This document shows, one piece after another, positions 1 to 64,000 of a stretch of DNA of 64,000 nt; the first letter of the stretch is position 1, and each line of letters begins with the position of its first letter. Source of the stretch: Tetradesmus obliquus (lineage: Eukaryota; Chlorophyta; Chlorophyceae; Sphaeropleales; Scenedesmaceae); contig CP126191.1 in assembly GCA_030272155.1 (NCBI GenBank), positions 6,904,501-6,968,500 on the forward strand, given 5' to 3'. The position numbers were made by a program, and so were the translations under genes. The notes under the pieces are model-generated. The model ran no database searches. It saw only the letters and a list, made by a program, of their open reading frames with translations, and had not been told where the DNA came from.

Positions 1-46
1 AGCAGCGTGCATCCCACTGCGTGCCGGCCCTGCTGCAATGCCCAGC

Positions 47-173
47 ACATACACCTGGCATGCCTCACTGTGAGCCTGGCTTACCAGGCAGGCCCAGGCA
101 TCCCGCTGCTAGCTCCCTCTGCTGCAAACCCCCGCACGGTGTGACATACACCTGGCATGCCTCGCTGTGAGCC
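47..173. repeat. 30-base direct repeat, two copies
   Basis: Two 30-base copies (47-76 and 144-173), beginning acatacacctggcatgcctc, differ at one base and lie 97 bases apart. They sit just upstream of the first recognisable methyltransferase exon, so probably within an intron of that gene. No coding potential was recognised. Confidence 0.7.
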
Positions 174-280
174 GTGCTAAACCCGCATGGCACTGCCAGT
201 GCCCGCCACTCTGCTGGGCCTCACCACCTTGCTGCCTGGCTGCAACACACACCTCCCGCTGCACACATTCCTCACTTCAG

Positions 281-1842
281 ACAAATACAAGAAGTCGCAG
301 CGCACCGCTGCGGGCGCTGACAAGTGGCTGGACACGCGGCTGTGGGGCAGCACCGCAGACTGCCTGGGCGGGCTCAAGGCGGCAGGCTACCAGATCATCA
401 CCACACACCTGTCAGCGAGCTCCATCACCATACAGGTGACGCTGGGGAGGAACATGTTGCTGGCAGCAGCCGCGCAGTTTGAGCGCGTGCGGCAGGGTGT
501 TGCACGTGCAGGCGCGATGGGTTGCAGCAACAGAGTGTTAGCCTGCCTTCCTGCATTCTATGGTAAAGAAAGCAGCCTGATGCTACTACCTGAGTTCAAA
601 TCCACCTGCTGACATCAGTATGTGGTGTGGTGCTCCCCCCCAGGAGGTTGACTTCACCCGGCCGACTGCATTCGTGCTGGGCAACGAGCGCGCCGGTGTG
701 TCTGATGCAGCAGTGGCCATGGCAGACCACACAGCCATCATACCCATGGTGCGGCGCACTTGCTGCGTGATGCGGCATCGTAGCTACTGCTGCTGCGTGC
801 ATGCTTTGGATCCTGTTGAAAGCACTGCATACAAGCCCTGCCTCTGTTGCCAGTGAGCAGCGCAGGGCTGGTGATGTGTTTGTCAGTGCTTGTGTGGTAA
901 CAAACAATCAATCGACGTTTGCACCAATACAGCCACAGCGAATCATCCATCATGTTGGCAAAGACACCCCGCTGCGCGACTGCACCATCTGCGCTGCATT
1001 GCTTGGCTGCTGTCGCCAAACTGTTGTGCACACTGCACCTGCCGCCACCCGCCTGCCCCGCCAGGCTGGCTTTGTGGAGAGCTTCAACATCTCAGTGGCA
1101 GCAGCACTCATCCTGTATGAGGCGCAGCAGCAGCGGCTGCGGCGGCTGGGCACGCAAGGGGACCTGAGCGGCGCGCAGCAGCAGCGGCTGCTGGCGGAGT
1201 TCCTGCTGCGCAGCGTGGTAGGGCGGGACGCAGGCCACAGTACAAAGAGTTGCAGGGAATACCGTTGACAGTAGCAATGCAACATATTGCGCAGTCGCAC
1301 TGCTACATGACAGCGCTGACTGCTTGCCGATGCTGAGCAAGCATACATGTGTGTCGGGTGGAAGTACTGTTACATACACCAGCCAGCTGGTGTGGTGCAG
1401 CGTGCATGTTGCTATGTTGCTTGTGCACATGTAGTCTTTGTGGGTTTTTTCTCACAGCTTCAATGAGTGCCATGCGAAAGCTGCTGGTAGCAACCAAACT
1501 GGTGATGGCTGTCGTTGGGAAGGCGTTGCAGGGCAGTTGATGGTCAGGCAGTCTCACGCCTCAGGCTGCAGGTGTTGAACAAGGTACTTGCTCAAGAATG
1601 CTGTGCCTGCCTGCTTGTTGAGTGTGCATCTGGTGCGCCTGCCTGCAGTCATAGCTCACCTCTGCTGCTGCTGCCGCATGTATGCTGCGCGGCCTCGCAG
1701 AAGCACAGCAAGCTGATGGTGGGCCAGCTGCTGGACAGGCCGCCGCCGCCACACCAGAAGCGCTTCTTCAAGTCAAGCAGCAGCAGCAGCACAGCAGCGC
1801 ACGAAGACGCCGCGGGAGCAGCAGCAGCAGCTGGGGATGCAC

Positions 1843-1891
<49 letters not shown>

Positions 1892-1988
1892 CGATGCTAC
1901 AAGCGCAGCAGAGCAAATGCCACAACCTGGGGGTGCAAGCTCGCAACCGCAGCAGCAGCAGCAGGACACAGCAGCCAGTGCTGCGTGA
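281..1988 (+). CDS. tRNA/rRNA 2'-O-methyltransferase, TrmH/SpoU family (3' part)
   Basis: This is the C-terminal part of a SpoU-class (SPOUT fold) S-adenosylmethionine-dependent RNA ribose methyltransferase, closest in pattern to TrmH, which makes Gm18 in tRNA. Exons are 281-435, 644-748, 1065-1217 and 1701-1988. All junctions are GT-AG; those between the listed exons are phase 0. Exon 1 carries KWLDTRLWGS, exon 2 the SpoU motif LGNERAGVSD, and exon 3 the motif ESFNISVAAAL, which forms the knotted cofactor site. The last exon adds KLMVGQLLDRPPPPHQKRFF and then a low-complexity Ala/Ser/Gln tail encoded by a (GCA)16 run at 1843-1890. The N-terminal part lies left of the window, because the first exon needs one base from an earlier exon. 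Family assignment is secure. Whether the substrate is cytosolic, plastid or mitochondrial RNA cannot be told without the N-terminus. Confidence 0.85.
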
Positions 1989-4551
1989 CCAGCAGCCACT
2001 CCGAGGTGCAAGCCTATTAGCCACTGGCTGCACAGGCTGGAGTCAAGCATGCTGCACAGTGTACAGCAGATGCAGCTGCTCAAGTTGGGCCATGCCTGCT
2101 CCATTTCATTTGAGAGGTACTTCATCCGAGGGTATCTTGGGTGTGTTTGGGTGTTGCAGCTGCGACCTGCACTAGCTGCCTGCAGTGTCTGACCCACTGC
2201 CGTGCGCATGCGTCTCGGCGCTGGCGGCTGCAGCTGGTTGCAAATTGCAGCGACTGTTTCAGATGATGGGACAGTGTGACAAGGGTACCTTTGGCAGGTT
2301 TGACCAAGGTGTGCAGAGGGCTGGTTAGCTCAAGGCCAGGATCTATCTGATGATGCAGGCTGTGTTGTAAAGATGGACAGTCTACCCAGATTACAGCAGC
2401 AATGCTGCTCCAGCTGGCAGCATTGTGGCTTATCATGTGCAGCTGCATGCATGCTTTCATATGCGTCTGCTGAGCCAACTGCTGCGTTGCTGGCTGTTGA
2501 GTTCCAAGTTGGGGCACCTGCCACGCAGTGCAGGCTGTTGCGTGTGCGTTCTGCTTTCGCATAAGAATGCGATGAGGTTGGTGCAGATCTGTGCTGCACT
2601 GCGTATTACGATCAGGTTCTGTAACGAGGATTCAGCTCCAGTGTTGTTTGCTATGTGCAACCAATGGGTTGCTTGCAAGCTATGCAAGCTATGCGAGCTG
2701 CTCCAGCAGCACATAAGGATGTAGATTTGTTACACACCACAGTCCCACTCCACACCTGCACACCCGTTCCCCAAGGGCCATGGGAAGCTCATCATAAATA
2801 CGCAGACAAGCATATCAGTATACTGTTCCCACCATGCCTGCCGTAACTTCAAGTAGCAAGGTCTGCAGCTAGCAAAACCCCATTCAGATGGCTGGAGTTG
2901 GTGCGTCAGCCCCACAGTTCAGCCACTGTCACCCACACGTCTCAAGGCTCCCACCTGCACACAAACATCAGTCGCATGCAGTGACAACACCAAACGCCAG
3001 AAAACCGCACACGCCAAGTTCAATGTGCCGCTGCGCCATCTCGCTGCATCAACATCCACCACGCACAGCAGGCCTGCAGAGATGCCTGCTTGCTGCATCA
3101 ACACTGAAAAGGGCGCCAGCAACAGCAGCCCAGCACCCACTTCTCTGGCTTGCAGGAAACTCCTTCTCCTGCAAGCAGCTGGTGCCGGAGCCCACAGAAG
3201 CGCCCACAACGGCATGTGTGCCCTGCCACACAGCACGTGGCCGCAAACAGACTGCACCTGGCACTGCACAACACAGTCTGCCCTGAAGCTCCGTTGACCC
3301 AGCCGCATTGATTCGTGGCTGGCATGATGAACCGGCACATGATACACCATCACAATGTAAGATCTGCTGAGACATTGCTGAGCACATTGCTGCCAGCCAG
3401 GAGAGGCTGTGCATGTCCACTGCAACAGTACGCACGGTGTCAGCTGCACATGCTTTGCAGCAGCAGCAAATGGCACCCGGGTGGCTGTTGGCAACAAAGA
3501 CCACCTGAAGCAAATGATGGATCCTACAACACACATCTGCTGCCAGACTCGTAGTTATGTTGATAGTGATATTGCAGTACCTGCTATGCGCACGCCGTCA
3601 CTCGTACATGGGCTGTGTGCCGCATGTTGAGCAACAAACTCTAGCGCAAGGCACCCCTGCTGCACTAGCTGCTTGCCAGATATAGAGCACTGTGCAATGT
3701 AACATTCATCGCTGGCACTGGATCCCTGCACGCAGCAGCATCTGTTGACCCTGCCACAAGCTAGCCTGCTTTGCAACAAGCTCGCCTGACTTCAGCACAG
3801 GCTGAACGAACGAGGCCAAGGTCTGCAATCAATCCAAGGCTTGGCCTAAGCCGGCTAAGCAGCAGCAGAAACACACACACGAAGCATGCACAGAGAAACA
3901 CTGGGTGGCACAGGCATAGCAGATCTGCCCCTGTGTGGGCAATGCAATGCCAGGCCAAACAAAGTACGCTGCAAGCTGTAACTGCGTGCGTTTGCAGGCA
4001 GCTGGGGTGCAGCTGCCAGCAGCAACACCTGCACAAGAAACGCACCAGGGGACAGCAGCGCAGGCCGCATGCTCCCTTCAACCCCTGCACAGACATCTAC
4101 CACTAGTGCTGCTGCTGCCGACACAACCGGCAGCAGTGCACCCTACACACACCAGCCGCACAGGCAGCTGTGACACGAGCAGAGTGTGCATGCACACGCT
4201 CGCATACATGGGTTTTGAATCAATCAATGGTAAGCAGGCTGATCACACGCTAACAGTCGCGGGCTGAATTGCAGCCCGCGCCACCACATCTCAAGTAGCA
4301 CAACACCTGAGGGTGCTGCACTTGATGAAAAGCTGTACTTGACAGCACCAGTGACAACATCACACACCAGCCACACGGCCGGTAGGATTGCACAACACCA
4401 GCCAGTATCACAGTTGGTCACACTGCTAATAAAACCCACCCCTGGATCACGACCTGAGCGCTTATCACGAACGACCCACGCGACCAATCAATGAAATCGC
4501 TACCACTTAACTAGTCGAACAGTCACACTACATGCTGACCCAGCTATGCTT
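1989..4551. other. intergenic, no supported gene
   Basis: This stretch holds the presumed 3' UTR of the methyltransferase gene and, on the other strand, the 3' flank of the Tyr/Gly-rich protein gene. Open frames up to about 205 codons exist, but none shows family motifs, a credible splice pattern or any consistent coding signature. I see nothing else in it. Confidence 0.6.
2366..2370 (+). terminator. candidate TGTAA polyadenylation signal
   Basis: TGTAA, the usual chlorophyte polyadenylation signal, occurs about 380 bases after the methyltransferase stop. It overlaps an 18-base sequence, gtaaagatggacagtcta (2367-2384), that recurs exactly at 44688-44705. Confidence 0.35.
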
Positions 4552-5511
4552 TCACCGCCGGACATTGTGGTTGGCAAGCCACACCTGGTACAAGCTCACA
4601 TCATCATCCTCTGCAGCAGCCAGCAGCGCCCGGCCACTGGCAGGCATGCTCTCTGCAGCGGCAGCAGCATCACCATAGCTGCCATAGCCACCATAACCGT
4701 AATCGCCGTAGCCATACTCTCCATAGCCGCCGTAGCTGCCACCGTAGCTGCCCTCACCCATGCTCAGCAGAGCACGGCCACTACCAGGCAGCAGGGCATC
4801 ATCAAGCTCCAGTGCCAGTGCCACGGGCGCCAGCGGGGCTACAGCAGCCTCCAGCGCATCCACACTGATCTTGCTGGCAGACAGCAGCAGCTTGCGCGCA
4901 GCGCGGCGCTCGCTGGGCAGCTCAAAGCTGACAGCTGGCACCACAGCAGCGGCCGCAACATCTGACAGCTCAATGCCGTCAGCATGTGCCATGCCTGCCT
5001 CAATGACCTGGGACAGGCGGCGGCCGGTACCGCTGCTGCTAATGGGTGCAACAGCAGCAGCGGCAGCTGGCTGCTGTGGCTCGTTGTAGACCAGTGTAGG
5101 GGCAAGGCCGGGCTGCTGCACTGCTTCCTGCAAGCCCTGGCTGCCAAAGGCGAGCTCAATTGCTGGCTCGCTGTCGCCGTACGCGTAACCACCATAGCCG
5201 TAGCCATACTCTCCATATCCATAGCCGTAACCGCCGTAGCTTCCGGCTGTAGCTTCCTGCTCCCCTGCCTCCTGCAACTGCATCCCAAGGGGTGCTGCTA
5301 CAAGCTGTTCGCTTGGCACAGCTGCTGCTACTGCTGAGAGGGTGGGTGAGTTCTGCAGCTTTCGTTGCTGTCTCTGCTGCACCAGACGCTGGATGCTGTC
5401 CAAGGGGCTGGCTGATAGCCAGTCAGGGACCCAGGGCGCTGCTTGTGCTTGTTGTAGTGCTGCTGTGGCCAGCAGCACTGAGAGGGCTACACCAGCCATA
5501 CTAGATGGCAT
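4552..5511 (-). CDS. secreted Tyr/Gly-rich repeat protein
   Basis: A single-exon gene for 319 residues. I chose ATG at 5511 because it puts a signal peptide first (hydrophobic VALSVLLATAAL, likely cleavage after AQA near residue 24). The longer frame upstream opens with TTG. Two Tyr/Gly blocks, residues about 90-112 and 254-280, are built from YG, GGYG and EYG units and lie in acidic, Ala-rich sequence. Short basic-leucine motifs recur: RKLQ at 50, GRRLSQ at 163, RKLLL at 206, GRALLS at 245 and GRALLA at 293. There are no cysteines, membrane spans or catalytic motifs. The composition resembles structural wall, adhesive or eggshell-type proteins in which tyrosines can be cross-linked, so an extracellular matrix role is an inference. 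I do not recognise a named family. Confidence 0.75.
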   Translation of the reverse strand: MPSSMAGVALSVLLATAALQQAQAAPWVPDWLSASPLDSIQRLVQQRQQRKLQNSPTLSAVAAAVPSEQLVAAPLGMQLQEAGEQEATAGSYGGYGYGYGEYGYGYGGYAYGDSEPAIELAFGSQGLQEAVQQPGLAPTLVYNEPQQPAAAAAVAPISSSGTGRRLSQVIEAGMAHADGIELSDVAAAAVVPAVSFELPSERRAARKLLLSASKISVDALEAAVAPLAPVALALELDDALLPGSGRALLSMGEGSYGGSYGGYGEYGYGDYGYGGYGSYGDAAAAAESMPASGRALLAAAEDDDVSLYQVWLANHNVRR

Positions 5512-6383
5512 GGTGCTCGAGTGGGGCCTGCAGGTCGGTCGAGGCAGCAGCGCAGGCAAGGGCAGGTCAGTACTGATCAGTTAGCCAATTCAGCAAAACA
5601 CACACGGCAGCACTCAGAACTGAGACTGCTGCCTCGTGCCCCGATGCAAGCAGCTTCGGCCGTGTCCTGCAAGCTGTCCACCAGAGCTCCGAGGCCTCCA
5701 TTGCCGAGTGCCGACCAGGTTATTTGCTGTGAAAGGTTACCAAACAATACAGGCTGTCCTCGACGAGTGCTGCAGCGCCCGTTTCAACATGCTTGGCAGG
5801 TGAGCTGCTGTGAGTTGCATGGTGGCCGATGCTGCAAGCGCCCCACCCACGGTCAAAATGCTGGCTGAAACATCTAGCATATTCAATGCTAGTATTGTTG
5901 CCCCACAGCCCCCCGAGGCCAGCCAAATTGAAAGCGCAGTGGGAGCTACTGATGGGTAGCAGTCCCAGCTCACCTGGCCTCTAAGCGTCCTCCCTGATGT
6001 CGATCTCGATTGATCAACTAAATGATCTACTTGATGAAGCCTTGCAGCGCGAGTAGGCTTAGCAAGGACTCGGCGACTAATCTGCTAGTCAATGGCAGCG
6101 TGATGCCGCAATCAAAACACAGCTTCTGCCAGTCACACTACCGTCCAAGATAGTCCTGATCAATGGACGCAGCTCCTGGAGAGTTCGACGATGCTGCTGT
6201 CGCTGGAACCCCACAACATCAGCCTTTTGAAACGGCGTGCAATTTGATGAATAATCAAATCGAACTTCAGCTGCATTTTTCTTTTAGTATTACTGTCCCT
6301 ATTCCGGAGTAGAGGGGGAGGAGAGGGGGAGACATTACTTCATGTGATGTCAGCTCGTATGTGGACTTTGTTCTGATCCAATA

Positions 6384-6440
6384 GACGCGTTACAATATCA
6401 AGCATTAGAATATCAAAAAGGCTTGATATTGTAACGCGTC
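6384..6440. repeat. perfect 19-base inverted repeat with 19-base loop
   Basis: Arms 6384-6402 (gacgcgttacaatatcaag) and 6422-6440 are exact reverse complements, separated by 19 bases that include a second atatcaa. It could be a hairpin RNA, a transcription end structure or the remnant of a small foldback element. It lies in an AT-rich intergenic patch. Confidence 0.85.
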
Positions 6441-6472
6441 GAGCTCCTGCGAGCACCCCACACCCATCCCAT

Positions 6473-6508
6473 TTCAACTCACACTTCAACTCACATTTCA
6501 ACTCGCAG
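6473..6508. repeat. 12-base tandem repeat, three units
   Basis: Three consecutive 12-base units of the type ttcaactcacac, the third slightly diverged. It lies 33 bases right of the perfect inverted repeat. On the minus strand it reads as CELK repeats in a short open frame that I consider fortuitous. Confidence 0.75.
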
Positions 6509-6988
6509 CTCACCACCCACACCCATCCATATACAAAATATCTCTTATATATACCATTTCAAGGGAGGTACTGGATTGGTATATCCAAAAAAAACGCATG
6601 CATGCAACGCTGCACTGTGCACTCACTTTGGCATGTGGTGACTGGAACCTTGGCCTGTCCAGGGCGAGCAAGCTGCATATGCCACAGGCTCGGCACCAAG
6701 AGCGCGAAGAAGGACTGTTTTGAACTTGTTCCACCACTTGTAGCAGGCGGAGTTGCTGCAAAGCACTGTGAGTGCCCCGGAGACTGATAGGAGCGGTCCT
6801 GTGAACATTGAGATGCGATCAACTCCTTGTATAGCGCCTGTCTGTGCCTTGGGACGCTTGTCGACCACTTCAGATGTATTGATGTTCATCTTGCGTCATG
6901 TGCATTTACGGGTTAGGGCTTTGCAGACGCGCTAGTAGCTCAGCAGCACCCGTCCAGAGCCACTTCACACTTTTATAATCCTAACTCA

Positions 6989-7235
6989 TCCGCCCTCAGG
7001 GCATGACCGGCCCTCTGGCGCTGGTCACTCACGTTTAAATTATAACACTACAACTTGCCTCAAGCGGATTTGCGATGTCCTCGCCCGAGCATCAAAGCCA
7101 GTTCATTTTCTTCACATCACCGCCACCTCACACATTTCGACTCTATCTCCTCCGCGCTCAGGGCATGACCGGCCCTCAGGCGCTGGTCGATTCATGTTAG
7201 GACATATCACTGCAACTTGCCGCAAGCGGATTTGC
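6989..7235. repeat. duplicated block of about 85 bases, possibly small RNA genes
   Basis: Two diverged copies, about 6989-7073 and 7151-7235 (offset 162 bases), share the core ctcagggcatgaccggccct, then ggcgctggtc, and later an acttgc..caagcggatttgc segment. The middle of each unit is diverged while both ends are conserved. Each copy has short self-complementary parts (GACC..GGTC and cttgc.gcaag). This pattern is compatible with tandem small nucleolar RNA genes, which are common in green algae, but I could not identify box C/D or H/ACA motifs with certainty. Confidence 0.6.
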
Positions 7236-7900
7236 AATTGCTTGCGTCTAAGTTTCCGGGCCAGAGGGTGCCGTAGGATCCTACGCCACCCCCCCAAGAT
7301 TATGCGCCCTAATTGAACGAGTTTTTCTGGCTGCGGCCACGCGACTATGATGCTGGCAAATGATCAATACAAAAAACAGAGACAAAATACCCATCAGGTC
7401 ATTATTCTGTGGAGCTTTCCGATGGCGCACTGTTTGCACATTCGAGGGAGCCCGCGCCAGGTCATCATGGTCATGTCGAGAAAGCACGTTTTGGTGTGGA
7501 CGCGTGCGCTGCAACTTGACCGTCAATGAAGCTGCTCAGTTTGATGGAATGCATCTCAACCACGATCACACGCGACAGCGTGTGCGTTCTGCGCTACAGG
7601 CACAGTGTGGTATGCACTCAACAGCTGCACTGAGGTGGCTAGGCCCTGCAGGCCCGCTTGTAAAAAGCTTGCATTGGCATGTAAGCACAGTTTGCAATAG
7701 CTGAATGCAACATGCTGCTCACTCACGCATCTAGGAGGCGCCCCCTGCCACCATGGCCCGCTTGCAGGCAGCTGTATAAAGAATTCTGGCAGCTGAAGCA
7801 ATCCTCAACAGCAAAGTCGCTCCATTACATGGCGAGGACTAGCTGAAGCTCGCGCACAACTCTCTTTGAACAACACAGCACGCCCACGGTTTGAACCCGG

Positions 7901-7938
7901 TTGCGTCATCCACACTGCCTGTTGCGTCATCCACACTG
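7901..7938. repeat. 17-base direct repeat
   Basis: ttgcgtcatccacactg occurs at 7901-7917 and again at 7922-7938, separated by four bases. No function is evident. Confidence 0.8.
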
Positions 7939-9380
7939 TCAGGCTGACACCAAGACACCCAGAAATGGCGCCCACGCACGCCTGTAGGCCCCTCACAGTG
8001 GTACATAACGCTTTCAACTGTGCCACATACACCACAATCACCACGTGCAGAACAGGGGAGTGAAGCATCCTGCTGTACAAGCCCACGGCATCCACGTGCA
8101 AGTCGCATTTAAAGCATGCTGTGGTGCACAGAAGCATTCCCCGCAGAACGAATCTGACACGCATGTGCAACTGCGTTTAATGCTCAAAAGTTCCAACTTT
8201 CAATGCCGGACGGCTGCGGTTGAACCGGCCATCCCTAGGACATAGCACTGCTGTTGGCATGCCATGTGCAACTTCATGTCAGTATACGTGTAGTATACTT
8301 GCACTGCAGGCTGCAAGTTGCAGGGCAATGGCCAATTGAACAGCCAGCTGAGGGCCAGGCATTGCATCGCCCCCTCAACGCAGCACATATACAGCACCAC
8401 CTTAAACGCATGCTCAGGCATAGAAAACACAGCAGCTTGGGTAATGCCCATGCAGTGCTCTTCACCTGCCAGGTGTCTGTGCAGTGCACAGATGCCAACC
8501 ACTTGCAGCAGCAGGCTCCTACACGTACCAGGAATGGCAGGTGTCATACACGGGTGCATCGGCATGCAGCCGCCGCATGCCACGCAGCACCATATACCAG
8601 CCCACACACAGTGACTGCCAGAGCCTGCATCAACCTCACCAGTAAACTGGCATGCGTGATTGGGTGTTTAGATACAAACACACTGCAGGCATGTCACAAC
8701 AACACCAGCCTGCTATGCTGTGCACCAGCGCGGCTGTGCGCAGCTATCAAACCAGAGGGTGCACCGATCCCTGAAACGGCAACCCAGGCTCACGCGATTG
8801 ACACACACAACTATTTACATGCAGTGCATACCAGACCATCCTAGTGAAGGAGGCGGCATCCTGCTGGCAGCAGCTGCACTGTACTCGATGTCAGGTGGCT
8901 GCCCACATGAAGCATGATCAAGTGAATCTCAAGGTTGGGCTGCACAGCACGCCGCGCCTGCACCAAAACAGGCTGACCTATACAAAATAACACTATGCTG
9001 TCGCTGCTGCTGCATCAGCGGACAGCTGGCCTGTGGAGCGCTCAGTGACTCCAACGTATGCAGCCCCACATCACCAGCAGCACGTGCAAAAGTGCTGCGA
9101 AAGTGCTGCTGCTAACAGCTGCAAGCACATTGTAGCGCAGCTTCAGACAAAGCTGCAGGCACGCAGACAGAAGCCAACGCCATCACTCTGTTGCATGCTG
9201 CAGCAGGAAGCGTGCTGCTATGGCTTGCTGCAGCAGCGCACCAGAGGCTCTGCCAGAACCAACGCCCACTTAACATATGCGCGGCGCTGGCCGTCACCGC
9301 CTGACGTGCTGACTGTGCTGCGCTGCCCCTCATAAACCTTGAACTGCCTAGTTGCTGCGGCTCCTGCTGCCACTGCGCAC

Positions 9381-9614
9381 TGCAGCCGCAGCCCTCCGCC
9401 GCCTTGCTGTACCACCAGCAGCTGTTGGCCTTGCCCTCGCCCATGAATACATCAGCGCAGGGCATCGCGCTGCCGCTGCTTTCGCCTACTGCATGCAGTG
9501 AAGCAGCGCGCAGCCGCACCCATGTGGCAACACATGCATTTCATGCAGCCTGCGCGCATGGCAGGCCTGCCGCTACTGCATGCTGCAGGCGCACCCCTCC
9601 GCGGCCTTGCTGTA
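9381..9614. repeat. duplicated tail of the kinase coding sequence in its 3' flank
   Basis: Segments 9381-9411 and 9584-9614 are 28/31 identical. The second is the end of the kinase coding region (minus-strand residues YSKAAEGC, just before the stop). The first lies about 200 bases downstream in the presumed 3' UTR. It looks like a short local duplication of the last codons. Confidence 0.7.
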
Positions 9615-11159
9615 GGGCGAGTGCTTGGGCAGCTGCCGCAGCAGGTCCTCCAGGCGCGACACCACGTCCTCAAAGCTGGGGCGCGCCTCGGGGTCGGCCG
9701 CCCAGCAGTCCTCAATCAGCTGGCGCAGCGACTGCAGGCGGCAGCAGCACGCAGCAGCAGCAGCAGCAGCAGCAGCAGGCAGCTGGGTCACTTCTTTGTG
9801 GTTGACTCACGATGCGGTGGGAGTGGCGGTGCCAATTCTTTGAACAGAGCAGCACCATGGCGATCTCAAGCCCGCCTTGCTGGTACTGCACAAGGCATGA
9901 CACGTGCTGCCACCAGCTCTTAGGGACCCTCGCCTTGCGATGCAAGTAACACACTGCTGGCGCAAGAGCCGTGCGACGCATGACTGGCATAGTTCAACCA
10001 GCAGGTTTGCAGCTGACACCCAGGCACGCGATGCTGCACACCAGTCAACAAACGCACATGCACAGCGAGAGAGCCACTCCCACCACAACGCATCAACTCC
10101 GCCGCGCCACGCTCGGCCAAAACTGCATGCATATGCACCACCCGCACTATAAACTAGCACACACCAATGTAGCACGATTGCTTCGAATGCGCAATGCATA
10201 CTCACCTGCGTCATGGGCGTGAGGTTCCTGCGTGGCGGGAAGCCGGGGCGTGCGCCCAGCATGGCGGCCTGGCGCGCCGCATCCACCGGGTCGTGGCCGT
10301 GGAAGGGTGTGGTGGTCTCAAACAGCTGGAAGATGATCATGGCAAAGCTGTACACGTCAACCTTGAGGTTGTACGGCTCGTGCCTGGGGTTGATGGGCAG
10401 GCGTGGTGAGGCAGCAGGCGGGATGAGGCAGCATGGCAAGGCAGCACTCGGGGTAAGCGGTGAGAACATATCTGAGAGGTGGATGACGTCATGCAAGCAG
10501 GGGGCGTAGATGGCGGTTGCAACTTGCACGCCACGGGGCGCCAGAAGCGTATGCAGGTGCAGTGCAGCATGCTTGCAGCTGGTCAATGCTTTGGGTGGCC
10601 CTGTCGTAAAAAAGGCGCTGACAACTGACAGAGAAGAGGCAACTGCAAGTTCTGCAGGAGCTGCAGCAGGCAGTGCTGCAGCAGCTGCGTCACAGTCCGC
10701 ACCTGAACACCTCTGGCGCCATGTAGCGGTAGCTGCCAGTCTCACCCGTCAGCTTGTACACCTGCAGCACACACAGCAGCAGCCAGTTCAGGCACAGCAG
10801 CAGCAGCAAGCCTCGGTATACGCATGCCATTTGCTCATACTCATGTCCTTGCTCTGCTGGAAACCCTGCAAGCGCCGAAGCTGCATGCTGCCTATCACTG
10901 CCCCACGCTTCCTTGCGTCTCATCCATCCCACCAGCCGCATGCTCTGCTTCATGCATATGTTATGTGTTCCAGCCAGCCGCCAGCCGGGCGCACCTGCGT
11001 GAGGCTCATGCTCATCTGGCCGTGCCTGTCCACGGGCACCAGGCTCTTGCTCAGGCCAAAGTCCGCCACCTTGACCACGCCGCTGTCCAGGTACAGCTGC
11101 TCAGTGTCGGCGTGCAGGTTGCCGCTGATCATGAGGTTCGCGGGCTTCAGGTCCCTGCG

Positions 11160-11191
<32 letters not shown>

Positions 11192-12871
11192 GCATCCCGC
11201 ACCGCGCAACACACGGTTTGTTGGTTTGGCGAGCGGCACACATCATGTGTCAGGCCATGCGTACTTGATATAAGCACTACCCATGTGCAGCACCATATCC
11301 GTTCCCTGTTCATCCCACATAACTGCCCACAGCCCTCCGCCATGCCGTGCAGCCCCTCCGCGCAGCGGAGCCACGAGCAGCGCAACAGCAAAACAGCACC
11401 GCCCCCTGTCCATCACAAACGCGCACACTGCCGCCCGCACCTGTGCACGATGGGCTGCCGCCTGCTGTGCAGGTAGGCCATGCCGCGCGCAAAGTCCAGC
11501 GCCACCTCCACCTGGCGGCGCTGCGTGGGCGCGTAGAAGGTCTTGAGGAAGGCGTCCGCGAGCGAGCACGCCATGAGCTCCGTCAGCACGATGTACGGCT
11601 TCTGCTTCGTGCACGCGCCCAGGAACTGCAGCCACAGCACGGTGAGGCACACGCCAGCATAAGGACGCAAGTCGGTGCAGCGCATCACAGAGCAGGGGTG
11701 CGACAAACTTATGCATTGCTGGTCACCATCAGTCGGTACGGCGAGCATGGCATGTAGTGCCGCACAGCATGCCAATGCTACAGGATGTGTTACCACGTGT
11801 CATCCGCGCCCCAGCCCCTCGGCCGCACCTGCACGCAGTTGGGGTGGTGGATCTTGCGCAGGATGGCGATCTCCGTGCGGAAGTCGCCCAGCGCAATCTC
11901 ATCGCTGCGCTTGAGCACCTTGGCTGCCACGTAGCTGCCGTGCCACTTGGCCTTGTACACCTCACCAAACTCGCCACCGCCTGCAGCAGCAGCAGCAGCA
12001 GCATTGAGCAGGCAGCAGCAGACACGGTTAGTGCTGAGCAGGCAGGGCTGGCTGTAGCGAGTGGGATGTGCTGCTGCTCTGCTGGCATGAACAGGCGCCT
12101 GCGCAGCTTTCAGGCTGCTGCTGCACACATTGCGCACTGCTGTAGCATGCTCTGCTAAGCCCCCCCCCCCAGCCTGTGAGCTGCATGATGCTGCTCACCG
12201 ATGCGCTCCACCAGCTTGAGCTCCTTAGGATTGACCTGCAGCAGCAGCAGCAGCAGCAGTGGTTTAACTTTGGAAGCCACAGTCTGTTACACAGTCACTG
12301 GCGCAGCCTGGCCACTTCTTTGTGCCTGCTCGTTGCAGGAACGGTTGATATACTTGCATATGCTGGCAGTGCAGTGCCGCTCAATTTGCCGCTGCAGCTG
12401 CACAGATTTGAACCACTGCTGCCTGGCTGGCAATGCCTCTGCATCAGCTAGCACATGTCCTGCCAACGGCCAGCCACCAAGCTGCAGCCCTGCCCTGCAG
12501 CCCTGCTGTGCTGCTGCTGTGCGCTGCCACGCACCTCCCACTCGGGGTCCCAGCCGATGGAGTGCATCACGCCCACGCGTGTGTTGACCAGCCCACGCAT
12601 CTTGCTGGCCTCCAGCGCCACCAGCTGCACCAGCAGACGCACCCAGACACACCACGGGCAGCAGCAGTGAGCAGCGTCCAGCAGCTGTCAGCAGCGCCTC
12701 TTGCACTCGGCGACATGCTGCCTGTAAATTATGCGCCCCTTGGCCAGCCGTCAAAGTACACACTACTGTCCCAGCTGGCGCGCTGCTGCACATGCTGGTG
12801 CAGTTATCGTTATAACATCCAAGCAGCTCCGCCGGCACCGCCGCCGCTGCTGCTGCTGCTGCTGCCGTCGC

Positions 12872-12910
<39 letters not shown>

Positions 12911-13210
12911 CCCTCACCTGCCCGTCCTCCCAGACCTTGCCGCCCTTGCCCTCCATCAGCTTGACCACCTCCAGGTGGTCCATGCGCACAGCCTCCTGCA
13001 GGGCGGCAGCAGCACCCAGCAGTACAGCCAGGTTACAATTAATCGAGAGTGCACAGCAAGTAGGCAGCTGGTGGGCAATAACGCTGCAGCAGAGAGCGCA
13101 AGACCAACCCTGCAGCACGCTTTGACAAACACTGCTGCTGCTTTTGCTGGTGCATCAGCTGTGATTAGGACCACCAAGCTGCCCAGTCAGCAGCACAGCT
13201 GCTGTTCTTC

Positions 13211-13256
<46 letters not shown>

Positions 13257-14537
13257 CTGGCCTGCTGTTGCCGCCTGCCGCGCACCTCCAGTGGTGTCCT
13301 GTCGTGCCTGTCGCGTGGGTTGACGTCCACGCCCGTCTCTATCAGCCACTGCGCCACACTGTACGCGCCCTCCGCGCACGCGATGTGCCTGCAAGCACAC
13401 AAGCACAGCAAACGCGGCACAAATCAGCGGCCCTCATCAGCTGACGGCTGACTGCGCAACACGTGGCCGACTGGCAGCATGAAATCAGCAGCACACGCGC
13501 AAGGATACCAGGACAGCAGCACATCAGCAGGTGTCATGCGCTGCCACCGCCAAGTCACATCAACAAGTGTCAGAGATGCTGACGAAGGCATGCCTATGCT
13601 ACTGTTGCTGCTGCTGCTGCTGCTGTCAGGAGCATCTGTATGCCGAGCGCCGGCGCTGCGAGCTCACAGTGGCGTGCGCTTGTCATAGTCCATGCATGTC
13701 GAGTCGGCCACCTGCGGCCAGCACAGCACATGTGTGAGACAGCCACATTGCTGACATTTGTGTTTGCACTCATCAATGCCCCCGGCGGCAGCAAATTTGG
13801 GAGCAGAACTGCCTTCCTGCCTGCTGCTCAGCTGCCGCCTTTGCTCAGTGCATGTGCTGTCAGCAAGTTTGCACGCAGCACAGCGCCCCAGACTCCGCAG
13901 CGCCGCGCCTGCTGCTCACGTTGATGTTCCATGTGCCTGCGAGCTGCTTGCAGCGCCACACGTCATTCGTGCCTGCAAAGAATATCAGCTCTGCCACTGC
14001 TCGCCGCTTTGCTGCCTGCAAGCACACCAGACAGGTTCACAACACAGACCAGGCAGCGCAGAGGGTACATCAGTGTAGCACATGCAAGCTGGACAGATGA
14101 CGCTTGGCATGCAACTCCAAGTGTTATGCGCTTTCAAACTACTGACAAGCAGTTGGTGGCTAGGATTTGAGCCTGGCTGTGAAGCTGTGTCCATACGTGG
14201 GTGACTGAGTCATCAAAGGCTCCACATGGTCTCAGGCTGACATGACGCCCACTACAAAGTTGCCATGCTAAGCTGCGTGCAGCGTGACCACACTCACCTG
14301 CTCTCCGTGTATACTGTATATGTCTCTTCTGTGTGCCAGTTCCTTCTGATCTGGTATTGTCAGCGTCTGCGGCTGCTCCTTGCCATTTGCCCTTGCTACT
14401 GCTGCAGCCAAGCCATCTGAAGCCCCAGTGGGGCTAGGTTTGCTGAGAGCTGGCACTTCCTGGTGCGGTTGCGAAGCTTGAGCCTCCGGAATTGGCCCAA
14501 AATTTGTCTTTTTGTGCACGCGTTCATCTGCTGCCAT
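9573..14537 (-). CDS. ankyrin-repeat Raf-like protein kinase (VIK/ILK type)
   Basis: Thirteen exons: 14298-14537, 13920-14015, 13668-13711, 13286-13388, 12918-12995, 12535-12624, 12199-12235, 11829-11980, 11441-11625, 10995-11154, 10703-10761, 10206-10383 and 9573-9731. All junctions are GT-AG with matching phase, giving 526 residues. Residues 1-80 are polar. Residues about 90-215 hold ankyrin repeats (DYDKRTPLHIACAEGAYSV, then a second unit ending GVDVNPRDRHDRTPLE). The kinase domain spans about 225-505: Gly loop IGGGEFGEVYKAKW, Lys in YVAAKVL, HRDLKPANL, DFG in VADFGLSKSL, and YRYMAPEVFR. The layout matches plant Raf-C-group ankyrin kinases such as VH1-interacting kinase, serine/threonine kinases of cytosolic signalling. 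All catalytic residues are present, so it should be active. ATG 14537 was preferred because the frame further upstream opens with TTG. Confidence 0.92.
12840..13255. repeat. CTG-rich microsatellites in kinase introns
   Basis: Two CTG runs lie in introns of the kinase gene: an interrupted one at about 12846-12909 and a nearly pure one at 13212-13255. On the sense (minus) strand they read as CAG repeats directly 5' of or near splice sites. They are part of a window-wide expansion of this triplet in introns and exons. Confidence 0.85.
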
Positions 14538-15938
14538 GCTGCTCAGGGCCCGTTGCTGGGCAGCAGGATCCCGCAGCAACCTACACTGCTTACGTTACCC
14601 TGTTCCACCCCTGAAATTATTATAGTTTGAGGGTTCCCGATGTCTGCTTTGACAAGATCCCGTCAGCACTTCGCTTCGTAAGAGCGGAGCACGGTGACGG
14701 CGCACTTATCTGTGTGAAAACAGAACAAATTGCAAGAAAACATCTGAAGCAAGTTGTAGCCGGCTATCTTGCCAGCATATGCACCGTTCACGTTAACGTC
14801 ATGTTAGTCAGGTGGGTCAGGTCAGGTGGGGATCCGCGAGCGCGCCTGCAGTTCTCCGGAGGACCACTGTTGCCCCAGCCTATGGTAAGCATCATCGTGC
14901 TGCGCTGAGTTGGAGCATGCAGTCATCCACCAGGAGCTCCCACCTGAGAGTCCCTGAGGGCCTGGAGCAAGACATCATGCTGGCCAGCTGGACCAGGACC
15001 TTACCAGCCATGCCATGCCTGACCTCTTTGCACCGGTCTAGGTAGTCTCAGTGTTCTTCATCACTTGAAACCTTCAGCTGTGTAAGTGTGCCATAGATAG
15101 GAGTGCTTGCAGATGTACCAAGGTGCACGACATCTTCACTAATTTACCGTGACCATCACCCATCCAAGTCACATGCACAAACACTGTGAGTGCGTTGGCA
15201 GAAGCTGGCTGCAGCACAACATTGGCCCATGTCGGACAGGGTGAGAGGCATAGTGGTGGGTTGATGGGTCAAAGGCAGGGTGAGAGAAACATGGTGTCAC
15301 TGCAACTCAGCGTGCATAACTGGGTGAGCATATGCATATGCATCCAGGCCGAGATTGCACCGCGGCAATTCTCCATTGCATATGTGCAGACAATGACCGC
15401 CGAGGCTGGCATACAACTGCACAGCATACCGTCGCAAGACCACCATGGACACAAAGTACCGGTATAACCTTCTGCATTGAACGCATCGGGCACGCAGGTG
15501 CTGGTACGCCGTACCATCGTGACGATGTGACGGAAGACAATGCAACAGTGAGGCATAGGGCATTGCCAATACCCTATGGCATGAAACGCTTGGAACAGAC
15601 CTGAAGATCCCCATCGAATGTACAAGGCCAACAGCAACAAAGCAGCAGATGCAGCTGAAAGCAACCGGCATCCACACTGCACTGCCCAGTGGCTGTGCTA
15701 GCCACCCTGCTTGCTTTATATGCATGTCCACCTCAGCAGGCTTGCCAGTGGCGCAATCAAGCGACGCCTGCACCCTGACACTACGGGTGCACACGAGAAC
15801 ATGCCCTGCTGCCGGTCATAACCAGCCCATTCTCGCATCCTGTTTCTCAGCCTGAGTGCCGTCAGCGCCGCACTGTGCACCCGGGCTGCACCTGCTGCGA
15901 GGCACTCTACCCTACGCTACAGCTAGTGCACACCGCTG
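14538..15938. other. intergenic: kinase promoter side and 3' flank of small membrane protein gene
   Basis: Both flanking genes are on the minus strand. The part from 14580 to about 14640 is relatively AT-rich (aaattattatag) and is a plausible kinase promoter or 5' leader region. No gene, RNA or repeat that I could support lies in the rest. Confidence 0.5.
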
Positions 15939-16692
15939 CTATTGCTGCTGCCGATCTTGTCTCTTTTTACGCCACCAAGGCTTCTGCACCACTGCCTCTT
16001 CCTCCTCCTCCCCCTCCTGCTGCTGCTGTTGCCGCTGCTGCTGCTGCTGTTGCACTTGGTCCTGCTGCTGCTGCTGGCGCTTCCAAGGCTTACTCTCCTG
16101 CTCCGCCTGCTGTTCAGGCTGCGCTGCTGCTGCCTCATCTCCCAGCCCGAAGCGCTGCCGGAAGTCTGGCTGCTGTTGCATCCGGTACATGTCATACTGG
16201 CAGGTGACGGCGCAGCAGGCAGGGGCAGCGCGTCAGACAGCGAGCACATGAACCGGAGTGCGACACGTTTGCGACACGTCAGCATGTGCATGCTCACACA
16301 GCATTCAAGGAGACAGCCGGGGTGCAGCCGTGGGGCATCCCATGCTGTGCTGGTCGTGCTGCGCTGTGCCGCAGCCCGTGGCAGCAAGGATGTTTGTTTG
16401 CCACCATCGTAGTCGCATGAAAGGCGCAACATGCCGCACCCAATGCACAACTCATTGGGATGCAGCAACTCGTAAGCATGACAACAATGTTCTATGACGC
16501 ATGCAGCAAGTATTGCATTGAGCTTGGCATTTGGCTTTACAAACTAGACAACGCGTCTGCTGCTTTGATTGAAGGTGTCGTGCAGCAACTCACTGACAGT
16601 CCAGCAGCCCAGGTGCACAGCGCGCATGCTGCTATGGCCTTGAACTTGTCCCGCCGCGGCAGCCGTTGCCATGCTTCCACCAGGTTATCCAT
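15939..16692 (-). CDS. small single-pass membrane protein with Gln/Glu-rich tail, unknown function
   Basis: Two exons, 16594-16692 and 15939-16196, joined in phase 0 by a GT-AG intron (donor GTGAGT), encode 118 residues. The first exon has only 33 codons, starting MDNLVEAWQRLPRRDKFKA and running into the hydrophobic stretch AIAACALCTWAAGLS, a likely single membrane span with positive residues on its N-terminal side. Exon 2 continues YDMYRMQQQPDFRQRFGLGD, then Gln-rich and Glu-rich low complexity, and ends in basic KPWWRKKRQDRQQQ. The arrangement resembles small organelle inner-membrane or assembly proteins, but I do not recognise a family and infer no function. The clean splice, ATG and conserved-looking segments on both sides of the repeat support a real gene. 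Confidence 0.65.
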
Positions 16693-19237
16693 GCTGCAGC
16701 AAAGGATCTACTGCTTAATAATTGACCGTTCAAATTTTGATACTACTACTGCTGCTGCTGCTGCTGGTGGTGGTGCTGCTGTGCTGCTGCCTGCACTGCT
16801 GCTGACGTCCGTTCAACACAGGGTGCTGCGTTTGCAGCAGGCTAATTGGTTAGATTCCAGGGATTGCTGCGAGTCCATTCAAAGCAGGAGCCCCGGTAGC
16901 AAATGCTGCTCAGTTTAGTCAGAGATCACGGACATATTTCGAGCTGCAGCTGAAAGTGCGAGCAGACCTGAATCACGCAGCAAACGCCATCGAAAGGGTC
17001 CAGTAAATGCGCGCTCGGTAGCTGAATGCCTTGTGTTGAAGGCAGCGGTACAGTCACGAGCTTGACCTGAACCACAGTCACATAACATCACTTGAAGTTC
17101 TGGCAGAACTTCAGAGCAGTATAGAATTGGTACAACGTGCAAGCAGGTCAATCATTGCAGGTCAATCATTGCATGCAACATAATGCGTACTCACATAGCA
17201 AGAAGGGCCCCCCCAGGACCAGCATGGCTACTTCAACTTCAATGTTGTGGTGCTGCTGCTCCTCCTACTTCTAGTACTACCTGCATTTAATACAAACTCT
17301 GGTCAGTGCCGCCCTCAGTAGCCACGATGGCCTGGGGGGCAACGGCACTGACGGTCTTCGGCTCCTTTGTAGTCAGAGGTAGTCCTGGTGCTCTGCAGCT
17401 GAGTTCATCACGGGCCATTGTATCCGACCCAGAAAGCCGTCCGGATTCGCAGTAAACAAGCCTAGGAGCGCTGTTACAACGCGGCCCGGCCCTGCAAGGT
17501 GTGCAAGGGCTCTGCCAATGCTACCCATGCACCGGCCAGTCCATACAAGCTGGGTGTCTGCTCCACTTCACATGCGTGCATGCGCTGCTCCAGTCCCGTG
17601 CTAAACAGGTATCACACAGTGTGAGGCTCGCATGCTACTCTTCTGCTGCTGGCTAGCTGCTAGCAACATGAACACCGCAGCAGCTTCGCTGAGCGCAGCA
17701 CCGTGTAGTCATAAGACTTGCAGATAAACACACCATGGCGACTACATCTAGGTCAAAAAGTATGCAAGCTACCTAGCCATCATGCCACATCAGCAGGGTG
17801 GAGAGCTGCAATCAATAAGCACGCTTGTTTATTTGATCAGCTGGCAGCAATTGATGCACAAAGTGACGTTATCCCATCACTGGCAGGCCTAACTGCTCCG
17901 TGTATGCCTGGACATGCCTGCATTGCGTGCAGGAGTGTGCATGAAGATCTGCTGTATGCAAGTCAGTGCCGACAGCGCTGAGTTGCGGCGCGCCTGGTTG
18001 CTGACAGTACTTCGTGGGCATCGATGCCCAAGCATGACGAACAACAGCATTCATAGAATCTGCACAGCCATGCTCAGATGCAGGAATGCATGCAGATGTC
18101 GCTAAGCAATGCAAGTCAGGCACTCTTATGTCTGCATCGCCACTCCAGTGGCCCGATGCACACACTTTGCACACAATACATGGTGGTGCTGTCCTGATGC
18201 AGTGATGGGCCAACACTGGGACGGGAATTCACCCACAAGCATGCCGGGCACTTCACCCACAATCAATGTGCATACTGCGGCGCGTAACAGCCAACACATG
18301 GCGATGTAATCCTTCATGCACAAGGTCGCTGGCAAGTGCTGCGCTGCTGGCTATGCCACGCCCAGCTCTGCTGGACAGTCACAACCATATGGTGCATATG
18401 GTGCTTCATCGGCACCGTGCAGCGCAATCACTTGATGCCTTGAGCTCTAGTTCAATTGATCACAGCGGCACTGTACAGCGGGTGCAGCGGCCCTGCACTC
18501 CTCCGCTGATGGCGCCGCACACAACACATGCAATCCTGCTGATGAAAACATAGCTTGCCTGTAGACGAGCGTGCACGACGAACACAGAGCATGTCACCTG
18601 GCTCGTCTCATGCAGCAACGGATAACCGTGATACACTCGTGTGCCGTGGCTGTCGCCCACATGCACAGCACTTCCACACCACAGCTGCCCAGCATGTGTG
18701 CATGCCGACGGCAATGATTACATAAGTCAAAGCTGAGTCATATGTCACAAAGCATGGGTGCAGCATGTGTGACACTTGCGGCCGAAGCACGAGTTAGTCA
18801 CAGATGCATGTCTTAATCGAAAACATTGCAGAAAACCCTGTATTTGCTGTGCAACCCCTGTCAGACGGCATAGGAATCCTGCGACAGGTGCAACCTCACA
18901 GCATATCACTGGTGAGGAAAACCCGCCCAACCCACGGCCGATGCAGTGATGAACATCATGGCAAGCAGATGACAGCATACATGTATTGGCAGTGCGGGCA
19001 TACATGTATGCATGCAGCAGCGCACAATCTCGCACATGTCACTAGCCTGCTCCATGTTCCCATATACAATCTCTCGCGCACACAAAGGTGGTCCAAATAG
19101 TGCAGTAATCACGCAAGTTCTCAGCGCGCCGCCACAGCAGCCCAACAGCAGCATGTTCATCACGTGCTGCACCCCTCACCACCTCCCTTGCCACCCAAAT
19201 AACAACAATTGCCATGCCACTCTCCTGCATGATAATG
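16693..19237. other. intergenic, one hairpin
   Basis: It holds the promoter side of the small membrane protein gene and the 3' flank of the alcohol oxidase gene. A strong stem-loop at 17302-17352 is listed separately. Open frames here are short and show no motifs. Confidence 0.5.
17302..17352. repeat. stem-loop with 10-base perfect stem and inner stem
   Basis: gtcagtgccg at 17302-17311 is the exact reverse complement of 17343-17352. Inside, CCCTC can pair with GGGGG (one G-U pair) and GCC with GGC around a short acgat loop. The size (51 bases) suits a hairpin small-RNA precursor or a structured RNA element, but no family is recognised. Confidence 0.6.
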
Positions 19238-22200
19238 CTACTGCTTGGCGGCTGCCTCCTTTGCCTTCTTTGCTGCCTTCCAGCGCTGTGCAATGCCTGA
19301 GGCTACCATGTGGGCCAGGCCATACACGGTGATCATGGGGTTCACGCCAGAGGGCGTGGGGAACAGGCTGGCGTCAGCCACATACAGCCCCGCCACCTGC
19401 CAGCACTGCCCGGACGCGTCGACTGCCGAGGACCTGCAGCAGTAGGGAGAATGGTTGGTGTTGGGAGAAAGGTTGGCGCCGCAACATGGCTTGCTGCTCT
19501 CGGTGATTCAGCAGCACGCGTGGCAGCGACTGTCAATATGCAGGTTGTCTCAGAAGAGCTATTGTACACAGCGTGGCCATGTTTGGGCTGTTGACGTCGC
19601 CAACACCTGCTAGGCAGTAAACTAGCAGTAGTCAGCAATCCTCCCAGCCCCCCGCTACCCCTTCACCGCGCCTCACCTGGGAGAGCTACCCATGCGGCAG
19701 CTGCCCATCTGGTGCGCAGACAACAGCTGCAGCCCGTACTTGGGGTACACCCCGCGCCTGCGCAGCTGCGCGATGAATGCCTCCAGTGTTGCAGCACGCG
19801 CCTCGGGCGCTGCCTCGGGGTCGAAGCGCACGTCCCAGTTGAGGCAGTTGTTGGGCAGCAAGATGCGGCACGCGCCGGCAGCAGCCAGCGCACGCACCGC
19901 CAGCTCAATGCCCTGCAGATGGACCCAAGGCGGTGTAATATGTACAACAAGTCAAGAGTGCCGCTACAGGGCCCGGAAAACGCAGGTTGCTTGTGACATC
20001 ATTACGGCAGGGCAGCAGGGCGTTGGCATGGCATGGACATGTGGGCAGGAAGCCTACACAGCCACGCAGGACTGCAGCAGGCGTTCGACAGCAGCTGCAC
20101 GCCCCTGCACCAGCCAGCCTGCAACGTGAAAGGCCAAGCACATCTTGTCAACAGTGCAGCCAGCCACTCACGTCAAACAGGTGCTTCTCTGTGGTCTTGT
20201 CCAGCCAGTAGCGGATCACAGGCCTGCCTGCACCATCAACCCCCACACTGCCGCTGCCGCTGTCGCGCGTGAAGATCACACAGCCGGAGCCGTCGCGCAG
20301 GTCCAGCATCATCTTCTTCAGCGCGCCTGGGCTGCTGTCTGGACAGATTGCGCCCAGCAGGCCGGGGTGTGCTGCTGGCACAGACACCATGGCTCCATAG
20401 CCGCCCTCAGACCAGCCAGCAGCAGCACGCGAGTAGCTGCCCATGGACACACCCTGGAACACACATGGAACATGCGGCAGTGTTTGCATCCGCGCAAAGT
20501 TTGTTGGCAGGGCGCGGCACCGCTCATGAAGATGGCAGCCTGTTCAAGAAAGCAGCACACATGTCTCGTGGTGCTGCGCAGCTCAGAGCCCCACACACAC
20601 CTTCCACAGCAACAAACATAGCCATGTCACCACACAGCATTGCCGCGAACTAGCCAGCAGCCCACCCAGCGCACCTGGTACATCTCCACAGCGCCTTGCC
20701 CCGCAGCCTGCTGCTCTTTGCTGCGCTCAAAGAAGCCCACCAGGCCAGCAGCAGGGTGCAGCCGAAGATGCCGGCCCACGTTGCCGCTGCACCTGACGCC
20801 GCTGCGCAGCAGCAGCGCAGGCGTGTGGATCGAGCCGCAGCTAGCAACCACCAGCGGGGCGTGGATGGTGATGGGCACCTGCTGCAGCGTGGGTGTTGGG
20901 GCGCCTGGAGTGGTGCGGGGTGAGCTGAGGGCGAGCACGCCTGCTGCTTTCTGGCGGCGGCGATGCGCTGCTGCGTCGCTGCTGGCATCCTGCGGTTGAG
21001 CGCAGCATCGTAGACAAAGCAGGCCAGCATGATGAGCCACTGCACAGCTATCCAAGGTATTGCTCATGTGCAGGTACAGCCGCTTTACAAACACCAACCA
21101 CTGCCGGCCTGCTGTTCTCGTGCAGGTGTGCCTTTGACAGTCAGCTGTGTAGAGGTGCAACTGAACATCGTTGGATGTGCAGCGTGCACATACAATGCTA
21201 CTCGTGGACTGAAGGCAGCTCATAGTATCTTATGATTCAGGCGATTTGCGCGCACCGTGCTGTCGTTCGCCTCCAACAGCACCCGCTGCGCCTCCATGCC
21301 TGTCAGCACGTGCGCCCCCATGCGCACAGCATCCACCAGCCACGTCACGTCGCTGCTCTGCTTGTGCCCACTCCTGCAGCCAAAATTGCAGTACGCACTG
21401 CACTTCTTGCTCAGGCAGTTGCGCGGCAGCTCCTCGCCATGCGCCCCCAGCGCCTCTAGGCCCTGCAGCAGCCTGGCATTTGGGCCACTCATCTCTGTGC
21501 CTGTTGACACGCCTAGCCTGCTGCACACAGCATCGAGTGAGGCGCTGAAGGCTTTGGAATCGGGTCCGAGTGCTTCCAGGTTGTGCGGCGCTGCAGCCCA
21601 CTCTCGCCGCACGTGCTCAGGTGTGCGGAGGCTGGCCGTCCAGTTGATCTTGGTGCCTGTTGGTTGCAGGGGTGCGGCACATGAAATGGCGGCAGGCGAA
21701 GCAACGGCCAGTCAGCAAACAGCACAGCAGTGCGGCAACCGGGAAGCAAGGCAGCTGCAAACTGTACGCCATGCGGCATGAGAGTGCAAAGCAAGCAGCA
21801 ACTCTGCAAGCTAGCTGTAGAAAGCACCAGCTCGCTCACCGCCCCCAAGCGTGGAGCCAGCCAGCACATTGATGCCTCCATCCTCAGTGGCCAGGAAGCC
21901 AGCCCGCTCATACATCTCAGCGTGGGACTCGCCCTCCAGCCAGCTCATGTCTGCAGCAGCGCCACACGGCGCAGCAGCGCAATGCGGATATCACAGCCTG
22001 AGTAACAAGCCCAGCAGCCAGCGCCAGTCGCACCGCAAGGCCGTGCACAACTGCATGCACTTGCTGCTCGCATGCCTTCCAAGACACAAGCTGCATTGCT
22101 GTGCTGCTTACGGGATTGCAGCCACCACCCCGTCACTACCATTGCCCAAACCAAGGTCTAGCCTAGCCAGTGTGCTGCAGTCGCCTCACCCTTCCTTCGC

Positions 22201-24067
22201 ATCCAGCCAGCTTTCTCCAGCACCAGCACACGCATGCCAGCAGCAGCAAGCAGCGCAGCAGTCACGCCGCCGCCAGCTCCAGAACCAACGATGACAGTAT
22301 CATAGAACAGCTCAACGCTGCCACCACTGCTGCTGCTGCCTTTGCCATTGGCTATTGCTGCAGTGCTGCTGGTTTGCTGCTGGTCTGGCAGGCTGTTGGC
22401 ATCTGCTGCTGCTGCTGCTGTTACTGCTGCTGCGCTGTGTCCTCCGTCTCGAGTCAGCAGGAAACCGCGCTTGGCCAAGCAAGCCTGCACAGCATCACAC
22501 GAGGCAGGCACGCACGCATTACAAACACTGTGCTAGAGGCATGCTGCATGTTAGGCTCTGCATCAAATAGCAGCGAGCTAAATCAAGGACACACTGCATG
22601 CCTCTTCAGCAGGTCTTGCACCTACCAGGTACCACAACACTGCTGCTACTACACTGCTGCTGCTACTGCACCTCCCACCTGCACGTCCAGGCCTGCTGCC
22701 ACCAGCTCCGGCACATGCACAGTGGCGCTGCACAGCACCTCCTCTGCAGCCTCAGCAGCAGCAGGCAGCGGCCCCAGGCCCTGCTCCTGCAGCCTGTCGC
22801 CCTGGCTGTAGCCCAGCGCCTGGAAGCAGGGGTTGGTGCCTGTGGCGGGGTCGATGTGTGTGAGGATGGCTGCAGCCAGCAGCCCCTTCAGGCCCTTGTA
22901 GGCCTGCATGAAGCACAGGGGCAGGCAGCACATGAAATAATAGGCACACTTACTATATCAGCACACCTACTGTAAATCACCATGTACGGCGGCGCAAAAG
23001 GCTGTGCTTTTCCTGTCTGCTGCAGCGGGCAGCTGCAGCGCGAGCCAGAATGCGCTGAGGCATGCAGGACGATACAGCCACAGTGCTGCTGCTGGCATGC
23101 TTGCGTCAGTAGCTGTGCCACGCACCTTCCTGAGCTGAGGCAGGCTGCTGTGTGCCCAGCTCCGCAGCACTGCCTGGCGCGCCTGCAGCGGCATCTTGTG
23201 GAAGGGCTGCAGCAGCGGCCACTGCGGCGACAGGCTGTGGTGCCCAGCCATCAGCAGCGTCGGCAGCCGGTAACCCAGCAGCTGCAGTGCCCTGTAGTCG
23301 AGCCAAGTCCGCAAGATGTTGAGCCGATAAGGTATGAAAAGGGAGGGTCGCACAGCCACAGGGTAAGTGGGCAGGTTGCTGAAGGGACGTTCCATTTCAG
23401 AGCCGGGTGACATGTGGGACACATGATGCTGGTGCAGTACAGGTTTAAACACACTGCTGCAGTGCACTGTGAGCAATTGCGGTGATGGTCAAGTGTCCTG
23501 ACATTTGTGCTGCTCTGCTGCTGTCACGGTGATGTCAGGTTCTCATGCTGCATTGCAGTGACCAGGCTGCAGCTGATGCTGAGCATAGGCAAGCACTCAC
23601 AGCTTCAGCTGCTGTTGTTGGGCTCCAACAAAGCAGTTTTCCACCATTTTGAGAACCTGCAGCACATCTTGGCTTTCAGCACCACAGTGCTGCTTCACAT
23701 GCTGTTGACAAATCAACAGTTGCTGCATGATTAGTCGGGATGCAAGGACATGCGCCTATCGCCGCACCTCCTCTGGAACTTGCTTCATGTCAGCGCCCGA
23801 AAGGCGCAGGTACTGGTTCAGAGCAGCGGCATTTCCAGCTGATCGCTCTGCTTCTTGCTGCTCCAGTGCCGGCCAGAGAGCTTCAGCTAGGGCAAGGATC
23901 ACCGGCTCCATTTTCTTAACGCTTTTCGGCTTTTTTGCTCGATCATTAAGTCTAATCTTGCCTCGCAACTTGCCACCCAGCATCAACATGTATGGTGGTG
24001 ACACCACAAGTGCCACCCTCGAATAACCTGTCACCTGCATGTTGTTGTGGTCAGGCGCATTCATCAT
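19238..24067 (-). CDS. long-chain fatty alcohol oxidase, GMC-type FAD enzyme
   Basis: Eleven exons: 23768-24067, 23601-23656, 23126-23291, 22679-22903, 22190-22484, 21840-21950, 21256-21656, 20675-20989, 20172-20453, 19677-19912 and 19238-19433. All are GT-AG with matching phase, giving 860 residues, somewhat longer than plant FAO proteins (roughly 750). The enzyme oxidises long-chain alcohols to aldehydes with O2, usually membrane-bound. The FAD dinucleotide-binding motif DTVIVGSGAGGGVTAALL lies near residue 311. The region STLGGGTKINWTASLRTP and the C-terminal GMC domain carry the catalytic His (SAHQMGSCRMG, about residue 790) and Asn (PSGVNPMITVYGLAHM). The N-terminal 250 residues match the FAO-specific helical region (QARQAVLRSWAHSSLPQLRK). 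A Ser/Ala-rich insert precedes the FAD motif. In algae such enzymes could feed wax or omega-type lipid turnover, which is inference. Confidence 0.92.
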
Positions 24068-24395
24068 TGTGCAAGCCTACGGGTGAGTACGTGTTGCAAG
24101 TGCAGCTAGCCAATGGACCATGTTACGGAGCGCCGGGAGCAGTGTCGAAACGTTGGCCAAGCCAGGCCGTTGACAGCTGCGTGACGGCCTGGGCTGGAGC
24201 TTAATTGAGCACCAGTGTGTTCAAATCACCTATAATCGCTCGTAAAACGGAAGTGAGCAGCGACCCCTGCAAGATGCTATGAAGGGTAGCATTCTAGACT
24301 GGCAGTGGAGGTACCCCTGAGAAGTACAGGTGCACCCAATCATGTAATAACAATGCCAACTCAATGTGTCAGTGTGTCAGGCACCTGTTACTCCA
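24068..24395. other. short intergenic spacer
   Basis: These 328 bases separate the alcohol oxidase start from the stop of the longin-type gene, both on the minus strand. They must serve as the promoter of the former and the 3' UTR of the latter. No RNA gene or repeat was seen. Confidence 0.55.
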
Positions 24396-26618
24396 TCAGC
24401 AGTTCCCAAGCACCGCCCCAGGCAGGCACTGCTGCATCAGCTCCTGCACTTGCGCAACACTGAGGCTGCTGCCCGCAGCCAGCAGATACACGTTGCAGCC
24501 ACGGCCTGCAGCCATGCCTGCAACCGTCAGGTCTTCAGTGTGTAATAACACAGTGCCTTTGTCACCATCCTGCCCTTGGTGCAACTGCATGGCCAGCTGC
24601 ACAAAACAGGCGCTCCCGCCATGGTGCCTGCAAGGTAAGAGGCAAGGCCACGCCAGCCAGCAGCATTGTGGCAATTTAGTTGACAGGAACATAGCAGCAG
24701 AGACTTTCACTTCGGTTGATGCAGTTGTCAGTGACTCAGCAAGCTGCGCAAGGCGCCTCCAGCTTCCCTGAGCAGCAGCAATGCTGATGCTTCGCCTAGA
24801 TGCAGACAGGCGAGCTGACCACTGGTAGGGTCTGCTCACTCACTTGTTTGCTGTGTTGAACGTCACCCAGTTCCTGCCAGCGTCTGCCACCACTACAGCT
24901 AACGCTGGATGCGGTAATGGCAGCGGCGCAAGTGCAGCGGCATCCAGCTTGGAGCTCGCACACAGCTGGTGTATGCTGTGGCCGAACAGCTGCAGCGGCC
25001 ATTCGTTGCTGAGCAGGCACAGCTGCAGGCCAGGCTGCAGGTGGCACCACAGCAGCTGCATGCAGCCTGCTTCAGCTTGCACGCCACCAGCGCCCCATTG
25101 AGGTGGCTGGAGGTGCAGCATCACTTGGCCACATTGTTCGCCCTGCAAGACAAACGCAAGCAACATGCAGATGGTATGACAGGAAGAGAGCGTCACGGTA
25201 CCATAGCACCGGCAGTGCTGGCTCGATAGGTGCTGGCATAGCTGCGTGCATGTATGCTTAACCTGCTGCTGCTGCACACAACTTGCCTGCTGCTGTTGTT
25301 GGGCGCAGCCAGCCCCAGCAAACGTAGCTATGACCTGCAGCGCCAACAGCTGCAGGCTTCCCATGCTCTGCCAGCTGGGCGTTGCACAGCAGTAGCAGCC
25401 GTTGCAAAGTACTGCCGCAGTGCTGCTGCTGCCGGCCTCTGCCACTCCTGCAGCTGCAGCGTGCGCAGGTTGCTGGGCACCCAAGCTCGACAGCAGCAGT
25501 GGCAGGTTGGCTGCTGCTGCTGATGGCTGCAGGAGGGTCTGGTGGGGCAGCAGCTGCGACGCCAGAGGCCATGTCAGCTCCAAGCTGGGCTGGAGTAAAG
25601 GCTCCAAGTAGCTGGCAATGCCTGCAGGCGCACACACAGTTAAGCTGCTTGTTGCTTGGCAGCACAAGGCACATGAGCTTGCTGCAAGCTTGCTTGATTC
25701 ATCTGCTTTTTGACCGCCTGCAAACTTGTGGCTTTGACACCATTGCAAGCACCGCCACCAGTTTAATGCTTCCAAACAACCCGCAGACGTGTCCCTCTGC
25801 CTGGAACATGGGATTGTCATGTAATCCCAGATGGCACGCATGCACAGAGCATGTGGTTGTGGCCCATGGATGCTTCGGGTGTGCTACTAATCGCTGCAGG
25901 CTGGGCTGCGGCAGCTGCCCTAGCTGGCTGCGCCCCACCTTTGAATTGGCGCTTCATGGCTGCGTGCCCTGCTGCACACAGGTTGGGCCCCAGTAGCATG
26001 GCTGTCATCGCATCTGCCACCTGCGAGGGTGTTTGCGCAGTTGTGCTAGGTGCTGATTTGAATTTACACATGCGGTTGCGGCAGAAGCTGACGTATTTTG
26101 CCAGTTGTGGCGCCCACATGCATGCTGTTGCTGTTGCATGAGCAGCACTGAGTCAGCTGCTAGCTAGTGCCGTCGTGAAGTGAACAGTTGGTGCTGTGTC
26201 GCAGCTACAGTATGTGGTCACCTGCAGGAGGCTGCGCAGGTCATCCGGCCCAAGGAGTTGACTGCTGTGTAGCATAACCCAAAGCAGGCCAGTGGCACCC
26301 CTGTGCATGCACGAAGTGCCGTGCAGTGGCAGAACAACATCGGTTCCCTGCCATGCAGTTTGCACTGATGATGTTTTTACTGCTGGTGAATCCCACGCCT
26401 CCTGCTGTGCCGCACGTGCAGCTCTCCACCCACGTGTGGTACACCTGGTGGCAGTCCTGCATACTGACGTCTTCCAGCATCCAACCCTCCTGTTCTGCAT
26501 AGTTCTTGAGGCTGCACAGTAAAGCAGCTACTGGGAATGGCAGCTCATCTACTCCTTCTTGGCAGCTGAAGCACACTATGCTGGTGCTGGGGTCAAAAGC
26601 CAACACAATATGCGGCAT
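24396..26618 (-). CDS. probable Fuzzy-like (CPLANE) longin-domain protein
   Basis: A multi-exon gene. Reliable exons are 26445-26618, 26222-26347, 25335-25621, 24844-25142 and 24396-24627. Between 25622 and 26221 at least one exon lies around 25817-26119 (frame containing QLAKYVSFCRNRMCKF), but its borders are unresolved. The N-terminus, MPHIVLAFDPSTSIVCFSC, then DELPFPVAALLCSLKNYAEQ and LLWVMLHSSQLLGPDDLRSL, follows the first longin domain of Fuzzy, with matching spacing of the LPF.V..SL element. Later HLQPGLQLCLLSNEWPLQLF resembles the third longin region. Fuzzy works with Inturned and Wdpcp as the CPLANE complex in ciliogenesis and acts on a Rab-type GTPase. MON1/CCZ1/HPS proteins share the longin architecture and are alternatives. 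Assignment is from remembered family pattern, not an alignment. Confidence 0.5.
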
Positions 26619-27617
26619 TATAGATCAAACTGCGTTCAGATTGCTGTGCAGTGAACTAGCCTGCGGGTCTCCTATGTCGAACTTTGCTGCGAAAAGGCGG
26701 GACGTCTTGATTGAGAGCAGACAGGACGAACGCAGCTTGTGTCGATGAGTGCAATGAGTGCAAACGTTTTACTTTTGCTGTAATCTGCGTTGCATTGGGT
26801 TTAGCAGCTGTGTTGTTACATGCACACAAGTGACTGTTGGCCTGTTGAGCTCCTGGCCTGCTGAGCTGCCAGGAACGAACATATGCTAGCATCGTCAGCG
26901 CTGAACTACCCAGCAATCTGAACGGCGGGTTGCAAGAGCAGTGGTGCAAACCAGTAGCTCTCATAAAAGCTGTGGAGTCCATAGGCATGGTGATGTTTTG
27001 CTGATGTCCAAACCCTGATGTTGGTTACGATCGCCAATGTTCATGACAGCGCATCGCCACGTGTTGCAGTGACATGTAATCAGAGCTGGGTACACTGTAT
27101 GGTCAAACTCGTGTTGCTCTCTGAACTGTTCAGCTGCACAGACACTGCTGCACATGGCAAGTGCCGTCCAGTAAAGTGCCCAGCCAGCCCACTGTGACAG
27201 CAGCGCTGTGCACGCTGTGGAAGTGCAGCAGATGTGGCTAACATAACAGCTGTCACCCCAGGGGCCAACACAGCAAAACAGTGCTGCACACATCCAGCAC
27301 GCTGCATGCCATTGGTCGGCAGCCGTACTTTGACCACTTCATGCTGCAGAAGAAAACACCTTCCAATACCTGACTGACATGGACGCGTCAATGATCTGTC
27401 TGTGATCACCACCAAAATCTACACTGATCTGACACTTTTCACTAAACCTGTGTCACAGGATGAATTGCTCCGGGGACATACAGGACACTAATCAGCAGAG
27501 CAGCCGCTGCCCACTTCTCTCAACCAACACAGCCTGTCCCTGCAGGCATCACACACCAAGTATTACTGCCCAGCCACCGCTAGCAGCACCACTGCTGTGG
27601 GTGAGGGACCTGCCACT
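26619..27617. other. intergenic, no supported gene
   Basis: Upstream of the longin-type gene and downstream of the first Cys-rich peptide gene, both on the minus strand. Short open frames only. I see no RNA gene or repeat. Confidence 0.5.
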
Positions 27618-27818
27618 TCAGCAGTCTTTACACTCGCACGACATGAAGCCCGTTCCGTGGCAGCATTTGCCAGAGCAGTTCACCAAGCCACACCCCACTG
27701 GGCAGAAGAAGGCGTGTGCTCCACTTGTGAAGGATGTCAGTGCGATCACTGTGCCCAGCAGCAGCATCAGGCCCATGCGGGTGGTGGCTGGCAGGGCTGA
27801 GGTGGATGGTGAAGCCAT
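27618..27818 (-). CDS. secreted Cys-rich mini-protein, copy 1 (intact)
   Basis: ATG 27818 to TGA, 66 residues. After MASPSTSALPATTR comes a hydrophobic signal segment, MGLMLLLGTVIALTSFTSG, with likely cleavage near AHA. The mature peptide of about 32 residues contains eight cysteines: FFCPVGCGLVNC, GKCC, then GFMSCECKDC. A CTGCAG acceptor-like sequence lies directly upstream of the start, so a 5' UTR intron is likely. A paralogue lies 1.2 kb away, head to head. The fold and function are unknown. The layout resembles small disulfide-rich secreted peptides (signalling, antimicrobial or wall-associated), but no motif decides among these. Confidence 0.72.
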   Translation of the reverse strand: MASPSTSALPATTRMGLMLLLGTVIALTSFTSGAHAFFCPVGCGLVNCSGKCCHGTGFMSCECKDC

Positions 27819-29051
27819 AGGGTCCTGCAGGCAGCAGGCAGGCAGGCAGCCAGCCAGCCAGCACAGCGTATGTTCAATCAGCAGCACTGCATGTGACGAC
27901 AATGTGGCAAGGATGTACGACGACATGCATACAATAGATGCATGCATACAACAGATGGGCAACTGTCAGAGATGCAGGTGGTGGCTGCTCTGGCCATGGC
28001 TATGCTGCTGCTGTGCAACGGCATTACAGACCAACTTCAAGCTGCGCTGCTTGACTTGACTTGACTGCTGAGTACTGCGCTGCGCTGGAACGTGAAAATG
28101 CATGCATTCAGCAGCGGCTGCCAATGTTATGATGCGCCATCATTGATGGCAGCCAGTCACTGGCTGCTGTCATGGCATGCAGTGCAATTGCATGCACTGA
28201 GTGCATGGCACTCACTCGAGATCGTCAAGAAATAGCGACTGGACTGGCTTGGACGTCTCGCAAGGTAGGTGTACAAGTGTACACAGCTGTTGAATACAGC
28301 AGCAACAAGAGTTTCTGGTGCACTGGTGGTTGGGGTGGTTGGGTGGCAGATGTTGCTGGTGTACTCTGGGCGCTTACTTATACCTTTAATGACATCTATA
28401 ACATTTGTGTGTTACGAGAAGGTGCGTTGTGACGGTGAAGGCCGAAGCTGCCGAAGGTCGTAGTGAAAGTGTCAGGGAAGGTCGAGTAATCAGCAGCTGC
28501 ACGGCCCAAAGCTGTCCCACGGCAGCTTCAACCGCGATCGTGCACGATATATAGCAATGCAGACACAATAGAACACACACAACCCGTGGGTGTTGATTGA
28601 ACAGCTTTCTGCAGGATCCACGCCATCGTCTGCCGCACGCCATCATATCCGCAGCTGCCTCGGACGTGGAGCAGGCCTATATTTCCTTGAAAATAAAGCA
28701 TAACAGGTACGGCTACCTGGTTGTAAGCAGAACTTATGTTGCTACAGAGCAAACGGAGCTTGTTGAGATAGAGATGTCATCACTTGTCATTACTTGCAGC
28801 TAGTGACAGCAAGTCCATATGCTGATGCAGCAAAGGCGCTCATCACTTCGTAAGCTCAGCACAGTATGGCATCACACCTGGTGGCATTGTGCAGCACTGG
28901 CTCAGACTCGATGTACAGCGCACTTGCCACTGCCAGTGACAATCAGAATGACACACCCAATTGCTGTTGCTCATGGTATTCCTTTTCGCTGATGCCGTCC
29001 TCCTACTCACCCTGCAGGCAACCGCAACATCGGACGCACAATGGCTTCACA
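27819..29051. other. shared upstream region of the divergent Cys-rich peptide genes
   Basis: About 1.2 kb between head-to-head paralogues. It should contain both promoters and probably the first non-coding exons, since acceptor-like CTGCAG sites sit just before both start codons. A patch at about 28380-28420 is AT-rich. No other gene was recognised. Confidence 0.5.
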
Positions 29052-29240
29052 ATGGCTTCCTCTGCCTTCCTTCTCAAGCCCGCTGTTGGCCGCATGTCCC
29101 TGATGTTGCTGCTGGCGGCAGCAATCGCCATCTCTTCGCTTGTGGCGGGAGCAGATGCCTTCTTCTGCCCTGTGGGCTGTGGTGCTGTCAACTGCGGGGC
29201 ACGCAAGTGCTGCAAAGGCAGCGGCTTCATGAGCTGCTAG
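29052..29240 (+). CDS. secreted Cys-rich mini-protein, copy 2 (shortened, possibly decaying)
   Basis: ATG 29052 to TAG 29238-29240, 62 residues. The signal region (MSLMLLLAAAIAISSLVAG) and FFCPVGCGAVNC, KCCKGSGFMSC closely match copy 1. The TAG stands exactly where copy 1 has GAG (Glu). Beyond it the frame stays open to a second TAG at 29310-29312, and that stretch contains two more cysteines (CYSC) and two GRKLM motifs, so the eight-Cys count of copy 1 would be completed only beyond the stop. An 11-base tandem duplication (acaatggcttc twice) also places an extra ATG at 29041, out of frame with this one. Either the gene is a shortened paralogue, it relies on readthrough, or it is an early pseudogene. 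Confidence 0.65.
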   Translation: MASSAFLLKPAVGRMSLMLLLAAAIAISSLVAGADAFFCPVGCGAVNCGARKCCKGSGFMSC

Positions 29241-29312
29241 TGTTACAGTTGCAGGGGGCGCAAGCTCATGCAAGCACCAGAAGGCCGCAAGCTGATGGGG
29301 GCCAGCTTCTAG

Positions 29313-31808
29313 AGCCCACGTGGGCAGGATGCACCCTGGTGCCAGGGGTGCCGGCACCCCTGCTCCCCAGGCTGCAGGACACAAGGCAGCGCATGTCAGG
29401 ATGTTGCAGCAATTTTCTTCAGAGAGCAGACAAGCTTGTCCTTAAGGGGAAACTACTGGTACATATGTTGCTGGTTGTTTAGGAAGCGTTTGGATGAGGT
29501 TCTGCAACACAGAGGCAGTGGTAAGTGTCAGACTGACTTGATGAGCCGCCAGCGCTGTCAGCCTGGCGGCCACCGAGTGCATTTGTTCGTCCATTTACAG
29601 CCTGTACATCAACGTCACATGAGCTTTTTTTCGGCGCCTGACCAGGGTTCTTCTTTGGGCTGGTTGAGTGGAGTATGCATACTGTGCACATATGTGAAGT
29701 GAAGTAAAGCATTGTGGGGAACTCCCTTGCTGTTTGGTCCGGGTGCTGAGCACTTCTTGGGATAGGGCGTCCCCTCGTTTGGACGGGTGGAGCCTGTGTT
29801 GATGTAAGGATGAAGTTCAGGTGGCTAGCCCCAAGCGCTTGGGCATCTATGCTATGCACTGGTTTACGCCGCGGCAGGGCACCTGAACTGTCAGGGCACT
29901 AACGCCCCAATGAACGTTGCTTCGTGCGGCAAGTGCTTGCCATATACAATGTAAGCCGCAAGCTTAGGTTGCATAGCTGTTGGTGAGTCATGCGAACAGC
30001 AACTTGAATCCGTCCTATGTCTTACATCTACTAACAGTCGCCCAGCATCCACGCAAACTGCAGTCCAGCTGGGCCGCATTATATCAACACCAACACAGCC
30101 TATTCAAGGCAGCTGCACCAGCCTGCTAGAAGCCGACTATGTTCCTAATGGCGTGTGATATAACATGCAAGAGATCATGATCACCATGGCTGAGAGCAAC
30201 AGGGTATCAGTGCTGCACCGTGCATTTGCATGCACTGGAATACCCGTCATACGGGTATGGAGGAAACTGCACAGTGCATACATCAAAACTCGTGCGAAGC
30301 ACTCAGTACAATACCACTCACTGAGCTGCAGTCTGTATAAACGGGTGGTGCAGGTGCTGCTCTGTACCGCACCAGAGTCAGCACGACGCAACTCAGCACA
30401 CCTCGCATGCAATTAGAATGGACACTACTTGCTATGGTGCAAGTTCAGACCATGCTCTGCTAGACAAACCAAACCATGCCAGTTGTGCAATGAAAAGAGA
30501 CAGGACTGCATGCAAGCAAAAGAGACAGATAGTTGTGGGGCAAACAGTGGCTTTGTATGTGGCGGCCTGATTTGCAGCGGCCATGTTGCAGACCACTAGA
30601 CAAACCTGCTGCTGGGCCGCAAAGCCCATAGCCGCAGAAAGCATGCATGCATTAAATCGGCAGAACGACAAGCATGCCCTCAAGACCCCACCGCGCCTGA
30701 AGGCAGCGCGCATGCATTGCATATCTATGCACAGTGGACAGTATGAGCTGTCGCATGAAACACTTGTGCGCCTAGACCGCCTGCCACCTGATGGTGGCTG
30801 CTGTCTATGTACAGCAGGCGGCTGCACGTTACAAACATCTACAGGGAAATACGTGCTGCAGCAATGACCTCTTGCTGCACATAAAATCCCCCTAGCACTG
30901 TATTAAAACGCAGCTGTGCTGCCCATCCTGCACATCCCTCCAAACTCCTGCAGTGCGCTCGCGCGGGTCACCAGCCATGCATGCACACCGGTTTGAAGAC
31001 CGCACAAGCACAGGCCAGCAGCCAACTATACCAACACCTTCTTTTGCAGTTCTAGATCTATGCATGAAAACTTCACAACAACGTCAACACCTGCTGACTA
31101 CACAACGGGAGTTTTGCTGCTGCCAGTCACAGACAACACCAGGACGCCTGCTGCTGAAAACATGCAGGACATGCCTGTGCATAGCCGCTCAACACTTCCC
31201 TGGAGACCAGAGAAGCAGCGGCAGGCATAGACAACCTCGACTTGACCCAGATCACCTGCCACCCACACTGCGTTTAAAACAGGTTGGAGCAGCGCTTCAT
31301 GTCTATTGTGAGCATCTAGTGTCATGCTACCGCCCAAGACCCCAAACACAAAATATGCCACTCCAGGCAGTTACTGCTACTGTAGTACACAGCCTGCGCA
31401 GCTGTAATGCAAGGTTGCACCGCTGCACTAGATTAGCACCTGACGCGGTGCACAGTGCTGCAACAGCTGGCATTCCTTGCACACGTGTGCAGCATTTGAC
31501 CTCCTGATCAGATCCAACAGCTACTGTAAAAGCGCATTTCAGCTGACCAGAGTTGCCACAGTTGCTGTACAGTGCATCTGGCCACGGTTTGCACACCTGC
31601 AGCAAGACACCCAACCCAATTCACACAGCCACCAGCGATTTCATAGCACGGCAGCTGCACAAGCTACCATAACAGCGAGACCAGCCCAAACATGCCCAGG
31701 TGAACGAAATCAAGATCACACACTAGTATTTCTGCCTTGGCTGCCTATGCAGCCCGGCTATGCAAAGCCGTCCAGAACCCACTGCCTCCTGATGCATCTT
31801 ACAGCAGC
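29313..31808. other. intergenic, no supported gene
   Basis: 3' flanks of the second Cys-rich peptide gene (plus strand) and of the YSL/OPT transporter gene (minus strand) converge here. Open frames up to 184 codons lack motifs and are dominated by His/Thr/Gln-rich translations typical of non-coding sequence here. Confidence 0.5.
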
Positions 31809-34800
31809 TCAGACCCGAGGAGGCACGCTGAACGTCATGCAGATGGGTGCCTGCACGCCGAATGCAGCAAGCAGGCCCTTGCCCAGCCCCCACAGGCCCT
31901 CCCCGGCAATCAGCGCACACCCCACCACCAGCGCATACGCATCTGCGCTGCGCGGGTAGCGCAGCCTCCAGAAGATACGTGCAGCAGCACCCACAGCCAG
32001 GTCAACGGCAATCGAAGCACCAGACATGAACACCACACCCACTGCTGCAGGAATTGGCACCACACCTCGCAGCTGCATCGGCAGCGTGTCGCGCAGCGCG
32101 TTGAGTGCAACGCCCACGATCAGCGCGCTGAACGCCACCCACAGCGCATGCGCAGGCAGTGCAGACACGCCGGCAGTTGCCAGCACGGCTGTCTGCCTGA
32201 AGATGGCAGCCATGGGGCTTGCAAAGAAGCCATCAGCTGCCAGCAGGCTGCTGCTGCTGACGCTGCCCATCACGCCTGCAGGGCCTGCTGACTGGTCAAA
32301 CAGCATCCAGGCTGCTGGCGTGAGCAGGCAGCTTGCGGCGATGCCGATCATGTGTGCGATGAAGATGGCGGTAGGGGAGGCCATGGCCATGAATCCAGCG
32401 CGCCACGCGTACAGTGCGTTGACGGCAGTCGTGCTGCAGGCAGGCAACGCAGGCGGATGTGCGGGTCGGGTGAGTGAGCTGGCGTGGTTGAGGGTGCGCA
32501 TGCATAGAAGCGACTTACAACCAAGTGCACAGGCGTCAGCATCTTTTGCTCTTCCTGCTGAACATCCCGACATATTGCTGCGAGCCTGTAGCCAATGCAT
32601 GTAGACCAGCGCCGCACTGCTGCATGACCTCAGCTGTGTGTCTGCACCAGCTGCAGTCACTAGCTTGTACCTGCCCAGCAGCTGCCGTTCCATCCTCACC
32701 TGACTCCCAGCAGCAGCCCGCCACACGCCAGGGCGGTGCCTGCACTGCCGGCTCCCTGGCCAGCCCAAGCCGCAAACACCAGCATGCCAATCTTGGCATA
32801 CGCATCTGCCATGTTGAGGTCTGTCACGCCAGCGCCGCGTGCGTTTGCCAGGCCCGCAACAGCTGCCAGCACGCCAGCAATCAGCACGTGGTACACCCTC
32901 AGGTGCCCAGCCGCCGCCTGCGCTGCTGACAGCGTGGTGGTGGCTGTGGCTGCGCCTGTACTAACCAGCGCCGGCAGCGCAAAGGCAGCGGCAGCAGCCA
33001 GCGCGAGGAAACCAAGCACGGCATGCCAGCCGCGCATGCCGTCTGACATGAAGATGTGCTGCCGCAGCGCTCGCTCCATTGCTGCCATGCTGAACTGCAG
33101 CGAACTGGCATCAGACAGCGTGTCAGTTTCCACAATGCGCAGCGCCTCAACCATCCAGGGCGACTTGCCGCCCTTGCCTTTGCCCTTGGAGCGCTTCTTG
33201 CCCGCACCAGCCGCCGCTGCCTCTGCTGCATGCTCCAGCTCATCCAGCACTGCCGCCCTGCCTGTTGCTGTGCGCTGCTCCTCACACACCACTGCAGCAC
33301 CGTCCTTGCCGCAGCCCGCCGCAATCCTGCGAGCTAGCACTGCGCCCACAATGCCCTTGACCATGTGGTACGCCGCATCGCTCAGCAGCAGCGCCATGGC
33401 AACCGTGAGGTAGTAGCCGTACGCGCCGCGAATATCCCAAGGCTCCAGGCGCTGCGGGAACCATGTGCCTTCCATGCGGGACAGCAGCGGCCACAGCAGC
33501 CCCCAGCTGAGAAGCCCGCCCAGTAGCATTGACCAGGCCACACTGATGGGAGCTAGAATGCCGAGGCCCACAAAGGGCAGCGCAAAGTCGAAGTTCCAGG
33601 TGTAGCGCAGCGCCTGCAGGCCGAAGGTGGGGAAGCGCCTGAAGCCGTTGCAGGCGGGATGGTTGAAGACCCACTGGTAGCCACTGAACACAAAGCTGAT
33701 GGCAGACCACTGCGCAAAGCGAGCCATCTGGGGGAAGGCAGGGGCAGGGGCAGGAGGCACAGGAGGCAGGGCAGGGTGAGTGGCTGGCTGTGACAGTTGG
33801 TCAATGGGGGTCAGCGGAAGGGACGTGCTGAACACCTTGGCATGAGCTGCATGCCATGCCCCAGCTGCTGGCTACAAGTTCTTAGAGTGCAAATGACGAC
33901 TGTGATGCGTGACAGCCTGCCGCGCCGCAAGCTAGTCGGTCAGTACAGCCAGCTTCATGCTCCACCGCCACCACCCCAGTCTCAACAGCCCTGCCGCCTG
34001 CCGCCTCACCTGCTTGTGGCCGTGGTACGACATCGCTGGCGTGTGCAGCGCGTTGAGCAGCTGCCCCGCAGCCGCACCCGTGGCGAAGGTCATGGAGGGC
34101 CGCGCAAACAGCAGCTTGCGGAAGGGCAGCACCAGCAGCGCGCCAGACAGCCCCACCATCATCATGTAGCCCACCAGCCGCCAGTAGCCCAGCTGCCACA
34201 CCAAGCTAGGCAAGTTGCCAGGGATGCTGCTGCCGACTCGCTGCGCGACAGGCTCCTGCAGGGCTAGCAGCACGCTGCCAAAGCCGGCTGCTGCTGCGCT
34301 GCTGGACACAGCCAGCGCCGTGGATGCTGCCACGCTGACCTCAGGCGCTGTCAGCGTGCGGATGCAGGCCATGTCTCTGCCCAGCAGCGCAGTGTAGCAG
34401 CGCAGCAGCGCCCAGCAGGCACCCGCAATGACCACCTGCAGGTTGGCAGTGAGCCCGGTGACCAGCGCCAGCCGCATGTTAAGCAGCACAAAGCCAAAGC
34501 CCACCACCAGGCCCACCAGCACCGCCCGCAGCGTCAGCTGGCCCCAGAACGGCGGCAGCGGCTGCTGGCTGCCTGGCGGCACGATGCCTGCGCACGAGCT
34601 CGCATTGTCATCATCATGGCCTGCATTGGCACCACCGGCTGCTGCATCGCCGCGGCCGTCTGCAGCCAGCGTGACGTGCTGCCACGCATCCTCCGGCTGC
34701 TGCTGCTGCTGTTGGTCCTGATCGTGCACTAGCTGCGGCAGCTCGTCTTTGTCAACACGGCGCGTGTTGATTGGCGCCAGCTGCACAGTCACGTGTGCGG

Positions 34801-35557
34801 TGCTGCCAGGGCCGGCCACTGGCTTATACGGCGCTGGCTCTGGGCCCCCATATGCGTGCGAGGGCACTGAGTTGTCACGGATGAGCGATGCATCATCGTC
34901 TGAGGTGAGGTGGCGCACACCAGAGCTGTGCAGGCTGCCATTGGGGCTCAGCATGCCCTCATCATGCTCCAGAGCCACCAGCGGCAGTGAAGTGCTGCTG
35001 GCGTTGCTGCGCGCCGCGCCGTGCACATCCGCTGCTGACACTGCCTGCATGTGCGGCAGCTCGCCAGCCAGAGGGTTGGGCACGCCGCTGCTCCCCCTGG
35101 GATATGCTGCCTGCTGCTGCGCTGCGCCTGGGGCTGCACTGCCCAGGGAGTTGACAGGGGGCAGTGCAGGCGGGCAGGGCGGGGGGATTGCCATGCCGCC
35201 GAGCGCTGACACGAGCGCAGCGCCGCCGTGTGACTGATACGTGGCTGCTGCTGCTGCACTGTTGACCTGCGGGTACAGCTGCTGCTGTTGCTGACCGCGT
35301 GGTGCGTGCTTCATGGCTGGCTTTGCTGGCTGGGCCGCACTGTCAAAGGCATGCTTGCTGAAGTCTGCGTCACTGATGCCACCGCCGCTGATGAATGAAC
35401 CGCCTGTCATTGACTTAAACAGCTGAGAGTACCGGATGCGCGCAGAGGGTTGCTCCTCACGTACAGTTGGTGGAGGCTCAATGAATGTGACAGAGGGGGT
35501 GCGGCGCATGCTGCTGCTGCTGCCACTGCCACCTGCTGCTGCTGGTGCTGCTGCCAT
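31809..35557 (-). CDS. YSL/OPT-family metal-chelate or oligopeptide transporter
   Basis: Three exons, 34010-35557, 32700-33727 and 31809-32433, GT-AG with matching phase, encode 1066 residues. Residues 1 to about 345 form a long, disordered, Ser/Gln/Pro-rich N-terminal region that is probably cytosolic. The rest is a many-span OPT fold: first span LTLRAVLVGLVVGFGFVLLN, then GLTANLQVVIAG, FATGAAAGQLLN, the YSL-like block YQWVFNHPACNGFRRFPTFG, later MSGASIAVDLAVGAAARI and a C-terminal span near VVGCALIAGEGLWG. YSL members carry Fe, Cu or Zn bound to nicotianamine or phytosiderophore-type ligands with protons. Other OPT members carry peptides. A basic cytosolic loop (KKRSKGKGKGGKS, exon 2) interrupts the membrane core. 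The family is secure, but the substrate cannot be told. ATG 35557 is the first in frame. Confidence 0.88.
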
Positions 35558-37084
35558 GCTGGTTGCCTTAGCTGCGTGTCCTGCAATGCATTGAACAACC
35601 AGTCTGTTAGTATTGTAGCAGTTCGCACCCGCTGCAGCTCGTCAGCATGCAGGGGGTGTGCCTTGGTGTGTAGAAGCTGCAGGTTCTGAGAAGCTGGCAG
35701 TCTACCTGTCACCGAGGACAGTTGGAACGGCGGAGAGCAGGCATTGATGGAGCAGCCAAACGGCGCACGTAGATCTCACCTTGTGTGCTTTCAAAGCTCT
35801 AGAGTGCCCCGATGGCGTGCTGCGAATGCGCACTGCAGCAGAGCAAAGCTAGCGAGTGAGCTTCAGCCTCCAGTGCTCAAGTGGCGTATAGAATTGATCT
35901 ACATAACAACAATGTGATGTTGCCGAACTAAAAAACAAACGGGTTGCAGCATGCACGTATGTTGACTGGCGCAGGTCGGCTCTGCTCGCACCTGGTGTCG
36001 ATCAGCACACCAGCAAAGAATGCCGTTCAAAACTCAAGGCCCTTCAGCAGATGGATGTTCAGCGCAGCTGAACTTCTAGCAGCTATCCAGAGTCCACGAA
36101 TTTCCCATCATGCTGGCAGCGATTGTAAATGCTGCTGGATCTCAGCTCTGCTTACACTTCAGATGTGGTACTGTCTCATAAGTTCACTCAAGCACGCGTG
36201 AAGGAGCTGCGTGGAAGGTGATGACATGAAGCTCGACAGCTGGTGCCTAGTCCGTCTTGAACAACCACCAGTGTTACTCCTCCACCGCCTTGAAACGTAG
36301 CAGGCTGAATGTACTCGTGCCTTGTACGTTGTTCTACGCCTATTCGGAATGGCGCTACACACCGATCGTCGCGACGGCCAGACTGCACGACTTCACTGCT
36401 CCGGCACACTTCGTGCTAACCTTGAATGCCCCGAGCAGGTGCAGGTACGCAGTGCACTAGGGGTTCTGTGTCATCTTGTCACGTCAACGGATGAGGAGTC
36501 CGTGCACAATCGCACTATGTCACTGGTGCAAGGATATCACGGAGCAACTGTCAGCTTTGTACAATGTTGCGTAAAAGCACGACACCTGGTCAAGCACAAT
36601 TCGAAACAAGTTTTTTGCTCTATTTAGATGCTGAAACTGTGCAACTGTCAGCAGCACTGTCACAGCTGCAAAGCAAATGTCACATTTGAAATGTGTCAGC
36701 AGCATTCAATGATTGCTGTTGTGTCAGACAGGTGTACAGCTGTGGGCTGGTTCCAAATCATCAGGATGATGCCGAAAAGCTACGTGGCCCGCTGCCCTGT
36801 ACTCGCTTGCCTTCGCTTCCAGGCTGCAGTGTCTTTCAAAACCACCAAAACAAACCAGCAAGCCATTAAGTACCATACCGTGGAAGCAAACAGCATGCCA
36901 TCATGGCATCTCAACATGGCATACGGCACTACTAGTATGGTGTCACGGTGCACCACTTTCACACGCTGAAGCCCTTTCACAGGGCACATAGTGCTGCTGG
37001 TCATGGTGCCTTCATAGTCGCGCATGCGTGCTGTGCTGCTTGACGAGGTCCACTCGGCTTCGGAAGCCTGGACGCAGTTGACGT
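35558..37084. other. intergenic, no supported gene
   Basis: Promoter side of the transporter gene and 3' flank of the 2-hydroxy-acid oxidase gene. The region is less GC-rich than the genes. No open frame has recognisable motifs. Confidence 0.5.
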
Positions 37085-39387
37085 TCACAACCTTGCCCTG
37101 CCTGCCACAGGTTGCAGCCCATCCGCGCTACAGCGCAGCAGCATCTGCGGCCCTATGTCAGCCACGCTCTTGCAGCCAGCCAGCGCCATCGCCAGCTCAA
37201 ACTCACGCTGGATAGTCTGCAGCACCTGCTGCACCCCTTGCTGCCCGCCCACAGCCAGGCCATAGATGACTGGCCGCCCCAGCAGCACTGCTGACGCTCC
37301 CAGCGCCAGCGCCTTGAGCACGTCAGTGCCCCTCCGAATGCCGCCGTCCATCAGCACAGGCAGCCGCCCGCCAACAGCAGCCACAACACCTGGCAGGCAA
37401 GGTAAGTGAGCAAGTGGCACAGGCACAGCAGCAGCTGAGGTGGCAGCAACATACATCACATCCAATGCTGCAGAGCATAATCAAACCAAGCCAAGCTGCA
37501 AACACAGCGCAGCAGCGCATGCTTCTTCACACCCACCTGGCAGCATGTCCAGGGCTGCAGGGGAATAGTCCAGCTGCCGGCCACCGTGGTTGGACACCAC
37601 AATGCCGTCCACGCCATGCTGCAGCGCCAGCAGCGCATCAGCCGGCGACAGCACACCCTGCAACACGCAGCAAGTGCTTCAGTTGCAGCAACTGTGTGCG
37701 GTGATGTTGTTGTGGAGGTTCGCTGAGTCAAAGGCTGGAAAGGCTTGACTGATTGCGCTGATGGTGCCTCACTGGAGGCAACCAGTTTCCGCTGCCAGGC
37801 GAGCTATTCTGAGCCAATCATGACACCCATGACACCTACTTTGATGTATATGGGCAGCTTGGTGATGCTGCGCAGCCAGGGGATGGCCTCCCATGTGAGG
37901 GTGTCGTCCACTTCCCTGGCAAACAGCTCAAACAGGCCTGAGCTGTGGCTGCTGTCGCGCGCATCAAGCAGCGCGGTGCTGCCTGGCTGCCCTGCTGCTC
38001 GCTTCTCAGCCAGCACCTGCAAGTTGGCCATGTGCAGGTGGTCTGGCAGCCGGAACCTGCAGCGGGCAGCAGAGAGCACGCGACTGAAGTGGCGGACTGG
38101 TGCTAGCTTATAATCCAAGCTGCACACAGTTTGCTCGTTTGCTGTATGCTGGTGACATGAGGTGCTGGCAGACTCACACCTGCAGATGATGCATGCATGC
38201 ATAGGGTGACGCGCGATATCAAGCAAAAAGCAACAGCACAGCATCCGCCTAAAGCGCTTCAAGGGGCTTGTCCTGCAGCCTGCAGCTGCAACACACCTGT
38301 TGCGCTCATCCGCCTCCCTCCTGCCTAGGCGCGGTGCATCTACTGTGATCATGAGCGCCTTGTAGCCTGCAGCCTCTGCCTGGCGCACCCAGCCCTCCAC
38401 TATCTGCCTGTCACGAATGACGTACAGCTGGAACAGCATGCAGGGGTGCTGCGCCTGTGCGGCAACTTCCTGCAAGCTCATGTTGGCCATGGTTGACACG
38501 CACTGCGACAGGAAGCAGCAGCGGCAGATGTGTGAAGCATTGTGCAAGCTCGCCGCTGTGGTGGCCGCCTCTTTCGGTGATCCACTGCAGTGGACAAACA
38601 AACTGCCATGCAGCACCATTGTGACTCTGCGCGCGGAACAGCTGCTCACCAAATATTTAAATAGCGCTGAAGAATATATATACTCTTCCCTACGGACCAT
38701 GATGGAGCCCATCAGACATGATTTTTAGTCATGAACTCATGTGCACAGAGGTCCTCCCAGGCGGCGTGCACACCATGGGGATGTTGACAGCTGCTGCGGC
38801 GCGTGCAGTTCCCAGCTCCTTGTCCGAGTGTGCCAGGCCATGCATGGCCATTGGCGCCACCAGCAGAGGCATTGCCATGCTGTAGCCTGATGCAGCACGC
38901 AACAAGGAGGAATATGTGTGTCAGAGAGGCTGGGTATTCCATCTGGCCATCGCTAGCATGCATCAGAGGGAACAGGCGATGTGAGACAGGATGACACCTG
39001 CATGGTGCTTGGTTTGATGCCATTGCATTTGCTGGACTCACCGAACATGTTGCAGCTGGTGGACACTTTGGAAACATCAACTAGGATCCTTGGCAGAATC
39101 CTGTACTGCCCAAAAGCACTCCTGTTGTCACCCACAGTCTGCTCAGTCTCCGCGCCAGCTGCAAAATAGTCATACGCCATTTTAGGCAGCGTTGCCTTTG
39201 CCAGCTGCTCCACCTCCACCAGGTTGATGAAGGGTTGCTGCTGCGCTGATGTTGACTGGGGCCTCTGGGCCATGCTAGGGAGCCTGGTGCAGCTGGCGGT
39301 GTATTGGGATGCCCAATTGTGCCTAGCTGCTGCCAGCAACTGCCGTTGCCCATTCAAGAGCAGACTCTGTGCCGTAAAGTTTAACAT
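37085..39387 (-). CDS. FMN-dependent 2-hydroxy-acid oxidase (glycolate/L-lactate oxidase type)
   Basis: Six exons, 39042-39387, 38774-38886, 38297-38502, 37840-38056, 37537-37657 and 37085-37389, with matching phase, encode 435 residues. The enzyme oxidises glycolate or L-lactate to glyoxylate or pyruvate, passing electrons from FMN to O2. Signature blocks in order: [79 protein letters not shown], the catalytic His in [15 protein letters not shown], and the FMN phosphate loop [15 protein letters not shown]. The last three residues are ARL, a type-1 peroxisomal signal as in plant glycolate oxidases. Before the enzyme core there is an extra, basic, Gln/Leu-rich stretch from ATG 39387 that looks like an organelle presequence. 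ATG 39273 (MAQRPQ) would give 397 residues without most of it. Glycolate versus lactate preference is not decidable here. Confidence 0.92.
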
Positions 39388-39765
39388 GCAGACCAGTATC
39401 GTGTACTGACAGCCAATGGGACTCTGGATGCACTGATGGGACTGTCTTCAGCAGGTGTTCTTGAGCTACAGTCACCGGTTCCTGTCAAAATGTATTGTGT
39501 GGATCTTCCGTTAAAACAGCAACGAATCGCAATTTACTGTTTTGTGAGCCTCGGCAGCCCTTTTCCGACAAGCACGGGAAGAACCCGGGGCTATAACTGA
39601 CACCCTGTTGTGCCCTCTGTCGTGCGTTCGACATAGTCCGCAGAAACGCTCTGCACTTGTTGGTTCTTGGTATTGTTCGGGATTTTTAGGCTGCTTCAAC
39701 AGCTTGCAACAGAAAGTCGGCCCTTCCACCACCAGCTAGAAGCAGCCCGGCAGGGCACTACCAGG
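39388..39765. other. divergent promoter region, oxidase and Sec61 alpha
   Basis: The 378 bases separate two start codons pointing away from each other, so they must carry both promoters and 5' leaders. The central part is AT-richer. No clear TATA box or operator was identified. Confidence 0.6.
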
Positions 39766-42485
39766 ATGGGCTTCAAGGTGGGAACTGTGCCTTGACAACT
39801 TTCTGCATTGATGGGACGCGCTTTATGCGGCCAGGCCGTGTGCCACGGTCTAACCACTTGCCGTTGTGCTTCTGCTGTTCCTGCCAACGCGACATCTGAC
39901 TGCCTCGCTGGCGCTGGCTCCAATAGGTAAGGAATTAGGGGATGAAAAATATGTTCACGCGAGCAGCGTAGCGCCGTGGGCATGACCAGGGCAGCCGGGG
40001 AGCAGCGAAGTAGAGCCAGGCCCCGGGCTCCCCTGGGGTCCGCACTCGGTATCGATCCCATTGGCAGCAGGTCCTGGTGTTTTAATATATCAGTTACAGC
40101 TGATCAGGGCTGGATCAGGCGTCGTTGCTGCTGATGAAGTTGCATATGTACCCTTCTGTTTTCTGCTGCTGCTTCCTGCACAGCAGTTGCTCTAGCCATG
40201 CCAACCAGCAGCAGGCAGGTAGCAGGAGCCTGTGAGCTGACTCGGCTTCTGGCAGGACTTATCTATCTTACCTTCCTTTATACCCTTCCCTTGACGTGCG
40301 TCCTGCTTCTGCTCCTCCTGCTGTGCCGTGTGCTGCTGTGTCACCGCCGCAGGTGCTCAACCTCGTGCGGCCGTTCCTCAGCGTGCTGCCCGATGTGCAG
40401 CAGGCGGAGCGCAAGATCCCCTTCAAGGAGAAGGTGCTGTACACGGCCGTGACACTGTTCGTGTTCCTGGTGTGCTCCCAGCTGCCGCTGTATGGCATCA
40501 AGACCAACTCCGGCGCGGATCCCTTCTACTGGGCGCGTGTGATCATGGCCAGCAACAGGGGCACCTGCATGGAGCTGGGCATCTCGCCCATTGTCACCTC
40601 CGGCCTGGTCATGCAGCTGCTGGCCGGCTCCAAGATCATCGACGTGGACAACAGCGTCAAAGCGGATCGAGACCTGCTCAACGGCGCGCAGAAGCTGCTG
40701 GGTGTGCTGATCACCATCGGAGAGGCCGTGGCCTATGTCGTGTCTGGCATGTACGGTGACGTACGCGAGCTGGGCGCCTTCAACGCCATCCTAATCATCC
40801 TGCAGCTGTTCTTCGCCGGCATCATCGTCATCTGCCTGGATGAGCTGCTGCAGAAGGGCTACGGGCTGGGCTCCGGCATCTCGCTGTTCATCGCCACTAA
40901 CATCTGCGAGCAGATCATCTGGAAGGCCTTCAGCCCTTACACGGTCACAGGTGCGGCAGCGAAGGGAGTGCTGCCAGGTTGAAGCTGTTTTTATGTTGTG
41001 TTCTGTTGTGTTGAAACGGAGAGGGAGAACAGGGGGGTGGCACGGCGGCAGTGTGAGTTGTTGTGGGCTTGTGCAGCATTGGTGGCGTTTGACTGCAGGA
41101 TGGCATATCCATTTTGAGGAAGCGCACAGCAGTGAGTCTGCAGATGCCAACCAGCAGTGTGGACAACCTGCTGTCAGCACGTGCAACCCGCGTGTACTCA
41201 CCTCCGCCTGCCTGCTGACTGCTCTGCTCTTCCTCCTGCAGGTGCGCGTGGAGCGGAGTTTGAGGGCGCCATCATCGCGCTGTTCCACCTGCTGCTCACG
41301 CGCTCCGACAAGGTTCGCGCGCTTAAGGAGGCCTTCTACCGGCCCAACCTGCCCAACATCACCAGCCTGCTGGCCACGGTGGCGGTGTTCCTGGTGGTCA
41401 TCTACTTCCAGGGCTTCCGCGTGGACCTGCCCGTGCGCAACAAGCGCAGCCGCGGGCAGCAGGGCACCTACCCCATCAAGCTCTTCTACACCTCCAACAT
41501 GCCCATCATCCTGTACTCCGCGCTGGTGTCCAACATGTACTTCATCAGCCAGCTGCTGTACAAGCGCTACGGAGGCAACTTCCTGGTGCGTGGCGCGGTG
41601 GCGGGGCTGCTGCTGTAGTGGTGTGGCGCTGCTTGCTGATGGATTGATGGCTTGCAGGATCTGTAGCACCTTGAGGAGGCAGCAATGTAGTCTTTTGGAG
41701 ATGCCAGACACAACAGTAATGCCAGCAACGTTCTTTTCACATGGCTAACCCAGCTTGGCGCGTTGTGTGCTGCTGTGCTCCTCGCAGGTCCAGCTGCTGG
41801 GCAGGTGGCAGGAGTCCGACTACGGAGGCCAGATGGTGCCTGTGGGCGGCCTGGCCTACTACATCAGCCCCCCAGGCAGCCTCTCCGAGGTGGCCGCCAA
41901 CCCACTGCACGCGCTGTTCTACGTGAGCTTCATGCTCACCGCGTGCGCGCTCTTCTCCAAGACCTGGATCGAGGTCTCCGGCTCCTCCGCCAGCGACGTG
42001 GCCAAGCAGCTCAAGGAGCAGCAGATGTTCATCCAGGTGAGGGGAAGGGGGTGGTGCGCAGGCTTCTGAGTGGACATCTGTGCGCCGTGTGTTGAGGCGG
42101 CTGCTACGAAGAGATAGCACTGTTTGTGTCCTGCAAGGGAGGACACTTGTACATGCCGTCTTTGAAGCAGCTGCTTGTGTGCAGCACCGCTATGCGCTGC
42201 TCCATAATTTAACTCAAGCTTTCTTGTTGCCGCCTGCCCACGCCTGCGCTTGCTTGCCGCGCGCAGGGCCACCGCGACACCCAGTCCAGCCTGAAGAAGG
42301 AGCTCAACAGGTACATCCCCACCGCGGCTGCCTTTGGCGGCATGTGCATCGGCGCGCTGACCATCGTGGCTGACTTCATGGGTGCCATCGGCAGCGGCAC
42401 TGGTATCCTGCTGGCGGTGACCATCATCTACCAGTACTACGAGGCATACCAGAAGGAGAAGGAGCAGATGGGCGCCATCTTCTAA
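39766..42485 (+). CDS. SEC61A: Sec61 alpha, ER protein translocation channel
   Basis: Five exons, 39766-39777, 40353-40950, 41242-41585, 41788-42036 and 42267-42485, GT-AG with matching phase, encode 473 residues, the usual length for eukaryotic Sec61 alpha. It forms the ten-span channel of the ER membrane for co-translational export and membrane insertion. The first coding exon is only 12 bases (MGFK) and joins [20 protein letters not shown] in exon 2. The plug and gate regions are present ([40 protein letters not shown]), as are [20 protein letters not shown], the cytosolic loop ending [20 protein letters not shown], and the C-terminal [15 protein letters not shown] with tail [12 protein letters not shown]. 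The micro-exon was chosen because it supplies the canonical N-terminus in the correct phase. The exons are highly GC-rich and use strongly biased codons, fitting high expression. Confidence 0.97.
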
Positions 42486-42593
42486 GCGGCAGCAGCAGCA
42501 GCGCCGTGTTTGCTACAGCAGCAGCGGCGATAGCAGCAGTGTTGTGTGGGGCTGTAGGCGTGGTTGGGTCCTGTTGGCAGCTGCGCCGGCTGT

Positions 42594-43075
42594 CGCTGCT
42601 GCGTGACAGCAGTGCACCAGCGGCAGCAGTAGCACCGGCGTAGATTGATGTGGCAGCATGTGGGCTGTTGCCGCTGGCTGGGGGTGGGTCGGATGCGTGT
42701 GTGTTTTATGTGATCAAGTCAGTCGTACGGACCGCTGTCTGTCGCCAGCACTGAAGTGGGCAGCTGTTCAGCCATGACTGAGCAAGTGCATTCAGCAAGT
42801 TGCATGCAAGGTTTACATGGCGCCCGTTTGCAGGTGGCAGCAAAGCAGCGATAGGAGACAGAAACAGCAAGGGGTTCGCAGGCGGACCATTTTGGGTGTA
42901 TGTTGCAGCGCAAGTTTGGAATCCTGGTCACGTGTTTGGTTGCGTTCTTGCTGTCTGCCATGTATGCCAGTTTTGACCCACTGTAGCGCAGGCATCTGCC
43001 TGTTTTCAGGCATAATGCTGTTGAACTGCAAGATTTTCTTCTGTGTGATGCTAGTCTTGTAATCATTTTTTTGTC
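42594..43075 (+). repeat. shared 3'-flanking sequence, copy A
   Basis: Diverged copy of 46768-47630. Matching landmarks in order: ctgctgcgtgacag, agcggcagcagtagca, cgtacggaccgctgtctg, cagccatgactg, gtgtttggttgcg with ctgctgtctgccatgt, gcatctgcctgttttcaggca, and the terminal tgtaatca. It lies downstream of the Sec61 alpha stop and ends at its candidate polyadenylation signal. Confidence 0.75.
43058..43062 (+). terminator. candidate TGTAA polyadenylation signal of Sec61 alpha
   Basis: TGTAA about 570 bases after the stop, followed by a T-rich run. The same signal is kept at the matching place (47617-47621) in the second copy of the flanking repeat. Confidence 0.5.
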
Positions 43076-45412
43076 TTTCGCCTTTCTTCGGCTGGGGGGC
43101 TGGGCCTGTAGACAATGCCGGCAGCTGGGCCTGGGGGCAAACCACAAATCACCGGGCACGCTAATGTTGGGGATGATGCAGTTCATGTGACTTGTCGGCT
43201 TGTTGCCAACAAAAGTAGTTACCACGAGAGAGCGAGGCGGACAACCCAACCTTCAACATGCTTGTGCCTAATCCTAAGTAGAGCAAGAGGTGGGGGAGGG
43301 CAGATTGAGCCATTGCTAGCACGATCACGGCACTGGTTTGCTGATGATGAGTACAGGGCATGGTATTTCTACGTTCCTCCGAATACGAGAGGCACTATAC
43401 GAATGCTATACCCATACCATATTTACTTACTATATGAAGTGCGCTTCAAGTCTGTGGTTCAGTGATCATTACATCTGCCTTGCTCCTACAGTACGAGGTG
43501 CAGCTGCAGGTCAAAGCCCCCGGATGTATGTGTTTCTGATGATAGCCAACTCCGAGTTACGACGACACAGCAGTCTTGGACGTCAACCGGATAGAAAACC
43601 TGATCTTAGTTTGCTGTTGAAACTCTTGTAGCGACTTTCAGGGTCATATGTGCTGTGCTCGCCTCGTGTTACTTACAGCTGGTGTGCTTGTGTGGTTCTG
43701 CTAGAGCCACACAGACATTAGTGTGCCAAATATGCACTCTGAACAACAACTAAACCTGCCGCGGAAGTCATAGAGGTTAGCAAGGGCCGTGAGATGTGCG
43801 ACCTGTGCGAACCGATTTGGAAAGACTGAGCTGACAAACACTACTTGTGCAGCACCGCAAAGACGTGTCAAAGTCGAAGCAACAAATCTTTCCAGAACTT
43901 ATGGCACAGCAGCCATAATTAGGTGCAACTCAATCAGTAGCAGAAGAAGAAAAGCACAGCAAACAACAAGCAGCATGTCTGCATCGCAGAGCATCTGGCA
44001 CTTGCAGGACATATGTTTTCTGTACCAGCAGCTTTAGCCAGACAACTATTCAAGGCCCTTACACATCAGGTACAGACACTCAGCGAGCATCAAGGGGCTC
44101 ACAGCCCATGCGGCATGGTGACAGCTTGTGCGAAGTGCGTCCAGGCGCACCTTCCTACAACCACCAAACAAACCGGCAGCAAACTAGATCTAGTGACGGT
44201 TGTGCTGATGACAACACACTGTCGGCCAGTCCTGCAACCTGTGCTGCTGTCGAAATCTGCAGCCATGCAATTCTACAGGCACTACGCGCAAGATCAGCAC
44301 CTGGCAGCACAAGAGCTCGAGCAGCACAAGAGCTGTGTGTACAATTGAACAGGCGGCAGGGCCACAGCTCGGCGCACTGGCACTGCTGAGCTGGCACTTG
44401 CAGGAAACCAAATCCGTGACTCAGGAGGTTGCAGTAGGGACGTTGATGCGTCACGCTCTCCGCCTATGTCACAGCAGCAACAGCTTACTCTTTTTCAAAA
44501 CACTTTTGCTTGCAAGGCGTGGCTGAGCGTCGATGCTTTCGAGTATGCATGGCATGCTCTCAGTTGATTCAGCCGCCCAACATGAGATTATCCATGGTCT
44601 TATGCAGCTCGCTTGTAAGCCACCTGACGCCCACATGTCAGCTTTAACACCCCAACCTGCTACACTGCTGCTGCTCACCCACATTTCGTAAAGATGGACA
44701 GTCTAGCATGAAATGTAAAGCTGCGCACCTTCAAGCATTGGTTGCCCAGAAGACCCCCCGCCCAAGGTCCCCCGGCGCTCCCAAGTGGGCTGTCCACGCA
44801 AGCACGGCTGTCCAGCATCATGGCATCATAGCATCATGCGAAGTTCTCACCTGTGTGCTTTGCCGGCCGCTGCCGCTGCTGCGGTTTTAAGCCGGCATTC
44901 AATGGCTTGTGCACAAGAAAGCCCCACATGGGGCATGCCGTCTCCACTCACATATATACTTCACGTGTATGACTGCAGGGAAGTGGGCTCCTGTGGATGT
45001 GATTCTTTGCTCCCAGTTCCACTCCGCTTAAATCGAAGCACCATCAAAACACGTGGTTTGCTTTGCTGCTCCGCTGCGCAGAGGTGGAGACTGCGGGAGT
45101 GCTGGGCTGGTCAGCACACAGCGGCAGGCTTGAGTGGTGGGCCAAGCACATGGTGGGTTGATGCCTCAGCATTGCTGGCACGCAGCGTCAGACAATTTCT
45201 GTGCAGTGCATGAAGTGGATTGCAATTTTTCTCCACCCAGTGGGCTCGCAGCTAGGGCATGTGCCGTGCTATGCGGTATACCACCAACTCACAGAAAATT
45301 TACGCACAATGCAGGCGACACCAATCCAGCATGTGTGTTGAGCTGGTCACTTTTGTTCTTGTGCAACCTCCCTTTCCTGCCACGCAGGCCAAGGCGTCAG
45401 TGGAATGCTGGC

Positions 45413-46248
45413 ATGGGTGCCCTGTGCAGGGGGGGCATCATCAAGAAGGTGTTGATCTGGTTTGTGCTGCTGGTTGTGCTCATTGTTGTGGCATGCATGA
45501 TTGGCTGGGCACTGTCACTCACGGGCTTGGCTGGCAAGTATGTGGCCATCATTGTGGTAGCCGTGATTGCAATCGCGCGCTGCCTGCCGCTTTACATCCA
45601 CATGTTCTACCTGCGCATGGCGCGTGGCGCAGATGATCTGCATATGCAGTCAGCCTGGACAACGCGGTGAACATGGCCATACAGACAGCAGGTGCCCAGC
45701 CTCACCCCTGCTGGCTGCCGTGGGTGATGACGGCTGGGTGGTGGGGCTTTGTGGCGCTGCCGTGGCTGGTTAACGTGGTGTTGGCGGCTGTGGTGGGCCA
45801 AGTGGTGCTGGTCGGTCAAGCAGACGCTAGGAAGGGCAGCATCTACGCAGCATTGCTGGTTGCCATTTTGGAGCTCACGTGGCTGTGGGTGTTGCTGTCC
45901 ATGATGGCTCCACGTTGGGGATATACTATGTCCTGGTTGACGCCGGTGCCATTTTGGTGGGAATACGCTGTGCTGACAGCATTCAGCTGGAATTGCATCT
46001 GTGATGTCAAAAAGAGATCAAAGATTGGGTTATTCACACCTGCTTGCTTGCATGCTTCTTGTGTGCTGGCACTCCGCTGCGTCTGGATAGTAGAGCGTGC
46101 TGTGTTGACAGTGCTTGTTGATGTGACTGTCGGACGTTGGTTTGTGTGCTTCCTGCAGCTGGGACAGCTGCCGTGGCGGGTGATTCCAAGCGTAGATCCC
46201 ACAGCAGCGGCCAAGAGGCAGCAGAGGGACACGACGTTGAGGCCCTAG
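45413..46248 (+). CDS. multi-span membrane protein, unknown function, model broken near 45630-45690
   Basis: ATG 45413 starts MGALCRGGIIKKVLIWFVLL, and two strong membrane spans follow (ending YVAIIVVAVIAIARCLPLYI). The frame then stops at 45668-45670. A second frame, open from about 45637 and containing SLDNAVNMAIQTAGAQ, continues with at least two more spans (WWGFVALPWLVNVVLAAVVG, AALLVAILELTWLWVLLSMM) and ends at 46248 in basic KRQQRDTT. I found no intron of normal length linking the frames, so either a base was gained or lost there or these are two genes. A further intron at about 46009-46159 is likely, because that part is AT-rich and ends tgcttcctgcag before LGQLPWRVIPSVDP. An acceptor at 45387 suggests a 5' UTR intron. 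The family is not recognised. Confidence 0.5.
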
Positions 46249-46767
46249 TCTGATATCACTGGCTGGCGATGTGCATGCTTAAGTTTGCATGATGCAATGC
46301 ACAACCATTAGTACCGCGCTCTGACCAGCGCTGGGGCTATGAAATAGTTGAGCGAGTACTGCACTGACAAGTGCGCCCAGTACTTGCACAATACGCCACC
46401 GCACAGGCAGCGCTGCTTAAGCAATTGGTCTGGCCATCTATGTGATCCTGCCTTACGCTTGCCACTGGCAGCTGTTCCATTGCGGCGTCGTTTTTGTACA
46501 TGTAGTGGGCAGAGCTGCACTATGCATGCTGAGGAGCCCTGTGTCGGCTGGTTGCTGCAACCGCTTGCAGGTGTGGCGGCACATTGTACTATTTTGGGCT
46601 TGGTTGGTGTGCTGCCTGCAGCTTTAGCTAGCTGCCATGACAGGACAGCTGCTGTGGCCCTTTGTTGTTATGCGGAGGCAGTGGCTTGTTTGTATCTGTA
46701 GACATAGAGTTACGGAGATTGTCATCATACACGTGGTGTGACAGTGGCAGTGGCTGTGGCGCCGTTC

Positions 46768-47630
46768 ACTGCTGCATGACAGAAGTCACAAGCGGCAGCA
46801 GTAGCAGCTTTGACAGCATCCTGGCAGGAGTGTGACAGCAGCAGGGGTGCTGCCGCCGCTGGGGTCGGCTCAGATGAGATCAGGTTAAGGTGGGACTGAT
46901 GCGATCGTGAGCTGTCATACGGACCACTGTCTGGGAGTCGACAGTACTAATTTTGGCAGTTGCGCAGCCATGACTGGCACGTTCCATCCTGCAAGCTGTA
47001 GAACTGCCTTTTCACAGCAGTGCACTGCCGGGCTGTCTGCCACGTGGTGCATGGAAGAGCAAGGGGTTGGCAGGCACTATGCCGAGAGGGGCTTGTTTGA
47101 TCCACGCGTTTTGGTGGTTAGACAGGGAGGACATCAAGGGTCCGACTTAGGTAACAGGCTTCGTAGGCCCTGGTACCCTTAGTAGGCCTCGCGAGGTCTT
47201 GGCAGGTCTCGGACGACCAAGCCTTGACCGTGTGCTGACAAGGCTTGTTACAATCAACCCTTGTTCATCAGGCCTGGCGTATGTTCTCATCAACGCTTGG
47301 TTCCCAATCCTTGTCAACGAAGCCATCATCAACAGCGATCAAGGCTGCGTAGGCTCGCGAGCTGCTAGGGCTTCGCACTGTCAAGGCATGGTAACCTGCC
47401 CTAGGTAGGGACACCGGCATGGTATTTTGGGGGTGTATCGTGCAGCACAAATCAGGAACTCTGGTAACATGTTTGGTTGGTTTTCTGCTGTCTGCCATGT
47501 GCGCCAGTCACTGGCGGGCGTGGTCAAAGTTAGACCCATATAAGCGCATCTGCCTGTTGTCAGGCACAATGCCGTAGAACTGCGAAATGGTTGTGTGTGG
47601 TGCGTGATGTGTGACGTGTAATCACTTCTG
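46768..47630 (+). repeat. shared 3'-flanking sequence, copy B, interrupted
   Basis: Same landmarks and order as 42594-43075, but split by about 330 unrelated bases (roughly 47080-47405) that are rich in short aaggcttg-like and caagg motifs. The insert carries GGTAACaggc near its left end and GGTAACctgcc near its right end. The copy ends at TGTAA 47617-47621. Confidence 0.75.
47617..47621 (+). terminator. candidate TGTAA polyadenylation signal
   Basis: Position-equivalent to the signal at 43058-43062 in the other copy of the flanking sequence. It could serve the 45413-46248 gene, although it is about 1.4 kb past that stop. Confidence 0.35.
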
Positions 47631-47973
47631 TTGTGCCTGAGCTTCCACTGGATGGTGTGCGGTTGGCAGAACTGCAGCAGCATGCCCAAGGTTAGCTGCG
47701 CATCATCAGCTGTGCAAATCTTTGAACAGTGCCTCACCACCCTGAACCCTCAGTTCTCTTGTGCTGTGATAGCTGCAGCATGACGACATCAGCAGACACG
47801 GTTTGTTACTTTAGGTCGATGGTATCGATAGCGAACGATCAACAATTAATGCGCAGCAGCTAGAGTAAGAAGCGCCAACTTCGTACTGCACTGATCTACT
47901 TCGTCGGCCGCTGCAGGGGCAATCATAGGTGCCTAACGCATTCAGGAAACTGCTTGAAATATATAGGGTCGTT

Positions 47974-50755
47974 ATGGCATCTGCAGCACCACACGCTGAG
48001 ATGCTGGCTGCCTTCCCCTACCCGCCCTATGAAATTCAACAGCAGCTCATGATCAACCTGTATGAAGCACTGCAACAGAAACAAGTCGGTCTATTTGAAA
48101 GTCCTACAGGTACGGTGGATGCTTGGTACATGAGTGCTCTGCTCTGCTGCTGTCATGCCTGCTGCTGCTAGCACTGTTGCTGCTTCAACTACAGGCACAG
48201 GGAAAACACTGAGCATCATCTGCAGCACTTTGAAATGGTTGGAGGATGAGCATCAAGCTCTGGCAGCAGCAGCTGCTGCTGAAGCCGCAAAGGCAGCAGG
48301 TAGGCGTACACACAGGCCAGGACATCTGACGCCAGGTGTTATGCAACTGTACTGCTTGTTAGGCGAGCATGTGCTTGGAAGGCAAGGACATGCAGGAACT
48401 AATAGCAAGTTGAACGCAGGATGTAATCCTCGTTATGCTTGGTGTGCTGTGCAGAGGAGGATGCAGCACTGCCTGATTGGATGCAGAACTTTGGGGGCAA
48501 CCATCCTGCAGCACAGCCAGACCATCAGCCAGCGCAGAAGGCGAAGCAGGTGGACTGCAGCTGTTACAGTTGGTGGTTCTGACCATGTATAAACATAGCT
48601 GTGTTACAAGACCAACCGTGGTGTTCCGTTGCGTAGCTGGCATGTGTAGTTGTTGTCCAGGACTGCAATGCAGACACCAGCAGCAGCGGCATCGCGCCAC
48701 ACCCAACAGTGAGGTTGCCGCCAACTGCCCGCCACGCAGAGCAATAAGCAGCAGCAGCGGCGGCAAGTCCAAGTGCTGGACGAGCATGGCAATGACATAT
48801 CAGAATTCCTTGTTGATGCTGACGGAGCAGCAGCTGGTGGCGCAACCGGCAGCAAACGCACAGCAACAGAGTCCGGCTACATCAGCAGCAGCAGCGATGA
48901 AGATAGCACTGCAGCAGCAGTGCAAGCTGCTGAAGATGCTGCGGCAGCACCAGGAGAGGGAAGTGCTGCAGCAGCAGCAGCAGCAGCAGCGGAGCGGCGG
49001 CAGCCTCAGCTCATCTTCTGCAGCCGCACGCACTCGCAGCTGTCGCAGTTTGTTGGGGAGCTGCACCGCACACGCTTTGCTGACAGCGTGATGCTGGTGG
49101 CGGTGGGCTCGCGCAGGAACCTGTGCGTGAACGACGAGGTGGGCGGGGAGTGACGCAGCCGGCAGGGGCAGCAGCGGCCAGCAGCAGCAGCAGGTGGCAG
49201 CGGCAGCAGGATGGTCTCATGTCACATCACGCAAATGCAGTACATCTGTTATGTGCACTGAAATGTTGTGAGCACATATTGGTTGATCCATTTGGTCATG
49301 CCTGTTGGACCCCGACTTAGGTTAGCATGGAGGTAGCCTAAAACCATTGTACTAAAACAGTCATTTTGCTGCTGAATGTGCTGCTGCAGGTGCTGCGGCT
49401 GGGTGAGCTGTCCCAGATCAACGAGCGCTGCCTGGACCTGCAGCGCAGCAGGGCCTCCAGCAGCCGCAAGGCAGCAGCAGCAGCAGCAGCTAGCACATCC
49501 GCCGCAGCTAGCGACAGCAAGGGTGGCGTGGTGGGCCTGATGCAGCAGCCGGCCAAGCAGCGCAGCCGGCAGCGGCAGCGGCAGGCGAAGGCCGGCTGCC
49601 CCTTCCTGGCTGTTGAGGGCGGTGCTGCTGCCTGGGAGGAGTTTGGGGAGCTGGTGCTGGCTGCGCCTATTGATGTGGAGGAGCTGGCCAGCATGGGCCG
49701 CAGGAAGAAGGTGAGCGCGGGGCGCCAGGCCATGCGCAGCATTGGTTTGTTTGCACTCTGTTGCGATGGGAAGCCTCTCCGATATATGTACATCAACCCA
49801 TGCATCCCAGGTGATTGCACACTGCTATGGCTTTGGCCCATCCAAATCTGCTGCTGCGACTCTCGCACTGCGCACGGCCTTTGAAGATCGTAAACATCGA
49901 TTCAATGCTGTCCTGTCTTCCGCCTGCGCCTCTTCCTGGTGTGCCGCATGTTGCGCACATTGCGCTGCAGGCGTGCCCCTATTACGGCTCGCGGCGTGCC
50001 GTGCCTGCTGTTGACGTGGTGCTTGCGCCCTACAGCTCCGTGCTGCTGCCTGAGGCCCGCGACAGCCTGGGCATCCAGCTGCAGGGCAGCGTGGTGGTGT
50101 TTGATGAGGCACATAACTTGCTGGACGCCATCAACGGCGCACACAGCACCGCAGTGTCAGGTGGGCGATGCGGGTGCATCGACGTCTGCTGGAACATACT
50201 GTGGTGGGCAGATGATTTTAATGGTGATGCTGTTGAGGCGTCTGTTAACTGCCGACCACCTGCATGTAAGTGCCGGCTGGTCCAGCCTGGACTGGTGCCC
50301 ACACTGCTGCACCGCGTGTGCAGCTGCATTGTCAGGGCCCTGTTCCTGCAAGTTGCTGCTCAGCACGTGTCTCCGGCTCACCCACACCGCTGTGCTGCGC
50401 TCTGCTGTGCTGCGCTGCTTGTTTATGGCGCTTGCTGCAGCCTGGCAGCTGTTGTCTGTGCAGCGCAGCCTGAGCGCGTACTTTGAGCGCTTCAAGGCCT
50501 TCCTGGCCCCCACCAATGCACAGAACCTGCAGCTGCTGCTGCGCATTGCAGCAGCACTGCACGGCTGCCTGGCCCGGCAGCAGCAGCAGCAGGCGACAAC
50601 CAGCCAGCCTGCTGCAGGTCTTGCTGCTGCTGCTGCCGGGCGTGTGGTGGGTGTGAATGACCTGCTGTTTGACTTGGGGCTGGACAACGTGAACATGTTT
50701 GAGCTGGCGCGCTGGGTGAGGGACAACAAGATGGCCTTCAAGGTGTGGGCTTGGT

Positions 50756-50822
<67 letters not shown>

Positions 50823-51197
50823 GATGTGTTTAGAGTCTCAAAAGTGCCATGCGCATTGTGAATCGCAGCATGCAGTGCAGGCCGCGCAAGTGTGCCATGG
50901 CTGGCATAACACGTGCCACCCCACGTTGTGGAACTGTGCAACGCAGCATGAGCCAGCATGTGAGCTGCAAATGGCTGCCTGCATGTACAGGTTATGGCAG
51001 CTTCCTGACGTGCCGCATGCTCGTCTGCTGCTGCTGGCTTGCACATGCAGGTGTCTGGCTACACTGCAGTGGCAGTGGGCCAGGCAGCTGGCAGCGTAGA
51101 ACTGCAGCAGAACAAAAAACAGCAGCAGCAGCAGCAGCAGCAGAAGCAGCAGGCCTCCGAGGTCACCAATGCTGAGGCAGACGCTGGCCCGCAATCT

Positions 51198-51237
<40 letters not shown>

Positions 51238-53482
51238 TGGGTCAGCTGTCTGCGCGTGATGGCGTGTCAGCCATCCACAGCTTTGTCTCGTTCCTGCTGT
51301 CACTCACCAGCACAGACGCAGACGGCCGCGTCATCATAGAGCCAGCAGCAGCAACACCACCAGCACCAGCAGCAGCAACAGCAGCAATAGGCGACAGCAC
51401 GAGAGAAGCTGACCTGTCATCGTCAGCAGCAGCGCAGCCTGCGCGGGGCGGCCGCATGCGCTACGTGCTGCTCAACGCCGCGCGGCACTTCGGCCGGCTG
51501 CTGGCCAGCGCGCGCAGCGTGCTGCTGGTCTCTGGCACGCTGGCGCCTGTTGAGGGCCTGCGCGCGCAGCTCTTCCCCGACCTGCCCCCGGAGCGCCTGC
51601 GGCACTTTGAGTGCGGCCACGTGGTGCCGCCTGATCAGCTGCTGGCTGTGTGTGTTGGCGCGGGGCCCTCCGGCAAAGCCCTCAACCTGCGGCACGAGTC
51701 GCGGGGTGATGGTGCGGTGATAGATGAGCTTGGGCAGCTGCTGCTGAACCTTGCGGCTGTTGTGCCAGAGGGCCTGGTGGTGTTTGCGCCCAGCTTTGGG
51801 TATTTGGAGGCGCTGGCGGGCCGCTGGCAGGGCAGTGGGCTGCTGGCACGGCTGCAGCAGCGCAAGCAGCTGTTCAGGTGGGGCGAGGGAGGGAGCGGAC
51901 GGCGGCTGCGACTGCAGGTCATTGGTGCATGCATGCGGAAGATGCGCAGTGGGATGAGGCGGCCGTGGTGGTGGCTGGCAGGCTGTGCGGTGGTGCTGCG
52001 TGTGACAGGCAGCTGGGCTTGACAGGTGGCTGAATGTGGCTGCGGGTGCCATGGCAACTGGCATGCTGCAGCGAACATGCGATGTGAGGGATACCTCCTT
52101 TGAAGTGCACAAAATCTCCTGCTGCCCTTGCTGCGGTTGCTGCTGCTGCTGCCTGCTCTGCAGGGAGCCCAGGTCAGCCACTGAGGTTGAGCAGGTTCTG
52201 ACAGCATACGCAGCCGCCTGCTGCCCCGCAGCAGCCACGCCTGCACAGCAGCCCAGCACCCAGGCAGCGGCAGCGCCTGCTGCAGGGGGCAGCGCTGCAG
52301 GCCCCAGTGGCGCTGTGATGCTGTGCGTGGTGGGTGGCAAGCTGTCAGAGGGCATCAACTTTGGTGATGGCCTGGGCAGGTGAGGCACCCACAGTGCAGC
52401 AGCAGCTCAACAGCTGGCGAGGCATGCTGCGGTTGCGTGCTGCTGCTTGTATGTGCTGCCTGTCTCGCAATGTACTGCATAAATTCACAACCAGTTTACG
52501 TCCTCTGCTTACATGTATAATGCAAACGTATGCACACGCTATGTCTACAACTGCTATTGTGATAGCATGGTGTGGGCATGCGCACGACCAGTGTATGCGG
52601 CTGTTCCACATCCAGTGATGCACCTGGCATGACGAGCCTCACACTGCCAAATGCTGCTGCTGCTGCTGCTGCTGCTGCTGTGGGCCTGGCGCACTGATGC
52701 TTGCCAGGTGTGTGGTGATGCTGGGCATGCCCTACCCCAACCCCAGCGACCCTGAGCTCAAGGAGAGGATGGCATACCTGGACAAGCAGGCGGCAGCAGC
52801 AGCAGCACCAGCAGCAGCAGCATCGGCAGCACCACCACCACCAGCGGTATCGGCAGCGGTAGGAGCACAGCACAATCACTCAGCCCAACTGCAGGAGCAG
52901 GCAGATCAGCAACAGCCCGAGCAGCAGCAGATGGAGGCGGTCCCGCGGCAGGTGTCCGCATTTCAGGTAGTCAATGCGGGCCGAAGCTTGGCAGCTTCAG
53001 CCAGCAGCAGCAGCACTGCCAAGCAGCAGAAGCCAGTGCCTGCAGTGCAGGACTCGTCGGCGGCAGCAGCTGCAGACCCTGCTGGTGCTGCGGGTGCAAC
53101 TGGCAGCAGTGATGTGCCCAGCCAGCTGCACCAGGACAGGCCCGCTCAGCAGCAACAGCAGCGGCGGCGGCGGTTGCTGACTGGGCGTGACTACTATGAC
53201 GACCTGTGCTTCAAGGCAGTCAACCAGTGTGTGGGAAGGGTGGTGCGGCATAAGGGCGACTACGCAGCAGTAGTCATGGTGGACAGCCGCTGGGTGGCAG
53301 GGCCTGCACAGTGGGCAGCAGCACAGCAGCAGCAGCAGCAGCAGCAAGGCGGCAGGCAGCTGCCCGTGCAGAAGCTGCCTGGCTGGGTGCAGCGGTCGTT
53401 TGTGCCGACAGCTGGCGAGTTTGGGCAGGCTTACAAGCTGCTGGCGCAGTTCTACGCACGGCAGAGGCAGCGCACAGCATGA
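47974..53482 (+). CDS. DDX11: Fe-S superfamily 2 DNA helicase, DDX11/CHL1 type
   Basis: Ten exons: 47974-48109, 48195-48299, 48455-48549, 48740-49138, 49390-49710, 49971-50160, 50441-50742, 51051-51877, 52164-52379 and 52708-53482. All junctions are GT-AG in phase, giving 1121 residues (human DDX11 has about 970). This XPD-family 5'-3' helicase acts in sister-chromatid cohesion and replication repair. Walker A FESPTGTGKTLSIICS spans exons 1-2 and motif Ia is FCSRTHSQLSQF. The four Fe-S cysteines are in GSRRNLCVND, INERCLDLQRS, KAGCPFL and ACPYYGSR. Walker B is VVVFDEAHNLLD. Then come LLVSGTLAPVEG, GLVVFAPSFGYLEAL, GGKLSEGINFGDGLGRCVV and motif VI QCVGRVVRHKGDYA. RVVGVNDLLFDLGLDNVNMF is the DDX11-specific segment that separates it from XPD, RTEL1 and FANCJ. 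The extra length is Ala/Gln/Ser low complexity from CAG runs in loops. Confidence 0.95.
50758..50820. repeat. (GCT)21 microsatellite in helicase intron
   Basis: An uninterrupted GCT run of 63 bases begins 15 bases inside the intron that follows the exon ending at 50742. A (CAG)13 run in the next exon, about 51198-51236, is translated as polyglutamine. Confidence 0.9.
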
Positions 53483-53973
53483 TCTGAGACTATGCACCTC
53501 TGTGAGGTGCTATGGTGCGTGTGAGGCGCTGGGCAGCAGCCTGCTGTGAGCACACGCTATGTGTCGTCCGTGTTCTGTTACAGTTGCAGGGTCCAGGTCC
53601 AATGCCCTGGCATGGTGTGCCCCCTCCCTGTCTTCTTGTAGGGGTGCTCCCTTGTATGGCTGAGTGTCATTTTCAACCACAAAAGGTCTTTTACAATTGT
53701 GCACCTGCGTTTCTGAGTTGACGTGGTAGAGACTTCTCAGCAGTGCAGAGGCAGCATCAGCAGCACTGGCGAGACCCGTTGCTCCCCTGATCAAGTAGTT
53801 ATTCGGTTCGATCGCTATAACTTGTCGTATTAAAGTCCGAAACGTTTGCTTCTAGTCAGGCAAAATCACATGTCCAGGTGCGCGAAGTTTGCGTGCATGC
53901 ACCTGTCTTAGATCGTTTGTTGTTCGCTGAATACGTGAACTACTTTTGTTTGCGTGCGCACTGCAGCTGTCGG
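53483..53973. other. spacer between helicase and thylakoid-protein genes
   Basis: Both flanking genes are on the plus strand. These 491 bases hold the helicase 3' UTR and the next promoter. An AT-rich patch at 53800-53840 (ctataacttgtcgtattaaa) is the best promoter candidate. No TGTAA signal was seen. Confidence 0.5.
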
Positions 53974-55557
53974 ATGCTGCAAAGCAGCTGCTGGGTGCCG
54001 AGAGTGTCGAAGCCCCAGCAGCGTGCACTCCGCCCGCTGCATGCACAGTGCCTGTGCAAGCTGAGCGATGGGTCAGACCAGCGCAAACCACTTTCAAGGC
54101 AACCCGCTAGGTGAGACAGAACAGCCTGTGCAACAGCAGGACAGCAGCAGTGGAGATGCGCATCAGGGCATCGACATGGCTGGAACTCGGGTTGAGCATG
54201 CTGTCTGCACTGGTGGCAACGTAGTCAACATGACTATGGCACACTGCACCTGCACAGCACAGCTCAGCATGCTGTCAGCTGCATAGACCAGCAGCATCAC
54301 TGTTGCACCATGGCCACAGCTGACCATGCGCTGCTGTCTCTCTGGTTGCAGGGTGCAGCTGCCAGTGCCGCTCCCGCGCCTGCTGGCAGGCTGCGGTGCT
54401 GCTGCCGCGTCGCTGCTGCTGCCGCTGCTGCCAGCCTGGGCCTCCGACTCGTTTGACTACACAGACACCTACTTGGACTCGAGTGTGGCAGAGTCCCCAG
54501 ACATCTTGGGCACGCTGCTGATTGTGGTGGTGACCTACTTCACTGTAATGCTGCTGTACCTCTGGCTGTCCAGCTTCCTGGATGAGGTGAGCAACAGCGG
54601 CAGCAGCAGCAACAGCAGCAACCGGAAGGATTTGGGGGTTAGCAGCAGCAGGTGTAAGCAGGTAGCAACTCTGCCAGTAGACCAATTGCTGATGCAGTGC
54701 AATGGAGTGCATGCTGTTGCATGCAGGAGCAGTGTGCTGTGGGTGCACACCGCGAGCTACTCCTGCCATGGCGCTGAGTATTGTTATATGTTGTTGTGTG
54801 TTGCTTGTGCTGCTGCAACAGGAGGATGCAGCAGCTGGTGGCAGCAACGGCAAGCAGCAGAGCCCATCTGACCGGGCTGAGCTGCCGCCAAGCTATGGCG
54901 AGTTTTTGGACGCACACGTCCGCAGGTGGGTGGCAGCTGTAGAGACATGACACACAGCAGCGCCCCTAGCGGCATGCAGCTAACCGCCACATGCATTCAA
55001 ACCAGTGCAGTGCAGAAACTTAGCTGCAGTGTTGCACAGCACCCCGCGTACATGACACCAGGCCATTGCGCACCCGCAACAGCAGCAGCAGCTGACCATT
55101 GCTGCTCCTTGTGGTGGCTGCACCACTCCTGCTCTCCGCACATCTCCTCTGCACCGCCTGCGTGCCTGTGCCCTGCAGCTATGTGGCCCCCGGGGCGCCG
55201 CGGCCGGGCCGCGTGGCGGCGCTGCGGGAGCTGGGCCAGGGCCAGCCGCTGGAGGGCGAGGACCTGCCGGGGCTCAAGGCGCGCCTGGCTGCTGGCGCGG
55301 CTGAGGCGCTGGACCAGCAGATGAGGTGCGGCGGGAGCGTACGGGGCAGAGGGCGCTGTATGGCTGTCGTGCTGCGCATTTGTGCACGCTGTACAGCGAT
55401 GTCGCGCTGCTGCTTGAATCGTCATGTACTTGCGTCAACGGAATCAATAGCGCATAACGTTATTGCTGCTGCTGTAGGGACTGTGAGCGGCTGGTGCGCA
55501 CCAAGCTGCTGTCGCGCAAGCTGGGCTTCGGGCCAGCACGCACAGCAGCAGCCAGCC

Positions 55558-55604
<47 letters not shown>

Positions 55605-56229
55605 GGTGATGGCGCGCAGCAGCGGCACCAGCCTGATGTGGCTGCGCTGCTGAGTGCGACGGTGCTGTCGTCCCCCGGGGGCCTGAGCAGCCCCGCCCAC
55701 CGCGCTGAGATAGACAAGCTGATTGAGCAGCATCTGGACGATCTGGTGAGAGGATTTGCAAGACGCAGCTGACATTTACCAGCGTCCCATCATTGCTATT
55801 GATGCGTCAGCTGCATGCAGGTTGCTGGCTTCGGCGCTGTGTCGGGCTATGCTGTGCTTGAGCATGGTGACAGTGCGTCATCGTCTACTGTGCACCGCAT
55901 GTCGTAGGCATGTTGTGCTGCTGTTAACTCGACTACTGGAGGCCTGCACGCACACGTTTAGGGTGCGGAAGTAGCTGATCGAGTCGCTTACATGACTGCC
56001 GTCTGCTGCTGCTGCTGCTGCTGCCTCTTCTGCTGCCGCGCAGCTGCCGCCCGGCAACGGCTCCTTCCAGGACGACCTGGTGGTGCGGCAGGTGCTGCGG
56101 CGGCTGGTGGGCACGCTGGTGGTGGAGGAGGCGCTGCTGCTGCTGGAGGGCGTGGACGCGGGGCGGCGCGCCCTGGAGGAGGGCGCGGGCGCAGCCAAGC
56201 CCGCCAGCAAGCACTGGGCGCTGTGGTAG
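53974..56229 (+). CDS. predicted thylakoid-targeted membrane protein, unknown function
   Basis: Six exons, 53974-54110, 54352-54586, 54822-54925, 55179-55325, 55478-55745 and 56044-56229, all in phase, encode 358 residues. The N-terminus looks bipartite. First comes a Ser/Arg/Gln-rich plastid transit region of about 46 residues (MLQSSCWVPRVSKPQQRALR). Then follows a lumenal-type signal, a twin-hydrophobic segment ending LLLPLLPAWA before SDSFDYTD. One membrane span, ILGTLLIVVVTYFTVMLLYL, leads to a stroma-type soluble region: ELPPSYGEFLDAHVRR, DLPGLKARLAAGAAEALDQQ, CERLVRTKLLSRKLGFGP, a polyserine run from (AGC)n, and helical DDLVVRQVLRRLVGTLVVEE near the C-terminus. The protein ends KHWALW. 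I recognise no enzyme family. Consistent phase over five introns supports a real gene, and targeting is an inference from composition. Confidence 0.72.
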
Positions 56230-57839
56230 GGTGGAGCCAGCAGGGGTGGTTGCTGAGGGTGGCCTGGCAGCAGCGGCTGGGAGGCTGGATGCGGTGGCTA
56301 GTTGCAGGCAGCTGCTGTTGTGTGCGCAGTCGTCAGACAAATCGCGCTGTGTGGTTGGCTGGGTGAAAGGAGGGGCCGTGGCAGGTGGTGCTGCAGCAGG
56401 GGCTGGGTGCCAGCAGGGTGATGCATGGGCGAGCCTGGCCTTGCAGGCTGCGGTTGCTGTGGAGGTGTCGAAACTGGTGGGGAGTCGGCGGCAGCTGTTC
56501 AGTGCTGTGCTGGTGCTTGTCAGGTAGATGGTGTTGCAGGAGATGCAAAGGTTGTAGCTGAGTTGTGAGTGTGTTGCTTGCAGGCAGGACAGTGTAGGAA
56601 CCGGTGCAGTGTGTTGGTTGCTCAGGTACGGTTTATGCACACAGTTTGATGCACTTTGCGCAACACAGGATGCCAGCGTCGTGGCTGAAAAGGGTGGTTT
56701 TGGCTTGGCCTTTGTTTGTCTGATTATCGGCACTCCCAGCGCGTGCTTTGGCCCTGTAGGTTGTCAATGTGTCACCAGTCATCCTTTCAGCAGGTGCTAC
56801 TATTGAGGCAGCAGCAGCGGGAGGTGGTCGTGGTATCATCACTAAGCACTGCAGACGTTGGGCACCCTTTGCTTGTGGGCTGCATGGTCGGCAGGGCAAG
56901 TGCTTTGGTCAGTGCTAGCATCATCACAGTGGGGTTGTTGGCATGGTGTGCGGTTCGTCCTTAATGGTGGCAGCGCCTCGTCACTACGGTGCAGGCTTGA
57001 TAGATGGCTGCTGCACAGCCTGCTTAAGTCCACTACTACATGTACAATGACAACTGTTTGTCAACACTGATTGAGCATGTTTGCAAGCAACAAGTAATTG
57101 TTGGCCGCTGGCACTCATGTCGTCTTTGGCAATGTGTACGGGTGGCTACCTGCAGTCATTCTCCTTGTCCTTCAACACTCGCAGGGATGCATCAGGGTGT
57201 TGCTTACAGCGTATCATGTCTGGCGGCACATCGCTGGGGTGCTTGTATTCGTCCTTGTTGCATCATCTTCCCGCATGGTTTGTCGTATCGATAACATATT
57301 CACGCATTGCCTGCCAGCTAGTATAGGTCGTAACCTACCCTTTGCAAGATGCATGGCCATAGCATGTGACAGGTGCACAGCACGACTCCTGCAAGTTGCT
57401 GCAGAGCAGTTGAGCTGGATGTTGGTGCATGGGGTTTGCGTACTTGCACTGTTACAACAACAGCTTGCTGCAGGCAGGGTTCTTGACTACTATCTTACGT
57501 GGGTTGCTGCTAGTGTTTTTCCAGCATCTTGCAACAGCATATATTGGCCTTGCAACGCGGCTATCCCTAGAAAAGTGCTGCTCCTTTGTGCAGTTTGTGC
57601 TGGGGTGTGTCGGCAGCTTTTGCTTCAGCTGCATGCAGCTTGTGCAGAACAGTAGTCGGCCCAGCACGTGAGCCAGAGTACCCGTTAGAACAACACCAAA
57701 CGTTCCTTGTTTGTTTAACTCGCTGTCACGCCTTCACTCTTTGTAGATCACTGCAAACATCTGCCGTTCCGTACTTTGCTTCGACATGCACGCATGCTAG
57801 CCTGCTTTCCGTGATTCTGGAACGCAGCGCAACACGGCG
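56230..57839. other. intergenic, GT-rich, no supported gene
   Basis: Downstream of the thylakoid-type gene and upstream of the translocase gene. The plus strand is strongly G+T-rich, so it gives hydrophobic open frames (longest 57098-57655) without motifs or conserved features. It probably holds a long 3' UTR and the translocase promoter near 57660-57839. Confidence 0.5.
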
Positions 57840-58713
57840 ATGATGAGCCATAAAGTCATATTTTCAGTGTTCGTAGTGATGGCTGCCTGCCATGAGCTAA
57901 CGTGCTGTTGGCAGAGGCGTTTGCTGCAGCAACGTAGGCCAACAGCAGCAGCATGCCAGGCTGTACAAAACACAAGAAATTCGCATGTTGTGTGCGGCTT
58001 ACAAACAGTAAATTTTTTTAAAAGAAAACCAGGCATCGTTTTGAGCGTGCCTGGCACACGCGGCGGCAGCACCAGCAGCAGCTGCAGCAACGGCGCCCAT
58101 GCAGCAGCAGGGGTGAGTCATACGCACGGTCAGTTTGCAACATACTTGAGTAGCATAAGCACGACTGGGTATCGTGCTGCTCCTCCTACAGTGAAAGTAG
58201 CAGCAGCAGGGCCGGATGCAGCGGCGTCTAGCTCGGCGATGGGCAACATGAGACCAGGTGGCAGCAGCAGCACCCCACAGCACCTGGAACAAGGGCAGCA
58301 GCAGCAGCAGCAGCGTGCACCAAACATGTCTGGGCTGCCCAACCCGCTGCAGCTGCTGTTTGGCAAGTCCTGGAGGAAGGCGGTGCTGCTGTCGGTGCTG
58401 TTCTTCGCCAGCACCTTCATCTTCACCATGCTGCAGGTGGGGCGTACTGCACCAGTAGTGTGACTGCATCAGTCGCACTACCAGTATGATGCTGTGTCAC
58501 TCACGCAGGCATACGTGAACAGAGACACTGCAGGAGCCCCTGTTGCTGCTAAGGAGCTGTACGCATACAGTGCCGCACATGGCCGATCACTTGTGTTTGC
58601 GGTTGCTGGCGAAGAGCCGCAGGCACTGTGCTGCACATGCTGCATCTCAGGCAGCAGTCACACACCACCCTTACGCTGTCACTAGCAGTCATCAGCGGCC
58701 CTGTAACCCCACA

Positions 58714-58746
<33 letters not shown>

Positions 58747-61700
58747 CCAGAGCCTGAAGGACGGCATTGTGGTCATGGCCATGGGTGCTGAGGCGCTGCC
58801 CTTCCTGACCACTCTGGGCAGCCTGCCCGCCTCGCTGGCCTTCTTCGGCTTCTACAGGACAGTGCTGGTGGGTGCGCTGCTGCTGCTGCTGCTGCTGCTG
58901 TAGTTGGCAGGCAGCCAATATGTTGCATTCTGGCAGGAACTGCTGCGTGCTCACACATGTCAGCGGCTAGTGCATGCACAGAGCTGACGCAGTCCTCAGC
59001 TGCTGACATCCCTGCTGATGCTTTGCCATTGTGCATTCGTCCTGCCACCTGCAGCTAACCACCCAACTCAGTCGCACCACGCTAGGCCAGCTCACGTGTC
59101 TGTTGTCAACTCCACCATCACGGTGCTCTGCTAACCGTATCTATCACGCGCCAGTGCCCCACCAGTAAATACCCGCTGCTCACGCCCCTCCTGCAGGTGC
59201 CACGCGTGCCCCCGCAGCACCTGTTCTACGCCACTGCCGCGCCCTTCCTGGCCTTCTACACCCTCTTCGCTGTGCTGCTGTACCCCCTGGCGCCGCACCT
59301 GCACCACCCAGCCTGGCTGGCAGGCCTTCCACAGCTGCTGCCGCAGGGCCTGCGGGCGCTGGCTGCAGTGCTGCAGCAGCCGCTGTACTCGCTGTTCTAC
59401 GTAGTGGCTGACCTGTACGGGCCTGTCATGATCTCGCTGGCCTTCTGGTGAGGCGGCAAGCAGCTGGGAGTGGTCGCAGCTGATGCCCTCTGCCAGCAGC
59501 TGGGACTGTGATGGTGTCAGGTGCAAAGAAGCAGCGCTTGCAGCAGCAGCAGGAGGGCGCTGCATGCCAGTCAGCAGCATCAGGACGAGGATAGCACTAG
59601 TCACCATTCAAACACTGAGGAGACACAAGCTTCACCTCGCTCCTGCCGCTGCTGGCCGCAGGACTGTGGCTGACGAGGTGTGCAGCATGGAGGAGGCGGG
59701 CCTGCTGTACCCCCGCCTGGGGCTGCTGGCCAACCTGGGGCTGGCTGGCAGCGGCGGCTTCATCGCTGCGGTGCACCGCGCTGTGGGGCCTGGCGGCATG
59801 GGCGCGGTGCTGCAGGTACTGACTAGTAGGGGTGGCCTGGGGACCTGTTGAGGGCGTGTGATGCCAGTAGGGTGGGCTGGGGCATAGTGAGGGGTGTGGG
59901 TCATGGCGTGGCGCTGAGGAGGCTGCTGCCATCCCCTGCCTACTGCTGTGCATGCTGCTGCTGCCTGGGGTGCCCTGAGGCCCTCACTGCATAGCGCCTT
60001 TGCCTGCCGCAGTTTGCAGATGTTGACTGCTGCTTGATCCTGCGGTACAGCAGGTGTGCGCACCAGCCGGCGACTCCTCTGCTGGACTGTGTAGACGAGG
60101 CACCCCAGACTGCTGCATGTTATGTTGCAGGCACAGCAGGCGCATGATGTCTGGTGTACGAATGTCGGTGTTTCCTGTTTTCCGCTGGCGCAGGTGCTGG
60201 TGCTGGCCATGCTGGTCACTGCGGGGCTGATGTTTGGCTGCAAGGCGCTGCTCAACAAGCACTACCTGGCCCTGGGCCCACAGCTGCACCACCAGCAACA
60301 GCAGCACCACCAGCAACACCACCAACCGCAGCAGCAGCTGCAGAAGCGCCAGCCCCAGCACCAGCAGCCCCTGCAGCAGCAAGGCTCCCAGCACCAGCAG
60401 CACAGTGCCAGCCTCTCCCGGCCTGGCTCTGTGCTGCCAGCTGCCACTGCCCAGCAGCAGCAGCAGCAGCAGCCAGGGCCCAGGGCCTCATGGGGCCAGG
60501 TGCTGGGTGTGCTGTGCAGCAACCCTACAGCAGCAGCGCTGGCCAGCAGTGTGGTTGGCTTCAGCGTGGCCTACAGGATGTGGGAGTACAGCTTCAAGGC
60601 ACAGGTAGGGGTTGGGGGTTGGGGTGAGGTGTGGGGTGGCAGGTGGTGGCACTGCTGCACAGGCATGTACTGGCTGGCTGCGTGTGGACTGGTATAGCCC
60701 AGGCCGTGCAGAGGAAATGAAGATAATGACACACTCAAACGACTCGTACATTGTAGCAATAGTGTGCCTGACTGTGCTGCCCCTGTAACAGTCGGATGCG
60801 CTGCAGTCACCGCCCTCTTGCATTGCCAGCCTGCCAGCCTGTAGTCTGTGATTTGCAGCGCTCTGCTGTTGCTGTGCACTGCTCTGTGGTTGCAGAACCC
60901 TGAGTAACACATGCCATGCTCGGTGCTTGCCTATAGCCAGCACACTCGCAGTGAAACACTGTTGGGTGTTAGATTAAAGAAAAAGTTGTTGGGGCACGTC
61001 CTTGTCGAATTCAGTCTGGCCGCCTTTGTGTGAAAAAGTGAAAAGTATCTGGATACACCCAACCCCTACACACGCGTCTGCGATTACGAGCTTGAACACC
61101 CCGTGCTTTCATGGAAGCTAATCTTTATGGTGGAGATTGAGGGAACAGCTCTTGTGTAGGATGGCCATGCCCCAGCTTGCGCTTACCGAGGTGCCCGCTT
61201 GCTTGCGGGACCCGCTATCCTTCAAGTTTCTCAATGATTTGATCGTTCTTGGTATCAATGTAGACCGTTTCGCAGCGAAACCTGTCTACATTGATACCAA
61301 GATCGATCAAATCATTGAGAAACTTGAAGTATAGCGGGTCCCGCAAGCAAGCGGGCACCTCGGTAAGCGCAAGCTGGGGCATGGCCATCCTACACAAGAG
61401 CTGTTCCCTCAATCTCCACCATAAAGATTAGCTTCCATGAAAGCACGGGGTGTTCAAGCTCGTAATCGCAGACGCGTGTGTAGGGGTTGGGTGTTTGTTC
61501 GAGTTTCTGCTGTTTTGAGTGGTGCTTGGTTACTGGCTCATGTGAGTGCGGATTGTTGCCACCGCTGTGCTGCATCTGCATGTCCCTGGTTGGTGTGGCT
61601 CTGTGCTTGTTTCGGGATTGTTTGTGTTGGCACGCTTTGTTTGCATTGCCTGTCGGTTGTTTGGTGCTAGTGTTGGCTTGTGATGGCTTGCTTGTGCCTC

Positions 61701-63734
61701 AGTCTTCTCTTTTGGGAGGGGGTGAAGGTGTAGGCTACACACAGCGCTGACTGATAGACTTCACTGAAGCTTTGTGGTGTGATCTACCACAGCCAGAGTA
61801 AGGATGGAAAGGTGTTGCAGCTTCTGTGTGTACGCCTGCTGTGATAAAAGAGTCAGCCTGAGGCACTGCGCTTCTAGGTTCAGCTGTTATAACAGTGTTA
61901 TGCTGAGTCAGCGTAACAGTTACAGCTACAGGTTATGAAATGCCGTGAGTTGGCAGGTGTGAAGAAGAGAAAGGAAGTATGTTGCAACGCTGTCAAGCGT
62001 GTGCAGACGATGTGGCCGTCGAATGTCACAAGGTAACAAATCCAGTGCTACAAGCCTGCCAGCCTGCTAGCCTGTTGTTTGTCCTTGCATGCCCTGCCTG
62101 CAGCAACAATGCAACAGCAGTGCTTGCTGCAGCACATGCACGCCATGGTGCTGACTTGCTGCTGCATCTCTGGTGTGTTGTGTTTCTGCAGCTGCAGCTG
62201 GCTGCAGCGGACAGCGCCGCCTACTGCTGCCGCCTGGCTGAGATCCAGTCTGCTGTAGGCCTGGCCACCATGGGCCTCATGCTGGGCTCACGCCTCATCT
62301 TCAAGGTGGGAGGTGCTCCAGCATTAAGTACACAAGCACTGTTGACAGAGAGTTTGCAAAGCTACATGTCAGCATTTCGATCACTGTGTTTGGCCCTGGG
62401 AGCTGTCTCTTCAGCGAAATGGTGCGCTTGGCATCAGCAGTGTCTGCATACATGTGGGCTGGAGCCTGCCAAGCAGTGTGCAATGATTGTTCCAGGATCG
62501 AGTGCCTGCAGGTGCAGCGTCCTTTACGCTTGTCGTACACGCGCTTAGTTGTGCCAAACCACACGCATATGTGATGTACACCACAAAGATATCTCTGCCA
62601 CTGCCGCCACTGATGTCAAGCCGTGTGTGCTGAAGCGATGTGCTGTGCTGCACTGTGCCGCGCTGCAGTACTTGGGCTGGGCTGGCGCTGCACTGATCAG
62701 CCCACTCTCGCTGCTGCTGCCAGGGGCAGCTTTCTTCAGCTGCAGCCTCTTGGCAAAGTCAGCAGCAGCAGCAAATACAGCAGCAGCGGCGGCAAGCAGC
62801 AGCAGCAGCAGCAGTGCTGGACTTCTCAGCTGGCTGGCAGCTGCAGCAACATCGGCTGGAGCACACTTGGTTGATCAGCTCAGGTCATCAGGGTTGGCTC
62901 TGCCTTTTGGGATCACCAGGACTGCTGCAGCTTGACAGTGAGGCTCTAGTTGTGATGGGGCTAAGGGCTGGCTTTGCCACTGCGCTGGCTGCGTGTGCGT
63001 GCCACAACAGCCTGTTCACGCCCTGCAAGCAGATGGTGTACAAGACGCTGCCGCAGCAGCAGCAGGCTGAGAGCAAGGCGGCAGTGGACCTGGTGGGAGG
63101 GCAGGTGAGGGGCTGGCGGGAGGGAGGAGGAGTGGAGAGGTATGGCTTTTCACGAGGGGGGCAGAGGGTCCCCTAGCGCATACTACATAGTGTCTAATAT
63201 GCAAGGATTGCAGCTGTGAGTCGTAACGTCCTTGTTGGTTCCCCGCAGCTGCAGGTGCAACTGCACGGCAGCATGCCCTGGCTGACACCTAAGTTGCATT
63301 CCAGCATGCAGCATTGCGTTGCGGCTCTGTGCTGTGAGTGATCATGCAAGCATGTGTGGCCAGGCTGCACAAGTAGACGCAGCGTAGGCAGCAAGTTGCC
63401 AGCAGACTGCTGGGGCAGTGAGGCGTCCATCCCTTGCACGCCCGTGCCTGACCTGCGGCATGCTGCTGTGTGCCCCGCCTGCTGCAGTTTGCCAAGTCCG
63501 CAGCAGGCTGGCTGCTGCAGGCGCTGCTGCTGGCCTATGGCAACATCGCAGCAGCGCTGCCGGCTTGCTTCATCATCTTCGTAGCGGCACTAGCTGCATG
63601 GCTAGCCGCCACGCTACACCTGGCACAGCAGATGCGCACGTTCTCCGCAGCGCCGCCGGCAGCAGCTACTGCAGCTGAAGGCCTTGCAGTGGAGCTTCTC
63701 GGAGCAGTGGCAACAGGGCAGGCAGCGCTGGCAG

Positions 63735-63766
<32 letters not shown>

Positions 63767-63832
63767 GTTGATGGGTGGTGGCTGCCGCTGCCTCGAGAGC
63801 TTGCTGCTGCCGCAGCTGCTGCGGTGCGCTGA
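57840..63832 (+). CDS. NTT: plastid-type ATP/ADP translocase (NTT/TlcA family)
   Basis: This nucleotide transporter exchanges cytosolic ATP for stromal ADP across the plastid inner envelope. Exons: 57840-58436, 58751-58867, 59197-59447, 59662-59815, 60194-60604, 62192-62305, 62669-62757, 62939-63104 and 63488-63832, giving 747 residues. The 62757/62939 junction is one option; reading on from 62757 would add an Ala/Ser-rich insert. The first 170 residues are a long transit and linker region. Family blocks: FGKSWRKAVLLSVLFFASTF, then LKDGIVVMAMGAEALPFLTT (the conserved Lys-Asp), FYVVADLYGPVMISLAFW, YPRLGLLANLGLAGSGGF, SVAYRMWEYSFKAQ (conserved Glu and Lys), CHNSLFTPCKQMVYKTLP and the C-terminal span LPACFIIFVAALAAWLAATL. 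An unusual His/Gln-rich loop of about 70 residues (around 60285-60475) lies between central spans. The intron 60605-62191 is by far the longest and contains a large foldback. Confidence 0.9.
61055..61494. repeat. near-perfect 219-base foldback (inverted repeat) in a translocase intron
   Basis: Left arm 61055-61273 and right arm 61275-61494 are reverse complements around a single-base centre at 61274. I count three differences: 61219, 61246, and a substitution plus one-base indel beside the centre (ccg against cagg). Pairing ends sharply outside acaccc...gggtgt. No target-site duplication is visible. Each arm read in one direction contains protein-like frames (for example PYTRVCDYELEHPVLSWKLI), so the arm may derive from a coding sequence. 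Transcribed within the pre-mRNA it would form a long double-stranded hairpin. Confidence 0.95.
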
Positions 63833-64000
63833 CCTGCAGCGCCTGCCCCAGCACCAGCTGCACCTACCAGCATGCGCACAGGCGGCGATGCGCCTGGTAG
63901 TGTCACTTCTGACATTTTGTGTGTGATGGTAGGTGGCCGGGCTGTTGTAGGGGGTGTGGCACTGCCCACATCGCCCCACTTGCTGCATGATGCTGCGTAC
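63833..64000. other. 3' flank of translocase gene, window end
   Basis: The last 168 bases follow the translocase stop. No polyadenylation signal or new gene is visible before the window ends. Confidence 0.6.

Follow-up and report, generated by a model that had tools for sequence, protein, structure and literature searches.

A long palindrome in a predicted intron of a TLC transporter gene

The window analyzed here, a 64,000-nucleotide stretch of the Tetradesmus obliquus genome, contains a putative gene for a TLC-type ATP/ADP transporter, and one predicted intron of this gene (1,587 nt; Table 1) holds a long palindrome. The GT and AG borders at 60605 and 62191 would join the adjoining exon frames in phase 0, and the intron measures 370 nt once the insertion described below and one target duplication are subtracted. 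Matches to PF03219 (TLC) were found on both sides of the intron and in profile order: one, in the frame 59086-59451, scored above the cut-off (57.1 bits vs 21) and four scored below it (16-18 bits), the sub-cut-off frames downstream of the intron being 62549-62935, 62697-63176 and 63452-63832. The two exons adjoining the intron have no TLC match of their own. An intronic position had been proposed in the original prediction, and the TLC frames on both sides support it by homology.

The deposited protein OEZ86_011753 (P0122, 222 aa) aligns in four pieces to 58326-59848 and ends at 59848, upstream of the palindrome intron. Because it ends before the intron, continuation of the gene past this point rests on homology, and the deposited gene model at this locus may be truncated. 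Across 57801-59851 and beyond, TLC-like frames run to about 63600, past the end of the deposited protein.

The palindrome itself consists of arms of 219 and 220 nt on either side of a single central A at 61274, and a full alignment agrees with the arm lengths, the one-base centre and the three differences between the arms that had been reported for it. The inverted arms 61055-61270 and 61279-61494 are 98% complementary and free of gaps; the differences lie at 61219, 61246 and 61266-61267 (CG in the left arm vs AGG in the right), and the right arm carries the parental state at all three sites. The expectation that the sense RNA would form a paired hairpin of about 220 bp was borne out by the predicted fold of 61045-61504, which has an energy of −449.7 kcal/mol compared with −143.6 (sd 5.8) for 100 shuffled sequences (z = −53), none of which folded as well (0 of 100). 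A transcript of this region would thus be predicted to fold into a hairpin, as is looked for in a miRNA gene.

The palindrome is part of a larger insertion

The palindrome is part of a larger insertion and is not a free-standing hairpin gene. When its flanks were compared with other loci, sequence common to a family of repeats was found to extend to both sides of it. The palindrome described in the original prediction was therefore confirmed as a structure, and what had been missed was its place within the larger repeat 60840-62052. This insertion is a copy of a Ty3/gypsy-like retrotransposon family, with the ends of the family and a 4-bp target duplication, and both palindrome arms are the 5′ region of the family (part of block X, the tRNA-Ala primer-binding site and the start of ORF1). 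Compared with 19 other copies, block B shows 85-99% identity.

Table 1. Coordinates of the host intron, the insertion and its parts, and the fuller copies of the parent family.
Feature	Position	Strand	Remarks
Inferred intron of the TLC ATP/ADP transporter gene	60605-62191	+	GT/AG borders; phase-0 exons; PF03219 in further exons
Left target-site duplication, AGCC	60836-60839	+	Flank of insertion
Non-autonomous retrotransposon copy, TGTAG...CTACA	60840-62052	+	1,213 bp; sense to host gene
Block A	60840-60971	+	132 bp; terminal at the family 5′ end and recurring close to the 3′ end in fuller copies
Block X	60972-61127	+	156 bp; follows A and precedes the primer-binding site
Left palindrome arm	61055-61273	+	219 nt; holds all three departures from both parents and from the right arm
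Primer-binding site	61128-61145	+	Exact complement of the last 15 nt of the tRNA-Ala gene plus CCA
Leader and ORF1 start	61146-61278	+	ATG at 61161, MAMPQLALTEVPACLRDP...; same in parent copies L003 and L004
Parental self-complement TCGC-A-GCGA, inferred turn point	61270-61278	+	Central base 61274
Right palindrome arm	61275-61494	−	220 nt; leader, primer-binding site and X (from X base 84) copied in reverse
Inverted second copy of primer-binding site	61404-61421	−	In right arm
9-nt overlap GTTGGGTGT	61486-61494	+	Reverse copy passes to the family A/B junction
Block B	61487-62052	+	566 bp; terminal at the family 3′ end, where it reads CTACA
Right target-site duplication, AGCC	62053-62056	+	Flank of insertion
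Fuller family copy L034	L034:2249-9377	−	Both ends and coding sequence
Fuller family copy L040	L040:5736-8811	−	Both ends and coding sequence
Fuller family copy L045	L045:1224-4789	+	Both ends and coding sequence

Other identities for the insertion were considered. The original prediction had pointed to an inverted duplication of a gene fragment; the arm is retrotransposon 5′ region and contains no fragment of a host gene, and an inverted duplication of the host gene is ruled out by the at least 19 arm matches outside the window, all of them family copies. The accompanying suggestion that the arm was partly protein-derived, with a parent elsewhere in the genome, held: its protein-like stretch is the beginning of the retrotransposon ORF1. 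A DNA transposon or MITE, as the TGTAG and CTACA ends might suggest, is ruled out by a full copy with pol domains and by the tRNA primer-binding site. The long terminal inverted repeats of Foldback elements and MITEs are also missing from the insertion, since its palindrome is internal and its ends have just TGTAG/CTACA plus a few more bases in common.

The parent family is Ty3/gypsy-like with unusual ends

The search of the same genome with the arm, proposed earlier as a way to find a parent gene, returned copies of this retrotransposon family: at least 21 matches including the two arms in the window, with each of the at least 19 located elsewhere lying in a family copy. A search of the genome with 90 bases gave at least 20 matches, two of them in the window. 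Allowing up to 2 mismatches and counting the window, the start motif of the family occurs at 54 places and the end motif at 70, as opposed to 0 for the reversed control. The 4-bp target duplication matches at all four positions in 18 of 20 two-ended units and at three of four in the other two (L011 and L053), when the left end of L045 is read as L021.

Coding capacity was assessed in L034, which has two long open frames, ORF1 (1,052 aa) and pol (1,080 aa). The pol domains occur in the order RVT_1, RT_RNaseH, PHD, H2C2 and rve, the rve match being sub-threshold (27.9 of 32.6 bits). The best match of this pol to a solved structure is Ty3-G Gag-Pol (E 1.1e-95), and PFV integrase is also matched (E 1.2e-8). 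Among predicted proteins from public genomes and metagenomes, its relatives reach 69% identity (best 120 of 1,417). A PHD finger lies between RNase H and integrase in L034:2978-6220 (− strand), and 58 of the 60 best-ranked pol relatives have one too. ORF1 of L034 gave no match in Pfam, a search for its relatives found none at E ≤ 0.001, and it may be regarded as Gag-like by position only. Zinc-knuckle and protease frames in L032 were dropped as a candidate Gag of the family, as they lie outside L032:7244-9661, the part aligned to L034; further frames in L032 and L003 were not counted to the family because the L034 alignment covers only this part of L032.

The terminal layout of the family is unusual for an integrase-bearing element. 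In L034, L040 and L045 the blocks are arranged as A1-X-PBS-...-B1 (21 bp)-TAA-A2 (132 bp)-B2 (566 bp). Most of A1 and X is missing from L034, and the 5′ A-X-PBS region is intact in L040 and L045; no second block X was found at the 3′ end of these three copies. The arrangement B1-TAA-A2-B2 is also seen in L060 and in the short stretch L061, as far as those stretches reach. The 5′ and 3′ ends thus share only the 132-bp block A, and because they are not two identical LTRs we label the family Ty3/gypsy-like only. By eye, no purine run that could serve as a polypurine tract lies directly before A2 in L034, L040, L045 or L060; a short GGAGGG occurs about 50 nt upstream of A2 in three of these four. 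Seven A-B units (L053-L059; 678-713 bp), six of them with perfect duplications, look like recombinants between A1 and A2.

At L014/L046 (C3 ~278,130-278,460), a tandem B-TAA-A-X, with the TAA spacer as in B1-TAA-A2, resembles a circle junction. In L009, a family copy is preceded, at a distance of a few hundred bases, by a perfect tandem repeat with a period of 50 bp (positions 1-823).

Most sister copies examined break where the primer-binding site ends

The 18-nt primer-binding site includes the complement of a CCA that is not gene-encoded (Table 1); tRNA-Ala genes ending in the remaining 15 nt were found in four of the five short stretches tested (L048, L050, L051 and L052). In L013 (around 1482-1535), 36 nt of tRNA-Ala are present, namely the 18-nt primer site and 18 more, followed by block B. 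From its sequence, L013 apparently records a plus-strand synthesis that read on through the tRNA primer, its product now fixed in the genome.

We compared where the 19 other copies examined depart from the family sequence. In 13, including L013 after its tRNA extension, the break lies at nt 15-19 of the primer-binding site; four break earlier (L015, L018, L019 and L020) and two run on into the leader (L003 and L004). For two of the 13, L005 and L014, the exact break is ambiguous, as they join a tandem repeat that holds the primer-site word; leaving both out gives 11 of 17. The end of the primer site is the expected end of plus-strand strong-stop DNA, as outlined in parts of PMC5371799 and PMC3187697. 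The family looks as if misplaced plus-strand transfer were a usual source of its rearranged copies.

After the primer-site break, copies among L005-L021 go on into block A or B, pol, satellite or unidentified sequence. A tandem repeat with a period of ~161 bp, which carries a primer-site word of 15-19 nt, occurs at L005 1574-2070, at G000 C5:6208141-6209566 and at C8:157212-157548.

The insertion is apparently young

No base private to the window was found in A plus X (215 bp, compared with 18 copies), in X and the primer-binding site of either arm (91 bp, 18 copies) or in B (566 bp, 19 copies). The insertion is apparently young, and the recent origin originally suggested for the palindrome apparently holds, as the insertion outside the inner arms has no private base in the window. 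When the leader was compared with two copies, the left arm alone showed three changes, which precede the turn by 11-59 nt; as only two copies were available for this comparison, a variant inherited from an unseen source copy might be taken for a private one. Position 61232 and its mate differ from both compared copies and are alike in both arms. With a uniform spread, the chance that three changes fall in one such 60-nt stretch is about 1e-4, by arithmetic done after the fact. A right arm copied from the left arm itself should have the private changes of the left; it does not, which leaves a sister template or changes of later date. In the simplest view the return copy was made from a sister molecule, or else the changes arose later or through error-prone synthesis.

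A strand that turned back is the probable origin of the palindrome

We consider it probable that the palindrome arose by rearrangement within a young, non-autonomous Ty3/gypsy-like copy, when a strand turned back at a self-complement. Sense-strand DNA synthesis would have run through A, X, the primer-binding site and the leader into the start of ORF1, where the growing 3′ end ...TCGCAGCGA would have turned back at a 4-nt self-complement and copied the same 5′ region backward, with itself or a sister molecule as template. The strand would then have switched, by way of the 9-nt overlap at 61486-61494, to the A/B junction of the family 3′ end; synthesis would have run on to CTACA, and the product would have integrated in the intron.

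Both junctions of the palindrome fit strand switching during DNA synthesis. The left arm follows L003 through A, X, primer-binding site and leader, and L004 agrees from the primer site onward. At the putative turn point these two parents read TTTCGCAGCGAGC and the window reads TTTCGCAGCGAAAC; divergence begins directly after GCGA, where the parents have TTTCGCAGCGA-GCTG and the window has TTTCGCAGCGA-AACC. In L003 the turn point can form a 4-bp stem with a 1-nt loop. Stems of 4 bp with loops of 0-3 nt occur at 62 of 1,840 positions (3.4%) of the L003 stretch, so a self-complement at the turn is supportive but inconclusive. The central A matches the parents on the + strand only, which indicates that the left arm came first and that the sense strand was growing. 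If the other strand had grown first, the central base on the + strand would be T, and that order is disfavored; it would also, by our reasoning, need three switches as opposed to two. As to the second junction, none of 200,000 random sequence pairs shared 9 nt. The antisense 5′ region and A-B have a second 9-mer in common, so such overlaps are not unique.

The likeliest setting for these switches is plus-strand synthesis by the reverse transcriptase of the element, and a palindrome made in this way would be a by-product without selected function. Alternatively, a longer copy may have inserted first and later suffered a break or stalled fork, with fold-back synthesis and microhomology joining deleting its interior. 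Synthesis-dependent end joining gives fold-back and microhomology junctions, so the 4-nt fold-back and the 9-nt overlap are expected from such repair as well, and error-prone synthesis could yield the three changes, which all lie less than about 60 nt from the turn. That the parents L003 and L004 themselves lack a break at the primer site also counts against a reverse-transcription setting, as do the earlier breaks in four of the 19 copies. However, the breaks at the primer-site end in 13 of 19 sister copies, which lie at other loci, favor reverse transcription over later chromosomal repair, without proving it, and the tRNA sequence in L013 points to reverse transcription as a usual source of rearrangement in this family. 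On balance we regard later repair as unlikely, while giving it appreciable weight. An artefact of assembly was considered too, as foldback chimaeras do create palindromes. In such a chimaera one would not look for mirroring that ends after 219 bp, where a 9-nt junction leads into another block of the family, nor for a correct 3′ end, matching AGCC duplications and arms that differ at three places; with these features an artefact is scarcely credible, and the earlier judgment that the locus is real rather than a foldback can be upheld. In the titles and abstract openings of the open-licence PMC literature searched, no fold-back palindrome in a retroelement is described. By title, none of the 12 open-licence PMC papers listed, out of 4,670 for T. 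obliquus transposons, concerns this family.

A silencing function is doubtful

Origin by a turned-back strand can be combined with a function, as can origin by repair. In analogy to Mu killer, the intron hairpin might be diced into small RNAs directed against the leader and ORF1 start of the parent element, a proposal to which we give little credence. Because the insertion has the sense orientation in the intron, the pre-mRNA would contain the hairpin, a near-perfect predicted RNA hairpin of 219 bp. Potential targets are present: the arm is matched by L003 over 1-218 (96%) and by L004/L034 over 68-218 (92%), the only other places that keep the leader among the matches listed. Introns are also a source of miRNAs in Chlamydomonas (Valli 2016, as cited in PMC5511227). 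On the other hand, the insertion looks young and so bears no sign of selection, and Rfam at gathering thresholds gives no match anywhere in the window. Most young miRNAs are thought to be neutral, according to a passage in PMC5511227, and for this reason we take the hairpin as a by-product. By analogy, then, it is a long shot that faulty reverse transcription in one transposition made an anti-element hairpin in an intron and that RNAi silences the few copies keeping the leader. If true, the palindrome would be a retrotransposon equivalent of Mu killer, newly born and aimed at the parent element.

Significance and comparison with known systems

The palindrome is real, apparently young and largely explained, and the class to which it belongs, rearranged non-autonomous retrotransposon copies, is already known. 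Its significance is that the birth of a near-perfect palindrome from a retrotransposon can be read to the base at its junctions (growing strand, turn point and exit point). Hairpin loci against transposons could plausibly be supplied by such events.

The nearest comparison is with internally deleted Ty3/gypsy-like copies. Like these, the window copy keeps its termini and primer-binding site, is non-coding and has a 4-bp duplication, and its strand-switch-like junctions resemble those of other family copies. Unlike these, it has a head-to-head inverted 5′ region, seen in none of the 19 other copies examined, and the termini of its family are not two identical LTRs. Several features place the family near Ty3: the pol order RT-RNase H-integrase with Ty3 as the nearest relative (rve match below the cut-off), TGTAG...CTACA ends with a 4-bp duplication, and a tRNA-Ala primer-binding site near the 5′ end. 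Ty3 is the closest solved relative of the family pol. As described in part of PMC5371799, a tRNA primes the Ty3 minus strand, and the plus strand copies part of the tRNA, 12 nt, before transfer, with no tRNA sequence being inherited. The primer-binding site of the present family, in contrast, has 18 nt, and L013 inherited 36 nt of tRNA-Ala.

With Mu killer of maize, as presented in sections of PMC3440606, the window copy shares an internally deleted element, an inverted duplication of the element's own coding end and a position near a transcribed gene; the duplicated coding end of the parent element is present here. Mu killer goes back to a DNA transposon, a hairpin RNA of about 4 kb is proposed for it and its silencing was shown genetically (PMC3440606), whereas the window copy comes from a retrotransposon, its arms measure 219 nt and any silencing by it is hypothetical.

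The fuller family copies also recall another class in their A1-...-B1-A2-B2 layout (three copies, with B1 of 21 bp and A1 truncated in L034). PAT-like/DIRS retrotransposons have split direct repeats (A1-ORF-B1-A2-B2), a tyrosine recombinase and no target duplication. The family differs from them in that its pol matches a DDE-type integrase (rve) and its insertions have 4-bp duplications; neither of the two L034 frames had a tyrosine recombinase among its Pfam matches. Structurally differing 5′ and 3′ terminal repeats are likewise known from HIV-1 proviruses with asymmetric LTRs, which made up 26 of 88 and commonly had 3′ deletions in individual proviruses, as given in part of PMC9278108. Unlike in those proviruses, the asymmetry of the present family recurs in several copies at different sites.
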